Source: Gracilibacillus salinarum
GTDB lineage: Bacteria; Bacillota; Bacilli; Bacillales; Amphibacillaceae
DNA: 64,000 nucleotides
Assembly (NCBI RefSeq): GCF_022919575.1
Contig: NZ_CP095071.1
Coordinates: 3,606,001-3,670,000 of the forward strand
Direction of reading: 5' to 3'
Below are positions 1 through 64,000 of the stretch, piece after piece (the stretch's first letter is position 1; every line of letters begins with the position of its first letter). Both the position numbers and the translations under genes were made by a program. The notes beneath the pieces are model-generated. The model did no database searches. It worked only from the letters and a program-made list of their open reading frames with translations, and was not told where the DNA came from.

Positions 1-2048
1 TTGCATTCAGTGATCAGACTGCATCTGTGGATGATGAGAATAGCGGTGTTGTGGTGAATGACAACACCGTAACCATCCATACTAGCGGAACCTATGTATT
101 AGAAGGAGATGCTAGTGACAGTCAGGTAATCGTGGATGCAGAGGATCAAGGGACTGTAAGAATTATTTTAAACGGTGTTTCCTTAACATCGACAACATCG
201 GCACCTATTTTTGTAAAACAAGCAGATAAGACAGTGGTTTCTGTTGAGAAAGGGACAGAGAACACACTGACAGATGCCTCTGAATATGTGTATGAGGATG
301 AAGATTCAGATGAGCCGAAAGCAGCGATTTACAGTAAGGATGATCTAACAATTAATGGTTCAGGTCAGCTAACGGTAAAGGCTAACTTTAATGATGGTAT
401 CACTGGAAATGATGATTTGAAAATAATTGGAGCAACGATCGCCATTACAGCTACAGATGACGGTATTGTCGGCCGGGATCTCTTCGCTATGAAGGATGCA
501 TCGATTACAGTGGATGCCGGCGGTGATGGTGTGAAGTCATCGAATGATGAAGATGCAGATAAAGCAAACATCGTATTAGAAAGTGGCACATTAACGGTTG
601 ATGCAGAAGGAGATGGTATTGCTTCTGAGAATACTGTCACTGTATTAGATGGTGAGTACAACATCGTCGCAGGTGGAGGAAGTCCAGAAACGATTGAAGC
701 AACACAAGAATTCGGCGGTGGAATGGGCGGCCAAGGCGGCATGCAAGGTCAAATGCCTAATGGTGAAGACTCTTCAGGAGAAAGACCAGCACCTCCGGAA
801 GGTTTCGAGGAAGGTGAAATGCCACAGTTTGAAGAAGGACAAGCACCATCTGATGGCGGACAAATGACACCACCTGATCAAGGAACGACTACAGAAACTC
901 AACAAAGTGGAGACACACAGCAATCATCGCAGGAACAAGCTCAGACGAACGAGCAACAGCAGGGAACCAATGCGGAAAGCACAGAAAGCGCAGAAACAGA
1001 AGAAGATACACCAAGTACAAAAGGGATTAAAGCCGTTAATAGCGTAACGATTGCTGGTGGTACGATTTCGATTGATTCGAATGATGATGCTCTTCACAGT
1101 GATAAAGAGTTAACCATTACAAATGGAGATATCACCATCAATACAGGTGATGATGCAGTGCATGCTGATGAATCGTTAGCTATTAATGGTGGGAATGTCC
1201 AAGTTGACAAGAGTTATGAAGGTATTGAATCACAGGACATTACCATAACAGATGGTACCATTCGTCTGACGACAGCAGATGATGGCTTTAATGTAAATGG
1301 TGGAACAGATGAAATGGGTATGTTTGGTGCAAATCAAGGTCAAACTACAGAGCAGACTACAGATTCCGAGCAAACAGATGAGACGACAACAGAAACAGAA
1401 GAGGAAGGACAGTTACTGATTGAAGGTGGCTACATTTACGTCAATGCAGATGGAGATGGTCTTGATTCCAATACCTCTGCAAAAATGACAGGTGGTACTG
1501 TACTTGTATACGGTCCAACGAATTCTGGTAATGGTGCATTAGATTATAACTCTGCCTTTACAGTAGAAGGCGGAACACTTATTGCAGCAGGAAGCAGTGG
1601 TATGGCTCAAGGCGTGTCAGAAGATTCGGCACAGAACAGCATCTTGATGACATTCCCAGAAATGCTGGAGGCAAATACAACCGTATATGTAACAGACAGT
1701 AACGGAGATGTTGTCACAGCGGTTACTCCTGAAAAACAATTCCAAACCGTAGTGATCAGCTCACCAGACCTCAAGCAGGATGAAACGTATACCATTAATA
1801 CCGGTGGGGAGATAACAGGTGACGCAACAGATGGATATGTGGATGATGCAACTGCAGAAGGTGGAACCAAAATCGTTGAATTCACCTTAAACAGTGCGAT
1901 GATGTATTTAAATGAATCTGGTGAAACAGAACAGACTGGTGAAATGTTTGGTCCTGGTGGCGGTGGCGGCCAGGGACAAGGTCAAGGATGGGGACAAAAT
2001 CAGAACGGAACACAACAGCAGCAGGAACAGAGTGAAGCAACGCAATAA
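1..2048 (+). CDS. Carbohydrate-binding beta-helix protein (Cthe_2159/DUF4353-like), 5' end outside window
   Basis: The frame is open to the left edge (the first complete codon begins at base 3), so the true start and any signal peptide lie outside the window; a GTG at 27 is only an internal codon. About 680 residues are visible. They form repeated short beta-strand units with recurring DDG/GDG and GG-turn patterns, typical of the right-handed beta-helix Cthe_2159 family, which binds cellulose or pectin-like polysaccharides. Two Glu/Gln/Thr-rich low-complexity inserts (about residues 230-340 and 430-465) interrupt the helix, and the C-terminus is a Gly/Gln tail. The acidic composition fits a secreted protein of a salt-tolerant bacterium. 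A two-component system follows directly. Family assignment is from pattern recognition; the ligand is unknown. Confidence 0.75.
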   Translation, partial: AFSDQTASVDDENSGVVVNDNTVTIHTSGTYVLEGDASDSQVIVDAEDQGTVRIILNGVSLTSTTSAPIFVKQADKTVVSVEKGTENTLTDASEYVYEDEDSDEPKAAIYSKDDLTINGSGQLTVKANFNDGITGNDDLKIIGATIAITATDDGIVGRDLFAMKDASITVDAGGDGVKSSNDEDADKANIVLESGTLTVDAEGDGIASENTVTVLDGEYNIVAGGGSPETIEATQEFGGGMGGQGGMQGQMPNGEDSSGERPAPPEGFEEGEMPQFEEGQAPSDGGQMTPPDQGTTTETQQSGDTQQSSQEQAQTNEQQQGTNAESTESAETEEDTPSTKGIKAVNSVTIAGGTISIDSNDDALHSDKELTITNGDITINTGDDAVHADESLAINGGNVQVDKSYEGIESQDITITDGTIRLTTADDGFNVNGGTDEMGMFGANQGQTTEQTTDSEQTDETTTETEEEGQLLIEGGYIYVNADGDGLDSNTSAKMTGGTVLVYGPTNSGNGALDYNSAFTVEGGTLIAAGSSGMAQGVSEDSAQNSILMTFPEMLEANTTVYVTDSNGDVVTAVTPEKQFQTVVISSPDLKQDETYTINTGGEITGDATDGYVDDATAEGGTKIVEFTLNSAMMYLNESGETEQTGEMFGPGGGGGQGQGQGWGQNQNGTQQQQEQSEATQ

Positions 2049-2073
2049 CATGCTAAGAGAGTTCCCATCTGTC

Positions 2074-2116
2074 AGAGCTATCTCACTACGGGTGGGGTAG
2101 CTCTCCTTTCTTTTTA
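2074..2116 (+). terminator. Rho-independent terminator after the carbohydrate-binding protein gene
   Basis: AGAGCTA (2074-2080) pairs with TAGCTCT (2098-2104), and the stem is extended inward by TCTCAC/GTGGGG pairing. A T-rich tract follows at 2107-2116. It separates this gene from the two-component operon. Confidence 0.8.
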
Positions 2117-2182
2117 CAAACAGATAGATGGAATGTGATATGATAAAGGAAAGATCTAGAAAAAAAGCGGAGTTGAGTACGC

Positions 2183-2863
2183 ATGAGTAAAATTCTAATT
2201 GTCGAAGACGAACTAGCGATAAGCAAAGTGCTCAATGCTTATTTGCAGAAGGTCGATTTTCAAACAAAAATAGTAATGGATGGCTCAGAGGCGATGGATG
2301 CATTTAATAGCTGGAGTCCTGATTTAGTCCTTCTCGATGTGATGCTTCCTGGTAAGGATGGCTGGCAACTACTAAATGAAATCAGGGAAGATAGCAAATG
2401 CCCAGTGATCATGCTAACAGCACTTGGTGATGTCAATTACCGGTTAGATGGTCTGAATGGAGGGGCTGATGATTATATAGCCAAACCATTTATCGGCGAT
2501 GAAGTCATTGCCAGAGTGAGAGCTGTATTACGACGGACAGACAGCGAGGAATCTTCAATTAGAAAATTCGGCCATTTGCATATTGATCATGAAGCACACC
2601 GAATTTTACTTCATGACAAAGAAGTAGAGTTGACACCACGTGATCTTGCCCTACTTCTGTTTTTATCTGAAAATCCGAACAAAACCTTTACGCGAGACCA
2701 ATTGATTGAACGAGTGTGGGGATGGGATTATGAAGGCAGCGATCGGGCTGTTGATTTGTCGATCAAACGAATTCGGAAATTGTTACAGGATTGGTCAACA
2801 GCAGAAGGCGAAATCAAAACATTAAGAGGGGTAGGTTATCAATTCAGTGTTTACCAAACATAA
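2183..2863 (+). CDS. OmpR/PhoB-family response regulator
   Basis: A 226-residue DNA-binding response regulator. The receiver domain (about 1-115) has the acidic pocket E8/D9, phospho-acceptor D52 in LLDVMLPG, T79 and K101 in the AKPF motif. A winged-helix output domain (about 128-224) ends in the typical RGVGYQF. It overlaps the downstream histidine kinase gene by 17 bases, so the two are co-translated partners. The upstream secreted beta-helix protein has its own terminator; it could be a target, but nothing in the sequence proves that. Family certain, stimulus unknown. Confidence 0.93.
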   Translation: MSKILIVEDELAISKVLNAYLQKVDFQTKIVMDGSEAMDAFNSWSPDLVLLDVMLPGKDGWQLLNEIREDSKCPVIMLTALGDVNYRLDGLNGGADDYIAKPFIGDEVIARVRAVLRRTDSEESSIRKFGHLHIDHEAHRILLHDKEVELTPRDLALLLFLSENPNKTFTRDQLIERVWGWDYEGSDRAVDLSIKRIRKLLQDWSTAEGEIKTLRGVGYQFSVYQT

Positions 2864-4283
2864 GAAAGTATCACTTCAACGTTACTGGACAACAAGATAT
2901 CTGTTCACACTTGTGATTGGTCTCGCTGTGATTGCCATTATTTCAGCGATGTGGATTCGTCATACGACATTAGATAACCGGCTAAATATTATGGAATTCA
3001 TGGCTGAAGAAACAGCTAGCCGAATTGCAAATATGAGCGATAATGGCACATTGCCTCCGGAATTTGAAATGCACCGCCTGCTTGATGATCCTGGTCGGTT
3101 TATGAACATGGAGAGTAATCCGACTATATATGTAACAGATAATGATGGTGTGATCGAAAACAGCAATTTACCACCAAGCTCCAACGGTCAGACGATTAGT
3201 CAGTCTATTATTGAGGATGAAGAAACGATTCAACTGATATCTCCAGATAGTGAAGATCTAGGCGATGTGTATATTGTGAAGAAACCAATTGAGACAGATG
3301 AATCACAGATTGGCTGGGTTATCTATGTGGAGACTAAAGCAAACCTGTCACAAGTAAATCAGGAGTACGGTCAATTATCGATTATGATTATCAGCTTATT
3401 ATTGTTAGGCTGGGGGGCTATCTACTTCTTGTCAGGCAGATTATCTAAACCAATCAAGGAAGTAGCAAAAGCTGCCAAACAGGTTGAAAAAGGCAATTAT
3501 CAAGTCCATTTTTCTAATCAGGCGAAAGAGGAAGAAATTGCTGACCTGATTCAATCATTCCAGGAAATGACCCAGAAGCTGGAGCATTTAGAAGCACTGC
3601 GTACAGAATTATTAGCCGGCGTTTCGCATGAATTAAAAACACCGGTTACTTCCATAAGTGGTTTACTGCGGGCAATTGATGATGGTGTAGTAGATGAGCA
3701 GGAATCCAAAGAATTTTTGAGAATGTCGATAAAAGAAACAGAAAAAATGAAAACAATGGTGGAAGATTTGCTGGCATTTAATAAATTTGCTGCCAATGCA
3801 GTACCGGTAACATTGGATACGTATTTAATTAATGATTTAGTGCAGGAATCGATCAATCTTTGGGCCAAAACACAACCAATAGAATTGTCTGTTGAAACGG
3901 TGCTGTTGGAGGAAGATTGTACAGTGGAAGTGGATCCTGTTAGAATTCAGCAAATTCTGACCAATCTATTAAATAACGCCGCACAGGCAATGAATGAAAA
4001 GGGTACTATTCTCATTAAGCTCCATCAACAAAACGATCAAGTTGCCATTAATGTAGTGGATAGTGGAGAGGGAATTCCACCTGAAGAGCAGCCTTATATT
4101 TTCGAACGTTTCTATCGTGGCACCAACAAAAAATATAAAGTCGGTGGACTGGGATTAGGCTTACCTTTCAGCAAAATGATTGCCAACGTATTAAATGGAG
4201 ATTTGCTTTTAGTTAAAAGCTCTGAAACAGGAACAGCATTCCGTATTGTACTACCTATATCAGACCAGACCGCTAGTAACTAA
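2847..4283 (+). CDS. Membrane sensor histidine kinase
   Basis: A 478-residue kinase, GTG start, overlapping the response regulator gene. Order: TM1 (about 17-37), an extracytoplasmic sensor region of about 130 residues, TM2 (about 176-196), HAMP linker (about 197-250), HisKA with H261 in GVSHELKTPV, and HATPase_c with the N box (NLLNNAAQAM), G1 (DSGEGIPPE) and G2 (GLGLGLPFSK). All motifs needed for autophosphorylation are present. It should phosphorylate D52 of its neighbour. The extracellular loop has no recognisable named domain, so the signal cannot be predicted. Confidence 0.93.
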   Translation: MFTKHKKVSLQRYWTTRYLFTLVIGLAVIAIISAMWIRHTTLDNRLNIMEFMAEETASRIANMSDNGTLPPEFEMHRLLDDPGRFMNMESNPTIYVTDNDGVIENSNLPPSSNGQTISQSIIEDEETIQLISPDSEDLGDVYIVKKPIETDESQIGWVIYVETKANLSQVNQEYGQLSIMIISLLLLGWGAIYFLSGRLSKPIKEVAKAAKQVEKGNYQVHFSNQAKEEEIADLIQSFQEMTQKLEHLEALRTELLAGVSHELKTPVTSISGLLRAIDDGVVDEQESKEFLRMSIKETEKMKTMVEDLLAFNKFAANAVPVTLDTYLINDLVQESINLWAKTQPIELSVETVLLEEDCTVEVDPVRIQQILTNLLNNAAQAMNEKGTILIKLHQQNDQVAINVVDSGEGIPPEEQPYIFERFYRGTNKKYKVGGLGLGLPFSKMIANVLNGDLLLVKSSETGTAFRIVLPISDQTASN

Positions 4284-4303
4284 ACAGCTGCTAGCGGTTT
4301 TAA
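4269..4303 (+). terminator. Terminator overlapping the histidine kinase stop codon
   Basis: ACCGCTAG (4269-4276) and CTAGCGGT (4291-4298) are perfect inverted repeats followed by TTT. The stop codon (4281-4283) lies in the loop. The T tract is short, so strength is uncertain. Confidence 0.6.
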
Positions 4304-4366
4304 GTTTGATACAGCGGATTGCAATGCTTATGAACGAGGAAAAATGGAAACGTCATATAAAAGAAA

Positions 4367-4404
4367 TAACGAGCTAGGCTGCTTCAAAGCCCCGCTCGTT
4401 ATTT
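4367..4404 (-). terminator. Terminator at the 3' end of the BCCT transporter gene
   Basis: AATAACGAGC and GCTCGTTATT form a 10-bp stem with an inner GGCT/AGCC pairing. The stem includes the stop codon of the minus-strand transporter gene. T-rich sequence on both sides suggests it also works for plus-strand transcripts. Confidence 0.8.
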
Positions 4405-5952
4405 TTCTCTAACATTATGAATCCAAGCTTTATCTTGATCCATCATTTTCTTCGCTGCATAAATCGTTAAAAATTGAATGATGATGATGGGTAATCCCAT
4501 TAAATCGGATACTACTTCAAGAGGAGCAAGTCCGCCGATTTGCATTAAAATCAAGGCAACGGTGGTAATAATGGCAGCTACGATAATGCGTAAGTTTCGC
4601 GATGGCTCCATTTTACTCATATCTCGTTTACTTGTGTATGCTGCGATCGTATAAGTAGTAGAATCTAATGTCGTTGTTAAGAAAATCATCGATACGATCA
4701 CGAATGCAATAATCGCAATGCTTCCCCAAGGTAAGGTCATCAGAATTTCCGGGATAACAGTCATCGATTCTTGATTTTGCACCATATCAAGCACTTTTAC
4801 GTCGCCACTTAGATAACGGTCGACGCCAAGTCCGCCAAGAATGCCAGTCGCTATCCATGATAGCATCGTTGGTGCCAATAGATAGGTAAGAATCATTTCT
4901 TTCACGGTACGTCCTTTAGATATTTTGGCGGCAAATATACTGTGAAGCATCGCCCATGTCGCACTGTAGGCAAACCAGAATACCATATGACTCTGCACAT
5001 GTGTAGTGGATCCGGTGTTCAACGAATCTGTATAAAATGATAATTGTAAATAATTCTGCATTAAATGACCAACTGAATCTGTGAAATAGTCTAAAATAAA
5101 AATACCTGGTCCTGCGATCAATATAAATACGCCCAGACCTGCTGCTAAATACATATTAAACGTACTGAGTCGCTTAATCCCTTTTTCAATTCCTAAGTAG
5201 GCACTGACAGAGAAAAGTAACACCCAGATGATCGTCACAATCATCGTCAGACCGAACGTAACTTCCATATCCAGTAATGCTGATACATTGTACGTAATAA
5301 TGGGGGTACCGAGACCAAGCGTTACAGCTGCACCGGATAATATACTAACTAAAAATAAAATGTCTAAGACTTTTCCACCAATACCATCCGTGAATTTGTC
5401 CCCAAAAATGCACCGGCAAGCTTCTGATATACGCATTAATGGTCTTTTTTTAACATGAATGATATAGGCCATTGCAGGTGCGGCCATAACGAAAATAGCG
5501 AAAACCTGAAAGCCCCATAAGAACATACTGTAGGCATTTCCCCACAATAATGCATCCTGTGACTCAGGTGAAACGCCGAATGGTGGATCCAAAGCGACCT
5601 GCGTCCACTGAATCATACCGGTCCGCATAATCGTAGAGCCAACGCCCATTGCAATCAATATTGACGCATACTCAAACATATTGAATTTTGGTTTTTCAGC
5701 CGGATTGCCGAGCACCACTTTTCCGTATTTAGAAAAGGATAAATATAATCCGGCTATTGTAAGAAACAAGGCGTACCAAATGTAGCCCCAGCTGAATACG
5801 TCTACAATTTTATCAAATATACTATTTAATAGTTCGAGAGATTTGGCTTCGTACAATGAGAAAGGAATGCAAATTCCAATAATAATAAGTAAGGAGGGAA
5901 GAAAAATCTTGTAATCAATTAAGCGTCCGCTCCAACTCGAAGGTTGTTTCAT
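4399..5952 (-). CDS. BCCT-family transporter (betaine/choline/carnitine type)
   Basis: A 517-residue, about 12-TM secondary transporter. The start is placed at the ATG at 5952: an AGGAGA sits 9 bases before it, whereas it directly abuts the GTG at 5961. The core (DPPFGVSPES..., TLGLGTP, KISKGRT) places it in the BCCT family and looks closer to CaiT/OpuD-type members than to BetP. The usual tryptophan box (W-x-W-W-x-x-W) before the SRGRT-like loop reads WFAYSATW here, so only one or two of the four Trp are kept by my alignment. Betaine or carnitine uptake is the default guess, but the substrate may differ. It stands alone with its own terminator; the next gene is divergent. Confidence 0.85.
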   Translation of the reverse strand: MKQPSSWSGRLIDYKIFLPSLLIIIGICIPFSLYEAKSLELLNSIFDKIVDVFSWGYIWYALFLTIAGLYLSFSKYGKVVLGNPAEKPKFNMFEYASILIAMGVGSTIMRTGMIQWTQVALDPPFGVSPESQDALLWGNAYSMFLWGFQVFAIFVMAAPAMAYIIHVKKRPLMRISEACRCIFGDKFTDGIGGKVLDILFLVSILSGAAVTLGLGTPIITYNVSALLDMEVTFGLTMIVTIIWVLLFSVSAYLGIEKGIKRLSTFNMYLAAGLGVFILIAGPGIFILDYFTDSVGHLMQNYLQLSFYTDSLNTGSTTHVQSHMVFWFAYSATWAMLHSIFAAKISKGRTVKEMILTYLLAPTMLSWIATGILGGLGVDRYLSGDVKVLDMVQNQESMTVIPEILMTLPWGSIAIIAFVIVSMIFLTTTLDSTTYTIAAYTSKRDMSKMEPSRNLRIIVAAIITTVALILMQIGGLAPLEVVSDLMGLPIIIIQFLTIYAAKKMMDQDKAWIHNVREK

Positions 5953-6086
5953 GACATCCACTCTCCTGTTTCTGTTTTTTCAGTATACAATTGTGGGATA
6001 CCACGTATGTTAATTATTAAACAAAGAGTTTTCTTTCTTTTACAAAAGGGAAAAGGAGATAAATAACGAATAGAGAGGAACTAACT

Positions 6087-6761
6087 ATGGCTACAACAAT
6101 CACAGCAAAAATAATAATTGGATTCATTGCATTGATCATTGTCATGAGAGTGATGGGAAAGAAGGAGTTAACACAGATTACCCCGGTTGATTTCGTCTAT
6201 CTCCTCGTACTTGGGGGACTGTTAGAGAATGCTGTTTACAATAGCACCGTCACATTCTGGGAAGTGTTATATTCTCTAGCTCTCTGGTCTGTTCTTATTT
6301 ATGTCCTGGAACTACTTGTACGCCACTTTGAATGGCTTCGTCCTGTCTTGAAAGGCGAACCAAACATTATCATCAAAGATGGCATTTTAAATATAAAAAA
6401 TTTAAAGAAAAACAAACTTGAATCAGAACAGCTTCGTTCCATGCTTCGATTGCAAGGTATTTTTTCTATTACAGAAGTGAAATATGCCATTCTCGAACCA
6501 AGTGGAGATCTTAGCGTCATGAGAAAGGAATCTGATGAGGCGGTGACTGCTGAGATGATGAACATTCAGCCAAGAGAAACATCGCTTACCCATTTAGTGA
6601 TCGACGAAGGAGCAATCCAGAAGCGAACGCTGGACATGATTGACAAAGATGAAGAATGGCTCAGAAGTTTATTGAAAGAAAACGGGTATGACGATATTTC
6701 TAATATTTACTATGCAGAATGGTCGGAGACAGACGGGTTAATGGTCGATAATTGTGACTAA
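6087..6761 (+). CDS. DUF421 (YetF/YrbG-type) membrane protein
   Basis: A 224-residue protein with about three N-terminal TM helices (residues 5-80), then a cytosolic DUF421 domain with the family signatures MGKKEL, TPVDFVYLLVLG and KGEPNIIIKDG. GAGGA precedes the ATG at good spacing. Members occur widely in Bacillaceae, some in spores; no biochemical role can be read from the sequence. Single-gene unit with its own terminator. Confidence 0.85.
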   Translation: MATTITAKIIIGFIALIIVMRVMGKKELTQITPVDFVYLLVLGGLLENAVYNSTVTFWEVLYSLALWSVLIYVLELLVRHFEWLRPVLKGEPNIIIKDGILNIKNLKKNKLESEQLRSMLRLQGIFSITEVKYAILEPSGDLSVMRKESDEAVTAEMMNIQPRETSLTHLVIDEGAIQKRTLDMIDKDEEWLRSLLKENGYDDISNIYYAEWSETDGLMVDNCD

Positions 6762-6791
6762 CAGTATCATCACACGGTGATGCTGTTTTTT
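6761..6791 (+). terminator. Terminator after the DUF421 gene
   Basis: The stem ACAGTATCATCAC/GTGATGCTGT with a short ACG loop begins at the stop codon and is followed by a run of T at 6785-6791. Confidence 0.85.
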
Positions 6792-6852
6792 CATCTTCTG
6801 CAAAATCCGCATGATATGGTATACTAATACCAAAAAAGGTGTGTGCACGGAA

Positions 6853-7212
6853 ATGGAAACAAAAAATCAGCAATTTTTTCACGAATTTAATGAGGCATTA
6901 GTAAGAGGGGAATCGGAAAAAATTCTTGCCAGTGTAACGGACGATATTGTCTGGCGAATGGTTGGCAATGAGACGATTAAAGGTATCGACATGCTCGCTC
7001 AGGCACTGGAAGGAATGAATAATGGCAATGACTTTGAACAGGAAACAGAGCATATGATTACACATGGCAAAGAAGCCGCAGTAAATGGTCTGATTCATTC
7101 TACTGACAAAAATGGTGACCAGCGTCATTACAGCTTCTGTGATATTTACAAATTAAACAAGCATAAGGATGGCAAAATAAAAGAAATTATCAGCTACGTA
7201 TTGGAGATTTAG
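6853..7212 (+). CDS. NTF2-like / SnoaL-type small protein
   Basis: 119 residues from the ATG at 6853, preceded by AAAGGTG; an in-frame ATG 42 bases earlier lacks a ribosome site and overlaps the likely -10 (TATACT at about 6818). The FHEFNEALVRG start, W...VGNETIKG and the final beta strands fit the alpha+beta-barrel SnoaL-like fold, used by isomerases, cyclases and ligand-binding proteins. No catalytic residue set is evident. It lies two bases before the DUF817 gene and is surely co-transcribed with it. Confidence 0.75.
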   Translation: METKNQQFFHEFNEALVRGESEKILASVTDDIVWRMVGNETIKGIDMLAQALEGMNNGNDFEQETEHMITHGKEAAVNGLIHSTDKNGDQRHYSFCDIYKLNKHKDGKIKEIISYVLEI

Positions 7213-7214
7213 TC

Positions 7215-7970
7215 ATGCGCCAATTATGGACATTCGGTATCGAGCAGGCGAAATCATGCGTATTTGCTGTGGTGATTTTTTCTGCGCTTGCGATTACGCA
7301 GGTCATGGATGTCTCCTTTATGTCGAGATATGATCTTATTCTGCTTATTTGTCTTGTCACACAGGTGCTGATGCTTGTGACGAAATTAGAAACATGGGAT
7401 GAACTGAAAGTTATCTGTGTCTTTCACTTAATTGGCTTAGCATTAGAGATCTACAAAGTACATATGGGCTCGTGGAGTTATCCGGAACAAGCTTGGTCTA
7501 AGGTGTTTGGCGTACCATTGTATAGTGGTTTTATGTATGCCAGTGTGGCAAGTTACTTGTGTCAGGCGTGGCGACGGCTCGATGTGAATCTGGTGAAATG
7601 GCCGCCGACATGGGCAGTAGCTGCCTTGAGTGCTGCGATCTATTTCAATTTTTTTACACATCATTACATCTATGATTTTCGCTGGTTACTGAAAGCAGCA
7701 ACCATTCTCCTATTTTTTAAAACGATCGTATATTTTCGGGTTAATTATAAGCAATATCGCATGCCAATGGTGATTGCATTTGTATTAATCAGTTTCTTTA
7801 TTTGGATTGCAGAAAATATTGCGACCTTCTTCGGGGCTTGGCAGTATCCGGGTCAGGAAGTGGAATGGCAGCTTGTCCACTTCGGAAAAATCAGCTCCTG
7901 GCTGCTTTTAGTCATTGTCAGCTTTTTAATTGTAGCGATGTTGAAGCATTTAAAGGAGAAGAGAGAATAA
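7215..7970 (+). CDS. DUF817 integral membrane protein
   Basis: A 251-residue protein with about eight hydrophobic helices. The motifs KVHMGSWSYPE, LYSGFMYASV, FNFFTHHYIYDFRW and ENIATFFGAWQYP match the DUF817 family. It forms a two-gene unit with the NTF2-like gene. Function unknown; the conserved Trp/His/Asp residues near membrane faces could suggest an enzyme or transporter, but this is speculation. Confidence 0.85.
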   Translation: MRQLWTFGIEQAKSCVFAVVIFSALAITQVMDVSFMSRYDLILLICLVTQVLMLVTKLETWDELKVICVFHLIGLALEIYKVHMGSWSYPEQAWSKVFGVPLYSGFMYASVASYLCQAWRRLDVNLVKWPPTWAVAALSAAIYFNFFTHHYIYDFRWLLKAATILLFFKTIVYFRVNYKQYRMPMVIAFVLISFFIWIAENIATFFGAWQYPGQEVEWQLVHFGKISSWLLLVIVSFLIVAMLKHLKEKRE

Positions 7971-7988
7971 CCACATCATTTTTCAGAA

Positions 7989-8019
7989 AAGCACAAATAG
8001 AAAAAATCTATTTGTGCTT
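7989..8019. terminator. Bidirectional hairpin between convergent genes
   Basis: AAGCACAAATAG (7989-8000) and CTATTTGTGCTT (8008-8019) are perfect 12-bp arms with a 7-base loop. It lies between the DUF817 gene and a small minus-strand ORF. T tracts are weak on both sides, the better one (TTTTCT) being on the minus strand. Confidence 0.6.
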
Positions 8020-8192
8020 CACTCGCTTACGTTGATCAGAGATGTTGCGGGTATATATTTGCTCAATATATGCAACATATCCACGGGCTCCTGATCCATG
8101 TAATCGTCCTCAAAGCGTGCCGCATAAGAAGAACCAATAAGAATTAGGCTACACATTGTTATCCAGACTACGATGCCTAATGCAATATACAA
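8019..8192 (-). CDS. Probable small single-pass membrane protein (57 aa)
   Basis: A short ORF running towards the hairpin at 7989-8019. A perfect AAGGAGG lies 9 bases before a TTG (8192); an in-frame GTG (8201) abuts that site and is too close. The product has one N-terminal hydrophobic helix (about residues 2-22) and then an acidic tail with FEDDYMDQEP. No family is recognised. Support comes from the strong ribosome site, the membrane-helix composition and the hairpin overlapping the stop. It is divergent from the LacI gene with a palindromic operator between them, so it may be that repressor's target. Confidence 0.45.
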   Translation of the reverse strand: MYIALGIVVWITMCSLILIGSSYAARFEDDYMDQEPVDMLHILSKYIPATSLINVSE

Positions 8193-8225
8193 TGGTATCA
8201 CCCTCCTTAACTATAAGGTAGGGGA

Positions 8226-8239
8226 TGAAACGCGTTTCA
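8226..8239. promoter_or_regulatory. Palindromic operator candidate for the LacI-family regulator
   Basis: TGAAACGCGTTTCA is a perfect 14-bp palindrome, 46 bases before the LacI-family start codon and upstream of the divergent small ORF. Half-sites resemble LacI/CcpA operators, but the centre is GC rather than the usual CG. Autoregulation is inferred. Confidence 0.6.
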
Positions 8240-8285
8240 GAGCAAGAACTTTTTTGAAAATCTTAAAAAAAGGTGAGAGTAAGCA

Positions 8286-9254
8286 ATGGCAAATATTCGT
8301 GATATTGCAAAAATGGCAGGCGTATCGGTGACCACCGTTTCCCGTGTTATTAATAATCACCCCTATGTAACAGAAGAGAAAAGAGAAGCGGTCCAAGAGG
8401 CAATGAACAGTGTAGATTATCAAGTGAATCGTACAGCTGTTAATCTTAGCCAAGGCTCATCGAAATTAATTGGAGTAGTGGTACCATTTGCCAAACATCC
8501 CTATTTCGGGTTATTGATTGAGGGGATAACGGATCAAGCTGCAGAGCACCAGTATCATGTCTTATTAATTCAGACAAAGTATAACCTTGATCGGGAACAA
8601 GAAGCGTTGGATATGCTGAAGCACAAACAGATCGATGGCTTAATCATTTGCTCACACCAAATTGAACTTTCAGTTATCGAATCCTATAGTCGTTACGGGA
8701 AAATTGTGGTTTGTGAAAATGCAGCAGATAACCAGAATGTCGCTTCCGTATTTGTTGATCATTATCAAAGTTTTAATAATGCATTGAACTATTTGCATCA
8801 AAAAAATTATAAGCGAATTGGCTATTGTATCGGCAGAAATTCTGGTTCAAATAGTTATTTCCGCCACAAGGCTTACCAAGATTTTTTAGGGCAGCACCCG
8901 CAACAATCTTTTATTTTTGATAATAATTATTACTTTGAAGATGGCCAAACCATTGTGGAACAGATCAGTCATTTAAAAAGTAAGCCAGATGCACTGCTGG
9001 TCACAAGTGATGTAGTGGCAGCAGGCATTCTGACCGCATGCAATCATGCAGGAACTAAGGTGCCAGATGACTTGGCTATTATTGGTTTTGACAATCAGCC
9101 AATTGCTAAAATGATGGGAATAACGACTTTCGAAATTCCTCACACAACAATGGGAGTGAAGCTGTTTCAACAGGTAAGCAATCAATCATCCGCAGTGCAA
9201 CATGAACAACTGCCGATTACATTAATTGAACGAAATACGGTAGGAAAAAGATAG
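8286..9254 (+). CDS. LacI-family transcriptional regulator
   Basis: 322 residues; AAAGGTGAG precedes the ATG by 8 bases. The N-terminal helix-turn-helix (about 3-25: IRDIAKMAGVSVTTVSRVIN) is followed by the hinge and a periplasmic-binding-protein-like effector domain (about 60-320) with the typical VVVPFAKHPYFG, DGLIICS and AIIGFDNQPIA segments. Such proteins usually repress sugar-use genes and respond to a sugar. No sugar genes lie next to it, only the small membrane ORF in divergent orientation, so its regulon is unknown. Array 1 of 52-bp repeats starts 45 bases after the stop. Confidence 0.92.
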   Translation: MANIRDIAKMAGVSVTTVSRVINNHPYVTEEKREAVQEAMNSVDYQVNRTAVNLSQGSSKLIGVVVPFAKHPYFGLLIEGITDQAAEHQYHVLLIQTKYNLDREQEALDMLKHKQIDGLIICSHQIELSVIESYSRYGKIVVCENAADNQNVASVFVDHYQSFNNALNYLHQKNYKRIGYCIGRNSGSNSYFRHKAYQDFLGQHPQQSFIFDNNYYFEDGQTIVEQISHLKSKPDALLVTSDVVAAGILTACNHAGTKVPDDLAIIGFDNQPIAKMMGITTFEIPHTTMGVKLFQQVSNQSSAVQHEQLPITLIERNTVGKR

Positions 9255-9298
9255 AGAGACAATGTGGCAGTTTTCTGTATAGGAGATTGCTCAAGATG

Positions 9299-9622
9299 TG
9301 TTCAAACGGACAGGAGAGGTTGAGGCAGAGGTGGGATTGTCCGGTAGAAGTGTTTAAACGGACAAAAGAGGTTGAGGCAGAGGTGGAGTTGTCCGGTAGA
9401 AGTGTTTAAACGGACAAAAGAGGTTGAGACAGGGTAGGAGTTGTCCGGTAGAAGTGTTCAAACGGACAATGGAGGTTGAAACAAGGTAGGAGTTGTCCGG
9501 TAGAAGCGTTCAAATGGACAATGGAGGTTGAGGCAGGGTAGGAGTTGTCCGATAGAAGCGTTCAAACGGACAGAAGAGGTTGAAACCGAGGTGGAGTTGT
9601 CCGATAGAAGTGTTTAAACCGA
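9299..9622 (+). repeat. 52-bp tandem array 1 (six units plus a partial)
   Basis: Units begin at 9299, 9351, 9403, 9455, 9507 and 9559, with a partial at 9611, always exactly 52 bp apart and without any insertion or deletion. Each junction contains TTGTCCG and CGGACAA as an inverted repeat around a 15-base loop, so the array reads as a string of hairpins. Units differ by a few substitutions. The arrangement lies in the gap between the LacI gene and the YceI terminator; no ORF is credible here. Confidence 0.9.
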
Positions 9623-9756
9623 GAAAAACATTGGAACAAATGCTGATATGACGTATAAGAGTCCGTGGAGAAAAGAAAGTCCCATCAATATTCCCTTTAC
9701 TCATACACTTCCAAAAAATAGGTAAAATAAATGTCGCAGCGTATTTTATGATATAA

Positions 9757-9804
9757 GAAAAAGCCGACCATCGCACGAAAATTCGTGTGAGAGTCGGCTT
9801 TTAT
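9757..9804 (-). terminator. Terminator of the YceI gene
   Basis: AAAAGCCGAC and GTCGGCTTTT form the outer stem and TCGCACGAA/TTCGTGTGA the inner one. A/T runs flank both sides, so it may act in both directions. Confidence 0.85.
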
Positions 9805-9816
9805 TGTGGCTATATC

Positions 9817-10347
9817 TTATTCTTCTACAACAAACTCAAATCCACCTGAGAATTTAACTTCTTTACCAATTAATACGCCACCAGTTTCAAGTGGTGCATT
9901 CCAAGTTAAGCCGTAATCTTCACGGTTGATTTTTCCTTCTACATCCGCACCTGCGATCGTATTACCTTGCATTGGATCTTTTGCTTTACCATTGTAAGTA
10001 GCAGTGAATGTTTCTTGATTTGTTACACCCTTAATAGTTAGGTCACCAGTGATTTTGTATTCTTCATCGCTAACTTTTTCGATGTTTTTGCTGACGAAAG
10101 TAATGTGTGGATGTTGTTCCACATTGAAGAAATCCTCTGATTTTAAGTGTCCGTTACGGTCGTCATTGTTAGTTTCGATTGATGCTACATCAATTGTCGC
10201 TTTCACACTTGCATTAGTTAAGTCATCGAAACTTCCGTTGAAATCTACATCAAAGCTTTGGAATTCTCCTTTTGCTTTAGATACCATCATATGTTTTACT
10301 TCAAAATTTAAAGCACTGTGTACTTTGTCTAAGTTTACGTTAGTCAT
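9817..10347 (-). CDS. YceI-family lipid-binding-like protein
   Basis: 176 residues from the ATG at 10347, which has GGGAGG 10 bases upstream; the longer frame start has no ribosome site. The whole protein is a YceI lipocalin-like beta barrel: VDKVHSALNFEVKHMM-type start, DDRNGHLKSEDFFNVEQHP in the middle and GLTWNAPLETGG near the end. No signal peptide, so cytosolic, as in other Bacilli. YceI proteins bind polyisoprenoid-like or amide lipids. It is divergent from an HxlR regulator, which probably controls it. Confidence 0.9.
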   Translation of the reverse strand: MTNVNLDKVHSALNFEVKHMMVSKAKGEFQSFDVDFNGSFDDLTNASVKATIDVASIETNNDDRNGHLKSEDFFNVEQHPHITFVSKNIEKVSDEEYKITGDLTIKGVTNQETFTATYNGKAKDPMQGNTIAGADVEGKINREDYGLTWNAPLETGGVLIGKEVKFSGGFEFVVEE

Positions 10348-10393
10348 TTTGAAAATTCCTCCCAAAAAATTAATAACTTACTTTATGTAACTA

Positions 10394-10422
10394 AGTATAC
10401 AAATATTATTTAATTACGTCAA
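10394..10422 (-). promoter_or_regulatory. Sigma-A promoter of the YceI gene
   Basis: On the minus strand TTGACG (10422-10417), a 17-base spacer and TATACT (10399-10394). Around it are ACTTA/TAAGT inverted repeats and AT-rich sequence that could be HxlR binding sites; that part is inference. Confidence 0.75.
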
Positions 10423-10485
10423 GTAAATAATTAATTTTATTTCTGTAATAAAATTTGCTATACTATTATTAAAGAGGTGAGTTTC

Positions 10486-10809
10486 ATGGCTGATAAAGCA
10501 ATTTGCCCAAAGTTTGAATCGGCATTGAATATATTAAATAAGCGTTGGACTGGTTTAATTATTTTCCAATTACTAGAAGGTGCACAACGATTTACTACGA
10601 TCGAATCAGCGATTGGTATTAGCGGTCGTGTACTTTCTGAACGCTTAAAGGATCTTGAAAAAGAAGGCATTGTGATACGCCACGTGTACAATGAGACACC
10701 AGTCCGGATCGAATATGATTTAACGGAAAAAGGTCACGCTTTAAAACCCGTTCTCGAAAGTATCCAAACATGGGCAGACGGATGGATGAATAATCAATCC
10801 TTGGTATAA
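10486..10809 (+). CDS. HxlR-family winged-helix regulator
   Basis: 107 residues from the ATG at 10486 (AAAGAGGTG upstream). CPKFESALNILNKRWTGLII is the classic HxlR opening with the conserved Cys at residue 6, and GISGRVLSERLKDLEKEGIV is the recognition region. Several HxlR members (HypR, YodB) sense electrophiles or redox change through this Cys. Divergent from yceI with a shared 138-bp regulatory gap, so control of yceI and itself is likely. Confidence 0.9.
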   Translation: MADKAICPKFESALNILNKRWTGLIIFQLLEGAQRFTTIESAIGISGRVLSERLKDLEKEGIVIRHVYNETPVRIEYDLTEKGHALKPVLESIQTWADGWMNNQSLV

Positions 10810-10834
10810 ATTATTCCCAATATATTCTTTATTA

Positions 10835-10867
10835 AAACTGTGAAGTTGATGCTTCACAGTTTTTTTA
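10835..10867 (+). terminator. Terminator after the HxlR gene
   Basis: AAACTGTGAAG and CTTCACAGTTT form a strong stem around TTGATG-type loop sequence, followed by a run of T up to 10866. Confidence 0.9.
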
Positions 10868-11070
10868 TGATCACAGAGGCATGAAGTTTGGTTCCTGTAA
10901 TATGGATAATGAAAAGTGGATCTGACTGATTTTATGTACATTTTGATATATTATATCTGCTTAGCAAAGCTCCGGAAATATGCCCCGCGTCCTGTGGGCG
11001 AGTGGATGCAAAAGGATTTGAAATGCAAGAAGATGGAGAAATTCAAGCAAAAGAGTGATACACGAGGTTT

Positions 11071-11465
11071 CAACGCATGAAGAGTAGTGGACTTCATGTG
11101 TTGGGGGGTGCAAGCGACCGCTCAACGCATGAAGAAGAGGGAACTTCAGGCAAAAGGATTAGCAAGCGACCGCTCAACGCATGAAGATGAGAAAACTTCA
11201 GGCGAAAGGATTAGTAAGCGACCGCTCAACGCATGAAGATGAGAAAACTTCAGGCGAAAGAAGTAGCAAGCGACCGCTCAACGCATGAAGAAGAGGGAAC
11301 TTCAGGCGAAAGGATCAGCAAGCGAACGGCCAACGCATGAAGATGAGAAAACTTCAGGCGAAAGGATTAGCAAGCGACCGCCCAACGCATGAAGAGGAGG
11401 AAACTTCAGACGAAAGAAGTAGCAAGCGAACGCCTAACGCATGAAGAAGAGCAATCTTCAAGCGA
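11071..11465 (+). repeat. 52-bp tandem array 2 (seven units plus a partial)
   Basis: Units begin with CAACGCATGAAG at 11071, 11123, 11175, 11227, 11279, 11331, 11383 and 11435 (last one partial), all exactly 52 bp apart. Each has TGAAG...CTTCA as a small hairpin and a conserved AGCAAGCGACCGC segment. The sequence is unrelated to array 1. Confidence 0.9.
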
Positions 11466-11623
11466 ACCTGATAAACATCATCTGTCAGTTCATAGAAAAA
11501 GCCTGAATCTAATAAACTCCAGGCCTTCTTTTTAACACCTCAAAAAGATTTTAACGAAGAAGCAGCTTAGCGAAGCGAAAATTTAGAATATATCAAGTAT
11601 AAGAAAAACATATACTCACTCTC

Positions 11624-12106
11624 ATTAGCGAGATGAGAAAAGGAGCCAAAAGTAGAATGCGATGAAATGAGATTTGTATCGTTTAACGAGAAAGGAACCA
11701 AAAGTGGTAAGCAGTCGCGAGAGATTTGTATCGTTTAACGAGAAAGGAACCAAAAGTGGTAAGCAGTCGCGAGAGATTGGTATCGTTTAACGAGAAAGGA
11801 ACCAAAAGTGGTAAGCAGTCGCGAGAGATTGGTATCGTTTAACGAGAAAGGAACCAAAAGTGGTAAGCAGTCGCGAGAGATTGGTATCGTTTAACGAGAA
11901 AGGAACCAAAAGTGGTAAGCAGTCGCGAGAGATTTGTATCGTTTAACGAGAAAGGAACCAAAAGTGGTAAGCAGTCGCGAGAGATTTGTATCGTTTAACG
12001 AGAAAGGAACCAAAAGTGGTAAGCAGTCGCGAGAGATTTGTATCGTTTAGCGAGAAAGGAACCAAAAGTGGTAAGCAGTCGTGAGAGATTTGTATCGTTT
12101 AAAAAG
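11624..12106 (+). repeat. 52-bp tandem array 3 (eight units, degenerate first, partial last)
   Basis: GTATCGTTTAACGAG recurs at 11676, 11728, 11780, 11832, 11884, 11936, 11988, 12040 and 12092, always 52 bp apart; a diverged unit precedes at about 11624. Units are almost identical, so amplification is recent or homogenised. Each holds the near-palindrome TCGTTTAACGA and the hairpin ACCAAAAGTGGT. Sequence unrelated to arrays 1 and 2. Confidence 0.92.
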
Positions 12107-12323
12107 AAAGAAGACAAATGAAGGTGTTTCCAGTCTGTTTTTGTCTCCTTGAAGCACATCCAAGGCCGGCACATAGACTTCCAAAGGACGAAAAGTAGCT
12201 GGTAGAAGGTGTCGTAGCACATGAATCATTTCAAAATGACCGCTATGTGCTACTTTACATAATAGTTAGGTAATCATATATATAAATAGTGAAGAACGAG
12301 CGGATCTTTTTAATAGTTTTTAT

Positions 12324-12469
12324 CACGGCGCTAACCGTCCGTAATACCCTCACTTCAAGAGTCGAGAGATAAATAAGAAGCTGATTGGGGATAACCGGAC
12401 GATAACTTCCTGATAAGTTTCGCTAACCAGTGGCGGTTAAAAACCCTACTGATTGAAGTCTCACTTTAT
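12324..12469 (+). mobile_element. PATE-like non-autonomous IS200/IS605-type element, copy 1 (146 bp)
   Basis: Starts CACGGCGCTAACCGTCCGTA directly after TTTTTAT and ends GAAGTCTCACTTTAT. Copy 2 at 36885-37018 has the same ends and the same TTTTTAT left flank. Shared internal blocks are CGGACGATAACTTCCTGATA and AGTTTCGCTAAC. Subterminal hairpins are present, the right one degenerate here (AGTGGCGGTTAAAAACCCTACT). No target duplication and a fixed 5' flank are the marks of IS200/IS605 single-strand transposition. It carries no gene, so it would need a transposase from elsewhere. Confidence 0.7.
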
Positions 12470-12492
12470 AAGTGTGTTTAACACCTTCTTCA

Positions 12493-12522
12493 TTGTGCAA
12501 GTATGTACAAAACGATTACAAT
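12493..12522 (+). promoter_or_regulatory. Possible promoter of the nucleoside hydrolase operon
   Basis: TTGTGC (12493-12498), 18-base spacer, TACAAT (12517-12522), about 40 bases before the start codon. Confidence 0.5.
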
Positions 12523-12565
12523 AATGGTACAGAAAACTTCTTCATTACATAGAGGAGGAATTGAC

Positions 12566-13507
12566 ATGAAGGTGATTCTTGACTGTGACCCGGGGCATGA
12601 TGATGCTGTTGCGATTATACTGGCTGCCTCTGGCATCAGTCCTCTCGAGATTGTTGGGATAACTACGGTAGCAGGCAATGTACAAGTTGAAAAAAATACA
12701 TTAAACGCGCTAAAGGTGTGCGATGTTATTGGATTAGATCACGTTCCGGTAGTACAAGGTGCGACAAGACCATTGGTAAAAGAAGCGGAGATTGCGGAGG
12801 AAATTCATGGTGAGACCGGGCTTGATGGGCCGCAATTACCGAATGAACCGAGTAGACAAGCGATCGATCAGCATGCGGTGGATTTTATCATCGAAAAACT
12901 GCTCCAAGCTGATGAACCGATCACGCTAGTGCCAACGGGACCGTTAACTAATATTGCACTTGCTTTAGTGAAAGAGCCGAAAATAAAACAAAACATACAG
13001 GAAATTGTCTTAATGGGTGGTGGCACCTTTGGAAACTGGACGCCAGCAGCTGAATTTAATATATATGTAGATGCAGAGGCAGCTAAGATTGTTTTCGAAA
13101 GTGGGATACCTGTGCGAATGTTTGGCTTAGATGTAACCCACCAAGTATTAGCAACAACGGAGACAGTAGATGCATTGCGTAAAATGGGGAACCCGGTCAG
13201 TGGATTTGTTTCAGATCTGCTTACCTTCTTTATTCAGGCATATCAAGATCATTTTGACTTTCCAGGTGGACCGATCCATGATGCTTGTACGATCATTCAT
13301 TTAATAGATCCGGACATTTTCACCTTTGAGCATGTACATGTCGCAATTGAAACAAATGGTGAACATACATACGGAATGACAGTTGTCGATCGCTTGGGAG
13401 TAACAGGCCAAGAACCAAACACCTATTTTGCAACAACACTTGATCATGAAAAATTTTGGTCCGTTTTTAAAGAAGCGATGGTTTCCTATGGAGAGAGGAG
13501 TGAATAG
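12566..13507 (+). CDS. Inosine-uridine preferring nucleoside hydrolase
   Basis: 313 residues from the ATG at 12566, with GAGGAGG 7 bases upstream; the frame extends further up without a ribosome site. The N-terminal calcium/catalytic motif DCDPGHDDA (residues 6-14) is intact, with VPTGPLTNIA, MGGG and NIYVDAEAA in the middle and GGPIHDAC near 240. It should cleave ribonucleosides into base and ribose in the cytosol. The following ribokinase would phosphorylate the ribose, making a short nucleoside salvage route. Substrate preference is not deducible. Confidence 0.92.
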   Translation: MKVILDCDPGHDDAVAIILAASGISPLEIVGITTVAGNVQVEKNTLNALKVCDVIGLDHVPVVQGATRPLVKEAEIAEEIHGETGLDGPQLPNEPSRQAIDQHAVDFIIEKLLQADEPITLVPTGPLTNIALALVKEPKIKQNIQEIVLMGGGTFGNWTPAAEFNIYVDAEAAKIVFESGIPVRMFGLDVTHQVLATTETVDALRKMGNPVSGFVSDLLTFFIQAYQDHFDFPGGPIHDACTIIHLIDPDIFTFEHVHVAIETNGEHTYGMTVVDRLGVTGQEPNTYFATTLDHEKFWSVFKEAMVSYGERSE

Positions 13508-13509
13508 AC

Positions 13510-14385
13510 GTGACAAAACCAAGAATTACGGTGGTGGGCAGTATTAATATGGACATGGTTACGGAAACCGACACTGTCCCGGCACAAGGTGAAACGGTCA
13601 GAGCGAAAAATTTTCAGACGGTGCCAGGAGGAAAAGGTGCGAATCAGGCGGTTGCGGCTGCACGACTAGGGGCTGATGTGACAATGGTTGGCTGTGTTGG
13701 TGATGATCCATTTGCGGACAGTTTAGTAACTAATTTACAAAAAGAACAGGTTTCAGTTCAATATGTGGATCGGATTAGAGAGACGCCAAGTGGTTTAGCG
13801 AATATCATTTTATCAGAGCAAGACAATCGAATTATGATTGTCGCTGGAGCGAATCAGCATGTGACGACGGACTATATAAAAGAAAGGCGAGAAGCTATAT
13901 TAAACAGTGACTATGTTTTGTTACAATTTGAAATACCAAAGGAAACAATTGAATATTGTATTCAACTTTGTAAGCAGCATCAAATACCGGTGATTGTCAA
14001 TCCTGCTCCTGCAATGACTCTATCCGCATCGGCATGGAAAGCTGCCACTTATATCACACCGAACGAAACGGAATGGCGTCAGTTGTTTAAAGAAAAAAAT
14101 GATAAAAAGTTAATTATTACGAAGGGAAAAGCTGGCGTCAGCTACTGGGAGGACGACTTGGAGCAGACGGCGCCTTCGTATCCAGTAGAAGTGGTCGATA
14201 CGACGGGGGCAGGAGATACATTTAATGGCGCACTCGCTGTTGCATTAGCAGAGAAATATAATGTAGCAGAGGCTGTTACATTTGCGAATGCAGCGGCTGC
14301 CATCTCAGTCGGTAAAATCGGTGCCCAAGCTGGGATGCCGACCAAAACGGAAGTAGAAGCATTTTTAACACAAAGTAGAGGTTGA
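13510..14385 (+). CDS. rbsK: Ribokinase
   Basis: 291 residues, GTG start with GAGAGGAG upstream, two bases after the nucleoside hydrolase. PfkB-family carbohydrate kinase with GGKGANQA at 40-47 and the C-terminal ATP/anion-hole motif DTTGAGDTF with catalytic D236. It forms ribose-5-phosphate from ribose and ATP. Its coupling with a nucleoside hydrolase rather than an rbs transporter suggests that the ribose comes from nucleoside cleavage. Overlaps the ung frame slightly. Confidence 0.92.
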
Positions 14386-14390
14386 TGATC

Positions 14391-15067
14391 ATGACAGAAG
14401 CTATTTTACACAATGATTGGGCAAATTGGCTCGAATCAGAATTTCAGAAAGATTATTACCAGCAGTTGCGTACTTTCTTAAAAGAAGAATATCAGCACCA
14501 AACGATTTATCCGAATATGCATGATATTTTCAATGCATTACACTATACTTCGTTTGAAAAGGTAAAAGTCGTTATTCTTGGACAAGATCCTTACCATGGT
14601 CCCGATCAGGCGCACGGTTTGAGTTTTTCTGTTAAACCGGAGGTCAGTCTTCCACCTTCATTACGCAATATTTATAAGGAACTACATGCAGACTTAGGTC
14701 ACCCGATACCAAGTCATGGCTACTTAGTCGATTGGGCAAAGCAAGGGGTGTTATTGCTGAATAATGTGTTGACAGTCAGGCAAGGGCAGGCACATTCACA
14801 TAGAGGGAAAGGCTGGGAGCAATTTACCGATCAGGTCATTCAAACATTAAACCAAAAGCAAAACCCGGTTGTTTATATCTTATGGGGCGCAGCGGCTCAG
14901 AAGAAACAAGCACTTATTGATCTATCCAAGCATTATGTGATCAAGTCCCCCATCCAAGCCCATTATCCGCACATCGTGGTTTCTTCGGCAGCAAACCATT
15001 CTCCAAGACGAATCAATTATTAGAAGAGAATGGATTGGAGCCGGTAGATTGGGAGATTCGTTCATAA
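14391..15067 (+). pseudogene. ung: Uracil-DNA glycosylase gene with a single-base frameshift
   Basis: The start is the ATG at 14391, 9 bases after AGAGG. Residues 1-186 are normal family-1 UDG, with the catalytic water-activating D66 in GQDPYHG and [10 protein letters not shown]. At the C run 14947-14951 the frame breaks: five C are present where six would be needed. In the shifted frame the expected [18 protein letters not shown] motif with the catalytic His and DNA-intercalating Leu, and the ending [15 protein letters not shown], are intact up to a stop at 15067, immediately before a terminator. Restored length is 225 residues, normal for the family. As written the protein lacks the active-site His and should be inactive. 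Sequence error or true mutation cannot be told apart here. Confidence 0.85.
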
Positions 15068-15068
15068 A

Positions 15069-15098
15069 AAAAGGAACCGATGCTTCGGTTCCTCTTTC
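15069..15098 (+). terminator. Terminator after ung
   Basis: AGGAACCGA and TCGGTTCCT form a 9-bp stem with a 4-base loop, followed by CTTTCT. It sits right behind the frame-restored ung stop. Confidence 0.8.
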
Positions 15099-15174
15099 TA
15101 ATGTATTAGGTTCTTGTAATATTCCACGTGAGCCCCTCATGACACCTATAGCGAATGGCAGCGCGCGTATTTGT

Positions 15175-15819
15175 TTACACTTTTAATATTATCCTCTCTT
15201 TCACTTTGTCAAAGTATTGGTCTGCATGAAGGCGTGCCTGTTCAAAATCAGTGTTCTCCAGGGCTTCGAGCATTTTTTGGTTGTAACTGAGTCCGGAGTA
15301 GATTCGTTTATTGGGATAAGCATGATAAGCTGCGACAGAACTAATCATGATTTTGTCACTGTTCGCATCAACGTGGGCAAGTATTGCCTCATTTTCAATA
15401 GTACTAATAAACGTGCGGACGAACTTTAAAGAAAGCTGGACATACGCGATATAATCCTGTTCCGTCTTTGCCTGTTGCTGCTCTTCTACGATCTTCCTTA
15501 ATGCTTCTAAATCAAAGTTCTGATAACCCTTTCTTTCTACCACATGTAAGACAAAAAGCTGATAGGAGTAATTGATCTGAAACATTTCGATCAACTCCCG
15601 TGGAGAATGTTCTTTGACCAGCACTCCTCTATTTTTTAATGGTGTTACTAATCCTTCTCGTTCTAATCTAGCAATCGCATTTGAAATGGGAGTACGGCTC
15701 ATTTCCAGTTCTTCGGCTAATTTATAAATAGATAGTAAGCTGCCTGGCGGTAAGGCGCAGGTCAGTATTTTTTTGCGAATAATTTGATAGGCATCTTCTA
15801 GTAGTGAATTTCCTTCCAT
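15175..15819 (-). CDS. GntR-family regulator (FCD-like)
   Basis: 214 residues from the ATG at 15819, which has GAAGGG 10 bases upstream; an ATG six codons earlier lacks one. The N-terminal winged helix (about 10-70) includes LAEELEMSRTPISNAIARLEREGLV. The helical C-terminal domain (about 80-210) resembles FadR/FCD effector domains. It is divergent from the phosphatase/ABC operon and is probably its local repressor; a near-perfect palindrome in that operon's promoter is a candidate operator. Confidence 0.85.
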   Translation of the reverse strand: MEGNSLLEDAYQIIRKKILTCALPPGSLLSIYKLAEELEMSRTPISNAIARLEREGLVTPLKNRGVLVKEHSPRELIEMFQINYSYQLFVLHVVERKGYQNFDLEALRKIVEEQQQAKTEQDYIAYVQLSLKFVRTFISTIENEAILAHVDANSDKIMISSVAAYHAYPNKRIYSGLSYNQKMLEALENTDFEQARLHADQYFDKVKERIILKV

Positions 15820-16022
15820 ATACAAAAGTCCCTTCATATTACAATTCTTTATGGCTCATTGTAATAAGAATACATCAAACTCACAGGACTGAAAAGCATA
15901 AGTTTCATTTTATAAAAAACTGCTAAACTGCTCAAATATATCAAGAATCAAGCAGGGCATAACCTGTGATAACACATTGGTATATCCACTTTATGAAACT
16001 TTTACATTCCCTTCAAACTTAA

Positions 16023-16052
16023 TTAACATTCTAGTAGTATGCTACTTAATAT
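16023..16052 (+). promoter_or_regulatory. Promoter of the phosphatase/ABC operon with a palindrome in the spacer
   Basis: TTAACA (16023-16028), 18-base spacer and TAATAT (16047-16052). The spacer holds AGTAGTATGCTACT (16033-16046), with perfect 5-bp arms. A repressor bound there would block RNA polymerase, and the divergent GntR gene is the obvious candidate. The assignment is inference. Confidence 0.5.
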
Positions 16053-16125
16053 AAAGGATTAGAATCAAAGAAAGGGAGTGATGATAACTTTCCTGATAGT
16101 AACGTCAAAACAAAAGGAGAAATGA

Positions 16126-16920
16126 ATGGTGAGTGTCAAATTACAAGCAAATAGCAGTCAACCGGTTAATTTGCAAGGTGTCATGAATTTCCGAGATTTG
16201 GGTGGAATCAAAACAAAGGATGGGCGTTCTATCAAGAAGAACATACTGTTTCGTGCAGCTGATCTGACAGATATGACGACATCAGATAAAGCGTTTATCC
16301 AAAAAATATCCATGCAAACAATCTTTGATTACAGAACAGCAGATGAAGCAACGAAGAGGCCTGATCCTCATTTGGAAAGAGTCAATTATATAAGAGTATC
16401 GGTCAATCAGGAAACAGGGAAACCTGCGTATAATTCACTTGAAGAATTCATGCAATCAGATACGTTTGATTCTTTTGCCAATGATCTCTTAATGGAACTG
16501 TACAAAAGCATACCGGTTGGGAATCCTTCTTATCATCATTTGATGTCATTATTAAAGGACCCGGAACGAAATCTTCCATTAGTACAACACTGTGCAGGAG
16601 GAAGAGACAGAACGGGTGTAGGAAGCATGCTGATTCTATTAACACTAGATGTCGAGTGGCAGGTCATAGTAGAAGATTTCTTATTCTCCAATGTGCTGTT
16701 AGACAAATACCATAGTCAAATTTTTGAAAAGTTAAACGGAATGGTTTCAGAAGAACGAGCAGAAAAATTCAAAGAGCAATTTTTGTTACAAGAACGCTAT
16801 ATTGACATGTCTTATCAGAATATTATGCAAAACTATAATAGCTTTGAAGTTTTTCTTGAACAAGAATATGGGATTACCGCTGAAGACCGTAAGAAGATAC
16901 AAGATTATTGCCTGAAATAA
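16126..16920 (+). CDS. Tyrosine-protein phosphatase (Y_phosphatase3 family)
   Basis: 264 residues; AAGGAGA lies 6 bases before the ATG. NFRDLGG near residue 21 and the P-loop HCAGGRDRTG with nucleophile C156 and R162 identify the family, which contains protein tyrosine and phosphoinositide phosphatases of bacteria. The position usually occupied by Lys in CxxGKDRT is Arg here. First gene of an operon with a metallophosphoesterase and an ABC importer, which suggests a small phosphorylated metabolite rather than a protein as substrate; that is inference. Confidence 0.88.
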   Translation: MVSVKLQANSSQPVNLQGVMNFRDLGGIKTKDGRSIKKNILFRAADLTDMTTSDKAFIQKISMQTIFDYRTADEATKRPDPHLERVNYIRVSVNQETGKPAYNSLEEFMQSDTFDSFANDLLMELYKSIPVGNPSYHHLMSLLKDPERNLPLVQHCAGGRDRTGVGSMLILLTLDVEWQVIVEDFLFSNVLLDKYHSQIFEKLNGMVSEERAEKFKEQFLLQERYIDMSYQNIMQNYNSFEVFLEQEYGITAEDRKKIQDYCLK

Positions 16921-16939
16921 AAAAGGAGAGGTGTTCATA

Positions 16940-17761
16940 ATGAATGAATTAAAATTTATCCATTTAACAGATACACATGTATTAAAAGAGTATGAAGGAA
17001 GCTTTCTGGAAGGATTGGACAAAATCCATACAAATCCAAGCTCACAATTAACAAAAATCTTGCAATATGCTGAAAGTAATAAAGAGCAGCTTGATTTTAT
17101 CTTGATTTCAGGTGACTTGGTACATGAAGGTGATGTGGAAGATTACCAGTATTACAAAAGCTTACTGGAAGAACACACGACTTTACCTGTATATCTTAGC
17201 CTAGGTAACCATGACGTTACTGCTGCTTACTGGGAGACTTTCCATGGAAAGACAGATTGTAATGATGAACTGTTTTATACAGAAGAGGTCAATGGCTATC
17301 GATTAATTGTGTTGGATTCCAGCTATGATAAGAGCGGAACTGGTTATGTAAGTGAAGAGCAATTGGCATGGTTGAAAGCACAATTAGCAGAAACAACCGA
17401 AAATGGCTCTGTCGTTGTCGTTCATCATCCAATTGATGAGGCACAAACATTCGGTGAACACAGTTTAAAAAACTCAAAAGAATTACTGGATGTTGTCCAG
17501 AATCAAGAGGAAGTGATCGCCGTGTTAAGTGGACATATTCATCAAAATCTGATCGAGCAATACTCAGGTTTTATTTCGTCTGCTGCTGAAGGTTCTTGCT
17601 TCGGTGTGGAATTTGATGGTGTACAGGCTCATTTCACAAATAATAGTGCGTTTAACGTTTGTACCATCAAAAATAAACAGTTGAAAATCCAAGTCAATCG
17701 TGTGCGGGAAACAAATAAAGTGTTATTCAGTTATGGCATTGATGAAATGACACACGCATAA
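16940..17761 (+). CDS. Metallophosphoesterase (Icc/GpdQ-like cyclic or glycerophospho-diesterase)
   Basis: 273 residues from the ATG at 16940 behind AAAGGAGAGG. All calcineurin-like metal-site motifs are present: DTHV, GDLVHEG, GNHD, VVHHP and GHIHQN, so a binuclear metal centre is expected. Length and motif spacing fit the CpdA/GpdQ class III phosphodiesterases. No signal peptide, so it acts in the cytosol. Placed between a phosphatase gene and an importer of UgpB type, it may open an imported phosphodiester. Confidence 0.88.
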   Translation: MNELKFIHLTDTHVLKEYEGSFLEGLDKIHTNPSSQLTKILQYAESNKEQLDFILISGDLVHEGDVEDYQYYKSLLEEHTTLPVYLSLGNHDVTAAYWETFHGKTDCNDELFYTEEVNGYRLIVLDSSYDKSGTGYVSEEQLAWLKAQLAETTENGSVVVVHHPIDEAQTFGEHSLKNSKELLDVVQNQEEVIAVLSGHIHQNLIEQYSGFISSAAEGSCFGVEFDGVQAHFTNNSAFNVCTIKNKQLKIQVNRVRETNKVLFSYGIDEMTHA

Positions 17762-17776
17762 AGAGGAGGCAGATAC

Positions 17777-19112
17777 ATGGCTAAACATCTTAAAACCCTG
17801 ATTATCTTTACTGTTTTGCTATTGCTTTTGTCGGCTTGTGGTATTGGATCTTTGCAGAATGCCGATGCAAGTGAAGGAGAAGCGACAACGACTTTGCCTG
17901 AATTAGATCCAGAAAATCCAACAAAGATTACCTTCTATTCTTACAGCTTGGCATATCCGACAATGAAAGATGGGATGGAGAAGCTGATCAATGATTTTAA
18001 TGAAACCGTTGGTAAGGAAAAAGGTGTCGTAGTGGAAGGGGTAGCAGATCCGAACTTCCAGCAGTATCGTGCAGATATTGTAGCAGGTAAAGATGTAGAT
18101 ATCGTACAGAATGTCTTCCCGATGTTAGACGCATCCAGGCTGTCACTTGGTTGGTTTTCAAGCGTATGAAGATGTTTTTCCGGAAGATGAGCTAGAAGAA
18201 CATTTACAAGGAATCTCTGAGAATGCACAACAACTCGGCATGATCGATGGCAAAATGTATGGCTTAGCATTCACCTTTAGTACACCAATTGTGTTTATTA
18301 ATGGGTCCATCTTTGAAGAAGCAGGGTTAGATCCTAATGCCCCTCCTGAAACCTGGGCAGAAGTGAAGGAATATGCTATGCAAATCAAAGAAGAGACTGG
18401 AAAAGATGGATTTGCGCTTGAGCCTGATAATGGCTGGGTAACAGATGGTGTCTTCTACAGCAATGGGGCAGAGATTCTATCGGAAGATCGTTCGGAGGCA
18501 ATGTTTGCAAGTGACGCAGGCATAGAAGCAGTGGAAATTTGGAAGGACATTTATCAAAGTGGTGCGCATGCAGTTGGCTCCACGACAGAAGTTCCGGAAC
18601 AGTTTCTTGCTGGTAATTTAGGTATGTATATTACATCAACGGCCTTACATAGTGGAATGAAAGCAGCCGCAGAAGCAGGCGGATGGGAAGTGTATGGCGG
18701 ACCGTTACCACAATTTGGCGATCAGTCAAGTGTTCCTGTCAATTCAGGAAGTGCACTGACGGTTCGTCCCGATACAGATGAAAAACGAGCAGCAACGTGG
18801 GAATTCATTAAATATGTAACAGGTGCTGAAGGCTATACAACGATCACAGAGGAAATAGGTTATTTACCGTTAAGAACTGAACTGGCAGAACAAGAGGAAT
18901 ATTTAAAGCCGTTTGTGGAAGAAAATCCTCTGTATAAAATCAATTTAGAACAACTGGAAGAAATTCAACCAACAACGATTTGGCCAGGAGAAAACGCTGC
19001 GGAGACAGCGGCCATTTTCACGGATGCGATTGTGGAGGCAATTACAACAGATGCTGGTGTTGCAGATACGCTAACCAATGCACAAGAAGAAATTAATGGT
19101 CTATTGAAATAA
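17777..19112 (+). pseudogene. ABC importer solute-binding lipoprotein (UgpB-like) with a frameshift
   Basis: AGAGGAGG precedes the ATG. The first frame (to 18169) has a lipoprotein signal with lipobox LLSAC (Cys about 23) and the start of a binding-protein lobe, then runs out near 18150. The rest (…GFQAYEDVFPEDELEEH to 19112) continues in another frame. Dropping one T from the CTTGGTTGGTTTT stretch (about 18146-18154) gives a single 444-residue protein, the usual length for family-1 sugar/glycerol-phosphate binding proteins. As written the importer has no functional receptor. Mutation and sequence error are both possible. Confidence 0.85.
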
Positions 19113-19201
19113 TGGCATAGTGGCTTGTGAAAAGGGAGCGGGTCTTTCCTTTTTGCAAGCCGATTGATTTACTAATTCTAAAGAATAAGGGATGGAAGCA
19201 T

Positions 19202-20164
19202 ATGCGAAATAATCAAGGAAATTCGATCGGGGTTTCGACGCTGGATTCAGTCCCGGCGAAAAAATTAGCTGCCAAGAAATTACGATTATTTGCCAAGCCT
19301 TACTTGTATCTATTGCCTACCTTATTGTTGTTGTGGATTTGGATGTATTATCCGTTGTTTTCTACTTTTTCGCTAGCCTTTCAAAAGTGGGGGATGGTTC
19401 CGGGGACAGTGCCAAGTCCGGTAGGGTTTGAAAATTTTGTTCGGCTATTAACAAGCAAGGATTTTGGTATATCCATTTTGAATACAGTTTTTTATACGGT
19501 TGGGATCATACCTTTTTCGATTATCATTCCGTTAATCCTTGCTGTGGCAACGCACAATATGCAAGGAAAAATGAAGAACGTCTATCGGGCAATGTTTTTT
19601 ATTCCGTTAATTTTAGCCCCTGTGTCAGACGGAGCGATATGGCGCTGGATGTTTCACCCGACAAATGGTTTAGTTAATAACCTTTTATTAGATTTAGGTA
19701 TTATTCAAACAAACATCGCATTCTTTTCTGATCCGTTATTCGCCAAATGGTTAATATTGTTTATAACGGGTTGGAAGATGATGGGCTTTGGGACCATATT
19801 ATTTTCTGCTGCGTTGACAGGGATCAGCAAAGACTATTATGAAGCCATTTCGCTAGATGGGGCGAGTCGTTTTCAGCAATTTAAGGATTTGACATTACCA
19901 TTATTGTCCCCAATGATCCTGCTGATTCTGATGATGAGCTTACTATTTTCGAGCCAATGGACTTTTGCTTATATTGATATGTTAACTCGTGGGGGACCTT
20001 TTGGTACATCAACCAATATATATTATGAGATGTACAAATACGGCTTTGCCAATATGGATGTTGGTCTTAGTGCTGCCGCGGCTTTAATGTTCTTTGTTGT
20101 TTTCGGAATCATCGCGTTTGTTTTCAATTTGTTTTCCAAAAAATATGCTTTTTATGATAACTAG
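19202..20164 (+). CDS. ABC importer permease, UgpA/MalF type
   Basis: 320 residues from the ATG at 19202 (GGGATGG upstream); an earlier in-frame ATG at 19127 would add a non-membrane leader with no ribosome site. Six TM helices and the EAA loop (YYEAISLDGASRFQQFKDLTLPLL) that contacts the ATPase. It pairs with the next permease to form the channel. Best resemblance is to glycerol-3-phosphate and sugar importers; substrate not determined. Confidence 0.88.
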   Translation: MRNNQGNSIGVSTLDSVPAKKLAAKKLRLFAKPYLYLLPTLLLLWIWMYYPLFSTFSLAFQKWGMVPGTVPSPVGFENFVRLLTSKDFGISILNTVFYTVGIIPFSIIIPLILAVATHNMQGKMKNVYRAMFFIPLILAPVSDGAIWRWMFHPTNGLVNNLLLDLGIIQTNIAFFSDPLFAKWLILFITGWKMMGFGTILFSAALTGISKDYYEAISLDGASRFQQFKDLTLPLLSPMILLILMMSLLFSSQWTFAYIDMLTRGGPFGTSTNIYYEMYKYGFANMDVGLSAAAALMFFVVFGIIAFVFNLFSKKYAFYDN

Positions 20165-20175
20165 GAGGCTCACTG

Positions 20176-20997
20176 ATGAAGCATAAACGATTCACGTTCG
20201 TGACTGTAAGTCAGCATTTTATGATGATTATGTTCAGTCTGCTGGCGATTTTTCCGTTGTATTGGATGATCATTTCATCATTTAAAAATGAAAGTGAAAT
20301 ATTCACATCGTCCTTAATACCAATGGATCCTACTTTTCAAAACTACATATATGCCTTTCAGGAAATGCCAATCCTGCGAATGATGCTCAATTCATTTGTA
20401 GTCGCTATTCTGTTAACGGTATTGCAATTAGTCACCAGCATCTTAACGAGTTATGCCTTAGTGAGGTGGCAAGTAAAAGGTGCCACTATAATCTATACGA
20501 TATTAAGTCTGTCATGGCTAATACCAATGCAGGTCATTATGATTCCCAACTACGTACTGATCAACCAGCTAGGTTTAAATGAAACCTTGATAGGCATCGT
20601 AATTCCTTTATCTGTTTCGACTTTTGCCATTTTGTCTCTGTATCAAAGTTTTCGTTCCTTCCCACAGGGGTTAATTGAATCAGCAAGACTGGATGGAGAG
20701 AAGGATTTCTATATACTGGTCAAAATTATTTTACCTAATATGAAATCAACGGTAGCATCATTAGGCATCTTATTATTTATCAGTGGATGGAATGAGTATC
20801 TCTGGCCGATGCTGATTACAACAGAAATGGAGAATTCACCAATACAAATTGGCCTACGGTCCTTTGTCAATTCAGATGTGAACATGTGGGGCTCTTTGAT
20901 GGCGGCGACAACTATTTCATGTTTACCGATTTTATTAATTTATTTTTTATTAAGAAAACATATTATCGAGTCGTTTGTCCGTTATGGCATTAAATAA
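20176..20997 (+). CDS. ABC importer permease, UgpE/MalG type
   Basis: 273 residues, AGGAGG upstream, 11 bases after the previous permease. Six TM helices; the EAA loop reads GLIESARLDGEKDFYILVKIILPN. Second half of the translocation pore for the same importer. Confidence 0.9.
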   Translation: MKHKRFTFVTVSQHFMMIMFSLLAIFPLYWMIISSFKNESEIFTSSLIPMDPTFQNYIYAFQEMPILRMMLNSFVVAILLTVLQLVTSILTSYALVRWQVKGATIIYTILSLSWLIPMQVIMIPNYVLINQLGLNETLIGIVIPLSVSTFAILSLYQSFRSFPQGLIESARLDGEKDFYILVKIILPNMKSTVASLGILLFISGWNEYLWPMLITTEMENSPIQIGLRSFVNSDVNMWGSLMAATTISCLPILLIYFLLRKHIIESFVRYGIK

Positions 20998-21017
20998 AGC
21001 AGAAAAGAGGGAGAACA

Positions 21018-22070
21018 ATGGCGAATATAACGTTAGAAAACCTGAATAAATCTTTTGGTAAGGCAAATGTGTTAAATAATATTAATTTGGAGATTGAAGA
21101 CGGCTCCTTTACGATCCTGCTGGGTCCTTCTGGTTGTGGTAAATCGACATTGTTGAGAATATTGGCTGGTTTGGAAGAAGAGTCATCTGGCAGAATTTAT
21201 ATGGATACCGATGATATTACTGAAAAAGAGCCAAAAGATCGCAACATTGCCATGGTGTTCCAAAATTATGCACTTTACCCGCATATGACGGTATATCAAA
21301 ATATCGAGTATGGTTTAAAAATTAAAAAAGTCGCGAAAGAGGAGCGAAAATCGATAATTGACAACGTCCTGCAATTGGTAGAGCTTAAGGACCATGCCCA
21401 AAAGCGGCCGAAACAGCTATCTGGTGGACAAAGGCAGCGTGTGGCACTAGCACGGGCAATTGTGAAACGACCTGGCGCATTTTTTATGGATGAACCATTA
21501 TCGAACCTCGATGCCAAATTACGTAATCACATGCGTCAGGAACTGATCGAACTTCATCAGCAATTAAAAACAACTTTCTTATATGTCACCCATGACCAGG
21601 TAGAGGCGATGTCGATGGGGTCGTACATTATTATTTTAAATCAGGGGAAAGTCATGCAGCAAGGTACACCGAAGGACATTTATACGAATCCGCAGAACTT
21701 GTTCGTCGCACAATTTATCGGTTCACCGCCAGTGAACATTATGGAAATGGGAGAATACAAGGTAGGAATTCGTCCTGAAAAAATCAGTATGACAACGAAG
21801 GCAGTGGATGACAGCTTTGACTATTGCTTAGACGGATCGCTGCTTTCTACGGAACAGCTTGGTGGTGAAACCATTTACCGCGTGCAAACCGATTACGGAA
21901 AATTAAACGTTAGGACTCCTAGTGAGTGGGAAGCAATTAGCGGTAAAGTGAAGCTTTGTTTTACAAAAAAGAATTTGTTTTTCTTTAATACAGATGGGGA
22001 CCGAGTGCCACCACAATATGATTTGATGAAAAATTTGGAGATAAAGCAAGAAGTAATGTTTGGATCCTAG
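21018..22070 (+). CDS. ABC importer ATPase, UgpC/MsmX type
   Basis: 350 residues. Walker A GPSGCGKST (36-44), Q loop NYALYPHMT, signature LSGGQRQRVALARA, Walker B FFMDEPLSNLD, H loop THDQ, then a C-terminal TOBE-like regulatory domain beginning near VGIRPEKIS. Encoded with its own permeases, so it probably powers this importer, although MsmX-type ATPases can serve several. Last gene of the operon; a terminator follows at once. Confidence 0.92.
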   Translation: MANITLENLNKSFGKANVLNNINLEIEDGSFTILLGPSGCGKSTLLRILAGLEEESSGRIYMDTDDITEKEPKDRNIAMVFQNYALYPHMTVYQNIEYGLKIKKVAKEERKSIIDNVLQLVELKDHAQKRPKQLSGGQRQRVALARAIVKRPGAFFMDEPLSNLDAKLRNHMRQELIELHQQLKTTFLYVTHDQVEAMSMGSYIIILNQGKVMQQGTPKDIYTNPQNLFVAQFIGSPPVNIMEMGEYKVGIRPEKISMTTKAVDDSFDYCLDGSLLSTEQLGGETIYRVQTDYGKLNVRTPSEWEAISGKVKLCFTKKNLFFFNTDGDRVPPQYDLMKNLEIKQEVMFGS

Positions 22071-22072
22071 TA

Positions 22073-22115
22073 AAAAGAAATGATCAGAGTGTGCTCTCTG
22101 TATCATTTCTTTTTC
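22073..22115 (+). terminator. Terminator of the ABC operon
   Basis: AAAGAAATGAT and ATCATTTCTTT form the outer stem, CAGAG/CTCTG the inner stem, followed by TTTTT. Confidence 0.85.
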
Positions 22116-22139
22116 GTCAGTCAAGTAAGTATGTACGTG

Positions 22140-22413
22140 TAATCATATGGAACATGAAGTTTAGCTCCTATAATATGGATTATGTAAAGTAGCCATGCCA
22201 GTAATAGCCAAGCATCCAATTTGAAATATTTAATGTGCTGGGATACCGCTTCGGCCAACCACTCCGCGTCCTGCGGGCAATGCAGACCGCCTTGCCCGCA
22301 GGACGCGGAGCATATTTCCGGAGCTTTGCTAAGCAAATAAAATATATCAAAATTACGATCAATGCCAGACAGTTCTGCTTTACATAATCACTATTATAGG
22401 TAATTGTATATTA
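22140..22413. repeat. Inverted-repeat element B (about 275 bp), the clearest copy
   Basis: Ends are inverted: CCTATAATATGGATTATGTA (22168 on) against TACATAATCACTATTATAGG (22381-22400). The centre is a perfect 19-bp-arm hairpin, CTCCGCGTCCTGCGGGCAA (22262-22280) with its complement at 22292-22310 around an 11-base loop. Flanking pieces recur in elements A, C, D and E. No ORF. It fills the gap between the ABC operon and the DUF4396 gene. Confidence 0.75.
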
Positions 22414-22459
22414 TTTATGTCAGTTAGGACCGGTCGGGTTATGCTTGGTTTTTTATTGC

Positions 22460-23116
22460 TTACATCGCTTCCTTCAATCCTTTTTTAACAAGTAGCCAAT
22501 TGGCAGGATAACTGGTAAGGAAACCTAAAATCATTGCTATTTGCATCATAAACCAGTAGGTGGCGGTAGTTGGCTCGGGTGGCTGCGTAAACAGCAGGAA
22601 ATGCACAATGGCCATCCAGCCGAACATGCCGATTTCAAAGGCAATCAATGAGAAGGAATCAGCTTTTATGGCAGTTTTGATAGCGTGTGATACACCTTTA
22701 TCCTTATGCATTGGATAGATCGCATAAAACTGAAAAAGGATTCCAAATAAATAAGCCAAAATAAATTGCACGGTATAATGTGTAAATAGAGTAGAACCTG
22801 CGATTGTTAAACCAGTAATGGCAACAAAGGGAACACCTACTGCGTCTCCCAGTGTACATCCTGAAGAGCAGTGACTGGTTGACATAAACACTTTCGCTGC
22901 CTGGCCGCGCTTGTCCTCGATATCAAGATTCTTCGCTTTTAACCGGCCCCATTTATAATAACTCCAAATGGCAAATGGCCCAAAGAACCAGCCGTTTATC
23001 GGCCAAACGACATTCATGATTGTCATCATTTGAGGGTGCCGAATAATATCAATCAGTATAATAATTGAACTAGCGATGCCTATACTAAGTGCTATCCAAG
23101 AAATAATCGTAAGCAT
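22460..23116 (-). CDS. DUF4396 membrane protein
   Basis: 218 residues, GAGGTGAAGG before the ATG. About six TM helices. The DUF4396 signature STSHCSSGCTLGDAVG (near residues 79-94), with two Cys and a His in a membrane loop, is present, together with NVVWPINGW and a Met/His-containing end. Such a motif could bind a metal, but the family has no established function. Stands alone, convergent with the ABC operon. Confidence 0.85.
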   Translation of the reverse strand: MLTIISWIALSIGIASSIIILIDIIRHPQMMTIMNVVWPINGWFFGPFAIWSYYKWGRLKAKNLDIEDKRGQAAKVFMSTSHCSSGCTLGDAVGVPFVAITGLTIAGSTLFTHYTVQFILAYLFGILFQFYAIYPMHKDKGVSHAIKTAIKADSFSLIAFEIGMFGWMAIVHFLLFTQPPEPTTATYWFMMQIAMILGFLTSYPANWLLVKKGLKEAM

Positions 23117-23292
23117 GCCTTCACCTCATTCTTTTTTTACTACTATATTTATTTCCCGATGCTATTTTACTAAAACATGCTGAAGGAATGTCAGCCTGTC
23201 TTAGTAAATAAATTGATGATTTTTTTCATATAATAGAGCTTTGCAGTTATTTTTTGCTATAATGACCTTTGTAGCTATGAAAAAAGAAAGAA

Positions 23293-24672
23293 GTGAATAA
23301 GGTGTTTGCAAACATAAAAACCTTCTTTAACAAATTGGGAAACTTATCCGGTATCCAGCTGATTGTCTTGTTTTATTTATTTGCGGCAGTCTTTTCTACA
23401 GTTCTGTTGCGTATGCCTTTTTTACATCAGGATGGTATGCAGGTAACATGGCTGGATAGTTTTTTTACAGCAGTCAGTGCGATTAGTGTAACGGGTTTAA
23501 CGGTTTTTTCTACAGCTGATACTTTTAATTATGCAGGGTATATTGCCTTGGCGTTTGTCCTTCAATTCGGTGGGATTGGCATCATGACATTAGGGACTTT
23601 TGTGTACATACTTCTTGGAAAAAAAGTAGGTTTTCGCGCAAGACAATTAATCCAGATTGACCAGAATCGAAGTACGTTGGCTGGGCTGGTAAAGTTAATG
23701 GTCCGGATATTGCGGACGATCCTATTTATTGAATTTATTGGTGGACTTGTACTTGCAATCTATTTCTTAAGTTACTTTGATTCATGGCAAGAAGCTTTTA
23801 TGCAAGGATTCTTTGCATCGATTAGTGCTACGACTAATGCAGGATTTGATATTACTGGTGCATCGTTAATCCCGTTTGCAAATGACTATTATGTGCAATT
23901 TATTAATATGATTTTATTAATTTTGGGTGCCATTGGTTTTCCTGTATTACTCGAAGTACAGGAAGTATTATGGGGCAGATACAAAAATCTGGAGTGGAAA
24001 TATCATTTTTCCCTGTATACGAAAATAACGACGATTACTTTTTTTATTTTGATTGTGGCAGGGGCAATCGGTATTTACATGTTTGAAGCACAACATTTTT
24101 TACAAGGGAAGTCTTGGCATGAGTCATTGTTCTACAGTCTCTTCCAATCGGTGACAACGCGTAATGGTGGTTTAGCGACAATGGATGTGTCGGAATTCAG
24201 TACACCGACTTTACTCCTGTTATGCGCGCTTATGTTCATTGGGGCGTCACCTAGCAGTGTTGGCGGCGGTATCAGGACAACGACATTTGCGATCATGATG
24301 CTGGCGATTTTTCATTATGCAAAAGGGCATGAGACGATTAAGGTATTTAAGCGGGAAGTTGATCCAGAGGATGTGTCACGATCGTTTATCGTTGCTGTTA
24401 CGGCATTCATGCTTTGTGGTGGGGCTATTACTTTGTTGATTTGGATCGAACCTCTAAACAATATGGCGTTAGTATTTGAGGCATTCTCAGCATTTGGAAC
24501 AACAGGCCTGTCGCTTGGCATAACCGCTGACTTATCTATCGCTGGAAAACTGATTATTATTGCCTTAATGTTCATCGGTCGCATCGGTATTTTTTCATTC
24601 CTTTTCCTTGTTAGGGGACATGATGTGAAAGATCGTTATCATTATCCAAAAGAAAAGATGATAATCGGTTAG
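23293..24672 (+). CDS. Ktr-type potassium channel subunit (KtrB/KtrD), paralogue 1
   Basis: 459 residues, GTG start with only a weak A/G-rich ribosome site (AAAGAAAG). TrkH/KtrB family: four M-P-M repeats with selectivity-filter glycines in ISVTGLTVFS, ATTNAGFDITG, VTTRNGGLATMD and FGTTGLSLGIT, and the intramembrane gate region GASPSSVGGGIRTTT. It needs a cytosolic RCK partner (KtrA/KtrC), which is not in this window. Potassium uptake is a first response to salt stress. A close paralogue follows 51 bases downstream. Confidence 0.92.
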   Translation: MNKVFANIKTFFNKLGNLSGIQLIVLFYLFAAVFSTVLLRMPFLHQDGMQVTWLDSFFTAVSAISVTGLTVFSTADTFNYAGYIALAFVLQFGGIGIMTLGTFVYILLGKKVGFRARQLIQIDQNRSTLAGLVKLMVRILRTILFIEFIGGLVLAIYFLSYFDSWQEAFMQGFFASISATTNAGFDITGASLIPFANDYYVQFINMILLILGAIGFPVLLEVQEVLWGRYKNLEWKYHFSLYTKITTITFFILIVAGAIGIYMFEAQHFLQGKSWHESLFYSLFQSVTTRNGGLATMDVSEFSTPTLLLLCALMFIGASPSSVGGGIRTTTFAIMMLAIFHYAKGHETIKVFKREVDPEDVSRSFIVAVTAFMLCGGAITLLIWIEPLNNMALVFEAFSAFGTTGLSLGITADLSIAGKLIIIALMFIGRIGIFSFLFLVRGHDVKDRYHYPKEKMIIG

Positions 24673-24723
24673 AATTATGGTAAACTATCCTCTAGTTTCG
24701 AAAAGGCTAAGGAGTAAAAAAGA

Positions 24724-26091
24724 ATGGAAATTATAGATGCTATTAAAAAGAAAACCAAACAATGGTCCGCCATTCATCATATTGTAACGTATTACTTATT
24801 AGCGGTAGTTATTTCAACAATCATTGTGAGCTTACCTTTTTTTCATAATCCAGGGGTAGAGCTTCCTTTTATTGATGCAATGTTTACTGCTGTTACTTCA
24901 ATAAGTGTTACGGGGCTCACGGCTGTTTCCATTCCAGATACCTTTAACCCGGCTGGTCAGATTGCTATAGCTGTCATACTGCACCTGGGTGGAATTGGTA
25001 TTATGACAATGGGAACATTTATCTGGGTGATATTAGGTAGGAAAATTGGTCTTAGAAGCCGAAAGATGATCATGGTTGATCAGAATAGTAAGACGCTTGC
25101 AGGACTTGTAAAGCTGTTATTAGCCATCTTTAAATTAATCTTATTAATTGAAGTGGTTGGTGCGGCCATCTTGTCGATTCATTTTCTCAGTTATTTTGAT
25201 GGTGTTGGAGAAGCGATCAGGCATGGTATTTTTGCATCTGTAAGTGCTACGACTAATGGTGGGCTTGATATTACAGGGGCTTCCTTGATTCCGTATGCGG
25301 ATGATTATTTTGTGCAATTTATTAATATGATTTTAATTATTCTCGGTGCCATTGGCTTTCCGGTACTGGTTGAAGTACAGGAAGTGTTAAAGGGCCGTTC
25401 AAAAGCGTTAAACGACAGACATAAATTTTCGCTGTTTACCAAAATTACTACAGTGACGTTCTTTTGGCTCGTTGTCATTGGAGCGGTTAGCATTTATTTG
25501 TTGGAACGGAATGCCTTCTTTGCGGACAAATCATGGCATGAAACCTTGTTCTACAGTCTATTCCAATCAGTGACGAGTCGAAGTGGAGGGTTAGCAACCA
25601 TGGATGTTACCCAATTCTCGACAGAGACCTTGTTTTTTATGAGTGTGTTGATGTTTATTGGTGCCTCGCCAAGCAGTGTTGGTGGCGGTATTCGAACGAC
25701 TACCTTCGCGATAATGCTGTTGACGATTTGGAATTATGCGAAAGGAAATTCCAGTATTAAAGTATTTGATCGCGAAATTCACCAGGAAGATATGTTGCGT
25801 TCTTTCATCGTTATTGCGACGTCCTTAATGTTATGTGCCGGATCGGTTGTGCTATTAAACAAAACCGAGCCATTTTCTTTAATGGAGATCATTTTTGAAG
25901 TTGCATCTGCCTTCGGTACAACAGGTCTTTCGATGGGAATTACACCAGACTTGTCGATCTTCGGCAAATGTCTGATCATGTGTCTAATGTTTATCGGAAG
26001 AATCGGGATTTTCACATTCCTGTTCATTATCCGCGGAGACGATACAAAAGACAGATTCCATTATCCAACCGAACGAATTATTATCGGCTAA
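24724..26091 (+). CDS. Ktr-type potassium channel subunit (KtrB/KtrD), paralogue 2
   Basis: 455 residues, AAGGAG upstream. Same architecture as its neighbour, with filter loops ISVTGLTAVS, ATTNGGLDITG, VTSRSGGLATMD and FGTTGLSMGIT and the same C-terminal FHYPTERIIIG. The two proteins are similar along the whole length, so this is a tandem duplication, well diverged. Both keep the filter glycines, so both should conduct potassium. Terminator follows the stop. Confidence 0.92.
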   Translation: MEIIDAIKKKTKQWSAIHHIVTYYLLAVVISTIIVSLPFFHNPGVELPFIDAMFTAVTSISVTGLTAVSIPDTFNPAGQIAIAVILHLGGIGIMTMGTFIWVILGRKIGLRSRKMIMVDQNSKTLAGLVKLLLAIFKLILLIEVVGAAILSIHFLSYFDGVGEAIRHGIFASVSATTNGGLDITGASLIPYADDYFVQFINMILIILGAIGFPVLVEVQEVLKGRSKALNDRHKFSLFTKITTVTFFWLVVIGAVSIYLLERNAFFADKSWHETLFYSLFQSVTSRSGGLATMDVTQFSTETLFFMSVLMFIGASPSSVGGGIRTTTFAIMLLTIWNYAKGNSSIKVFDREIHQEDMLRSFIVIATSLMLCAGSVVLLNKTEPFSLMEIIFEVASAFGTTGLSMGITPDLSIFGKCLIMCLMFIGRIGIFTFLFIIRGDDTKDRFHYPTERIIIG

Positions 26092-26121
26092 CCTCAAGCA
26101 GCAAATGCTTGAGGTTTTTCT
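26092..26121 (+). terminator. Terminator after the Ktr pair
   Basis: ACCTCAAGCA and TGCTTGAGGT with a GCAAA loop, followed by TTTTTCT. Confidence 0.88.
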
Positions 26122-26124
26122 GTT

Positions 26125-26720
26125 ATGCGGATTGTGTTAGCGTTGTGACCACTTTGATATATTATGTGCTAGGAGACCTTCCACCAACTACGTCCTATGG
26201 GAACGCCTTCAGATAGGCTGCTAGTTGAGTAACTTCTCTGATGCCTTGCACTGAGGAAGTCTACTTCGAAGCGATACTTGTAGACACAGGTGCAGACGTA
26301 GTGGATCTTCAGCACCTTCCTGTTCTGCGGGTGGCCTACGCTGATGTATGGCTCCACAATTCATGCGACAGCTAGGAGATGGAGCACTATCTGCGAGATT
26401 TACATCTTAATTTGATGAAATAGATGACTGCTTTTTGCTGTTCCATGCGTTGTAGCACTTCCCTCAAGCGTAGGAAATAGGCGGAGACTCCCGTGGAATC
26501 AGCGCGAGCTGAAGATCCACTTCATTTGTGCCTGTGTCTTCTAGTATCGCTTCGAGGTAAGCTTCCTCGGCACAAGGCAGCTCAGATGTTATTTCAAGTA
26601 GTAGCCTTGCAGACCGCCGTGCCCACAGGACGCGGAGCCTATTTCCGGAGCTTTGCTGAGCAGATAAATTATATCAAAATGACCATTCTGCAATACAGCC
26701 ATTGTTCAATCACTTCGCTG
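26125..26720. repeat. Inverted-repeat element C (about 600 bp, head-to-head palindrome)
   Basis: The right arm (26465-26690) is nearly the reverse complement of element D (34975-35190): GGAGACTCCCGTGGAATCAG, GAAGATCCACTTCATTTGTG, GCTTCCTCGGCACAAGGCAG and CCACAGGACGCGGAG are shared. The left arm (26150-26330) is a diverged copy in the direct orientation (CTTCAGATAGGCTGCTAGTT, GTAGTGGATCTTCAGC). No gene seen in the 770-bp gap before the MoxR gene apart from the AT-rich promoter zone near 26810-26850. Confidence 0.65.
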
Positions 26721-26892
26721 TCACAGAAAGCAGATCGGTGTTTCATGTCAAACACGCTTTTTTGACAAAATCCCAACATTTTCATTCATTAGTTAGATTA
26801 ATCAGTAGGATTGTACCCTGCTAGTATAGTATAGTAATAGTTAAGTACTATTTTTTTAATTGCAGTTATCGAGTAGAACGGAGGCGGAAAAG

Positions 26893-27843
26893 ATGGAATA
26901 TCAGAAAGAAGTCGCGCAGATTTTGGAAAATATCGAAAAAGTGCTGATAGGAAAAGAACGAGAAGTTACCCTTAGTCTTGTCGCGCTGTTAACTGATGGG
27001 CATGTATTATTGGAGGATGTACCAGGTGTCGGTAAAACAATGATGGTACGTGCACTGTCCAAATCACTAGATTGTCAGTTTAAACGTATCCAGTTTACTC
27101 CTGATTTATTACCCTCTGATGTAACAGGTGTTTCTATATACAACCCAAAAGATATGGTGTTTGAATTCCGTAGCGGCCCTATCTTCGGGGATATCATTTT
27201 AGCGGATGAGATTAATAGAACGTCACCAAAGACACAATCCGCACTACTAGAAGCAATGGAAGAAATGAACGTAACGGTAGATGGAATGACGAAATCGTTA
27301 GAAAAGCCTTTCTTCGTCATGGCAACACAAAATCCAGTAGATTATGAAGGAACCTATCCGTTGCCTGAGGCACAACTTGACCGTTTCTTAATTAAGCTGA
27401 ACATGGGATATCCTAACGAAAACGATGAATTAGAGATGCTAAACAGAACGGATCGAGTTCATCCGATTGAGACTATTTCGCCGGTTATCAATAAAGCACA
27501 ATTATTGAAGATGCAAGAAGAGGCCAGCGATCTATATATGGATCAAACCGTAAAGCATTACATCGTTAAACTGGTATCTGCTACTCGGAACAGTCCATAT
27601 GTACAATTAGGTGTCAGTCCGCGTGGTTCCATTGCATTAATGAAAGCTGCCAAGGCTTACGCGTATATTCAGAATCGTGATTATGTCATTCCTGATGATG
27701 TCGTCTTCCTGGCACCTTTTGTACTGGCACACCGAGTTATTCTAAGACCGGAGGCGAAGTACGAAGGGATTACGCAATCGAAGCTGATCCATCAGATTTT
27801 AGAAGAAATTGATGTACCAGTGCGAAAGGAATTGCATGGATGA
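26893..27843 (+). CDS. yeaC: MoxR-family AAA+ ATPase (yeaC-like)
   Basis: 316 residues from the ATG at 26893, behind GGAGGCGG; the frame extends 11 codons up to a TTG without a ribosome site. Walker A VPGVGKT (K48) and Walker B ILADEINR, sensor ATQNPVDYEGTYPLPEAQLDRF. MoxR ATPases act as chaperones that activate a partner complex, typically the neighbouring DUF58/VWA protein. It overlaps the DUF58 gene by four bases (ATGA). Gene order from here to pbuG is the same as yeaC-yeaD-yebA-guaA-pbuG of B. subtilis. Confidence 0.92.
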   Translation: MEYQKEVAQILENIEKVLIGKEREVTLSLVALLTDGHVLLEDVPGVGKTMMVRALSKSLDCQFKRIQFTPDLLPSDVTGVSIYNPKDMVFEFRSGPIFGDIILADEINRTSPKTQSALLEAMEEMNVTVDGMTKSLEKPFFVMATQNPVDYEGTYPLPEAQLDRFLIKLNMGYPNENDELEMLNRTDRVHPIETISPVINKAQLLKMQEEASDLYMDQTVKHYIVKLVSATRNSPYVQLGVSPRGSIALMKAAKAYAYIQNRDYVIPDDVVFLAPFVLAHRVILRPEAKYEGITQSKLIHQILEEIDVPVRKELHG

Positions 27844-29111
27844 AGTTTGTCTTCAAGAAGTTCGTAAAAACGTTACAACTACTACTGTTATTAGGCATTT
27901 TGTTTGTTTTTGCCATGTTTCAAGGGGGCTTCGTCAGTTGGTTTCTCTTCTACAGCATGCTTCCGATTGTCATTTATATGATCATCATTCCCTTTTATCC
28001 CGTTCATAATTGGAAGGTAGCAAGAAAGTTGTCAGCGCGCTATACCGAAACAGGCGGAATGGTTGATGTAACCATCACCATAAAGAGAAGCTTTCGATTT
28101 CCTATTTTCTTTCTTGTTATAGAAGATCCATTACCAGACAGCTTAGACCATCAGGATCCCGGCAAAAAGAAATATCGGGACTTAAGTAATCCGGCATTCA
28201 TGCATCGAAAACGTATGGGCAAGCAAGTGGTTTACCCTGGTTTTAAAAAAAGTGTCACGATTACGTATACGTTAGACCACTTGCCTAGAGGGCTGCATCG
28301 CCTGCAGACCATTATGTTGAAAATTGGGGATCCATTTGGATTTGTTGAAGCTGATCATCATTTTGATGAGATAGATGAGTTGATTGTCTATCCATCTGTT
28401 CAGGATATGAAATGGCGTCACACTTCTATGAGTTTAGAGGAAGGAGCTGCATCCTCTACGGTGCATGACGAAAAAATAACAAATATTGTGTCGGGAGTTC
28501 GAGAATATATTCCAGGTGATCGCTTTTCATGGATTGATTGGAAGACAACGGCACGTAAAAATACAGTGATGACAAAAGAATTTGAGCAAGAGAAAGATTC
28601 CAATATCGCCGTCGTGCTCGATATTGGTGGTTTTCAAGATCTGCAGCCTCTGAGATTTGAAGCAGCTATTGAATGGACAGCTTCTGTACTGGAGGCGCTT
28701 CGAAAAAAGGGGCAAAATATCTCCTTCTATACCTTTGGCAAGCAGGCGAGATTCTTTTCGCATCAGCAATTACAATTTGAGTTTCCTGCCATTCAGCATT
28801 ATCTTACAACAGTCGAGCAAGAAACGGAAATTTCCTTAGCGGAGCAAATATCGGCACCATTAAATGAAATTGCCAAAGGCAGCATCGTATTGTTTGTTAT
28901 TCATGAATTAGATGAATTATTGATAGAACGTTTTGCCCACTGGAGAAATCAGGATTACCGCATATTCGTCTGCTATATTATCTCAGAGAAAGAACTGCGT
29001 ACAACAGAGACGAAATATGTTCAGCTTCTCCGGGCTAAACAAATTGCAGTTCAGGTTGTAACGGAACAACAACTAAGACAAGATCACTGGGAGGTGCATC
29101 CATCCAGATGA
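27840..29111 (+). CDS. yeaD: DUF58 domain protein (yeaD-like)
   Basis: 423 residues. Two TM helices at the N-terminus (about 8-50), then an Ig-like stretch and the DUF58 signature YIPGDRFSWIDWKTTARKN (about 221-239), followed by a von Willebrand A-like fold beginning AVVLDIGG. Coupled by ATGA overlaps on both sides with the MoxR and transglutaminase genes; the trio is thought to work as a membrane-bound complex, with exact role unknown. Confidence 0.9.
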   Translation: MKFVFKKFVKTLQLLLLLGILFVFAMFQGGFVSWFLFYSMLPIVIYMIIIPFYPVHNWKVARKLSARYTETGGMVDVTITIKRSFRFPIFFLVIEDPLPDSLDHQDPGKKKYRDLSNPAFMHRKRMGKQVVYPGFKKSVTITYTLDHLPRGLHRLQTIMLKIGDPFGFVEADHHFDEIDELIVYPSVQDMKWRHTSMSLEEGAASSTVHDEKITNIVSGVREYIPGDRFSWIDWKTTARKNTVMTKEFEQEKDSNIAVVLDIGGFQDLQPLRFEAAIEWTASVLEALRKKGQNISFYTFGKQARFFSHQQLQFEFPAIQHYLTTVEQETEISLAEQISAPLNEIAKGSIVLFVIHELDELLIERFAHWRNQDYRIFVCYIISEKELRTTETKYVQLLRAKQIAVQVVTEQQLRQDHWEVHPSR

Positions 29112-31318
29112 AAAAACAGTTTTCGTTGGAAACAGTCTCTACGTTTATTCTGCTATGTGCAGGATTCCTGTTGTTTTGGGAGTGGCTCAGACCATTAGAG
29201 CAAACAACGGATACAGGTAATTCTTACTTGTTCGTTATCTTTACAGCGATTTGTTTTGCGGTTTCTTTTTTTACCGAAAATAAAATTGCCCGATTTGCCG
29301 TGAAGCTAGTTTCGATGTTATTTGTGCTCGACTATTTGTTTGTAGATGCGCGGTTCTTATCATCGGAATGGGTCCAGTTCATGCAACTGGAATGGCAATT
29401 TAATTTAGAAATTATCTTCGAAAATAATATGGCGCAGATGACTGCCTTTTTTAGGAGTATGCTATTTCTTATTGTGTTATGGCTAATGAGTTACTTGCTT
29501 CATTACTGGTTTACGGTGGCGAATAAATTCTTCTTATTTGTTGTCCTGACCTTTTTCTATTTAGCGGTACTTGATACATTCACGGTCTATGATGCGCGTC
29601 TTGCCATTGTACGAACCTTTGTGATTTCCTTTGTTGTATTCGGTCTAAGTCGCTATGTTCACTTGATGAAGCAAGTAGAGAAGCGTAACTATAAGCAACA
29701 GGTAGTTGGGTGGATGCTGCCGATTATGTTGATTGTTGGCTTAGCAACCGCACTAGGGATTTATTCGCCAAAACCAGATCCGCAATGGCCGGATCCGGTG
29801 CCTTTCATTCAGAGTACTGCCGGTCATGTTGGTTTTAGTGGTGGGGTCCAGAAGGTTGGTTATGGGGAAGATGATTCCCGGCTGGGTGGATCATTTGTGC
29901 AGGACGATACCCCTGTATTTCGCGCGATTGCACATGATGATATCTATTGGCGGATTGAGACTAAGGACGTCTATACCGGAAAAGGCTGGGAGCGTTCCAC
30001 AGAATTAAATTATCAGCCACTGACCAATGGTATGATAGCAGATAACACGTTTCTCGTGGATCAGGTGGAGACAACAGCGTATCAAGGTCAAGTAGAACCA
30101 GTGGATAGTAATGCACTGACGAAAGCCGTATATCCATATGGCGTTCAGATGTTAAACACTTCTGGTCAAAGTCAGTTTTATATGGATGCGCAGTCTGGTT
30201 TAATAGAATCAGAATCAGCAGAAGAGAATATAGCACAAGCTTATTCCGTTCAGTACGAGGCGCCATCTTTTTCCGTAAATCAGTTGCAAGAGTTACCAAC
30301 AGATGATCCTGCTGCTATCCGTGATCAGTATTTGCAGTTGCCTAATAGTTTACCTGACAGAGTACGGGAGCTGGCAAGTGATATTACCGAGGGAGTAGAA
30401 ACCCGATATGAAAAAGCGCGGGCTATTGAAGGTTATTTCGCTGCAAATGGCTATCGATATCAGATTGAAGATGTATCTGTTCCTGAACGTGGAGAAGATT
30501 ATGTCGATCAATTTTTATTTGAGACGCAGATTGGCTACTGTGATAATTTCTCAACCTCGATGGTTGTGTTATTACGCTCGTTAGATATACCTGCCAGATG
30601 GGTTAAAGGTTTCACGGGCGGTTCAGAAATTATCGATCAACGCAATCTTCCTGAAGGCTACTCGACGTATGAAGTGACGAACAATAATGCCCATTCCTGG
30701 GTCGAAGTATATTTTCCAGGTACAGGCTGGGTTCCTTTTGAGCCTACCAGCGGTTTTAATAATCCGACTGATTTCTATCAAGAGGTAACCAGTGATGTCG
30801 ATGTAGATAATCCAGAGGAAGAGCAAACAGAAACAGAAGAGACGGAGCAAGAAGAAGCTGCAGAAGAACAAGAGCAAAAACAACAGTTAACAGAAGAAGA
30901 TGGAAGTGGCGATACGGCTGCAGCCGGACAGGATAATGGTGATGGCAATATGCGTTATTTATGGATCGCAGCAGCGCTAATCATCTTGGCAGTAACTGTA
31001 TTAGCTTATCTGAAGCGATATGAAATAAGAAATTGGTATATTTTGCGGAAATGGAGAAGATTAAGAGAGAAGTCGGAAGTAGAAGCAGCCTATTTGTATT
31101 TATTAGAGATCCTTGGTAAACAAGGCTTGAGAAGGAAAACCGGTCAAACATTAAGACAGTATGCAAATGAGGTAGATGAACACTTTGGTACTACCGCAAT
31201 GTCAACACTTACTGCTGCCTATGAAGAATATTTATATCGTAATCAAACGTCCATAGACAAGGATGAAAAACGGTTACAGGAACTTTTTGATGAGTTGAGT
31301 GATCAAATATTCGCTTGA
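29108..31318 (+). CDS. yebA: Membrane transglutaminase-like protein (TgpA/YebA type)
   Basis: 736 residues. Five or six N-terminal TM helices (about 10-215), an extracytoplasmic DUF3488/transglutaminase core with Cys in QIGYCDNFSTSM (about 478) and His in NNNAHSWVEV (about 527); the third position reads GWVPFEPT, with Glu where many homologues have Asp. Then a Glu/Gln-rich linker, one more TM helix (about 618-638) and a C-terminal DUF4129 cytosolic domain. It probably modifies or cleaves an envelope protein; the substrate is unknown. Ends just inside the guaA promoter. Confidence 0.9.
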   Translation: MKKQFSLETVSTFILLCAGFLLFWEWLRPLEQTTDTGNSYLFVIFTAICFAVSFFTENKIARFAVKLVSMLFVLDYLFVDARFLSSEWVQFMQLEWQFNLEIIFENNMAQMTAFFRSMLFLIVLWLMSYLLHYWFTVANKFFLFVVLTFFYLAVLDTFTVYDARLAIVRTFVISFVVFGLSRYVHLMKQVEKRNYKQQVVGWMLPIMLIVGLATALGIYSPKPDPQWPDPVPFIQSTAGHVGFSGGVQKVGYGEDDSRLGGSFVQDDTPVFRAIAHDDIYWRIETKDVYTGKGWERSTELNYQPLTNGMIADNTFLVDQVETTAYQGQVEPVDSNALTKAVYPYGVQMLNTSGQSQFYMDAQSGLIESESAEENIAQAYSVQYEAPSFSVNQLQELPTDDPAAIRDQYLQLPNSLPDRVRELASDITEGVETRYEKARAIEGYFAANGYRYQIEDVSVPERGEDYVDQFLFETQIGYCDNFSTSMVVLLRSLDIPARWVKGFTGGSEIIDQRNLPEGYSTYEVTNNNAHSWVEVYFPGTGWVPFEPTSGFNNPTDFYQEVTSDVDVDNPEEEQTETEETEQEEAAEEQEQKQQLTEEDGSGDTAAAGQDNGDGNMRYLWIAAALIILAVTVLAYLKRYEIRNWYILRKWRRLREKSEVEAAYLYLLEILGKQGLRRKTGQTLRQYANEVDEHFGTTAMSTLTAAYEEYLYRNQTSIDKDEKRLQELFDELSDQIFA

Positions 31319-31343
31319 CCAGGCTAATATCGATTGATAGAAT
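31315..31343 (+). promoter_or_regulatory. guaA promoter
   Basis: TTGACC (31315-31320), a 17-base spacer and TAGAAT (31338-31343), overlapping the yebA stop codon. A second, extended -10-like TGCTATACT lies at 31367-31375. Confidence 0.65.
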
Positions 31344-31418
31344 AGATAAAAATTAAAGCGTGCCGCTGCTATACTTGTTGTGCGCATAGAAATCGATGCA
31401 GTATTTCCCTGCATCATT

Positions 31419-31493
31419 CACCTTCATATAGGTTTGAGAATAAGGCTCGAATGTTTCTACCAGAACACCATAAATGTTCAGGACTATGAAGGC
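31419..31493 (+). promoter_or_regulatory. Purine (guanine-type) riboswitch in the guaA leader
   Basis: P1 arms CCTTCATATA/TATGAAGG enclose the conserved core GTTTCTACCAGAACACC and GGACTATG. The C before TATG is the specificity base (C74) of guanine aptamers; adenine aptamers have U. Hypoxanthine or guanine binding should favour the downstream terminator. Confidence 0.93.
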
Positions 31494-31510
31494 GGAGGTC
31501 TTGCGGGATT

Positions 31511-31548
31511 TCTGCCTTTCTGATTTTTAAAGAAAGGCAGATTTTTAT
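31511..31548 (+). terminator. Riboswitch-controlled terminator before guaA
   Basis: CTGCCTTTCT and AGAAAGGCAG (31531-31540) form a 10-bp stem with a T-rich tail. Expression platform of the aptamer. A further small hairpin (CTCGG/CCGAG, about 31602-31618) lies nearer guaA. Confidence 0.88.
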
Positions 31549-31676
31549 TTCTATGAAACAGTGATGCAATGATAGGATGAAATGAAAGTAATCGACTTAA
31601 GGCTCGGCAGTAACCGAGTTCCTTTCGCACGTTTTCTGATGGGTGAGTTGAACTGATAATAGAAGGAGTGGACAAC

Positions 31677-33215
31677 TTGGAAGTAAACAATGAAATGATT
31701 TTGGTTTTAGATTTTGGAAGTCAGTACAATCAGTTAATTACACGACGTATACGTGAATTTGGAGTCTATAGTGAGTTACATTCACATCGATTAACGATAG
31801 AGGAGATCAAAGATATAAATCCAAAAGGAATTATTTTGTCTGGTGGTCCTCACAGCGTATATGGAGAAAATAGCTTCCGTTGTGATGAGCGAATTTTTGA
31901 TCTTGGTATTCCTGTGCTAGGTATTTGCTATGGTATGCAATTAATGACGCATCATTTTGGTGGTGTAGTAGAACGTGCGAACCAGCGAGAATATGGTAAG
32001 GCGGATATTCACGTGAAAGAAGGATCGCTTTTATTTGAAGGTACACCAATGGAACAAGTCGTATGGATGAGCCATAGCGATAAAATTATTGAAGCTCCAA
32101 AAGACTTCGATATAGAAGCAACCAGTTCTTCCACGCCAGTTGCAGCGATGAGTAATAAAGAAAAACAATTATACGGTGTACAGTTCCACCCGGAAGTACG
32201 TAATACGGAGTATGGCAATGATTTGTTGAAGGCCTTCGTATTCCAGGCTTGTCAATGTACAGGTGACTGGACAATGGCGAACTTCATTGACATGGAAGTT
32301 GACAAGATCAGAGACAAAGTTGGCGATCGTAATGTATTATGTGCATTAAGCGGTGGGGTCGATTCTTCTGTAGTAGCAGCACTAATTCATAAAGCGATTG
32401 GTGACCAGTTAACGTGTATTTTTGTCGATCATGGTTTATTGCGTAAGAATGAAGGAGATACCGTGATGCACACGTTCCGTGATGATTTTCATATGAACAT
32501 TATCAGAGTAAATGCACAGGAACGTTTTCTTACTAAATTAGAAGGTGTTTCTGATCCGGAACAAAAGCGTAAAATTATCGGTAACGAATTTATTTATGTC
32601 TTCGATGATGAAGCAGCGAAACTGGAAAACATGGATTTCTTAGCGCAAGGTACGCTTTATACGGACATTGTAGAGAGTGGGACAGAAACGGCACAAACAA
32701 TTAAATCACACCATAATGTTGGTGGGTTACCGGAAGATATGCAGTTTGAATTGATTGAACCGTTAAATACGTTGTTCAAGGATGAAGTACGTGCATTGGG
32801 TACAGAATTAGGTGTTCCAGATGAGATCGTTTGGCGTCAGCCATTCCCTGGACCTGGACTAGGTATTCGTGTATTAGGTGAAATTACACCAGAAAAAGTC
32901 GAGATTGTTCGTGAATCAGATGCGATCCTCCGTGAAGAAATTCAAAAGGCAGGATTAGATCGTGATATTTGGCAATATTTCACGGTATTACCGGACATTC
33001 GCAGTGTAGGTGTTATGGGAGATGCGCGTACCTATGATTATGCGATCGGGATCCGCGCTGTAACATCAATTGATGGGATGACATCTGACTGGGCACGTAT
33101 TCCTTGGGATGTATTGGAGAAAATCTCTGTACGCTTAGTGAATGAAGTAGATCATATTAATCGAGTGCTGTATGATGTGACAAGTAAGCCGCCTGCAACA
33201 ATTGAATGGGAATAA
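31677..33215 (+). CDS. guaA: GMP synthase (glutamine-hydrolysing)
   Basis: 512 residues starting at TTG 31677, 8 bases after AAGGAG; the GTG at 31668 overlaps that site. N-terminal class I glutamine amidotransferase with the Cys nucleophile in GICYGMQL and His-Pro-Glu in FHPEV; then the ATP pyrophosphatase P-loop SGGVDSSVV and the C-terminal dimerisation domain. Converts XMP to GMP with glutamine and ATP, the last step of GMP synthesis. Expression controlled by the guanine riboswitch in its leader. Confidence 0.97.
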
Positions 33216-33221
33216 TATCTA

Positions 33222-33262
33222 AATACGAACAATAAAATAAAATAATTTAAAAATATTCGTCT
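33222..33262 (+). promoter_or_regulatory. PurBox pair (PurR operator) upstream of pbuG
   Basis: CGAAC at 33226-33230 and the inverted ATTCG at 33255-33259 are separated by 24 bases, and a -35 box follows 9 bases later. As I recall it, the B. subtilis pur control region has the same 24-base spacing between its CGAAC and GTTCG boxes. Box sequences deviate at one or two positions from AWWWCCGAACWWT. Confidence 0.65.
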
Positions 33263-33268
33263 TTTATC

Positions 33269-33297
33269 TTGACTAATAGAAGATAGGCTAGTAATAT
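33269..33297 (+). promoter_or_regulatory. pbuG promoter
   Basis: TTGACT (33269-33274), 17-base spacer, TAATAT (33292-33297). Confidence 0.85.
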
Positions 33298-33327
33298 AAG
33301 TATGTACTTATTCTAAAAGCACATAAC

Positions 33328-33403
33328 ATTCGTCGTATAATATTGGGAATATGGCCCAAGAGTTTCTACCAGAGCACCGCAAATTGCTCTGACTACGAGG
33401 AGG
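33328..33403 (+). promoter_or_regulatory. Purine (guanine-type) riboswitch in the pbuG leader
   Basis: TCGTCGTATAA opens the aptamer, GTTTCTACCAGAGCACCGCAA forms the conserved J2/3 and L3 and GACTACGAGGA closes P1. The C in GACTACG marks guanine/hypoxanthine specificity. Confidence 0.93.
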
Positions 33404-33453
33404 TTGTAAGTTACTAGACCTATTTTCAAAAAAGTGACTTCTCCGAATTGTAT

Positions 33454-33489
33454 CGAACACTCTTGACATACTAAGAGTGTTCTTTTTTT
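33454..33489 (+). terminator. Riboswitch-controlled terminator before pbuG
   Basis: GAACACTCTT (33455-33464) and AAGAGTGTTC (33473-33482) form a 10-bp stem followed by seven T. Confidence 0.92.
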
Positions 33490-33518
33490 ACGACCGATGA
33501 AAAGGGGAGATATATAAG

Positions 33519-34820
33519 ATGAAGAAGTTTTTTGAATTTGACCGTTTAGGTACAAATTATCGTACAGAGTCGGTTGCGGGGTTAACAACGTTCCTGGCAA
33601 TGGCATATATTTTGTTTGTAAATCCATCCATCTTGGCTGCAGAAGGTACAGGAATGGATGCAGGTGCGGTATTCGTGGCAACAGCATTAGCAGCAGCTGT
33701 CGGTACAGCGATTATGGCTTTGGTAGCTAAATATCCAATCGCTCTTGCACCAGGTATGGGATTAAATGCATTCTTTACGTACACTGTAGTATTTACGTAC
33801 GGTATTCCGTGGGAAACAGCTTTAGCAGGTGTGTTCGTTTCTGGACTTATCTTTATTGTCTTAACGTTAACAGGTCTTCGTGAGAAAGTAATCAATGCTA
33901 TTCCAGCTCCATTAAAATTGGCAGTAGGTGCAGGGATCGGGTTGTTTATCGCATTTGTTGGATTCCAGAATGTAAATCTAATTGTTCCAGATGAAGGAAC
34001 TGTTGTTGCATTAGGTGATTTAACAGAACCCTCTACATTACTCGCGGTTTTCGGTATTTTTGTTACAGTTATTTTAATTACAATGGGATTAAAAGGTGGC
34101 GTATTCTACGGAATGGTCATCACAGCAATTGTAGGAATGATTTTTGGTGTAGTTCCAGTACCTCATGCTATAGTTGGAGAAGTACCTAGCTTAGCGCCAA
34201 CATTCGGTGCAGCATTTACGAATTTTGGTGATGTATTCACAGTGCAGATGTTAGTGGTAATCTTAACGTTCTTATTCGTAGACTTTTTTGATACAGCTGG
34301 TACGTTAGTGGCGGTTGCAACCAAAGCTGGATTAATGAAAGATAACAAGCTTCCAAGAGCAGGAAAAGCATTGTTCGCGGATTCTGCTGCGACAGTAGTA
34401 GGTGCGACACTTGGTACATCAACGACTACATCATACGTAGAGTCTGCAACAGGTGTTGGTGCCGGTGGACGTTCTGGTTTTACTTCACTTGTAACAGCTG
34501 GACTTTTCTTGTTAGCAATCTTCTTCTCGCCGTTATTAGACGTTGTAACAAGCGCAGTAACAGCTCCGGCATTAATCGTTGTAGGGGTCATGATGGCTTC
34601 ATCGTTAAAAGACATCCCTTGGGATCAATTCGAAATTGCAGTACCGGCATTTTTAACAGTAGTCATGATGCCACTTGCATACAGCATTGCAACAGGTATC
34701 GCAGTAGGCTTCATCTTCTATCCGATTACAATGGTTGCCAAAGGGCGAGCAAAAGAAGTTCATCCGATTATGTGGGGACTATTCGTTGTCTTTATTGGTT
34801 ATTTAGGGTTTATCCATTAA
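33519..34820 (+). CDS. pbuG: Guanine/hypoxanthine permease (NCS2, AzgA type)
   Basis: 433 residues, AAAAGGGGAG upstream. NCS2/AzgA transporter with TFLAMAYILFVNP, PGMGLNAFFTYTVV, DFFDTAGTLVAVA and TSTTTSYVESATGVGAGGRSG, about 12-14 membrane segments. Imports guanine and hypoxanthine by proton symport. Control by both a PurBox pair and a guanine riboswitch, and its place after guaA, support the symbol. Confidence 0.94.
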   Translation: MKKFFEFDRLGTNYRTESVAGLTTFLAMAYILFVNPSILAAEGTGMDAGAVFVATALAAAVGTAIMALVAKYPIALAPGMGLNAFFTYTVVFTYGIPWETALAGVFVSGLIFIVLTLTGLREKVINAIPAPLKLAVGAGIGLFIAFVGFQNVNLIVPDEGTVVALGDLTEPSTLLAVFGIFVTVILITMGLKGGVFYGMVITAIVGMIFGVVPVPHAIVGEVPSLAPTFGAAFTNFGDVFTVQMLVVILTFLFVDFFDTAGTLVAVATKAGLMKDNKLPRAGKALFADSAATVVGATLGTSTTTSYVESATGVGAGGRSGFTSLVTAGLFLLAIFFSPLLDVVTSAVTAPALIVVGVMMASSLKDIPWDQFEIAVPAFLTVVMMPLAYSIATGIAVGFIFYPITMVAKGRAKEVHPIMWGLFVVFIGYLGFIH

Positions 34821-34837
34821 GAAAATAAACAGAGTAA

Positions 34838-34868
34838 GACCAAATCAATTATGATTTGGTCTTTTTTT
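34838..34868 (+). terminator. Terminator after pbuG
   Basis: GACCAAATCA and TGATTTGGTC with a short loop, then seven T. Confidence 0.92.
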
Positions 34869-34901
34869 AGTCAGGAAAGTATTAAAGTGCAGTCACAGCA
34901 G

Positions 34902-35395
34902 TAATCATATGGAACATAAAGCTGAGTTCCTCAAATGTGGATTATGAAAAGTGGAACTGTCTGACATTGTGGTAATTTTGATATATTTTATCTGCTCAGC
35001 AAAGCTCCGGAAATAGGCTCCGCGTCCTGTGGGCACGGCTTCAGCTAGGCTACTACTTGAAATAACATCTGAGCTGCCTTGTGCCGAGGAAGCTTACCTC
35101 GAAGCGATACTAGAAGACACAGGCACAAATGAAGTGGATCTTCAGCTCGCGCTGATTCCACGGGAGTCTCCGCCTATTTCCTACGCTTATTGGAAGTGCT
35201 AAAACGTATAGAACAGCTAAAAGCAGTGGTTCTAAGCAATGTATTTCATCAATTAATGTGTAAACCTTCCAAATAGCGCTTCATATCCTAGTTGTCGCAT
35301 CAATTGTGAAGCTGTATCTTAGCACATTAAATATCTCAATATGGATACTCGGCTAGCAATGGCTAGTTGTCATAATCCATATTATAGATAATTCA
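34902..35395. repeat. Inverted-repeat element D (about 495 bp)
   Basis: The left end AATCATATGGAACATAAAG and GTGGATTATGAAAAGTGG match elements A and B; the right end CATAATCCATATTATAG (35371-35387) is its inverted partner. The body (TCAGCAAAGCTCCGGAAATA, CTCCGCGTCCTGTGGGCAC, GTGGATCTTCAGCTCGCG) matches element C in reverse. From 35396 to 35595 I see only AT-rich sequence that should contain the promoter of the next gene. Confidence 0.7.
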
Positions 35396-35595
35396 GTTAT
35401 TTCTTGGTAATATATTCTGGTATATTATGTTAAAATAAGGATGAACATGATAACGCTGTCGTCAGGGATATGTATATAATCACTTCAGAAAAGCATTATA
35501 CAATATCTAGCAAGAATTTAAATTTCGATGGGAAAATGTAGAAAGATGAGTGAATCAAAGCAACAATTTAGTCTAAAACAAGGGGAATTATATTC

Positions 35596-35904
35596 ATGGA
35601 AAGTAAGTTGAAAAAATCAGGTTTTTACGGCTTTTTGCTCGGAGTGGCATTAGCCATTTTGTTTGTTGATTATAAAGAGGTAACACAGGTGCATAATGGT
35701 GCTTCGATAACGACATATAAACCGGTGGTAGAATACGTCATATCGATTTTGCGTCTTGGAGTGATCGGTGCATTTATTGGTTTGTTTACTGGATGGCAAC
35801 GATATGAAAGAAAGACTGAAAAGACGCAAGGATCTCATTATCTTTTAGTGTTTTTTTCCGTTTTTATTGTCTCTATAATTTTTATGACTATATTTAATTG
35901 GTAA
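35596..35904 (+). CDS. Hypothetical small membrane protein (102 aa)
   Basis: AAGGGGAA lies 9 bases before the ATG. Three hydrophobic helices (about 9-27, 47-68, 82-100) with short charged loops; the middle loop has TGWQRYERK. Family not recognised. First gene of the accessory block between pbuG and yebE, 19 bases before the nucleotidyltransferase gene and probably co-transcribed with it. Confidence 0.7.
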   Translation: MESKLKKSGFYGFLLGVALAILFVDYKEVTQVHNGASITTYKPVVEYVISILRLGVIGAFIGLFTGWQRYERKTEKTQGSHYLLVFFSVFIVSIIFMTIFNW

Positions 35905-35923
35905 TAGTAAAAGGAGAGGTATA

Positions 35924-36766
35924 TTGACTGAAATAAGCAACATTGGGCGCTTTTGTCTGACTGATACTAACGGATATATAATAAATGATGCCGAGTTAAA
36001 GAATATTAATTATGAATATTACAAGGTGATAGAAGAAGTAATGAAAGTGTATAAAAGCCATTTAAAAAACGATCTGCATAGCATATATATTCGTGGATCG
36101 ATTCCTCGGGGATTAGGAATACATAGTATCTCAGACATCGACACTATAGCTGTCACAACAAAACAACCTTCTGAAATCGATGTGCAATGGATAGATGAAG
36201 AGGAACAGGCGTTAACTGAAAAATATACTTGTATAAGCGGGATTGAGTTTAGCTTTTATTGGATGGAAGATGTATTACAAACCAATCATTTTTCTATTAT
36301 CCCATTCATGATTAAGACTCATAGTGTATGTGTGTTGGGAGATGACGTAAGTGAGTTGTTGCCTGATTACAAAGCGGATAAGACACTGGGGAATGAACAC
36401 CTTGTTAACTTATGGGAGCAAATTGAATTAGCAAAAGAAGACCTCATAGGAAATGAAGATAAAGAAGATATATTAGATTGTTGCCGCTGGATTATGAAAA
36501 TCATAGTCAGATCGGGACTTGCACTGGTCATAGAAAAAGAACATAAATATACTAGAGATCTATTCCCTGCCTATAAGCTATTTTCAGATTATTACCCAGA
36601 GAAAGAATCCGCAATGAAACAAGCGTTGAAATACGCTATTGAGCCTGTGGAAGATCCAAAAGAATTAGTAGATTACTTAAATAAAATGGGACCGTGGATG
36701 ACCAAAGAAGCAGAAAAATGGTTGCAAGTACATAATCCAAAAAAGCTAAGGAATATGCCGATATAA
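35924..36766 (+). CDS. Nucleotidyltransferase-fold protein
   Basis: 280 residues, TTG start behind AAAGGAGAGG. GSIPRGLGIHSISDIDTI (about 58-75) is the GS-x10-DxD catalytic motif of the polymerase-beta nucleotidyltransferase superfamily, with metal-binding D72 and D74; a helical C-terminal domain follows, as in aminoglycoside adenylyl/nucleotidyl transferases. Could modify a small molecule such as an aminoglycoside or a nucleic acid; neither is proven. Its neighbours are also small-molecule-modifying enzymes. Confidence 0.75.
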   Translation: MTEISNIGRFCLTDTNGYIINDAELKNINYEYYKVIEEVMKVYKSHLKNDLHSIYIRGSIPRGLGIHSISDIDTIAVTTKQPSEIDVQWIDEEEQALTEKYTCISGIEFSFYWMEDVLQTNHFSIIPFMIKTHSVCVLGDDVSELLPDYKADKTLGNEHLVNLWEQIELAKEDLIGNEDKEDILDCCRWIMKIIVRSGLALVIEKEHKYTRDLFPAYKLFSDYYPEKESAMKQALKYAIEPVEDPKELVDYLNKMGPWMTKEAEKWLQVHNPKKLRNMPI

Positions 36767-36788
36767 ACAAATTCTAAAGGGGGAGTGG

Positions 36789-37396
36789 ATGACATTGTGG
36801 AATTGTGATTTTAAAGTAATGACACAGGAACAAGCGGAGGAAATTACATTCAATTGGCATTATGACGGAGAATATGCTTTTTATCACGGCGCTAACCGTC
36901 CGTAATCCCCCACCTTCAAGATTCGAGAGATGTGGGATAAACGGACGATAACTTCCTGATAAGTTTCGCTAACAATAAGTGGGGATCAAACCCCCCACTT
37001 ATTGAAGTCTCGCTTTATGATATGGAAGCTGATAAAGAGGATCTGGAAGAATTCCTGGATCCGCAAAAACGTGGTAATACTACTTATGCTGTTTTGAATA
37101 ATAACGAATTGATCGGTTTTTTAAGTGCAAAACAAACGGATGATCTAACTGTAGAAATTGGACTGGGATTGAGACCTGAGTTAACGGGACGAGGATACGG
37201 GGAAGCATTCCTAAAAACAAGTATAGCGTTTCTGAGAAGTAAGTTGAATCCAGAAAAGATAAATTTATCCGTAGCGACCTTTAATCAAAGAGCAATCAAA
37301 GTATATAAAAAGATCGGATTCAAGGAATTGAATATCTTTATGCAGGAAACCAATGGTGATACCTATGAATTCTTGAAAATGGAATTGGATTGTTAA
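36789..37396 (+). pseudogene. GNAT acetyltransferase gene split by a PATE-like insertion
   Basis: ATG at 36789 with AAAGGGGGAG upstream. The first part reads MTLWNCDFKVMTQEQAEEIT... up to EYAFY at 36884, then enters the 134-bp element and stops at 36905. From 37019 the frame continues DMEADKEDLEEFLDPQ and goes on to the acetyl-CoA loop LTGRGYGEAFLK and the C-terminal IKVYKKIGFKE. Removing 36885-37018 gives a continuous 157-residue GNAT. A truncated protein from the ATG at 37022 might be made, but it would lack the N-terminal strands. Interruption is certain from sequence; timing unknown. Confidence 0.88.
36885..37018 (+). mobile_element. PATE-like non-autonomous IS200/IS605-type element, copy 2 (134 bp)
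   Basis: Begins CACGGCGCTAACCGTCCGTA right after TTTTTAT and ends GAAGTCTCGCTTTAT. Perfect right-hand hairpin AATAAGTGGGG/CCCCCACTTATT and a left hairpin CCCCCAC/GTGGG. ACCGTCCGT and ACGGACG are a further inverted pair. Ends and interior match copy 1 (12324-12469). The interrupted GNAT gene defines the borders to the base and shows no target duplication. Confidence 0.82.
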
Positions 37397-37443
37397 TAGA
37401 AAGCAAGTTTATTTAGTCTATTCTGTCTAAAGGGGTGCAGAAG

Positions 37444-38241
37444 ATGAGTCATATCCATTTTGAATTTCCCATCACAGAGAAAACATATAAAGTCAAAGGC
37501 GAAAGAAAATTAAAGCTGTACATAATAGAGCCAAAGACACCAAAGAAAAATAGAGCAGCCATTCTCTTCTTTATGGGTGGAACGTTTAAAAAGAATCCTA
37601 ATTCACCTGCACATTTTCAATATCAGGCAAAATACTTTTCTTCTCAAGGCATGGTAGCAATTTGTGTGGACTATCGGAATGGCGAAGATGAGGGGTTCAC
37701 CCCTGTTCAAGCAATTGTCGATGCTAAGTCTGCTGTCAGATGGGTTCGAAGACATAGTGATGACTTAGGGATTGACCCGAATAAGATCGTCATGTGCGGT
37801 TCATCAGCAGGTGGTTATGTTTGTGTGTCTTCCATTATGCTCCAAGGTTTAGATGACGATGAAGAGGAGGATAACCAAACCCCCAATGCTTTAGTTATTT
37901 TTGGTGCTGGTATGGATGGAGTAGATATTATGAGAAGGCGATATCCGCAGTTACTAGACAGGGCAACTGAATTATCACCAATTCATCAAATCAGGAACTG
38001 CTTACCTCCTACTTTATGGTTGAGTGGATCGCAGGAAGAAGATGCGCATAGAGCTGGTGGTCTCTTTGAACAAAATAAAAAATTTATAAAGCAGATGATA
38101 ACTAAAGGGAACGAGATTAAGTTGGTAAGCTATGAAGGTATGGAGCATGGATTTTTTCGCTATGGCAGACATAACAATAAGTATTTCCACATGACTAATA
38201 CAGAAATTAAAGACTTTCTTGAATCGTTAGAGTTTATCTAA
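37444..38241 (+). CDS. Alpha/beta hydrolase (esterase/acetylesterase type)
   Basis: 265 residues from the ATG at 37444, 8 bases after AAGGGG. ILFFMGGTF takes the place of the HGGG oxyanion loop, the nucleophile Ser is in GSSAGGYV (about 121-128), the Asp is probably near LWLSGSQEEDAH and the His in GMEHGFF (about 234-240). Resembles BD-FAE/acetylxylan-esterase-like hydrolases. No signal peptide, so it acts inside the cell. Substrate unknown. Confidence 0.8.
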   Translation: MSHIHFEFPITEKTYKVKGERKLKLYIIEPKTPKKNRAAILFFMGGTFKKNPNSPAHFQYQAKYFSSQGMVAICVDYRNGEDEGFTPVQAIVDAKSAVRWVRRHSDDLGIDPNKIVMCGSSAGGYVCVSSIMLQGLDDDEEEDNQTPNALVIFGAGMDGVDIMRRRYPQLLDRATELSPIHQIRNCLPPTLWLSGSQEEDAHRAGGLFEQNKKFIKQMITKGNEIKLVSYEGMEHGFFRYGRHNNKYFHMTNTEIKDFLESLEFI

Positions 38242-38282
38242 TTTAGATGCAGGATCTGGAATGGACTTGTAAAGGGGAAAAT

Positions 38283-38702
38283 ATGAAAATTAATCAAAAA
38301 ACGAACCAAAAAGATAGAGATTATATAAGAGAAAAAGTAATTGAACATAATATGTTAAATTTGCCGGATGAATTGAAAACGCCAAAAGAGGAAGTGTGTT
38401 TTGTAATAGAAGATGAAGTGGGGGATGTTATTGGCGGAGTAACAGGGACGATGTTTTGGAATCACTTGCATTTAGATTTTTTATGGGTCGAAAATGAGTT
38501 TCGCGGTAAAGGATATGGAAGTGAGTTGTTAAAACAAATCGAAGAGGTTGCAACCGAAAATGAATGCCGGTTGATTTTTCTGGATACGTTTAGCTTTCAA
38601 GCGCCGGAATTTTATAAGAGGAATGGATATAAAATATTTGGTGTGATTGAAGACCATCCAAAAGGGTTCAATCAGTATTTCCTAGAGAAAAGACTGTCCT
38701 AG
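38283..38702 (+). CDS. GNAT-family N-acetyltransferase
   Basis: 139 residues from the ATG at 38283 (AAAGGGGAAA upstream). DFLWVENEFRGKGYGSELLKQIEE is the strand plus acetyl-CoA pyrophosphate loop (R/Q-x-x-G-x-G/A), and FYKRNGYKIFGVI the usual end. Compact single-domain acetyltransferase with unknown acceptor. Confidence 0.85.
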   Translation: MKINQKTNQKDRDYIREKVIEHNMLNLPDELKTPKEEVCFVIEDEVGDVIGGVTGTMFWNHLHLDFLWVENEFRGKGYGSELLKQIEEVATENECRLIFLDTFSFQAPEFYKRNGYKIFGVIEDHPKGFNQYFLEKRLS

Positions 38703-38714
38703 GGAGGGACCGGT

Positions 38715-39194
38715 GTGAAATCAAAGTGGGAGAGTTTGAAAAAAATATTAGGCGGTGAGCTTAAAGGAATTTGTGCTAATCAACTTCATGCTCAACAAAA
38801 TAAAACAGACTTTATTTTTAATACGGTGGAACCTGTTCTGTATATAAAAAATAATGGTTTAATTACGTATTGGAAAGTTGACTGGGGTGAAACCATGGAA
38901 GCTGATGATTATTTGCTGCTTAATGAACAAAGTACTCCTGAGCCAGTTGAATATGAAACGAAAGAAAATTCGCATTATAGACATATTCTGGGAGGATCAG
39001 GTATTGAGGTGCAACAAAAAACTATTCAAAACATTAGCGGCTATGGCTTTAAGGATAGAGACGATACATTCCTAACCACTCTATTACTAGAATTAGAAGA
39101 AGTGTATATATGCATAAAAGCAGGTCCTGTTCTACAAATTGTCATTTCAAATGAAGCATGTGATGAATTACCGGACGTTATTTTTTCTACATAA
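38715..39194 (+). CDS. Hypothetical protein (159 aa)
   Basis: GTG start preceded by AGGGAGGG, 12 bases after the GNAT gene. A soluble protein without signal peptide or TM helix; acidic and rich in beta-prone segments (FIFNTVEPVLYI, YICIKAGPVLQIVIS). No family recognised. The strong ribosome site and tight spacing argue that it is a real gene in the same transcript. Confidence 0.65.
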   Translation: MKSKWESLKKILGGELKGICANQLHAQQNKTDFIFNTVEPVLYIKNNGLITYWKVDWGETMEADDYLLLNEQSTPEPVEYETKENSHYRHILGGSGIEVQQKTIQNISGYGFKDRDDTFLTTLLLELEEVYICIKAGPVLQIVISNEACDELPDVIFST

Positions 39195-39229
39195 GCAACT
39201 AAAAATAACAAGAAAAGAGGTCGTTCCTA

Positions 39230-40012
39230 ATGGGCATTAATTTTCACAATCAAGCAAACCGCACAAGTTATACTACTCGTACCGCTGATCAATCATGGCT
39301 GGAACTATTAAAGAAGATAGTTCCTTTTGAAAACGTATCACAAGCGTTGGATATTGGGTGTGGAGGGGGGATTTATTCCAAGGCATTATCAGATCTTGGC
39401 GCAACTTCGGTTACGGCACTTGATTTTTCTGAAGCGATTCTTGAAGGGGCAAAAGAAAATTGCCGAGATTATCATAATATTTCTTTTGCATACGGCACTG
39501 CTTATGAAACGGCTTTAGAAAGTAACAGTTTTGACTTATTACTTCAGAGAGCACTTATTCATCATATTAAAGACTTAGATACCTGTTTTCATGAAGCGTT
39601 CAGACTAATACAGGATAATGGCCATATTGTTGTGCAAGATCGAACCCCGGAAGATTGTTTGCTAGAAGGGGATAACAGTCATGTCAGGGGCTATTTCTTT
39701 GAATGTTTCCCGCGTTTAATAGAAACAGAAGCAAGCCGACGCTATAAGAGCCACGTTGTAATGGACGCGCTGAAAGAAGCAGGCTTTAAAAATATCAAGG
39801 TAATGCAGTTATGGGAAACAAGGAAAGTTTATCAACAAAAAAAGCAATTATTACATGATATTAGTGAAAGAACCGGCCGCAGCATTTTGCACGAATTAGA
39901 TGACCAAGAATTGCAGTTACTCATTAATCATATCGATGATTCCTTATTGGACAGTACAAACACTCCTATCATTGAAAAAGACAGATGGACGATTTGGGTG
40001 GCTGAAAAATAA
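39230..40012 (+). CDS. Class I SAM-dependent methyltransferase
   Basis: 260 residues, AAAAGAGG upstream. Motif I ALDIGCGGGIYSKAL (about 40-54), motif II VTALDFSEAIL, and the post-motif FDLLLQRALIHHI give a Rossmann-type methyltransferase similar to UbiE/small-molecule methylases. The C-terminal part (residues 170-260) is helical and carries no known domain. Acceptor unknown. Confidence 0.85.
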   Translation: MGINFHNQANRTSYTTRTADQSWLELLKKIVPFENVSQALDIGCGGGIYSKALSDLGATSVTALDFSEAILEGAKENCRDYHNISFAYGTAYETALESNSFDLLLQRALIHHIKDLDTCFHEAFRLIQDNGHIVVQDRTPEDCLLEGDNSHVRGYFFECFPRLIETEASRRYKSHVVMDALKEAGFKNIKVMQLWETRKVYQQKKQLLHDISERTGRSILHELDDQELQLLINHIDDSLLDSTNTPIIEKDRWTIWVAEK

Positions 40013-40096
40013 AGATGTCTGCCCAAACAAAGCACGACAAAACAGGTATCACATAATCAGCAATGCTAAACTGAATAGGAAAGGAGAAGTTTGCTA

Positions 40097-40957
40097 ATGC
40101 AAGGGCTTGAAAAAATGCTGGAGAGCATCGATTATATCGAATGCCATTTGAATGAGGATTTGTTGATGAAGGATATTGCTGCTGTAGCCTGTATGTCTAA
40201 ATTTCATTTTCAACGAATGTTTCTTATGCTTACAGGCTATACAGTTAGTGAATATATTCGAAATCGCCGTCTAACGAAAGCTGCACATGAACTTGTTCAT
40301 TCCAAAGCAAAGGTAATGGATGTTGCTTTGAACTATGGCTATGAAAGCCCTGAGTCTTTCACCAAAGCATTTCGGAAAATGCATGGAATCAGTCCATCAG
40401 CAGCAAAGAAAAATCCGAACTCGTTGAAGGCTTATCCAAAGCTCTCTTTTCAAATTCAGTTAAAGGGTGATGTGGAAATGGATTACAAAATTGTTGAAAA
40501 AGAATCGTTTCAAGTTGTGGGAAAAAGTATCCGAACCTCTTGTGTCGGAGGTGAGAATCACAGAAATATAGCGAATTTCTGGGTAGAATCGAATCAGAAT
40601 GGATTCACAGAGAAGCTTGCTGAGAATGGTGGCAATCTAGGATTATTGGGTATCTGCCTGGATTTTGATCCACAACAGGAGCATATTACTTATTTAATAG
40701 GTGCCGAAAAAAATATCGACGAGTTTCCTAAGGATTGGGAAGAAAGAATGGTTCCAGCTGCAACATGGGCTGTTTTTCCGGTACACGGTCCAATGCCAAA
40801 TGCGATGCCGAAAGTATGGGAGCGGATATTCTCAGAGTGGTTCCCGTCAACAGGCTATCAGCATGCAGGAGGATCAGAAATGGAAGTCTACCCAAGTAAA
40901 CAAGATCCAGCCTCCGAGGATTACTACAGTGAAATTTGGATTCCTATCAAACAATAA
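40097..40957 (+). CDS. AraC-family regulator with GyrI-like ligand domain
   Basis: 286 residues from the ATG at 40097 behind AAGGAGAAG. N-terminal double helix-turn-helix (about 5-105: MKDIAAVACMSKFHFQRMF and YESPESFTKAFRKMHG) and a GyrI-like C-terminal domain (about 125-286) that in relatives such as Rob/BltR-type regulators binds amphipathic drugs. Probably senses a small molecule and switches genes in this block; target not visible. Confidence 0.88.
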   Translation: MQGLEKMLESIDYIECHLNEDLLMKDIAAVACMSKFHFQRMFLMLTGYTVSEYIRNRRLTKAAHELVHSKAKVMDVALNYGYESPESFTKAFRKMHGISPSAAKKNPNSLKAYPKLSFQIQLKGDVEMDYKIVEKESFQVVGKSIRTSCVGGENHRNIANFWVESNQNGFTEKLAENGGNLGLLGICLDFDPQQEHITYLIGAEKNIDEFPKDWEERMVPAATWAVFPVHGPMPNAMPKVWERIFSEWFPSTGYQHAGGSEMEVYPSKQDPASEDYYSEIWIPIKQ

Positions 40958-41089
40958 AAAGTCCAATACAGTTTTTAATTGTCCCAATTTGAAATTAAAC
41001 GTAGTGGAAACATACTGCGAAGGAATGAGACTTTGGCTATGTATCATATTTATGCTAAGTAAGAATCTATCTAATGCTGTGAAATTGTA

Positions 41090-41430
41090 TTTCCATTTGG
41101 TGATTATGACATTTTTACTGTGCTTAGCAAAGCTCCGGGCGTGGAACAGCGAAAAGCAGTGCTAGGCATTATCCATATTAAAGATGAGGTATAGATACTA
41201 AAGGACACCGCCCAAAATGCTAGCTACATTATTAGTTGTAGAGCAAAACCATAGCGTAGCCAACCACGGAGACTCCCGTGGGACGTGCAGGTGATGAAGA
41301 TCCACTTTGTGAAGCGCTTCTCTTCACAAAGTTAGCTTCAGCCGTGCCCCACAGGACGCGGAGTGGTTGGACGGAGCGGTATCATAACACTAAGAACATT
41401 TCAAAATGGTCTCAAGGTTTAAGAGCACAC
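41090..41430. repeat. Inverted-repeat element E (degenerate)
   Basis: CTTAGCAAAGCTCCGGGCGT at the left and ACAGGACGCGGAGTGGTTGG ... GGAGCGGTATC ... ATTTCAAAATGG at the right match, in reverse, element B (22225-22290). The middle holds ACCACGGAGACTCCCGTGGG (hairpin) and GAAGATCCACTT as in element C. I see no gene between 40958 and 41553; the frame at 41278-41523 is translated repeat. Confidence 0.55.
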
Positions 41431-41553
41431 ATCTTGTTACTTGGCAGTTTATACATACAGCACATAAAGAACGCAGGTCATAGCTGCAGTATAGTTGTGG
41501 AAGATTCAAAAAATAAAGCATAAGGATCACTATCAATCAAGGAGGTTACCAAG

Positions 41554-41943
41554 ATGAAGCCAACCATCAATATGATTACGATACCAGTACGAAATCTTGA
41601 AGAATCAGAAGCATTCTACCGGAAGCTGCTGGAAATACCAGAAGAAAAAATTTCAGCAGGCGACGATCATATCGCATTTTTTCTTGAACAAGATATATCA
41701 TTGGTCTTATTTGAAAGGAAAGGATTTGCGGAAATGACAGGACAAGCGAATCAAACATTTGATCATTCAACACTAATTCTCACTCATACTGCCACAAGTG
41801 AGCAAGAGGTAGACAAAGTATTATTAGAAGCGGAAGAAGCAGGTGGCAGTATTTATAAACAAGGTACTTCAGATGAATGGAGCTACACAGGCTATTTCAA
41901 CGATCCGAATGGGCATGTTTGGGAAGTTATCGCCTGGAAGTAA
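41554..41943 (+). CDS. VOC-family (glyoxalase/dioxygenase-fold) protein
   Basis: 129 residues with a near-ideal AAGGAGG ribosome site. Two beta-alpha-beta-beta-beta modules: the first begins INMITIPVRNLEESEAFYRKLLEI, the second contains ...DEWSYTGYFNDPNGHVWEVI, which carries the metal-ligand Glu. The first-module metal ligand is uncertain (His is missing after the first strand). Could be a glyoxalase-like enzyme or a drug-binding resistance protein. Confidence 0.82.
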   Translation: MKPTINMITIPVRNLEESEAFYRKLLEIPEEKISAGDDHIAFFLEQDISLVLFERKGFAEMTGQANQTFDHSTLILTHTATSEQEVDKVLLEAEEAGGSIYKQGTSDEWSYTGYFNDPNGHVWEVIAWK

Positions 41944-41949
41944 CAGTAT

Positions 41950-42549
41950 TTAAGGCGTAGCCCAAATCAAAGATAAATAACCTGATAAATACTGTTCTTT
42001 CTTTATTATCTGTAAATCGGCTTCCTTCACTAATTCAATAATATCTCGATTTTGATGACATCCCACGATTTTTAAAGCTAGCGGATCGATCGTATGCTGC
42101 AGCAAGGCAACAGATTTTCTTGAACTAATTCCGTGTTCCATCATGAGAATTTTTCCGTGAGGCTTACACCATTTTTTGAACTTGGCAAGAACAGAAACTG
42201 GATGTCGGTATGCACATAAGGTCATGGAAGATACGACCGTATCAAAACAATTTTCGTCAAAATCGATAGTCTCGATATTGCTTTCCATGAGTGTTGTAGA
42301 AACGGAATATTCACGGGCCGTTTCCGCAGCGATTTTCAGCATTTCCGGACTGAAATCCACACCTGTTAGTTCCATATCATTCGTATAAATAGGAAAATTA
42401 AGACCGGTACCGATGCCAACTTCCACTACTTTCCCGTATGCCTCAGGAAAGATTTTGTTGCGGAACTTGGACATTCGATCATGGTGCCGACGTTTACTGT
42501 AATAATGAGCCTGTTTATTAAATTTTTTAATTAATGATTGTTGATTCAT
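41950..42549 (-). CDS. Class I SAM-dependent methyltransferase (UbiE-like)
   Basis: 199 residues, AAGGAAG upstream. VVEVGIGTGLNFPIY (about 41-55) is motif I, LTGVDFSPEML motif II, and DTVVSSMTLCAYRHP motif III. It closely follows the small-molecule/quinone methylase pattern. The stop nearly meets the convergent VOC gene (6 bases), with no separate terminator visible. Confidence 0.87.
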   Translation of the reverse strand: MNQQSLIKKFNKQAHYYSKRRHHDRMSKFRNKIFPEAYGKVVEVGIGTGLNFPIYTNDMELTGVDFSPEMLKIAAETAREYSVSTTLMESNIETIDFDENCFDTVVSSMTLCAYRHPVSVLAKFKKWCKPHGKILMMEHGISSRKSVALLQHTIDPLALKIVGCHQNRDIIELVKEADLQIIKKEQYLSGYLSLIWATP

Positions 42550-42629
42550 TGTACCATCTTCCTTTTCCAGTTATCACTTCTACACATAACTAATTCGACG
42601 TTTTTGATCAAAAACCTTTTTACAGGAAA

Positions 42630-42670
42630 GAAAAAATGAGTGCCGGTGGTGGATAAGAGTGGCACTCATC
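42630..42670 (-). terminator. Terminator of the Hsp20 gene
   Basis: On the minus strand ATGAGTGCC and GGCACTCAT form a 9-bp stem, followed by TTTTTTCTTTCC. Confidence 0.85.
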
Positions 42671-42675
42671 ACGAG

Positions 42676-43107
42676 CTAATCCTCGAATTCCTCAATATCA
42701 ATCACACGCTTCTTCTTCCGATCATTAACCAAGCGGTATAGATGAATCGTCATCAGCCCTTGCTTTAAATGAGCAGTAACCCGATCCTCTCTTACTGCAA
42801 AAGGCAAGTCAATTTGTCTTGAGAAATCCCCCTGCATTATTTCCTGTTTGATCAGCTTTCCAGACTGTTCTACCGGAAACAGGGAGCCTTTTAACTCCAG
42901 TACATTGTGATCTACAAAGACGTTCACTTGTTTACGATCCTTAATTCCGGGCAAATTAACATAAATGATTAATTCGCTGTCTAATTCATACATGTTAATC
43001 GCAGGAATAGGTGGTTTTATCATGTGCTCAAAGTCATCCCAAAAGTTTCCGCCGAAAAAATGATCTAAGTTATTTTTCCAATCATTCATATGTTGAAATG
43101 GATCCAA
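42676..43107 (-). CDS. Hsp20/alpha-crystallin-family small heat-shock protein
   Basis: 143 residues; TTG start with AGGGAG 6-7 bases upstream is the best choice. The alpha-crystallin domain covers about 38-140: IPAINMYELDSELIIYVNLPGI, then DLPFAVREDRVTAHLKQGLMTIHL, close to the usual A-x-x-x-n-G-v-L motif. The C-terminal I-x-I tail reads VIDIEE. An ATP-independent holdase, or a spore-associated relative. Divergent from yebE. Confidence 0.87.
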   Translation of the reverse strand: MDPFQHMNDWKNNLDHFFGGNFWDDFEHMIKPPIPAINMYELDSELIIYVNLPGIKDRKQVNVFVDHNVLELKGSLFPVEQSGKLIKQEIMQGDFSRQIDLPFAVREDRVTAHLKQGLMTIHLYRLVNDRKKKRVIDIEEFED

Positions 43108-43211
43108 TTTTCTCTCTCCCTTTTCTTGTAAAGCTGTGGTAAAATAGTGTCGCTATATATTAGGTTATGTGCCTATTTAAATTCTTGTGCAACATCTCGG
43201 AGGTGTACGGC

Positions 43212-43802
43212 TTGTTAGAAAATGCAATTGTAATGGTAGTTATTATCATGGTGATAAATATAATTTATGTATCGCTCTCTACACTGCGGGTGATCTTAAC
43301 GTTGAAGGGGAGACGATACATTGCCGCGTCGATTGGTATATTCGAAATCATGATATACACAGTAGGCCTTGGGTTGGTTCTTGATAATTTGGGAGAAATT
43401 CAAAACTTAATCGCTTATGGACTCGGTTATGGTCTTGGTGTCATTGTCGGATCAATGATTGAGGAAAAACTGGCGCTTGGATATACGACAGTAAATGTGA
43501 TATCGTCCAATCCTGATATTTCCTTTACAAAGCAACTAAGGGATAAAGGTTATGGTGTAACAAGCTGGTACGCCTATGGGATGGACGGTGACCGTTTGTC
43601 GATGCAAATATTATCTCCAAGAAAATATGAGATGCACTTATATGAAACAATTAAATCCATTGACCCTAAGGCATTTATTATTGCGTATGAACCGAAACAA
43701 ATTCATGGTGGGTTCTGGGTGAAGAAAGTAAAGAAAGGGAGGATAATCAAAAGTGTCGAAGAAACAGAAGCACAGCAAGAAGCCAAACAAGATGAAGTTT
43801 AG
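43212..43802 (+). CDS. yebE: UPF0316/DUF2179 membrane protein (YebE-like)
   Basis: 196 residues from TTG 43212, six bases after GGAGGTG; the longer frame adds a leader with no ribosome site. Three TM helices (about 5-25, 38-58, 62-85) with [19 protein letters not shown], then a cytosolic DUF2179 domain. Possible small-ligand sensor or channel; unknown. The order yebE-yebG-purE is conserved in B. subtilis. Confidence 0.88.
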
Positions 43803-43971
43803 TGTGGAAGAAGGCGAAACAATCGAAGCATGTCTGGAACGAATTCGACAAGCTGGTTATGAGCCGACGCGAAGAGTGGAGCAGCCTGTTTTTACAGAAG
43901 AAAATGGGCAACCTGTTCCAACTGGAAGAACAATCGAATTTGATGCAAAATTAGCTAAATCCGAACATTAA
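43753..43971 (+). CDS. yebG: NETI-motif protein (YebG-like)
   Basis: 72 residues, GTG start with GGGAGG 10 bases upstream, overlapping yebE by 50 bases in another frame. Lys-rich N-terminus, then the NETI-type segment [20 protein letters not shown]. Function unknown. Its stop codon lies inside the PurR operator of the pur operon. Confidence 0.87.
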
Positions 43972-44003
43972 AATAGACTGCTATTTTAATGTTCGATTTT
44001 TTG
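43957..44003 (+). promoter_or_regulatory. PurBox pair (PurR operator) that doubles as the yebG terminator
   Basis: AAATCCGAACATT (43957-43969) fits AWWWCCGAACWWT at every position. The inverted partner GTTCG is at 43991-43995, 24 bases beyond the first CGAAC. The same DNA is a perfect hairpin, CGAACATTAAAATAG/CTATTTTAATGTTCG, followed by TTTTTT, so it also terminates yebG, whose TAA is at 43969-43971. The -35 of the pur promoter follows 8 bases later. Confidence 0.82.
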
Positions 44004-44033
44004 TTGACAGACTTCAATCGATCTTGTTATCAT
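44004..44033 (+). promoter_or_regulatory. pur operon promoter
   Basis: TTGACA (44004-44009) and TTATCA after 17 bases (or TATCAT after 18). Confidence 0.85.
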
Positions 44034-44063
44034 ATGAATGTAGTCAAAAAATCTAACACAACA

Positions 44064-44136
44064 AGACCTCGTATAATTTGAGAATAAGGCTCAAAAGTTT
44101 CTACCCGTCACCGTAAATGATGGACTATGAGGGAAG
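44064..44136 (+). promoter_or_regulatory. Purine (guanine-type) riboswitch in the pur operon leader
   Basis: ACCTCGTATAA opens P1, GTTTCTACCCGTCACCGTAAA forms the core and GGACTATGAGGG closes it. C before TATG gives guanine/hypoxanthine specificity. Confidence 0.95.
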
Positions 44137-44182
44137 ATGGACGATGATTTCAAGATAGAAAATCATCAGGATAGTCATGGAA

Positions 44183-44231
44183 ACAAGCCTATTCATCTTC
44201 TCTCCTGATAGAGAATATGGATAGGCTTTTG
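44183..44231 (+). terminator. Riboswitch-controlled terminator before purE
   Basis: AAGCCTATTCAT pairs with ATGGATAGGCTT, with inner TTCTCT/AGAGAA, followed by TTTTG. Long stem consistent with the expression platform. Confidence 0.88.
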
Positions 44232-44280
44232 ATTTATACAAATTTAATAAACAGTAATCGGATAGAAAGTGGGGAGAAAC

Positions 44281-44775
44281 ATGGCAGCACAAGTTGGTGT
44301 GATCATGGGAAGTATCTCAGATTGGGAGACAATGAAGCATACATGTGATGCATTGGATGAACTAGGTATCAGCTATGAAAAAGAAGTAATTTCTGCACAT
44401 CGTACACCTGAAGATATGTTCGAATATGCAGAGACAGCTCGAGAGAGAGAGTTGAAGGTCATTATTGCAGGTGCAGGTGGAGCAGCACATTTACCAGGAA
44501 TGGTCGCATCAAAAACTACTTTACCGGTAATCGGCGTACCTGTTAAAACAAGCACGTTAAGTGGTCTGGACTCGCTCTATTCGATTGTTCAGATGCCAGG
44601 TGGTGTACCTGTTGCTACAGTTGCAATTGGAAAAGCAGGAGCAAAGAACGCGGGAATTCTAGCGGCGCAAATTATCGGAACGAGTGATGCAGAAGTTGCC
44701 ACACGTTTAGCGAACCATCAGGACAGCATGAAACAAAAAGTGTCAGAAATGAGGGATGAGCTTGCCAACCAATAA
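44281..44775 (+). CDS. purE: N5-carboxyaminoimidazole ribonucleotide mutase
   Basis: 164 residues from the ATG at 44281 (GGGGAG upstream; an earlier in-frame GTG overlaps it). Class I PurE with [10 protein letters not shown] near the N-terminus and the catalytic SAHRTPE. Moves the carboxylate of N5-CAIR to C4 of the imidazole, working with PurK. First gene of the purine operon. Confidence 0.96.
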
Positions 44776-45892
44776 GCTATTATTCGGATCTACAATCGGT
44801 ATTATCGGTGGAGGACAGTTAGGGCGCATGATGACAACAGCGGCTAAACATATGGGCTATCGTGTCATTGTACTCGATCCAACGCCAGATTGTCCGACAG
44901 CACAAGTAGCGGACGATCAAATTGTTGCAGCATACGACGATTTAGAGGCAGTCAAACAGCTTGCTGAAAAAAGTGATGTCGTGACCTATGAATTCGAAAA
45001 CGTTGATCTAACAGCTGCACAAATACTAGAAGAGTCAGGCATTCTACCTCAAGGTGCCAACTCATTAAAAGTCACCCAGGATCGGGAGCTGGAGAAGAAA
45101 GCGATGGTAGACAGTGATCAGCCTGTTGCCGATTTTGCGATTGTGACTACGAAGCAGGAATTACAAGCAGCAGCAGAAAGAATTGGTTATCCTTCTGTTG
45201 CCAAAACGTGCCGAGGCGGTTATGACGGCAAAGGTCAAGTGAAGCTGGCAAGTGAAGCGGACATTGATAGTGCTGCAGAAATGCTAGAACAAGCGGACCG
45301 GCTCATCGTAGAGAAGTGGGTACCTTTCGATAAAGAAATCTCGATCGTATTTACAAGAGCACAGAATGGTGATATTGCGTACTTCCCGGTAGCGGAGAAT
45401 GTTCATCGGGATCATATTCTTCATGCAACGATCGCACCAGGAAACGTGTCAGAAGCGATTGCAGCGAAAGCGCGCCAGGCAGCGAAAGCGATAGCTGAAA
45501 CAATCGGTGTCGTTGGAACGTTTGCAATCGAAATGTTCGTGTGTGGGGACGACATCCTTATCAACGAATTAGCGCCAAGACCTCACAACTCAGGTCATTA
45601 CACGATTGAAGCATGCGATGTGTCACAGTTCGAACAGCATATCCGTGCGATTTGCGGAGTGCCATTAATCACGGTTCACGCACATGACGGGGCGGTTATG
45701 GTGAATTTGTTAGGGAAAGATGTGGAGCCATTCTTCGCACAGCTGGATAATAACCCGGATGCGCACATTCACATGTATGGAAAATCAGAGAATAAACCAC
45801 TCAGAAAAATGGGCCATGTTACATTTATTGGAGACAATCCGTTAACGATATATAATGAACTAGTAGAAAAAAAGATAATTGAAGAAAACTAG
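44756..45892 (+). CDS. purK: N5-carboxyaminoimidazole ribonucleotide synthase
   Basis: 378 residues; starts inside the end of purE (20-base overlap). The ATG at 44756 is used here; a TTG at 44762 is slightly better spaced from GAGGG. N-terminal [16 protein letters not shown]-grasp core [15 protein letters not shown] and [18 protein letters not shown]-dependent carboxylation of AIR with bicarbonate. Confidence 0.95.
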
Positions 45893-45904
45893 GAGGAAAC
45901 ATTC

Positions 45905-47200
45905 ATGATTGAACGTTATACAAGAGAAGAAATGGGAAAGATCTGGACAGACGAGAATCGTTTTAAAGCATGGCTTGAGGTAGAAATTCTTGCGTGTGAA
46001 GCGTGGAGTGAAATGGGGATCATTCCAAAAGAAGACGTACAGAAAATAAGAGAAAATGCTTCATTCGATATTGATCGCATTTTTGAAATTGAACAAGATA
46101 CACGTCACGATGTGGTGGCATTTACTCGTGCCGTATCAGAAACATTAGGTGAAGAGAAAAAGTGGGTTCACTATGGCTTAACTTCTACGGACGTTGTTGA
46201 TACAGCATTGTCTTACATGTTAAAACAAGCGAATGAAATCATTCGTCGTGATATCGTCAACTTTATTGATATTTTAAAAGAAAAAGCAATCGAACATAAA
46301 AATACAGTGATGATGGGACGTACACACGGTGTCCACGCAGAACCAACGACATTTGGTTTGAAAATGGCATTATGGTATGAAGAAATGAAACGTAACCTTG
46401 AGCGCTTTGATGCTGCGGCCAAAGTGATCGAAACAGGTAAATTATCTGGTGCAGTTGGTACTTACGCCAACATCGATCCTTTCGTAGAAGAATTTGTTTG
46501 CGGGAAATTAGGCTTACAGGCAGCACCTGTTTCGACCCAGACCTTGCAGCGTGATCGTCATGCGCAATACTTGTCAGCACTGGCATTAGTCGCAAGCTCG
46601 ATTGAGAAATTCGCTACGGAAATTCGCAGTCTTCAGAAAACAGAAACACGTGAAGTCGAAGAGTTTTTTGCAAAAGGTCAAAAAGGTTCTTCTGCGATGC
46701 CGCACAAACGTAATCCAATCGGATCCGAGAATATGACAGGGATGGCACGTGTGATTCGTGGATACATGATGGCTGCTTACGAGAACGTATCGTTATGGCA
46801 TGAACGTGATATTTCTCACTCGTCTGCAGAACGTGTGATTTTACCAGATGCAACGATTGCTCTGAATTATATGCTGAACCGCTTCGGAAATATCGTTAAG
46901 AACTTAACGGTATTCCCAGAAAATATGAAACGCAATATTGATCGTACGTATGGTGTTATCTTCTCTCAACGTGTATTGCTTTCCTTGATTGATCAAGGCA
47001 TGAGCCGTGAGGAAGCATATGACATGGTACAGCCGAATGCGATGAAAGCATGGGAAACAGCTACACCATTCCGTGAGTTAATTGAGCAGGAAGAACGCAT
47101 TACCAGCACATTATCGAAAGAGCAACTAGATGATTGCTTTGACTATACGTATCACTTGAAAAATGTTGATCAGATCTTCAAAAAAATTGGCCTGGCATAA
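45905..47200 (+). CDS. purB: Adenylosuccinate lyase
   Basis: 431 residues, AGGAGG upstream. Fumarase/aspartase superfamily; signature [16 protein letters not shown] (about 262-277), catalytic His in [14 protein letters not shown]. Acts twice: SAICAR to AICAR plus fumarate, and adenylosuccinate to AMP. Confidence 0.97.
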
Positions 47201-47212
47201 GGAGAGATAAAC

Positions 47213-47926
47213 ATGAAAGACAAGCTGTTATATGAGGGGAAAGCAAAGCAAGTTTTCACCGTAGCGGACAATCCGGAATTACTAGTTCTTTCTTATAAAA
47301 ATGATGCAACAGCCTTTAATGGAGAAAAGAAAGCACAATTCCAAGGAAAAGGCCGCTACAATAATTTAATTTCTGCGAAAGTGTTTGAATACCTGCATCA
47401 GCATGGTATTAACAGCCATTTTAAAGAGGCGTTGAATGAGACAGAACAATTAGTAGAGAAAACAACCATCATCCCACTTGAAGTAGTGATCCGTAATGTG
47501 GCGGCAGGAAGCATTGTCCGCCGCATCGGAGTGGAGGAAAAACGCATTTTTAATCCACCTGTTATTGAATTGTTCTATAAAGATGACGATTTGGGAGATC
47601 CACTGATTAATGATCAGCATGCGTTATTGCTGTCTGATTCTACACCAGAGGATTTAAAGAAAATCAAAGCAATGGCATTACAAGTCAACGAACAACTGCA
47701 AGCATTCTTTAAAGAAATTAACCTACAGCTTGTCGATTTCAAGTTAGAATTCGGCCGCAATGCAGCAGGTGACATTGTCCTTTCAGATGAGGTAAGTCCT
47801 GATACTTGTCGTCTGTGGGATATCGCAACCGGTGAAAAAATGGATAAAGACGTATTTCGTGAGGATTTAGGTGACTTAGTAACCGTATATGACAATATAT
47901 TATCTCGACTGGAGGCAAAACAATGA
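47213..47926 (+). CDS. purC: SAICAR synthetase
   Basis: 237 residues, GGAGAG upstream, 12 bases after purB. LLYEGKAKQVF at the N-terminus and DFKLEFGR...LSDEVSPDTCRLWD are the family signatures. Joins CAIR and aspartate with ATP. Its stop overlaps purS by four bases. Confidence 0.97.
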   Translation: MKDKLLYEGKAKQVFTVADNPELLVLSYKNDATAFNGEKKAQFQGKGRYNNLISAKVFEYLHQHGINSHFKEALNETEQLVEKTTIIPLEVVIRNVAAGSIVRRIGVEEKRIFNPPVIELFYKDDDLGDPLINDQHALLLSDSTPEDLKKIKAMALQVNEQLQAFFKEINLQLVDFKLEFGRNAAGDIVLSDEVSPDTCRLWDIATGEKMDKDVFREDLGDLVTVYDNILSRLEAKQ

Positions 47927-48174
47927 AACTAGTAAAAGTACACATTACATTAAAAGAAGGCGTACTAGATCCACAAGGTAAAGCTGTGCAAGGATCTTTA
48001 AATACATTAGGTTATGACAATGTACAGGAAGTTCGTGTTGGGAAATACCTTGAATTAACAGTGAACGATGACGCCAATATTGAGCAGGAAATTGAAGACA
48101 TGTGCAGTAAGCTGCTTGCGAATCCAGTCATTGAGAATTATTCATATACAGTGGAAGAGGGGGTTGCACAGTGA
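47923..48174 (+). CDS. purS: FGAM synthase subunit PurS
   Basis: 83 residues, ATGA overlap with purC. Typical small Pur[21 protein letters not shown] and the YSYTVEE-type end. Structural subunit that bridges PurQ and PurL in the Gram-positive three-part FGAM synthase. Confidence 0.96.
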
Positions 48175-48854
48175 AGTTTGCTGTCGTAGTCTTCCCAGGT
48201 TCGAACTGTGATCGCGATATGTATTATGCAGCAAAGGAAGCATTAGGAGAAGAAGCGGATATGCTTTGGTATAAGGATGCGAACCTTGATGGCTATGACG
48301 CCATTCTAATACCTGGAGGTTTCTCTTATGGTGATTATCTTCGCTGCGGTGCAATTGCATCTACATCAAGTGTTGTCAATCAATTACGTGAGAAAGCAGA
48401 AGCAGGAGTACCGATTTTAGGTGTATGTAATGGATTTCAGATTTTATTAGAATCCGGACTACTCCCTGGTGCACTATTACGTAATAAAAACTTAAAATTC
48501 ATGTGTCACTTCGAGAATCTGGTAGTCGAAAACAATCAAACACTTTTCACTTCAGAGTATGAAAAAGGTGAAGTCGTTTCGATTCCGATCGCACATAATG
48601 AAGGAAACTATTATTGTGATGAAGAAACACTTGCTAGTTTAAAAGCAAACAACCAAATCGTTTTTACGTATCAAAATAATCCAAATGGTTCTGTTGCAGA
48701 TATTGCCGGAATCACGAATGAAAAAGGAAATGTACTAGGCATGATGCCACACCCTGAACGTGCGGTGGAAGCAATCTTGAATAGTGATGATGGATTGAAA
48801 TTATTCCAATCAATGTTAGCGAACTGGAGGGAACGTTATGTTGCAGGCGCCTGA
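48171..48854 (+). CDS. purQ: FGAM synthase glutaminase subunit PurQ
   Basis: 227 residues, GTG start with GTGA overlap. Class I amidotransferase: nucleophile Cys in GVCNGFQIL (about 86), His/Glu in [10 protein letters not shown]. Releases ammonia from glutamine for PurL. Overlaps purL by 17 bases. Confidence 0.97.
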
Positions 48855-51066
48855 ACTTAGCCCGGAGCAAGTGGAGCAAGACAAAGTCTATCAAGAAATG
48901 GGTTTAACTGATAAAGAATATGACATGATCAAGGACATCATGGGTCGTCGTCCGAATTTCACTGAGATCGGTATCTTTTCTGTTATGTGGTCGGAGCATT
49001 GCAGTTACAAAACGTCGAAACCATTATTGAAGAAATTCCCGACAGAAGGACCACAGGTTGTCCAAGGTCCAGGTGAAGGTGCGGGGATCGTCGATATTGG
49101 TGATGGTCAAGGTGTTGTGTTTAAAGTGGAAAGTCATAATCACCCTTCTGCAGTAGAGCCATATCAAGGTGCAGCAACTGGTGTCGGTGGTATTATCCGT
49201 GATGTTTTCTCAATGGGTGCGCGCCCGATTGCATCCTTAAATTCCTTGCGCTTCGGTAATCTGAATACTGGTCGCGTTAAATACCTTTTTGATGAGGTTG
49301 TTCACGGTATTGCAGGTTACGGTAACTGTGTGGGAGTACCGACAGTTGGCGGCGAAGTACAGTTTGATGACTGCTATGAAGGGAATCCGCTGGTAAATGC
49401 GATGTGTGTCGGTCTCATTGATACAAAGGATATCCAAAAAGGGATTGCAGCAGGAGAAGGCAATACGATTATGTATGTTGGTTCAAAGACAGGGCGTGAC
49501 GGTATTCACGGTGCAACCTTCGCTTCCGAAGATTTGTCTGAAGACTCTGAAAGCAAGCGTTCCAACGTTCAGGTTGGTGACCCTTTTATGGAAAAATTAT
49601 TAATTGAAGCATGTTTAGAAGTGATTCATTCTGATGCATTAGTCGGAATCCAGGATATGGGTGCGGCAGGTCTTACCTCTTCTGCAAGTGAAATGGCAAG
49701 TAAAGCAGGCATGGGTATGGAAATGAACCTAGACCTGATCCCGCAACGTGAAGCGAATATGACGGCATATGAAATGATGCTTTCTGAATCACAAGAACGT
49801 ATGCTGTTATGTGTGAAAAAAGGCGAAGAACAAGAAATTATTGATATTTTTAGAAAATATAATTTAGAAGCAGTTGCTGTTGGTGAGGTAACGAGCGATA
49901 AGATGTTCCGTCTATTGCACAATGGTGAAGTCGTAGCAGATATTCCAGTCGATAATTTAGCAGAGGATGCACCGATTTTTCATAAAGATTCTAAAGTGCC
50001 TGCTTATTATGAAGAATATCAAAAAATGCCAGCTTACCTTCCAGAAGTAACGGATCATGCCAAGACATTAAAGCAGTTATTACAACAACCAACGATTGCG
50101 AGCAAAGAATATGTCTATGACCAGTATGATTCGATGGTACAGGCCAATACCGTGTTCTCACCAGGTTCAGATGCAGCGGTACTACGTGTCCGCGGCTATG
50201 ATAAGGCGTTAGCGATGACGACAGATTGTAACTCTCGCTATATTTATCTTGATCCAGAGGTTGGCGGCAAAATTGCCGTAGCGGAAGCAGCTCGTAATAT
50301 TGTTGCATCAGGTGCAAAGCCGTTAGCGTTAACAGATGGTTTGAACTTCGGTAATCCAGATAAACCAGAGAACTTTTGGCAAATGGAAAAAAGCGTAGAC
50401 GGTATGAGTGCCGCAAGCTTGAAACTCAACACACCAGTCATCAGCGGTAACGTATCACTTTACAATGAATCAAACGGTCAAGCGATCTTCCCAACTCCTG
50501 TAGTAGGGATGGTAGGCTTACATGAATCATTGGATCACATTACACCTTCTCACTTCCAGAATGAAGGGGACCTTATCTACGTGATCGGCGAAACAGAAGC
50601 AGAATTCGGTGGCAGTGAGCTGCAGAACCTGTTAGAGGGAAAGTATTTCGGTAAAGCGCCGGCGATCGACCTGGATGTCGAAGCAAAACGCCAGGAGCAA
50701 TTACTGCAAGCAATCCGTGCAGGCCTAGTTGCATCTGCTCACGATATTGCAGAAGGTGGATTAGGTGTAGCATTAGCAGAAAGTCTGTTTGATACAAAAT
50801 CATTTGGCGCAGATGTACAAGTAACAGAAGACGTAACGAGCGCATTATTTAGTGAAACACAATCGCGTTTTGTCGTGACAGTAAGTGAAGCAAACCGTGA
50901 AGCATTTGAAGCAAAAGTGCAAGATGCCAAGCGTATTGGAACGGTAACAAATACGAAGAAATTGGTTGTGCGAAGTGGTGAAACTGAAGCAATCACAGAA
51001 GATGTAGACACATTACAACAGCTGTGGAAAGGAGCTATCCCGTGCTTGCTGAAATCAAAGGCTTAA
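48838..51066 (+). CDS. purL: FGAM synthase catalytic subunit PurL (small type)
   Basis: 742 residues, GGAGG 7 bases upstream. SmPurL with [12 protein letters not shown], the ATP-site [20 protein letters not shown] and two AIRS-like halves (second beginning near 430, [15 protein letters not shown]). Length is normal for the PurSQL system. Converts FGAR to FGAM with ATP and ammonia. Confidence 0.97.
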
Positions 51067-52454
51067 ACGAAGAATGTGGTGTATTCGCGATTTGGGGACA
51101 TGAGAAAGCAGCCGAAATGACATATTACGGTTTACATGCTCTTCAGCATCGTGGACAGGAAGGTGCAGGAATCGTAACAACAGATGGTGAAAGATTACAC
51201 GCTCACAAGGGTGTAGGATTAGTCAATGATGTCTTTTCAGAAAACGAATTTTCGCGCTTGCAAGGGCATGCGGCGATTGGTCATGTACGCTATGCAACAC
51301 AAGGCGGTGGCGGCTTTGAGAACGTGCAGCCGCTCGTTTTCCGCTCCCAGACAAACAGTATGGCGCTGGCGCATAATGGAAACTTGGTAAATGCCAATCA
51401 GCTTAAAAGTCAGCTGGAAGCACAAGGCAGTATTTTGCAAACTACATCAGATACGGAAGTTATTGCGCACTTAGTGAAGCGCAGTGGCAATGTGCCGATG
51501 GAGGATGCGATCACATCAGCGTTAGGAATGATTAAAGGAGCATATGCGTTCTCGATTTTAACAGAGGACCAGTTATTTATTGGCCTTGATCCGCGTGGTT
51601 TGCGCCCGTTATCAATTGGCAGATTAGGAGATGCATATGTAGTAGCTTCCGAAACCTGTGCATTTGATTTAATCGGTGCAACCTATGAGCGCGAAGTTCG
51701 ACCAGGTGAATTAATGGTGATCGATCATGATGGACTGCGCACTAAGCAGTTCACATCACCGATGCAACGTACGCTTTGTTCAATGGAATATGTTTATTTC
51801 TCTCGTCCAGACAGTGACTTGAACGAGAAAAATGTACATGCGAGCCGTAAAACAATGGGAAAACAATTAGCATTGGAATCACCAATTGAGGCAGATGTTG
51901 TAACAGGTGTACCTGATTCCAGTATTTCGGCAGCCATCGGTTTTTCCGAAGCAACGGGCATTCCATACGAGCTTGGTCTAATCAAAAACCGCTATGTCGG
52001 TCGTACCTTTATTCAGCCTTCACAAGAATTACGTGAGCAAGGTGTAAAAATGAAACTGTCGCCTGTCCGAGGCATTGTAGACGGTAAACGTGTTGTCATG
52101 GTCGATGATTCCATAGTTCGTGGAACAACAAGTCGTCGTATTGTTCGACTTTTAAAAGAGGCAGGAGCTACAGAAGTGCATGTAAGAATTGCTTCACCTC
52201 CCATCCAGAATCCTTGTTACTACGGTATTGATACCTCGACAAAAGGGGAATTAATCGCATCTAATTATTCGATTGAGGAGATGCGCGAGATTATTGGAGC
52301 AGACAGCCTTGCCTTTTTATCTGCAGAAGGATTAGAGCATTCAATTGTAGAAGAACGTGATGTGCACGATTATGGCGTCTGCCAGGCATGTTTTACAGGA
52401 AATTATCCAACGGAAATCTATCCGGATACGATCATTCCTGCCTATAAAGAGTAA
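51042..52454 (+). CDS. purF: Amidophosphoribosyltransferase
   Basis: 470 residues from GTG 51042, seven bases after AAGGAG and overlapping purL by 25 bases. The propeptide [11 protein letters not shown] precedes the catalytic Cys12 of CGVFAIWG, as in the B. subtilis enzyme. PRPP site [16 protein letters not shown]; cysteines in TLCSMEY, NPCYYG and VCQACF fit the 4Fe-4S ligands of the Gram-positive enzyme. First committed step of purine synthesis. Confidence 0.97.
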
Positions 52455-52545
52455 AGTGGCCATAAAACGGGTGAAAGTGGCCATAAAATTGCTAAAAGTG
52501 GCCAAAAAACACTCGAAAGTGGCCATAAAAAAAGAACTCACCATA
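52453..52545 (+). repeat. 21-bp tandem repeat in the purF-purM gap
   Basis: AAAGTGGCC recurs at 52453, 52474, 52495 and 52516, exactly 21 bp apart, mostly followed by ATAAAA; a weaker fifth relative (TCACCATAAAG) follows at about 52538. This 105-base spacer is unusual in an operon whose other genes overlap or lie within about 60 bases. The purF stop TAA is at 52452-52454, so the array starts at the stop. Confidence 0.88.
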
Positions 52546-52559
52546 AAGGAGTTAAGCGA

Positions 52560-53588
52560 ATGAGTGATATCTATAAAGATGCTGGCGTCGATGTTCATGC
52601 TGGTTATCAAGCTGTCGATTTAATGAAAAAACATATCGCCAAAACCAATCGTCCGGAAGTGATTGGCGGAGTCGGAGCATTTGCTGGCCTCTTCGATTTA
52701 AGCAAATTCTCGTATGAAGAGCCTGTGCTCGTCTCTGGTACAGATGGCGTCGGAACAAAATTGAAATTAGCCTTCGCAATGGATAAGCATGATACAGTAG
52801 GTATTGATTTAGTCGCGATGTGTGTCAATGATATAGTAGCACAAGGGGCAGATCCATTATTTTTCCTTGACTATATCGCTTGTGGAAAAAATGAGCCAAC
52901 GAAAATTGAACAGATTGTCAAAGGAATTACCGACGGCTGTGTCCAAAGTAGTGCAGCACTAATTGGCGGGGAAACAGCTGAAATGCCTGGTATGTATGAT
53001 GATGGTGAATATGACCTTGCCGGATTCGTTGTTGGTATTGCAGATAAAAAACAAATCATTACAGGTGAAAACATTCAAGCAGGCGATAAGATCATTGGTC
53101 TTGCTTCATCAGGTGTGCATTCGAATGGCTTTTCACTAGTACGTAAAATCATCGAAGATAAAGGATTAAGCTATCAGGATGATGTTGCAGAACTTGGCAC
53201 AACACTCGGAGGAGCGTTATTAGCACCAACCCGTATTTATACAAAAGCAATTCAACAGTTGAAGTCTGATTTGACTGTTAAAGGGATCAGTCATATTACA
53301 GGCGGTGGTTTTCACGAAAACTTGCCACGTGCATTACCTGAAGGTCTTGGCGTCAAAATTCAATCTGATTCATGGCAAAAGCCTGCCATTTTTGATTACT
53401 TGCAAAAACAAGCAGGATTTAATGAAGAAGATATGTATGGTGTATTTAATATGGGAGTAGGCATGGCTGTTATCGTGGAAGCGCACGAAGCAGATATGGC
53501 ACTTCAGTTATTAGAAGATATTGATGAGCAAGCATACGTCATTGGTGAAGTGACTGAAGAAGCTGGGGTGACTTTCTCTAATGACTAG
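52560..53588 (+). CDS. purM: AIR synthetase (FGAM cyclo-ligase)
   Basis: 342 residues, AAAGGAG upstream. AIRS-fold protein with DAGVDVHAGYQAV, LVSGTDGVGTKLKLAF and GGGFHENLPRALPEG. ATP-dependent ring closure of FGAM to AIR. Overlaps purN by eight bases. Confidence 0.97.
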   Translation: MSDIYKDAGVDVHAGYQAVDLMKKHIAKTNRPEVIGGVGAFAGLFDLSKFSYEEPVLVSGTDGVGTKLKLAFAMDKHDTVGIDLVAMCVNDIVAQGADPLFFLDYIACGKNEPTKIEQIVKGITDGCVQSSAALIGGETAEMPGMYDDGEYDLAGFVVGIADKKQIITGENIQAGDKIIGLASSGVHSNGFSLVRKIIEDKGLSYQDDVAELGTTLGGALLAPTRIYTKAIQQLKSDLTVKGISHITGGGFHENLPRALPEGLGVKIQSDSWQKPAIFDYLQKQAGFNEEDMYGVFNMGVGMAVIVEAHEADMALQLLEDIDEQAYVIGEVTEEAGVTFSND

Positions 53589-54153
53589 ACTAGCAGTTTT
53601 CGCATCTGGAACCGGCAGTAATTATGATGCCATTATAGAAGCAAGCCAAAATGGTTCACTGGAAGCAGAGGTAGCACTACTCGTTTGTGATAAGCCGCAA
53701 GCCAAGGTAGTAGAGAAGGCGAAACAAAATGGAACGCCTGCTTTCGTCTTTGATCCGAAGCAATATCGTAATAAAGCAATGTTCGAAGCGAAAATTGTAG
53801 AAGTTTTGCAGGAAGAGAAAATCGATTATATTATTCTGGCAGGTTATATGCGCTTAATCGGCGAAACATTACTGCGTCCATTTGAAGGCAGAATCATTAA
53901 CATTCATCCATCGCTGTTACCAGCATTTCCTGGTTTGGATGCGATTGGACAAGCTTTTGATGCTGGGGTGAAAGTAGCTGGCGTTACCGTTCATTACGTT
54001 GATGAAGGGATGGATACCGGTACGATCATTTCCCAGGAAGCAGTCAAGATAGAAGAAGATATGACGAGAGAGGACCTGCAGCGTGCGGTCCAAACGGTCG
54101 AACATAGCCTCTATCCAGAAACGATCCAAAAACTGATCTCGAGAGGAGAATAA
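53581..54153 (+). CDS. purN: GAR transformylase (10-formyl-THF dependent)
   Basis: 190 residues. Formyltransferase fold with [12 protein letters not shown] at the N-terminus and the catalytic [16 protein letters not shown] with conserved Asn/His, and D in YVDEGMDTG. Formylates GAR to FGAR. Confidence 0.97.
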
Positions 54154-54155
54154 CG

Positions 54156-55691
54156 GTGAAGAAACGAGCATTATTGAGTGTTTCTGATAAAAGTAATCTA
54201 GTACCTTTTGCAGAAGGATTAGATAAATTAGGATATGAATTAATTTCAACAGGTGGTACATTGAAAGCTTTAAAGGAAGCAGGACTTCCGGCGTTAGGTG
54301 TATCAGAAGTAACTGGATTCGATGAGATTCTCGATGGACGCGTCAAAACGTTACATCCGTTTATCCATGCCGGTTTACTCGCAAGACGTGATGAAGATTC
54401 TCATGTGAAACAGCTGGAAGAACGCGACATCGCTCCAATTGATGTGGTAGTCGTGAACTTGTATCCATTTAAAGAAACGATCGCAAAACCCGAAGTAACG
54501 GAAGCAGATGCGATCGAAAATATTGATATCGGTGGTCCGACGATGCTGCGCTCTGCATCGAAAAATTTCCGTGACGTAACAGTTGTAGTGGACCCAGCAG
54601 ATTATGATGCTGTGCTGGAGCAACTGGCTGACAACGGTGGTTCTCATGAATTCCGTAAAGGTCTAGCAGCGAAAGTATTCCGTCACACTGCAAACTATGA
54701 TGCGATGATCGCGAACTATTTTGTAGATATTACGGAAGAGCAAGACCCGGAAACATTTACCCAAACGTTCGAAAAAGTACAATCATTACGCTATGGTGAA
54801 AATCCTCACCAAAAAGCAGCGTTTTATAAAGAAGGAAATGTCAAAGGTGCTTCCATTGCCAATGCGAAGCAACTGCATGGTAAAGAACTATCCTACAACA
54901 ATATTCAGGACGCAAATGCAGCGCTCGAAATTGTTCTTGAATTCCCAGAGCAGCCAGCAGCAGTAGCCGTTAAACATATGAATCCATGTGGTGTTGGAAT
55001 CGGTGAAACATTATCAGATGCTTTCCAAAAAGCGTATGAAGCAGATTCTATCTCCATCTTTGGTGGAATTGTTGCCTTAAATCGTGAAGTGGATGCGGCA
55101 ACTGCCAATCAATTAAAAGAAATCTTCTTGGAAATCGTCATTGCGCCAAGTTTCTCTCAAGAAGCAATTGATATTTTGACAGTGAAGAAGAATATCCGTC
55201 TACTTGAGACGCCAATGGAAATCAATGAGCAAGACAACAAAAAAGTAGTCAGCGTCATTGGTGGTTTACTTGTGCAAGATCGAGATAATGGTCGTGTCTT
55301 GGCGGAAGACTTAGACGTCGTTACTGATCGCAAGCCTGATGCTAGTGAAATAGACGAATTAATTTTTGCCTGGAAAGTTGTGAAGCACGTGAAGTCCAAT
55401 GCAATCGTTGTTGCAAAAGGGGACCAGACGCTTGGTGTTGGTGCCGGACAGATGAATCGTGTTGGTGCAGCTAGTATCGCTTTTGAACAAGCAGGTGAGA
55501 AAGCGAACGGTGCGGTGATGGCTTCAGATGCCTTTTTTCCAATGCCAGATACAGTAGAAAATGCGGCGAAAGCAGGCATCAAAGCAATTATCCAGCCTGG
55601 TGGATCGAAGCGTGATCAGGATTCGATCGATGAATGTAACAAGCATGGCATCGCAATGGTATTAACTAAAATGCGTCACTTTAAGCACTAA
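54156..55691 (+). CDS. purH: Bifunctional AICAR transformylase / IMP cyclohydrolase
   Basis: 511 residues, GTG start, two bases after purN with GAGAGGAG upstream. N-terminal MGS-like IMP cyclohydrolase domain (about 1-190: [25 protein letters not shown]) and C-terminal AICAR transformylase (KHMNPCGVG). Performs the last two steps to IMP. Confidence 0.97.
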
Positions 55692-55701
55692 AAAAAGGTG
55701 G

Positions 55702-55729
55702 AGGATTCTCAAGCAATTGGGAATCCTTT
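55702..55729 (+). terminator. Weak hairpin between purH and purD
   Basis: AGGATTC (55702-55708) and GAATCCT (55721-55727) can pair, followed by only TTC. It may lower read-through into purD or stabilise an mRNA end; it is too weak for a firm terminator call. Confidence 0.4.
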
Positions 55730-55752
55730 CGTATAATTAGAGGAGGTTCTCC

Positions 55753-57012
55753 ATGAAAGTATTAGTAATCGGCGGTGGTGGCCGTGAGCATATTATTGTG
55801 AAGAAATTAAAAGAGAGCAAGCGAGTAACCGACATTTTTGCTGCACCTGGAAATGGCGGTATTGCACAGGAGGCAACTTGTGTCGCGATTAAAGATGATG
55901 CGATTGAAGAATTAGTTGCATTCGCTCAAAAAGAAGCAATCGACTGGACGATTGTAGGCCCGGAGGTTCCTCTAACCAAAGGTGTTGTTGATGCCTTCCG
56001 TGCCAAGAATTTAAAAGTGTTCGGACCGTCCAAAGCAGCAGCGATCATTGAAGGAAGTAAAGATTTTGCCAAAGCATTTATGAAACAATACGACATCCCG
56101 ACTGCAAAATACCGAACTTTTACCGATGTCGAAAAAGCGAAAGCTTACATACGAGAAGAGGGCGCGCCAATCGTCATCAAAGCAGATGGACTTGCAGCTG
56201 GTAAAGGTGTAGTTGTTGCGATGACAGAGGAAGAGGCACTCGCAGCAGTAGAAAATATGCTTATCGATAACAAGTTCGGAGACGCTGGCAGTCGTGTGGT
56301 TATCGAAGAATTTCTGGAAGGAAAAGAATTCTCCCTTTTCGCTTTTGTAGATGGAGAAAATGTGTACCCAATGGTCCCCGCTCGTGATCATAAACGTGCT
56401 TATGATCACGATGAAGGCCCAAACACAGGAGGAATGGGCGCTTTTTCACCAGTTTCAGACCTTGCATCTGAGCATGTATCCTATACAGTCGACAAAATCT
56501 TAAAGCCAGTAGCAAAAGGCATGAAACAAGAAGGTCGTACTTACACAGGCGTGTTATACGGTGGCTTAATCGAAACAAAGGAAGGGCCGAAAGTCATTGA
56601 GTTCAACGCTCGCTTCGGTGACCCCGAAACGCAGGTGGTACTGCCACTCTTAGAGAATGACCTGATTCAGGTAATAGAAGACGTCAGTGCTGGAAAAGAC
56701 CCGCAGCTAAAATGGAAAGACGGCTACGCGATTGGAACAGTCGTTGCTTCAAAAGGATATCCAGGTGCTTACGAAAAAAACGTGAAGCTCCCAGACCTAG
56801 AGACAGAAGACGATATCTACGTCATCCACGCCGGAACAGGCCAGGGAGAAGAAGACGGCTCATTCCATTCAACAGGCGGCCGTGTCCTGCTAGTTGGATC
56901 GATTCAAAACAGCCCAGAAAAAGCACAAGAAAAAATTTACCAGTATTTGCAACGATTCGATCAGACGGATGACTTTTTCTATCGTAAAGATATTGGATTT
57001 GCCGAAAAATAA
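55753..57012 (+). CDS. purD: GAR synthetase (phosphoribosylamine-glycine ligase)
   Basis: 419 residues, GAGGAGG upstream. N-terminal VIGGGGREHIIVKKL, ATP-grasp domain with APIVIKADGLAAGKGVVVA, metal site GGMGAFSP and VIEFNARFGDPETQ. Joins glycine to phosphoribosylamine. Last gene of the pur operon, followed by a strong terminator. Confidence 0.97.
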   Translation: MKVLVIGGGGREHIIVKKLKESKRVTDIFAAPGNGGIAQEATCVAIKDDAIEELVAFAQKEAIDWTIVGPEVPLTKGVVDAFRAKNLKVFGPSKAAAIIEGSKDFAKAFMKQYDIPTAKYRTFTDVEKAKAYIREEGAPIVIKADGLAAGKGVVVAMTEEEALAAVENMLIDNKFGDAGSRVVIEEFLEGKEFSLFAFVDGENVYPMVPARDHKRAYDHDEGPNTGGMGAFSPVSDLASEHVSYTVDKILKPVAKGMKQEGRTYTGVLYGGLIETKEGPKVIEFNARFGDPETQVVLPLLENDLIQVIEDVSAGKDPQLKWKDGYAIGTVVASKGYPGAYEKNVKLPDLETEDDIYVIHAGTGQGEEDGSFHSTGGRVLLVGSIQNSPEKAQEKIYQYLQRFDQTDDFFYRKDIGFAEK

Positions 57013-57030
57013 AGATGTGTCTACAATTAG

Positions 57031-57068
57031 CCGAACGATACTTCGAATACCGAAGTCGTTCGGTTTTT
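57031..57068 (+). terminator. Terminator of the pur operon
   Basis: CCGAACGA (57031-57038) and TCGTTCGG form the outer stem, CTTCG/CGAAG the inner one, then seven T. Its CCGAAC resembles a PurBox half, but it lies downstream of the operon. Confidence 0.92.
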
Positions 57069-57100
57069 TTGTGTGTGGGGTTTGTGGGTGAATGGGAGGT

Positions 57101-57200
57101 ATTCGCGAATAAAGAGAGGAGATCGCGAATAAAAAGGGAAATTCGCGAATAAAGAGAGGAGATCGCTAATAAAGAGGGAAATTCGCGAATAAAGCGATAG
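57101..57200 (+). repeat. 20-bp tandem array after the pur operon
   Basis: CGCGAATAAA-type units start at 57101, 57121, 57141, 57161 and 57181, alternating ATTCGCGAATAA and GATCGCGAATAA forms, so the higher-order period is 40. Each has the palindrome ATTCGCGAAT or a variant. No gene in 57069-57355. Confidence 0.88.
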
Positions 57201-57355
57201 CTCTCTGCAAATAAAGAAAGCTTCATCCGAGTACTATTACTCGAATAGAAGCTTACTTAATGACAACGATGAATGATGATTAACTTTTTAAGGCATCCTT
57301 TTGTTTCTGCTTTCTGGTTGACCAAATAACAATTCGTATAACTTAATAGTTATAA

Positions 57356-58063
57356 TTATTTTTCGAGCAAGGTCATCGCATCCACTACATCACAAGTTCC
57401 GCTCTCATCAAGAAAATTTTGAATTATCGTATTATGAGAGCAACCTATGATTAGTAAAATTCGCTTATCATTCGATTGGATTAACCGGGATAAATTTGAA
57501 AAGATAATTAAATTTCGTTTATACCACCAACTCAGCCATTCAATGCCGACATAGTGATTGAAATCTCCGATTCGGGCAGTGTTCACGTAAAATGAATGTA
57601 AATAATCAAGCCATGAAGACTCATTTAATTCCTTGTAGTAATCTAATAAAGATTTTTCATCCGATAAATTGGGTACTGTAAAGTCATCGAATAATTCATT
57701 GTATAATGCTGGCTGATGTTCTTCTAACCATTTTTGTATATCACCAAAACTAGCAGATGGTGTTCCCATCCAATCAATAGGATGAATTGCTTTAAGTTCA
57801 GATTCGAATGCAGCACGAAAACCTATTTGATATATCTCGCTCAGCTCCAATCTGAAATTACCAGATAAAAATTGTTTATATTTTTGATTTAATAATTCAT
57901 GCTGATCTACTTCCATTTCGACAGCTATTTTTGTCGGTTTAAATGTACTGATCTTTGAGATAACCTCTACCATTTCTGCTTGTCTGCGATCTGACAATAA
58001 TGCTTCGTTATTTCTCATATGAAACGTTCCAAGTATACATACTTCAGGTCGCTTTCCACTCAT
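57356..58063 (-). CDS. DUF5694 (TraB/PrgY-like) protein
   Basis: 235 residues, AAAGGAGG upstream. CILGTFHMRN at the N-terminus, KIAVEMEVDQ, and ILLIIGCSHNTIIQNFL near the end give the G-x-x-H, E and G-x-x-H pattern of the EreA/TraB superfamily, putative metal hydrolases. Soluble, no signal peptide. Second gene of a two-gene unit with a GNAT (13-base gap). Real function unknown. Confidence 0.75.
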   Translation of the reverse strand: MSGKRPEVCILGTFHMRNNEALLSDRRQAEMVEVISKISTFKPTKIAVEMEVDQHELLNQKYKQFLSGNFRLELSEIYQIGFRAAFESELKAIHPIDWMGTPSASFGDIQKWLEEHQPALYNELFDDFTVPNLSDEKSLLDYYKELNESSWLDYLHSFYVNTARIGDFNHYVGIEWLSWWYKRNLIIFSNLSRLIQSNDKRILLIIGCSHNTIIQNFLDESGTCDVVDAMTLLEK

Positions 58064-58076
58064 ATCACGGCCTCCT

Positions 58077-58556
58077 TTACAATGTTAAAACCATTTGTTT
58101 TGTCTGAAGTGGATGACCATATAATACATCTTCATACTCTTTTACCACAGTAAATCCCCTGGCTGTATAAAACGATTCGCCGACTGTGTTTCCTTTTTCC
58201 ACCTCAACATATAATTCTGAACAAGTCTTTATTTCTTTTAAAATGGCAGTAAGAAGCTTTGTGCCAACTCCTTTACCATGCATATCTTTATATAAATAAA
58301 TCGCCCCCAGTTCTGCATGGTTTTCGTTTGTGAAGGCATTTGCGAATCCCATGATTTCTTCATTTACTTCTGCAACGAAAAGAATGGTCTGTTCCACGCG
58401 TCTTTGCATGGATACGTCAGAATAGGCATTGTCTAAAAATTTATCCTGAATAGTTTCAGGGATAAGTCCGTCATATGTTTCATGCCAGCTAATCGAAGCA
58501 ACCTTTTGTATGGCTGCAATATCTTGAGGGATTGCTTTTCTAATTGTTATACACAT
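58077..58556 (-). CDS. GNAT-family N-acetyltransferase
   Basis: 159 residues from the ATG at 58556 (AAAGGTTG upstream; the ATG four codons earlier has none). IRKAIPQDIAAIQKV start, IYLYKDMHGKGVGTKLL acetyl-CoA loop, SFYTARGFTVV end. Broad-substrate type acetyltransferase, acceptor unknown. Confidence 0.87.
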   Translation of the reverse strand: MCITIRKAIPQDIAAIQKVASISWHETYDGLIPETIQDKFLDNAYSDVSMQRRVEQTILFVAEVNEEIMGFANAFTNENHAELGAIYLYKDMHGKGVGTKLLTAILKEIKTCSELYVEVEKGNTVGESFYTARGFTVVKEYEDVLYGHPLQTKQMVLTL

Positions 58557-58683
58557 ATTATTTCGCAACCTTTCTAAAATCTGTCTATTATATATATTCT
58601 ACATTTTTCCACCAATTCCTTGTATCTGCGTTATGATAAAATAGATACAATGAGGAGAATTGAGGAATAGATAGGAGAACAAC

Positions 58684-59226
58684 ATGAATATAAAAATTGA
58701 GAAACTAGAACAACCGACTGCATCTATTGTAGAGGTCATGAATCGCTGGGAAAATGATGGTCAATTAATCCCGCTGGTACGTCGTAATCGGAATGAGGAA
58801 GAGTTAAACAAACGCGAGCAGGTGACAATTGAAAAAGTAAAGCAACGACTGGAAAAACAACACGTCTATTTAATTTACCTTGAGGACCAGCTGGTTGGTG
58901 AGATCAATTATGCGGTTGACCCGCATTATCTCTATAAGCACGAACAGGGAAGTGTGATGCTAGGCATTACCATAGGTGAATCAGAAGCTCGAGGAAAAGG
59001 TGTTGGCTATCAGGCTATCCGTCAGATAGAAAATGAAGTGAGACGACATGGATTGAAGCGTGTAGAGTTAGGAGTTTTTGCATTTAATAAGCATGCTAGA
59101 AAATTATATAAGAAACTAGGTTATGAAGAAATTGGCTTTATCGATAATTTTACTTTCTGGCAAGGTGAAATGTGGCGTGACATCCGAATGGAAAAGTATA
59201 TTAACCGTAATGGAAGTATATGTTAA
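58684..59226 (+). CDS. GNAT-family N-acetyltransferase
   Basis: 180 residues, AGGAGA upstream. VMLGITIGESEARGKGVGYQAI is the cofactor loop and NKHARKLYKKLGYEEIG the C-terminal motif, as in RimJ/RimL-type or aminoglycoside 6'-type acetyltransferases. Divergent from the preceding GNAT pair; 42 bases before another GNAT gene, probably co-transcribed. Confidence 0.87.
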   Translation: MNIKIEKLEQPTASIVEVMNRWENDGQLIPLVRRNRNEEELNKREQVTIEKVKQRLEKQHVYLIYLEDQLVGEINYAVDPHYLYKHEQGSVMLGITIGESEARGKGVGYQAIRQIENEVRRHGLKRVELGVFAFNKHARKLYKKLGYEEIGFIDNFTFWQGEMWRDIRMEKYINRNGSIC

Positions 59227-59267
59227 AATGTAAGTGTACCAATTCCTCTGAAAAGTAAGGTGAAACA

Positions 59268-59774
59268 ATGATTATCATCGAAACAGAACGACTGTATATA
59301 AGAGAATTAAAGTTCGAGGATGCCGATCAGTTATCGAAGGTACTTTCCGATCCAGAGTCAATGCGATATTATCCAGAGCCGTTCAGCCCGGAGAAAGTGA
59401 AGAATTGGATCAGCTGGAACATAGAAAATTACCAGGAATATCATCATGGATTATGGGCGGTTGTATTAAAAACAACTGGTCAATGTATAGGGGACTGTGG
59501 CATTACCATGCAAGAGGTTGAGAATGAATTAGTCCCCGAAATAGGGTTTCATATTATAAAGGAATATGCCAATCAAGGATATGCCACAGAGGCTGCGCTT
59601 GCCTGCAAAACATATGCTTTTGATACATTAAAATACCAGTCAGTCTATTCGTACACAACGATTGATAATTTCCCGTCACAACGAGTGGCAGAAAAAATAG
59701 GGATGAAAAAGCTCAAAAGTTTTGTAAAAAATGGCCGGGAGCATATTATACAAGTGGCTGTTCAAGATACATGA
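59268..59774 (+). CDS. GNAT-family N-acetyltransferase (RimJ/RimL type)
   Basis: 168 residues. IIIETERLYIRELKFEDA is the standard RimJ-like start; EIGFHIIKEYANQGYATEAA the cofactor loop; VAEKIGMKKLKSF the end. Could acetylate a ribosomal protein terminus or a small molecule; sequence does not decide. Confidence 0.88.
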   Translation: MIIIETERLYIRELKFEDADQLSKVLSDPESMRYYPEPFSPEKVKNWISWNIENYQEYHHGLWAVVLKTTGQCIGDCGITMQEVENELVPEIGFHIIKEYANQGYATEAALACKTYAFDTLKYQSVYSYTTIDNFPSQRVAEKIGMKKLKSFVKNGREHIIQVAVQDT

Positions 59775-59779
59775 TCGTT

Positions 59780-60030
59780 ACGTTAGGAAGCCATTCTCTG
59801 CTTTCTCATTCTGATCGTCTGGATAGCAGTCGTTATCACAAACGAAATTGTGAAAAACAATGTTGATTCGATAAAATGCTCATTACCGCATGAGACGTCA
59901 CCACCAGGAAATCTCTCCAATTATCTTCAATTGCTAAATAGGATGCAATCCAGGACGTAGCAATGCATTATAACCAAACACCAACAGGAACATAGTTCAA
60001 TACATTTTACGTTAATGGATTCAACTAATC
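59780..60030 (-). pseudogene. Possible remnant of a membrane-protein gene
   Basis: No intact gene lies in 59775-60059. On the minus strand one frame reads ...IATSWIASYLAIEDNWRDF and LVVTSHAVMSIL, and another HFIESTLFFTISFVITTAIQ and TIRMRKQRMAS then a stop, which together look like the C-terminal end of a membrane protein broken by frameshifts and stops. No family recognised; this may be chance. Confidence 0.3.
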
Positions 60031-60059
60031 ATGGAAAAAGGAAGGCGGCATTTTTATAA

Positions 60060-60431
60060 ATGAGAAAACGATTATGGATCGCAGTTTTAACGTTTCTGGT
60101 TTTAATGTTTGTCGCGTTTGAGCAATTATATTATCCAGCAATGCCGATTGATTCCATTAGTAAAAAAGAAGTATTGGATATAATGGAGCATTCAACAGCA
60201 AATATAGTAAAAATAACCGAAGAAGAAAAAGCAGATTGGTTTATTACAGAGACTGGAGCAGGGAGTGAAGGTGTTTTTAAAGAGATGCTGGGAAACAAAG
60301 GATGGAATTTTCAAAAACAGGACGGAAGTGGCTATTTTTTCGTGAAAGATGCCGAAACCATTATTGTAACGACACAAAATTGGACAGGAGAATATCTTTT
60401 GGTGAAAGTGCCTGATAAGTGGGCGGAGTAG
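60060..60431 (+). CDS. Hypothetical membrane-anchored protein (123 aa)
   Basis: N-terminal hydrophobic segment (about 4-25), likely an uncleaved anchor or signal, then a small alpha/beta extracytoplasmic domain ending in WTGEYLLVKVPDKWAE. AAGGAAGG lies 15 bases before the ATG, which is somewhat far. Family not recognised; composition resembles short secreted domains of Bacilli. Confidence 0.65.
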   Translation: MRKRLWIAVLTFLVLMFVAFEQLYYPAMPIDSISKKEVLDIMEHSTANIVKITEEEKADWFITETGAGSEGVFKEMLGNKGWNFQKQDGSGYFFVKDAETIIVTTQNWTGEYLLVKVPDKWAE

Positions 60432-60470
60432 TGGTTGCTGAAAAAAATAGCTTTAAAATAGGAGGAGAAT

Positions 60471-61037
60471 ATGAATAACACATTTGTAATAGAGTCAGAT
60501 GCTTCTTATTCATTAAATTTTTTGTTATACATACAAAACATGTATCTTAATCACCATTTTCCCAGAGAAGACCAAAAATTTCCTTATACTACCTGCGAAG
60601 TGGCATTTGAAACAGACTTTGAAGAACAATTTCAAAAGATATGGGATAAGGTACAACAGAGGATCACCGAGGATCATGTAATGGATACACGGATATTTTG
60701 GGAAGAAAAAGATTTGTTCAGGCAACATTTGATTAAGGATTATGCTGCATTCTTCCATATTTACGATTCATTTAAGGTTTGGTGGAATAGCTTTGCCGGC
60801 AGGTTCACAATAGAAAGAGCAGTCGATGAATTCGGACAGTCATTGTATACGGATTTAGCAAATTCTTTAGCAGATAAAGGAATCATACCGCAAAAAAGAT
60901 TAAGAATTAGCTTATTGTACGATGAATGCATGTCCATAAAAAATCAGTATTCTCCATATTTCGCTGTTATTCCAATCGAGCATTTCTACACCAAACTTGA
61001 CGAGCTTGTCCATCAGGTAGAAAAAACGATTATTTAA
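60471..61037 (+). CDS. Hypothetical soluble protein (188 aa)
   Basis: TAGGAGGAG precedes the ATG at ideal spacing. Soluble, rich in aromatic residues (WDKVQQRI, FKVWWNSFAGRF), mostly helical. No signal peptide, no known motif. Gap of 39 bases to the previous gene suggests co-transcription. Convergent with the VanW gene. Confidence 0.65.
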   Translation: MNNTFVIESDASYSLNFLLYIQNMYLNHHFPREDQKFPYTTCEVAFETDFEEQFQKIWDKVQQRITEDHVMDTRIFWEEKDLFRQHLIKDYAAFFHIYDSFKVWWNSFAGRFTIERAVDEFGQSLYTDLANSLADKGIIPQKRLRISLLYDECMSIKNQYSPYFAVIPIEHFYTKLDELVHQVEKTII

Positions 61038-61063
61038 AATGGACAAGCGAATTCGATTCTTCT

Positions 61064-61954
61064 TTAATTAATCATATCCCTGACGCTAGGAACATTACGA
61101 GGTGAAATCTCTACCGTTTCAGAAGTGAAAACTTCCACATATATGCTGCCTCCGATTTTCTTTGAGCGAATGAGGAGCGGCTGGTTATAATTGTTCATGA
61201 ATGTAAAGTCAGGACCATACCAGCTCACTGTAGCGTCACGTCCTGGTGGTACATAAGGGACTTTCTTGCTGTGTGAATAACGTTCCAGTACTTGTACTCC
61301 AGCACGGTCAATGGCATTATATAACGTGGAAGATACTTGGCAAATTCCTCCGCCAATGCCTTGTGTTAATTCTCCTTTGACAATCTCAGGCGCAGGAAGA
61401 TAACCTCTTTCTTTCGTTCTTTTTCCGACCACATTGTTAAATGAAAAAGTCCCGCCAGGAAAGATGACATGATTGTTAATGGCTTCTGCTGCTAACATGA
61501 TATTATGTGCCCGCTCTTTTTTGTTGGAGTTAAAATACGTTATATATTGTCCGATTTTCTGTTTGCGAATTTTTGACAATAATTGCTCATCTACAGCCGG
61601 TTGCACTTCGACAAGAGGAACTTCTAGATTTGCTGGGGTATCTTGATAAAAATGGCTCAAAAACATTTCTTTAAATTTTGTACGGTCCAATTTATAGCCG
61701 ACTTCGCCAGAAACGATGGCGCCGTTATCATTAATGGTTGCATCTACAGGGCTTTGATATATATTTTGTTCCAGTTGTTCGATCATTTCTGAGAATTTGT
61801 CTTGATCAAGTACAGGATCATCAAGAAAAGGAACCATCAGATCTGCCTTGTTGATAGTTGAAACAGACTTTCCTTTATACGTAATGATGATGTCATTTGA
61901 AACCATAACAGGATTAGAAAAGAGAAAGATAATCATTAAAAAAGTCATTTTCAT
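61064..61954 (-). CDS. VanW-family protein
   Basis: 296 residues from the ATG at 61954, ten bases after AGGAGG; an earlier in-frame ATG at 62002 has no ribosome site. N-terminal membrane segment (about 2-20), a peptidoglycan-binding-4-like region (about 50-125), then the VanW domain with FPGGTFSFNNVVGKRTKERG and GGGICQVSSTLYNA. Family found in vancomycin-resistance clusters and widely outside them; likely cell-wall related, unproven. Confidence 0.9.
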   Translation of the reverse strand: MKMTFLMIIFLFSNPVMVSNDIIITYKGKSVSTINKADLMVPFLDDPVLDQDKFSEMIEQLEQNIYQSPVDATINDNGAIVSGEVGYKLDRTKFKEMFLSHFYQDTPANLEVPLVEVQPAVDEQLLSKIRKQKIGQYITYFNSNKKERAHNIMLAAEAINNHVIFPGGTFSFNNVVGKRTKERGYLPAPEIVKGELTQGIGGGICQVSSTLYNAIDRAGVQVLERYSHSKKVPYVPPGRDATVSWYGPDFTFMNNYNQPLLIRSKKIGGSIYVEVFTSETVEISPRNVPSVRDMIN

Positions 61955-62044
61955 TATAAACAAGCCTCCTGCTTTTAGTATGACTAAGAGGCGAGATTTC
62001 ATGTAATGATTTGCAAATACGCAGCTTGAAAATAGTGATCTTTA

Positions 62045-62487
62045 TTATTCGATCACAAATTCTGCAGATACGATTAATCCTTCATTAATCACTTTTACAA
62101 TTCGATATTGACCAGAAGACAGTTCAAAATCAAGTTGATTAACCTTTGTTCATAGGATTCATTTGGCTGCAGTACAATTCCTATCATCATCCAGTCCTGA
62201 TTATTTTTGAAAGGGATTTTATACCAAGCATCATTGACATATGTCTCCAGTTGATATGGCGCACCAAAAGTGATGGATGAGTCACTATTATTTAAAATTT
62301 TAAATGAGATTTCCTTTTGGTTTGAGGTGTATTTGTTTTGAGCCACTGTCATTTTTACAGCATTATTTTTTTTCAGTTCACCATACTCTGATGTGGATAG
62401 GTTTTCTGTTAAGCCATGATTGCATCCTGCAAGCAGTAATAGTAAGCAGAGTGTACCCAGTGAATTTTTTAATATCATTTTTAACAC
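62045..62487 (-). pseudogene. Small lipoprotein gene with a frameshift near the 3' end
   Basis: The frame from 62487 has a lipoprotein signal with lipobox LLAGC (Cys about 22) and an Ig-like beta domain (ISFKILNNSDSSITFGAPYQ ... IGIVLQPNESYEQ). Near 62147 (AACAAAGGTTAAT) one base seems to be missing: the annotated frame runs into RLINLILNCLLVNIEL and stops, while the shifted frame reads VNQLDFELSSGQYRIVKVIN and continues to a stop at 62045, a natural end for this fold. Restored length 147 residues. Mutation and sequence error both possible. Confidence 0.7.
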
Positions 62488-62504
62488 CCTTGGTTAAACT
62501 ATTT

Positions 62505-62951
62505 TTAAAACGCAATTGCTTTTGGTCCAAATTTCTTTTTGAGCTGTTCTTTTATCTCTACTGTATCTTCTTCCGATAAAAAATCAGTGAAAATTTGCTC
62601 CTCTTTACCATTTTCCAGCTTGAATAAAATAACTGTGTTAATTTGTACAACACGATCGACCTGATCAAACGAAACCAATTTCCTGGAAAGAACAGGACCG
62701 CGATAAATGGATACATGATCGTCATTCATGATCAGGTAATTTCTTCTCGGCAAGGTAAGATAATAATACGACTTATAAACGCCAAATAAAATAATCAAAC
62801 TAATAAAAATGGTCGAAAGCCATAATGTGGTGCCTTGTATATTTACATCTAATAACATAAAGATAAATCCGATAACAACGATACAAAGAAAAACTAATGT
62901 AGATATACCTTCCTTTTTCCATTTCTTTTGGGCAATGAAATGATAATGCAT
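62505..62951 (-). CDS. Membrane protein with a PH-like domain
   Basis: 148 residues, AAAAGGAGA upstream. Two TM helices (about 16-34, 42-60), then a bacterial PH-like beta domain (YLIMNDDHVSIYRGPVLSRK ... VDRVVQINTVILFKLENGKE). Similar to YdbT/bPH-type proteins. Follows the same direction as the lipoprotein and VanW genes, so possibly one unit. Confidence 0.65.
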   Translation of the reverse strand: MHYHFIAQKKWKKEGISTLVFLCIVVIGFIFMLLDVNIQGTTLWLSTIFISLIILFGVYKSYYYLTLPRRNYLIMNDDHVSIYRGPVLSRKLVSFDQVDRVVQINTVILFKLENGKEEQIFTDFLSEEDTVEIKEQLKKKFGPKAIAF

Positions 62952-63302
62952 GTTAATTTCTCCTTTTCTGGGGCATAGGTATTTGATGCTTTAGAAGCAA
63001 ATTCAATTAGTGCATCGAAAAAGATATTGTAATAAAAACAACGTATTCGCAAAGTAATTTCTTTTCGTCTCATATGCATTTTAATATAAAAGCTCCTCTA
63101 TACTCCATCATTACATAATTTTTGCGATAAGCTTATTTTAACTTATATTACCAATAATTCAACATGGTATAAAATTTAGTTGCAAAGGATTTTTAATTTC
63201 TGGAGTAAAATTATGGAATAATATGCTATGATGGAACTATTAATTATTCTGGTTGAACTACTGCAAAAAAGTAAACCAGAATTAACAGAAAGGTAACCAA
63301 CA
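62952..63302. other. Intergenic stretch between divergent genes
   Basis: AT-rich, no credible ORF. TATGAT near 63226 may be the -10 of the nucleotidyltransferase gene. TTCTGGTT (about 63247) and AACCAGAA (about 63275) are inverted repeats in the leader and could form a hairpin before the ribosome site (AAAGGT). Confidence 0.5.
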
Positions 63303-63869
63303 ATGTGGACTGAAGAACAAATTATTAAATTCATTCATGAAGATAAATGGATGTTGGAAGTATTAAAGGCGGCAAAGTCTTTCCATTTACCAGATTGGTG
63401 GATATGTGCAGGATTTGTCCGTTCCAAAATATGGGACATGCTACACGGGTGCAATGAGCGAACGCCTCTCTCTGATATTGACGTTATTTATTTTGATCCG
63501 ACAAACACTGAAGAATTGGTGGAAAAGAAACTAGAAGAAAAACTTAGTGCCATCATTCCCGATTTGCCATGGTCTGTAAAGAATCAAGCAAGAATGCATT
63601 TGAAAAACAACACGTCTCCTTACTCCTCATCGATTGATGCCATTTCTAAATTTCCCGAATCTGCAACAGCTTTAGGCCTTACATTAGATGATCATGACAA
63701 AGTCATATTAACTGCTCCTTGTGGAATTTATGATGTTCTTCATTTAGAAGTGAAACCGACACCTTTTTTCAAGGGGTCATCTGAACGAATGGAAATCTAT
63801 CGAGACCGCATATTTAACAAGAAATGGGATGAAACGTGGAGACGATTGAAGATTTTTGGTGTCGATTGA
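63303..63869 (+). CDS. Nucleotidyltransferase-like protein (NTP_transf_6/DUF925)
   Basis: 188 residues, AAAGGT upstream. WWICAGFVRSKIWDMLHG and the PLSDIDVIYFD metal motif match the NTP_transf_6 family; RNQARMHLKNN-type segment (VKNQARMHLKNNTSPY) and LEVKPTPFF are further signatures. Common, uncharacterised family with a polymerase-beta-like fold. Confidence 0.87.
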   Translation: MWTEEQIIKFIHEDKWMLEVLKAAKSFHLPDWWICAGFVRSKIWDMLHGCNERTPLSDIDVIYFDPTNTEELVEKKLEEKLSAIIPDLPWSVKNQARMHLKNNTSPYSSSIDAISKFPESATALGLTLDDHDKVILTAPCGIYDVLHLEVKPTPFFKGSSERMEIYRDRIFNKKWDETWRRLKIFGVD

Positions 63870-63896
63870 GAATAGAAAATAGTAGGAGGAGCGGGG

Positions 63897-64000
63897 ATGA
63901 TAGCTAACGGTAAAAGTAAACATGATTTCTCGCCTTTGTTACGTCATGTTTATCATACTTTTAAACAAGTTGATTGTTCTGGAGCAGCAACCTATGTTAT
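63897..64000 (+). CDS. Start of an unidentified gene, cut by the window end
   Basis: ATG at 63897 behind AGGAGGAG. 34 codons are visible (MIANGKSKHDFSPLLRHVYH, then TFKQVDCSGAATYVI) and the frame is open at the edge. Too little to assign; the gap of 27 bases suggests co-transcription with the nucleotidyltransferase gene. Confidence 0.6.
   Translation, partial: MIANGKSKHDFSPLLRHVYHTFKQVDCSGAATYV

Follow-up and report, generated by a model that had tools for sequence, protein, structure and literature searches.

The window examined here, a 64,000-nt stretch of the Gracilibacillus salinarum chromosome (contig NZ_CP095071.1, positions 3,606,001–3,670,000), carries three tandem arrays on its forward strand, each with a 52-nt unit. 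Array 1 occupies positions 9294–9627 (6.4 units), array 2 positions 11071–11466 (about 7.5 units) and array 3 positions 11624–12110 (about 9 units). TRF called 9294–9627, 11110–11466 and 11669–12110 with a period of 52 in each case, and motif positions push the starts of arrays 2 and 3 back to about 11071 and 11624. The step from motif to motif is exactly 52 throughout (5/5, 7/7 and 8/8 steps in arrays 1, 2 and 3, respectively), which bears out the description of three 52-bp arrays without insertions or deletions given by an earlier sequence-only reading. The arrays are also mutually dissimilar, as had been stated there: no similarity is detectable between them, and they fall into three separate blastn families.

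Array 1 has a purine fraction of 0.68 and is situated 3′ of a gene for a LacI-type regulator, convergent with a YceI gene (Pfam assignments). Its family comprises 7 arrays in a half-genome sample made up of alternate 20-kb blocks (2.40 of 4.80 Mb; one block includes 8,000 bases given as N). In the same sample the family of array 2, designated F2, comprises 13 arrays (14 at a looser cut), and that of array 3, designated F3, comprises 24. Unit alignment of F3 reveals a nearly constant core, while the remainder, mainly about 14 nt, is specific to each array and much alike inside it.

Arrays 2 and 3 are embedded in further repeated sequence, with all elements on the forward strand. The leader of array 2 (11001–11070) recurs before some other F2 arrays (blastn matches at 1531384, 4333404 and 4640359), and a second leader type is seen in the F2 alignment. 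The F2 trailer (11467–11534) ends in a terminator-like hairpin at about 11500–11533, with T-runs on both strands. When 10 F2 ends are aligned, six show both arms of this hairpin and a seventh the right arm alone; the copy in the window has a long loop and is not listed by the terminator scan, which admits loops up to 8. Array 3 is preceded by the F3 leader (11542–11623), of which the part 11542–11609 is repeated at other loci according to blastn, and is followed by the F3 3′ flank (12111–12263), itself a dispersed repeat present at 20 loci of the sample, this one included.

An inverted repeat had been proposed within each unit. As a functional feature of every unit it is not supported. The 7-nt arms of TTGTCCG/CGGACAA are longer than chance usually gives (2% of shuffles reach 7), but those of TGAAG/CTTCA and TCGTT/AACGA are at chance level, since arms of 5 nt also arise in shuffled 52-mers. 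Taken over 43 units from across the genome, the mean length of the longest perfect arm is 4.84 nt, against 4.44 after shuffling, and the arm exceeds chance at p<0.05 in 3 units; the test concerns perfect arms.

Of the 57 arrays in the half-genome sample that reach at least 3.5 copies, 42 have a period of 51–53 nt, which is exactly 52 in 39 of them; the second commonest period is 21 nt (7 arrays). An absence of enrichment for 52 genome-wide, named beforehand as the outcome that would speak against a special length, is therefore not what is found. Autocorrelation gives 52 as the best lag in 40 of 43 arrays with three or more copies of the 51–53-nt class. Single linkage of 52 arrays (1.8 or more copies) at E 1e-5 yields seven families, of sizes 24, 13, 7, 5, 1, 1 and 1, a count that depends on the cut (six at E 1e-3). 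No exact 5-, 6- or 7-mer is common to all seven families beyond what composition predicts. The family of array 1 and the 51-nt family appear partly alike by eye. With six to seven families in one genome, lacking a common k-mer beyond composition, and an almost uniform lag, the proposal that unit length is constrained independently of sequence gains support. Five helical turns at 10.4 bp correspond to 52 nt.

Overlaps with called genes, judged by a custom gene caller, do not exceed 30 bp for any of the 52 arrays. Mean identity within arrays, over aligned unit columns, is 0.917 for 20 F3 arrays and 0.873 for 7 F2 arrays, and units are thus homogenised within arrays. The variable segment, being much alike within an array and different between arrays, agrees with the earlier judgement that this is not CRISPR. 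Noncoding 52-nt satellites with constant length and variable sequence have already been published for Bacillus (PMC8161180). The arrays described here belong to this known class of noncoding Bacillaceae satellite DNA, of which the present Gracilibacillus is a new carrier.

Nearly all arrays in the examined genomes run in the direction of replication. In 50 of 52 arrays of the window's genome, the purine-rich strand has leading-strand sense and is the lagging-strand template. The dnaA gene there lies at 2.941 Mb, and the switch points of GC skew are close to 2.95 and 0.53 Mb. In the sister species (G011; dnaA at 1.157 Mb) 24 of 26 F3 loci are leading, and in a genome from a different bacterial family, with another repeat (G239), so are 21 of 22 loci, merged by eye from 84 matches. 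The flip in G239 adjoins dnaA (1.80 Mb), with the last minus-strand locus at 1.78 Mb and the first plus-strand locus at 1.94 Mb. Among 15 loci of named relatives, the purine-rich strand coincides with the locally G-rich strand in 5/5 arrays of 51–52 nt, and the polarity of 20–41-nt arrays is mixed. Orientation is independent of the flanking genes: 18/18 arrays at convergent sites and 4/4 between two lagging genes are leading, and both discordant arrays sit between two leading genes. Arrays of one family are, however, not independent insertions. All 13 blastn matches to 11467–11640 are leading-oriented (counting the self-match and F2 trailers), the F3 3′ flank is leading in 18 copies and lagging in 2, and another neighbouring dispersed repeat is biased 55:15. 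Since two neighbouring dispersed repeats share the bias (55:15 and 18:2), part of the polarity may belong to intergenic elements generally. The dispersed repeat beside array 2 has neither a strand bias (73:74) nor a positional one (45/147 copies terminus-proximal).

A second positional rule concerns the terminus. Beyond relative position 0.725, a region holding 27.5% of the blocks, there is no array with three or more copies (0/43; p ~1e-6). This cut was chosen after the data had been seen; the round cuts 0.75, 0.8 and 0.9 give p = 6e-6, 9e-6 and 4e-3. The stretch beyond 0.73 holds 24% of intergenic DNA. Two short F3 remnants do sit beyond 0.725, as do 5 of the 20 loci carrying the F3 3′ flank, and it is therefore amplified arrays, rather than the element itself, that are lacking near the terminus. 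The outermost 52-nt arrays of the window's genome lie 1.71 and 1.70 Mb from dnaA, so that the edge is sharp and symmetric. The limits in G239 are at 1.74–1.78 Mb on both arms, and those in G011 are unequal, at 1.69 and about 1.40 Mb (F3 only); arm positions in both genomes are from rounded genome lengths. Terminus exclusion is weaker in these two than in the window's genome, the largest relative positions being 0.85 in G239 and 0.75 in G011 (F3 only).

Among the best 7 candidates per genome in 41 genomes, the window repeats were matched only in the window's genome and in the sister species. Some arrays of the latter occupy sites common to both genomes and some do not; at five of its sites, the two flanks correspond to sequences lying almost side by side in the window's genome, with no array there among those listed, which points to a partial turnover of arrays between the sister species. 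Orthologous arrays are only sometimes nearest relatives (ranks 1, 13, 5, 1 and 3 of 24). Nine published repeat consensi, each doubled head to tail, were used as queries across the class and matched at least 6 of 299 genomes among the best 2 candidates per genome. G239 emerged from this class-wide search as the one near-complete genome with strong matches; the 8 matches in an Alkalibacillus (G335) and the single one in G. dipsosauri (G336) are too few for mapping. In 100 kb of a further genome (G002) 52-nt arrays are absent, where the array density of the window's genome would predict about 2, and an nhmmer search with a 21-nt seed returned no match. For one search in this analysis, 40 of 430 candidates were scored.

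Several explanations can be offered for these positional rules. IS200/IS605 elements insert in an orientation set by replication, and REP-like elements mobilised by a Y1 (single-strand) transposase would acquire polarity in the same way. One Y1 transposase gene is present in the window's genome, and matches occur in 5 of 7 other array-bearing genomes, two of them fragments. The window-genome copy nevertheless reads as an ordinary IS200-type element whose two 500-bp flanks match no array, and there is no Y1 transposase in G011 or G239, both complete and array-bearing, which rules out REP/RAYT spread as the general mechanism and makes this the most improbable of the accounts. It is also very unlikely that the polarity reflects nothing more than the leading-strand skew usual for genes or bases. 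Such skew exists: 1613 of 2076 called genes (78%) are leading, the leading strand of intergenic DNA is slightly purine-rich (0.52), and one neighbouring dispersed element is about equally biased, at 55:15. Yet 50/52 exceeds the leading-gene fraction of 0.777 (p 2.5e-4), typical arrays have a purine fraction of about 0.66 and just 14.6% of intergenic 52-nt windows reach 0.61, another neighbouring repeat is evenly distributed, and polarity is kept between two lagging genes. Alternatively, the arrays could be noncoding RNA genes, in which case leading-strand transcripts of the repeats would show the usual co-orientation of strongly transcribed genes. RNA-seq detects the 52-nt satellites of B. coagulans (PMC8161180, PMC8625621), a terminator-like hairpin ends six of the ten aligned F2 arrays described above, and divergent promoter regions are avoided (1/49 classed arrays, versus 242/1286 intergenic gaps). 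However, a sense terminator-like hairpin follows just 11 of 40 arrays, whereas, among the 37 arrays with a leading gene upstream, 27 have one in the interval that separates them from that gene; terminator-like hairpins are found anywhere in 173/249 tandem and 72/93 convergent array-free gaps, with gene and terminator calls made by purpose-written scripts. Promoters between 9200 and 12550 are not in excess (5 found, 7.1 expected), RNA folding is less unusual for the sense than for the antisense strand (mean z −1.24 and −1.96), and there is no Rfam match in 8800–12700 at E up to 1. RNA genes are accordingly a rather improbable account, and the hairpin-string RNA suggested for the arrays would seem a weak one. 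The positional rules, polarity and terminus exclusion, point towards replication or segregation rather than transcription.

Three readings of that kind can be set side by side. The one we prefer, with a probability of roughly 0.4, is that these are DNA-level satellites which would be retained only when running in the direction of the replication fork. Arrays would expand, homogenise and persist only in that orientation, and tandem units pointing the wrong way, or placed near the terminus where fork direction is unfixed, would be lost or never amplified; orientation and step length alike would be dictated by the replication or repair machinery, not by a protein that binds a specific sequence. 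To our knowledge no fork process has a 52-nt step, and this counts against fork-dependent maintenance. So does the absence, among the clusters counted (single matches with E above 0.01 dropped), of the wrong-way single units expected from mere contraction. Because the terminus edge in the window's genome is sharp and symmetric, a defined domain fits better than a gradually mixed fork direction. This favours a functional landmark, in which the arrays would be polar platforms, with five helical turns per unit, for a protein, DNA-binding or translocating, which would organise or segregate the chromosome arms and would have to keep out of the terminus domain, as Noc sites do in B. subtilis (PMC4331003). 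Polarity, the sharp symmetric exclusion and limits near 1.7 Mb from dnaA on both arms, similar to those of G239, are consistent with it. Against it stand seven families in one genome without a common motif, core octamers hardly strand-skewed genome-wide outside arrays (such as AACCAAAA, 93:101, and GATTTGTA, 58:44), the partial turnover between sister species, and the unequal limits in G011; we consider it unlikely, if still a serious competitor. More doubtful is a sequence-free, length-coded polar marking of chromosome arms, in which any purine-asymmetric 52-bp periodic array, regardless of its sequence, would be the substrate or the product of a machine coupled to replication or segregation and moving in steps of five turns, on the leading strand to about 1.7–1.8 Mb from the origin and not in the terminus domain. 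That limit is found on both arms of the window's genome and G239, and on one arm of G011. Fork-dependent maintenance and its competitors bear on a standing puzzle, that 52-nt satellites have a fixed length and no conserved sequence. Polarity and terminus exclusion can be checked in every complete array-bearing genome, and they yield simple predictions for inversions and transplanted arrays.

Several known systems resemble the arrays in part. REP/BIME elements are intergenic repeats frequently found 3′ of genes, and the arrays are likewise repeated intergenic elements; unlike REP/BIME with RAYT, they consist of strict head-to-tail 52-nt units and occur in two complete genomes free of Y1 transposase. 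Constant and variable segments at regular spacing recall CRISPR, which is ruled out by the absence of unique spacers and by the within-array identities given above. KOPS/SRS are purine-rich and oriented along the leading strand, and KOPS density climbs toward the terminus. The arrays share the leading-strand orientation, but they are built of 52-nt units with no exact 5–7-mer common to the seven families, in place of octamers, and, unlike KOPS, stop short of the terminus. The SRS GAGAAGGG is 33:7 leading in the window's genome; F3 contains GAGAAAGG, one letter different, which is itself leading-skewed genome-wide (66:30). KOPS/SRS are short sequences that FtsK/SpoIIIE recognise according to their orientation (PMC5869595).

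In B. subtilis, Noc sites lie around most of the chromosome and are absent at the terminus (PMC4331003). The arrays are similarly widespread with a terminus region free of arrays of three or more copies, less strictly so in G239 and G011. Unlike the discrete, palindromic Noc sites, they are polar and tandem and lack a common motif, with perfect arms above chance in only 3/43 units. The closest match is to the 52-nt satellites that Subirana and Messeguer described in 2020/2021 for Bacillus and other Firmicutes (PMC8161180). These share the noncoding unit of 51–53 nt, the several families of equal length and different sequence per genome, the conserved and variable parts of the unit, a second class at 20–21 nt, and sequences that are species-specific but partly conserved among close relatives. 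In the published table the laboratory strain B. subtilis 168 has one tandem repeat, which falls outside the 52-nt class. The words ‘orientation’ and ‘terminus’ do not occur in PMC8161180, and relative to that paper the replichore polarity and the exclusion from the terminus are additions of the present analysis.

The window spans positions 3,606,001-3,670,000 of a single-contig chromosome of 4.80 Mb, and its nearest named relatives, as judged by the YceI gene that it carries, are Gracilibacillus species. The three arrays (window 9294-9627, 11071-11466 and 11624-12110) are set among genes for a LacI-type regulator, YceI, an HxlR regulator and a nucleoside hydrolase. The regular step described in the sequence-only reading was found to be exactly 52 nt at 20 of 20 motif-spacing steps measured, and the arrays are indeed unrelated in sequence, since each falls in a family of its own (7, 13 and 24 members for arrays 1, 2 and 3, respectively). 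The window also contains two arrays of a 20-21 nt class, at 52453-52530 and 57101-57194, whose units resemble AAAGTGGCCATAAAA and ATTCGCGAATAAA. In both, the leading strand is the one rich in purines, for the latter as judged by eye from the unit, and the former is related to six other arrays of the genome-wide sample. Long 20-21 nt arrays of the CTTCTTGCAACTTTC type occur in other Gracilibacillus species (L028:13972-14962, 49.5 copies; L030:13963-14325, 17.5 copies), roughly 3.4 kb past the 3' end of the YceI gene.

The genome-wide sample consisted of alternate 20-kb blocks across the entire chromosome. It contains 57 arrays of at least 3.5 copies, 42 of which have a period of 51-53 and seven a period of 21, so that the enrichment of the 52-nt length expected by the earlier reading is seen throughout the genome. 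A lower cut of 1.8 or more copies yielded 52 arrays of 51-53 nt, which fall into seven families at E 1e-5 and six at E 1e-3; no exact k-mer beyond composition is common to all seven. The largest family, F3, to which array 3 belongs, has a nearly constant core, with variation between arrays mainly in the last ~14 nt and much smaller within arrays (mean identity 0.917 within versus 0.843 between arrays). One F3 array, at ~3.82 Mb, adjoins a distinct tandem array whose unit measures 118 nt (L010:2042-3293; 5.9 plus 2.8 copies).

The arrays are strongly polarized with respect to replication. The dnaA gene lies at 2.941 Mb and the GC skew changes sign near 2.95 and 0.53 Mb; on this basis the leading strand is the purine-rich one in 50 of the 52 arrays in the sampled blocks, the exceptions being at 1,405,834 and 4,569,338. 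By family, leading clusters of two or more units in the same blocks amount to 28/29 for F3, 15/16 for F2 (the family of array 2, whose single non-leading cluster is mixed and weak), 6/6 for F1 and 4/5 for the 51-nt family. Of the eight arrays that have units of 20-21 or 40 nt and reach at least 3.5 copies, seven are likewise leading. In the leading-strand frame, the gaps that hold the arrays are tandem leading (26), convergent (18), tandem lagging (4) or divergent (1), with three at block edges. Flanking transcription does not set array orientation, because all 18 convergent and all four tandem lagging arrays are leading, and both exceptions sit in tandem leading gaps.

The arrays also avoid the terminus. 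On a scale of relative position from 0 at the origin to 1 at the terminus, none of the 43 sampled arrays with three or more copies lies beyond 0.7154; the part past 0.725 makes up 27.5% of the sampled blocks, and that past 0.73 holds 24% of intergenic DNA. Two short F3 remnants (11,569-11,699 and 1,166,859-1,166,969) are found past this limit. A dispersed intergenic repeat next to array 2 (window 10880-10999, containing CTCCGGAAATATG) served as a control: its 147 loci in half the genome are divided 73 leading to 74 lagging, with no strand bias, and 45 are terminus-proximal, with no terminus exclusion. At some array-less sites this repeat seems to belong to a larger structured element, several hundred bases long. 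Near array 3, a 155-bp dispersed element (window 12317-12470), for which no Rfam match was returned across window 8800-12700, occurs at 70 loci in half the genome. Of these, 55 are leading and 15 lagging, and nine lie beyond 0.725. A second repeat in this neighbourhood is divided 18:2, and the strand bias of both is intermediate.

Polarity extends to other genomes. In a sister species (G011), F3 loci switch strand beside dnaA (1.157 Mb), which leaves 24 of the 26 in leading orientation; with all 34 candidates scored, no F3 locus lies between 2.85 and 4.26 Mb. Some of these loci occupy sites common to the window's genome; five others have two flanks that both match almost contiguous DNA in that genome, where no array is listed. 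The two lagging arrays (C1 1297585 and 1511798; L179 and L201) have reversed flank GC skew (-0.10 and -0.06), as would fit a position within a local inversion or next to lagging genes; slightly reversed skew is also seen at a few concordant arrays. In G239, from another family, a repeat of the B. indicus type is leading at 21 of 22 loci; it switches strand between 1.78 and 1.94 Mb, an interval that includes dnaA (1.80 Mb). No match to it was found in the window's genome among the best two of 18 candidates. The ~0.68 Mb opposite dnaA in G239 has no repeat locus, which is weak evidence if taken alone. At the named relatives' loci, array orientation and local GC skew agree for all five 51-52 nt arrays, and arrays of 20-21 and 40-41 nt are mixed.

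At least F2 may be transcribed, given a trailer with a terminator-like hairpin at six of ten aligned arrays. The presence of a terminator does not in itself set array-bearing gaps apart, because array-free control gaps of 250-1500 bp often contain such a hairpin (173/249 tandem leading, 72/93 convergent). The telling point is its position, which mostly precedes the array: a sense hairpin lies between the leading-strand upstream gene and the array in 27 of 37 cases, and after the array in only 11 of 40. Folded as single-stranded DNA, the units score slightly better than shuffled sequences do (mean z -1.72 for the leading-sense strand, -1.42 for the other). A DNA-level cause is favoured over RNA, because terminators mostly precede the arrays and antisense RNA folds better than sense (mean z -1.96 versus -1.24).

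Our leading explanation, to which we assign a probability of roughly 0.4, is that arrays would be amplified or retained only if co-oriented with the replication fork, as suggested by their sequence independence, purine asymmetry, polarity, homogenization and turnover, and by a gap at the terminus in which only short remnants occur. The edges of that gap are better accommodated if the arrays are a functional landmark, an explanation we consider somewhat less likely: these edges are sharp and symmetric in the window's genome, where the outermost 52-nt arrays lie 1.71 and 1.70 Mb from dnaA, and in G239 (1.78 and 1.74 Mb), but unequal in G011 (1.69 and about 1.40 Mb, for F3 only). At 10.4 bp per helical turn, a step of 52 nt amounts to five turns and one of 21 nt to about two, a numerical correspondence.

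The puzzle of equal length with differing sequence raised at the outset is a real one, and has a published counterpart. Subirana and Messeguer described 52-nt tandem repeats in Bacillus with constant length and variable sequence, several families per genome and an additional 20-21 nt class (PMC8161180); neither "orientation" nor "terminus" occurs in that paper, and, among the related papers listed, titles and opening abstract lines give no apparent treatment of the polarity of such repeats. A second paper by these authors describes the B. coagulans repeats as transcribed (PMC8625621). The three arrays of the window belong to this 52-nt class already described for Bacillus.
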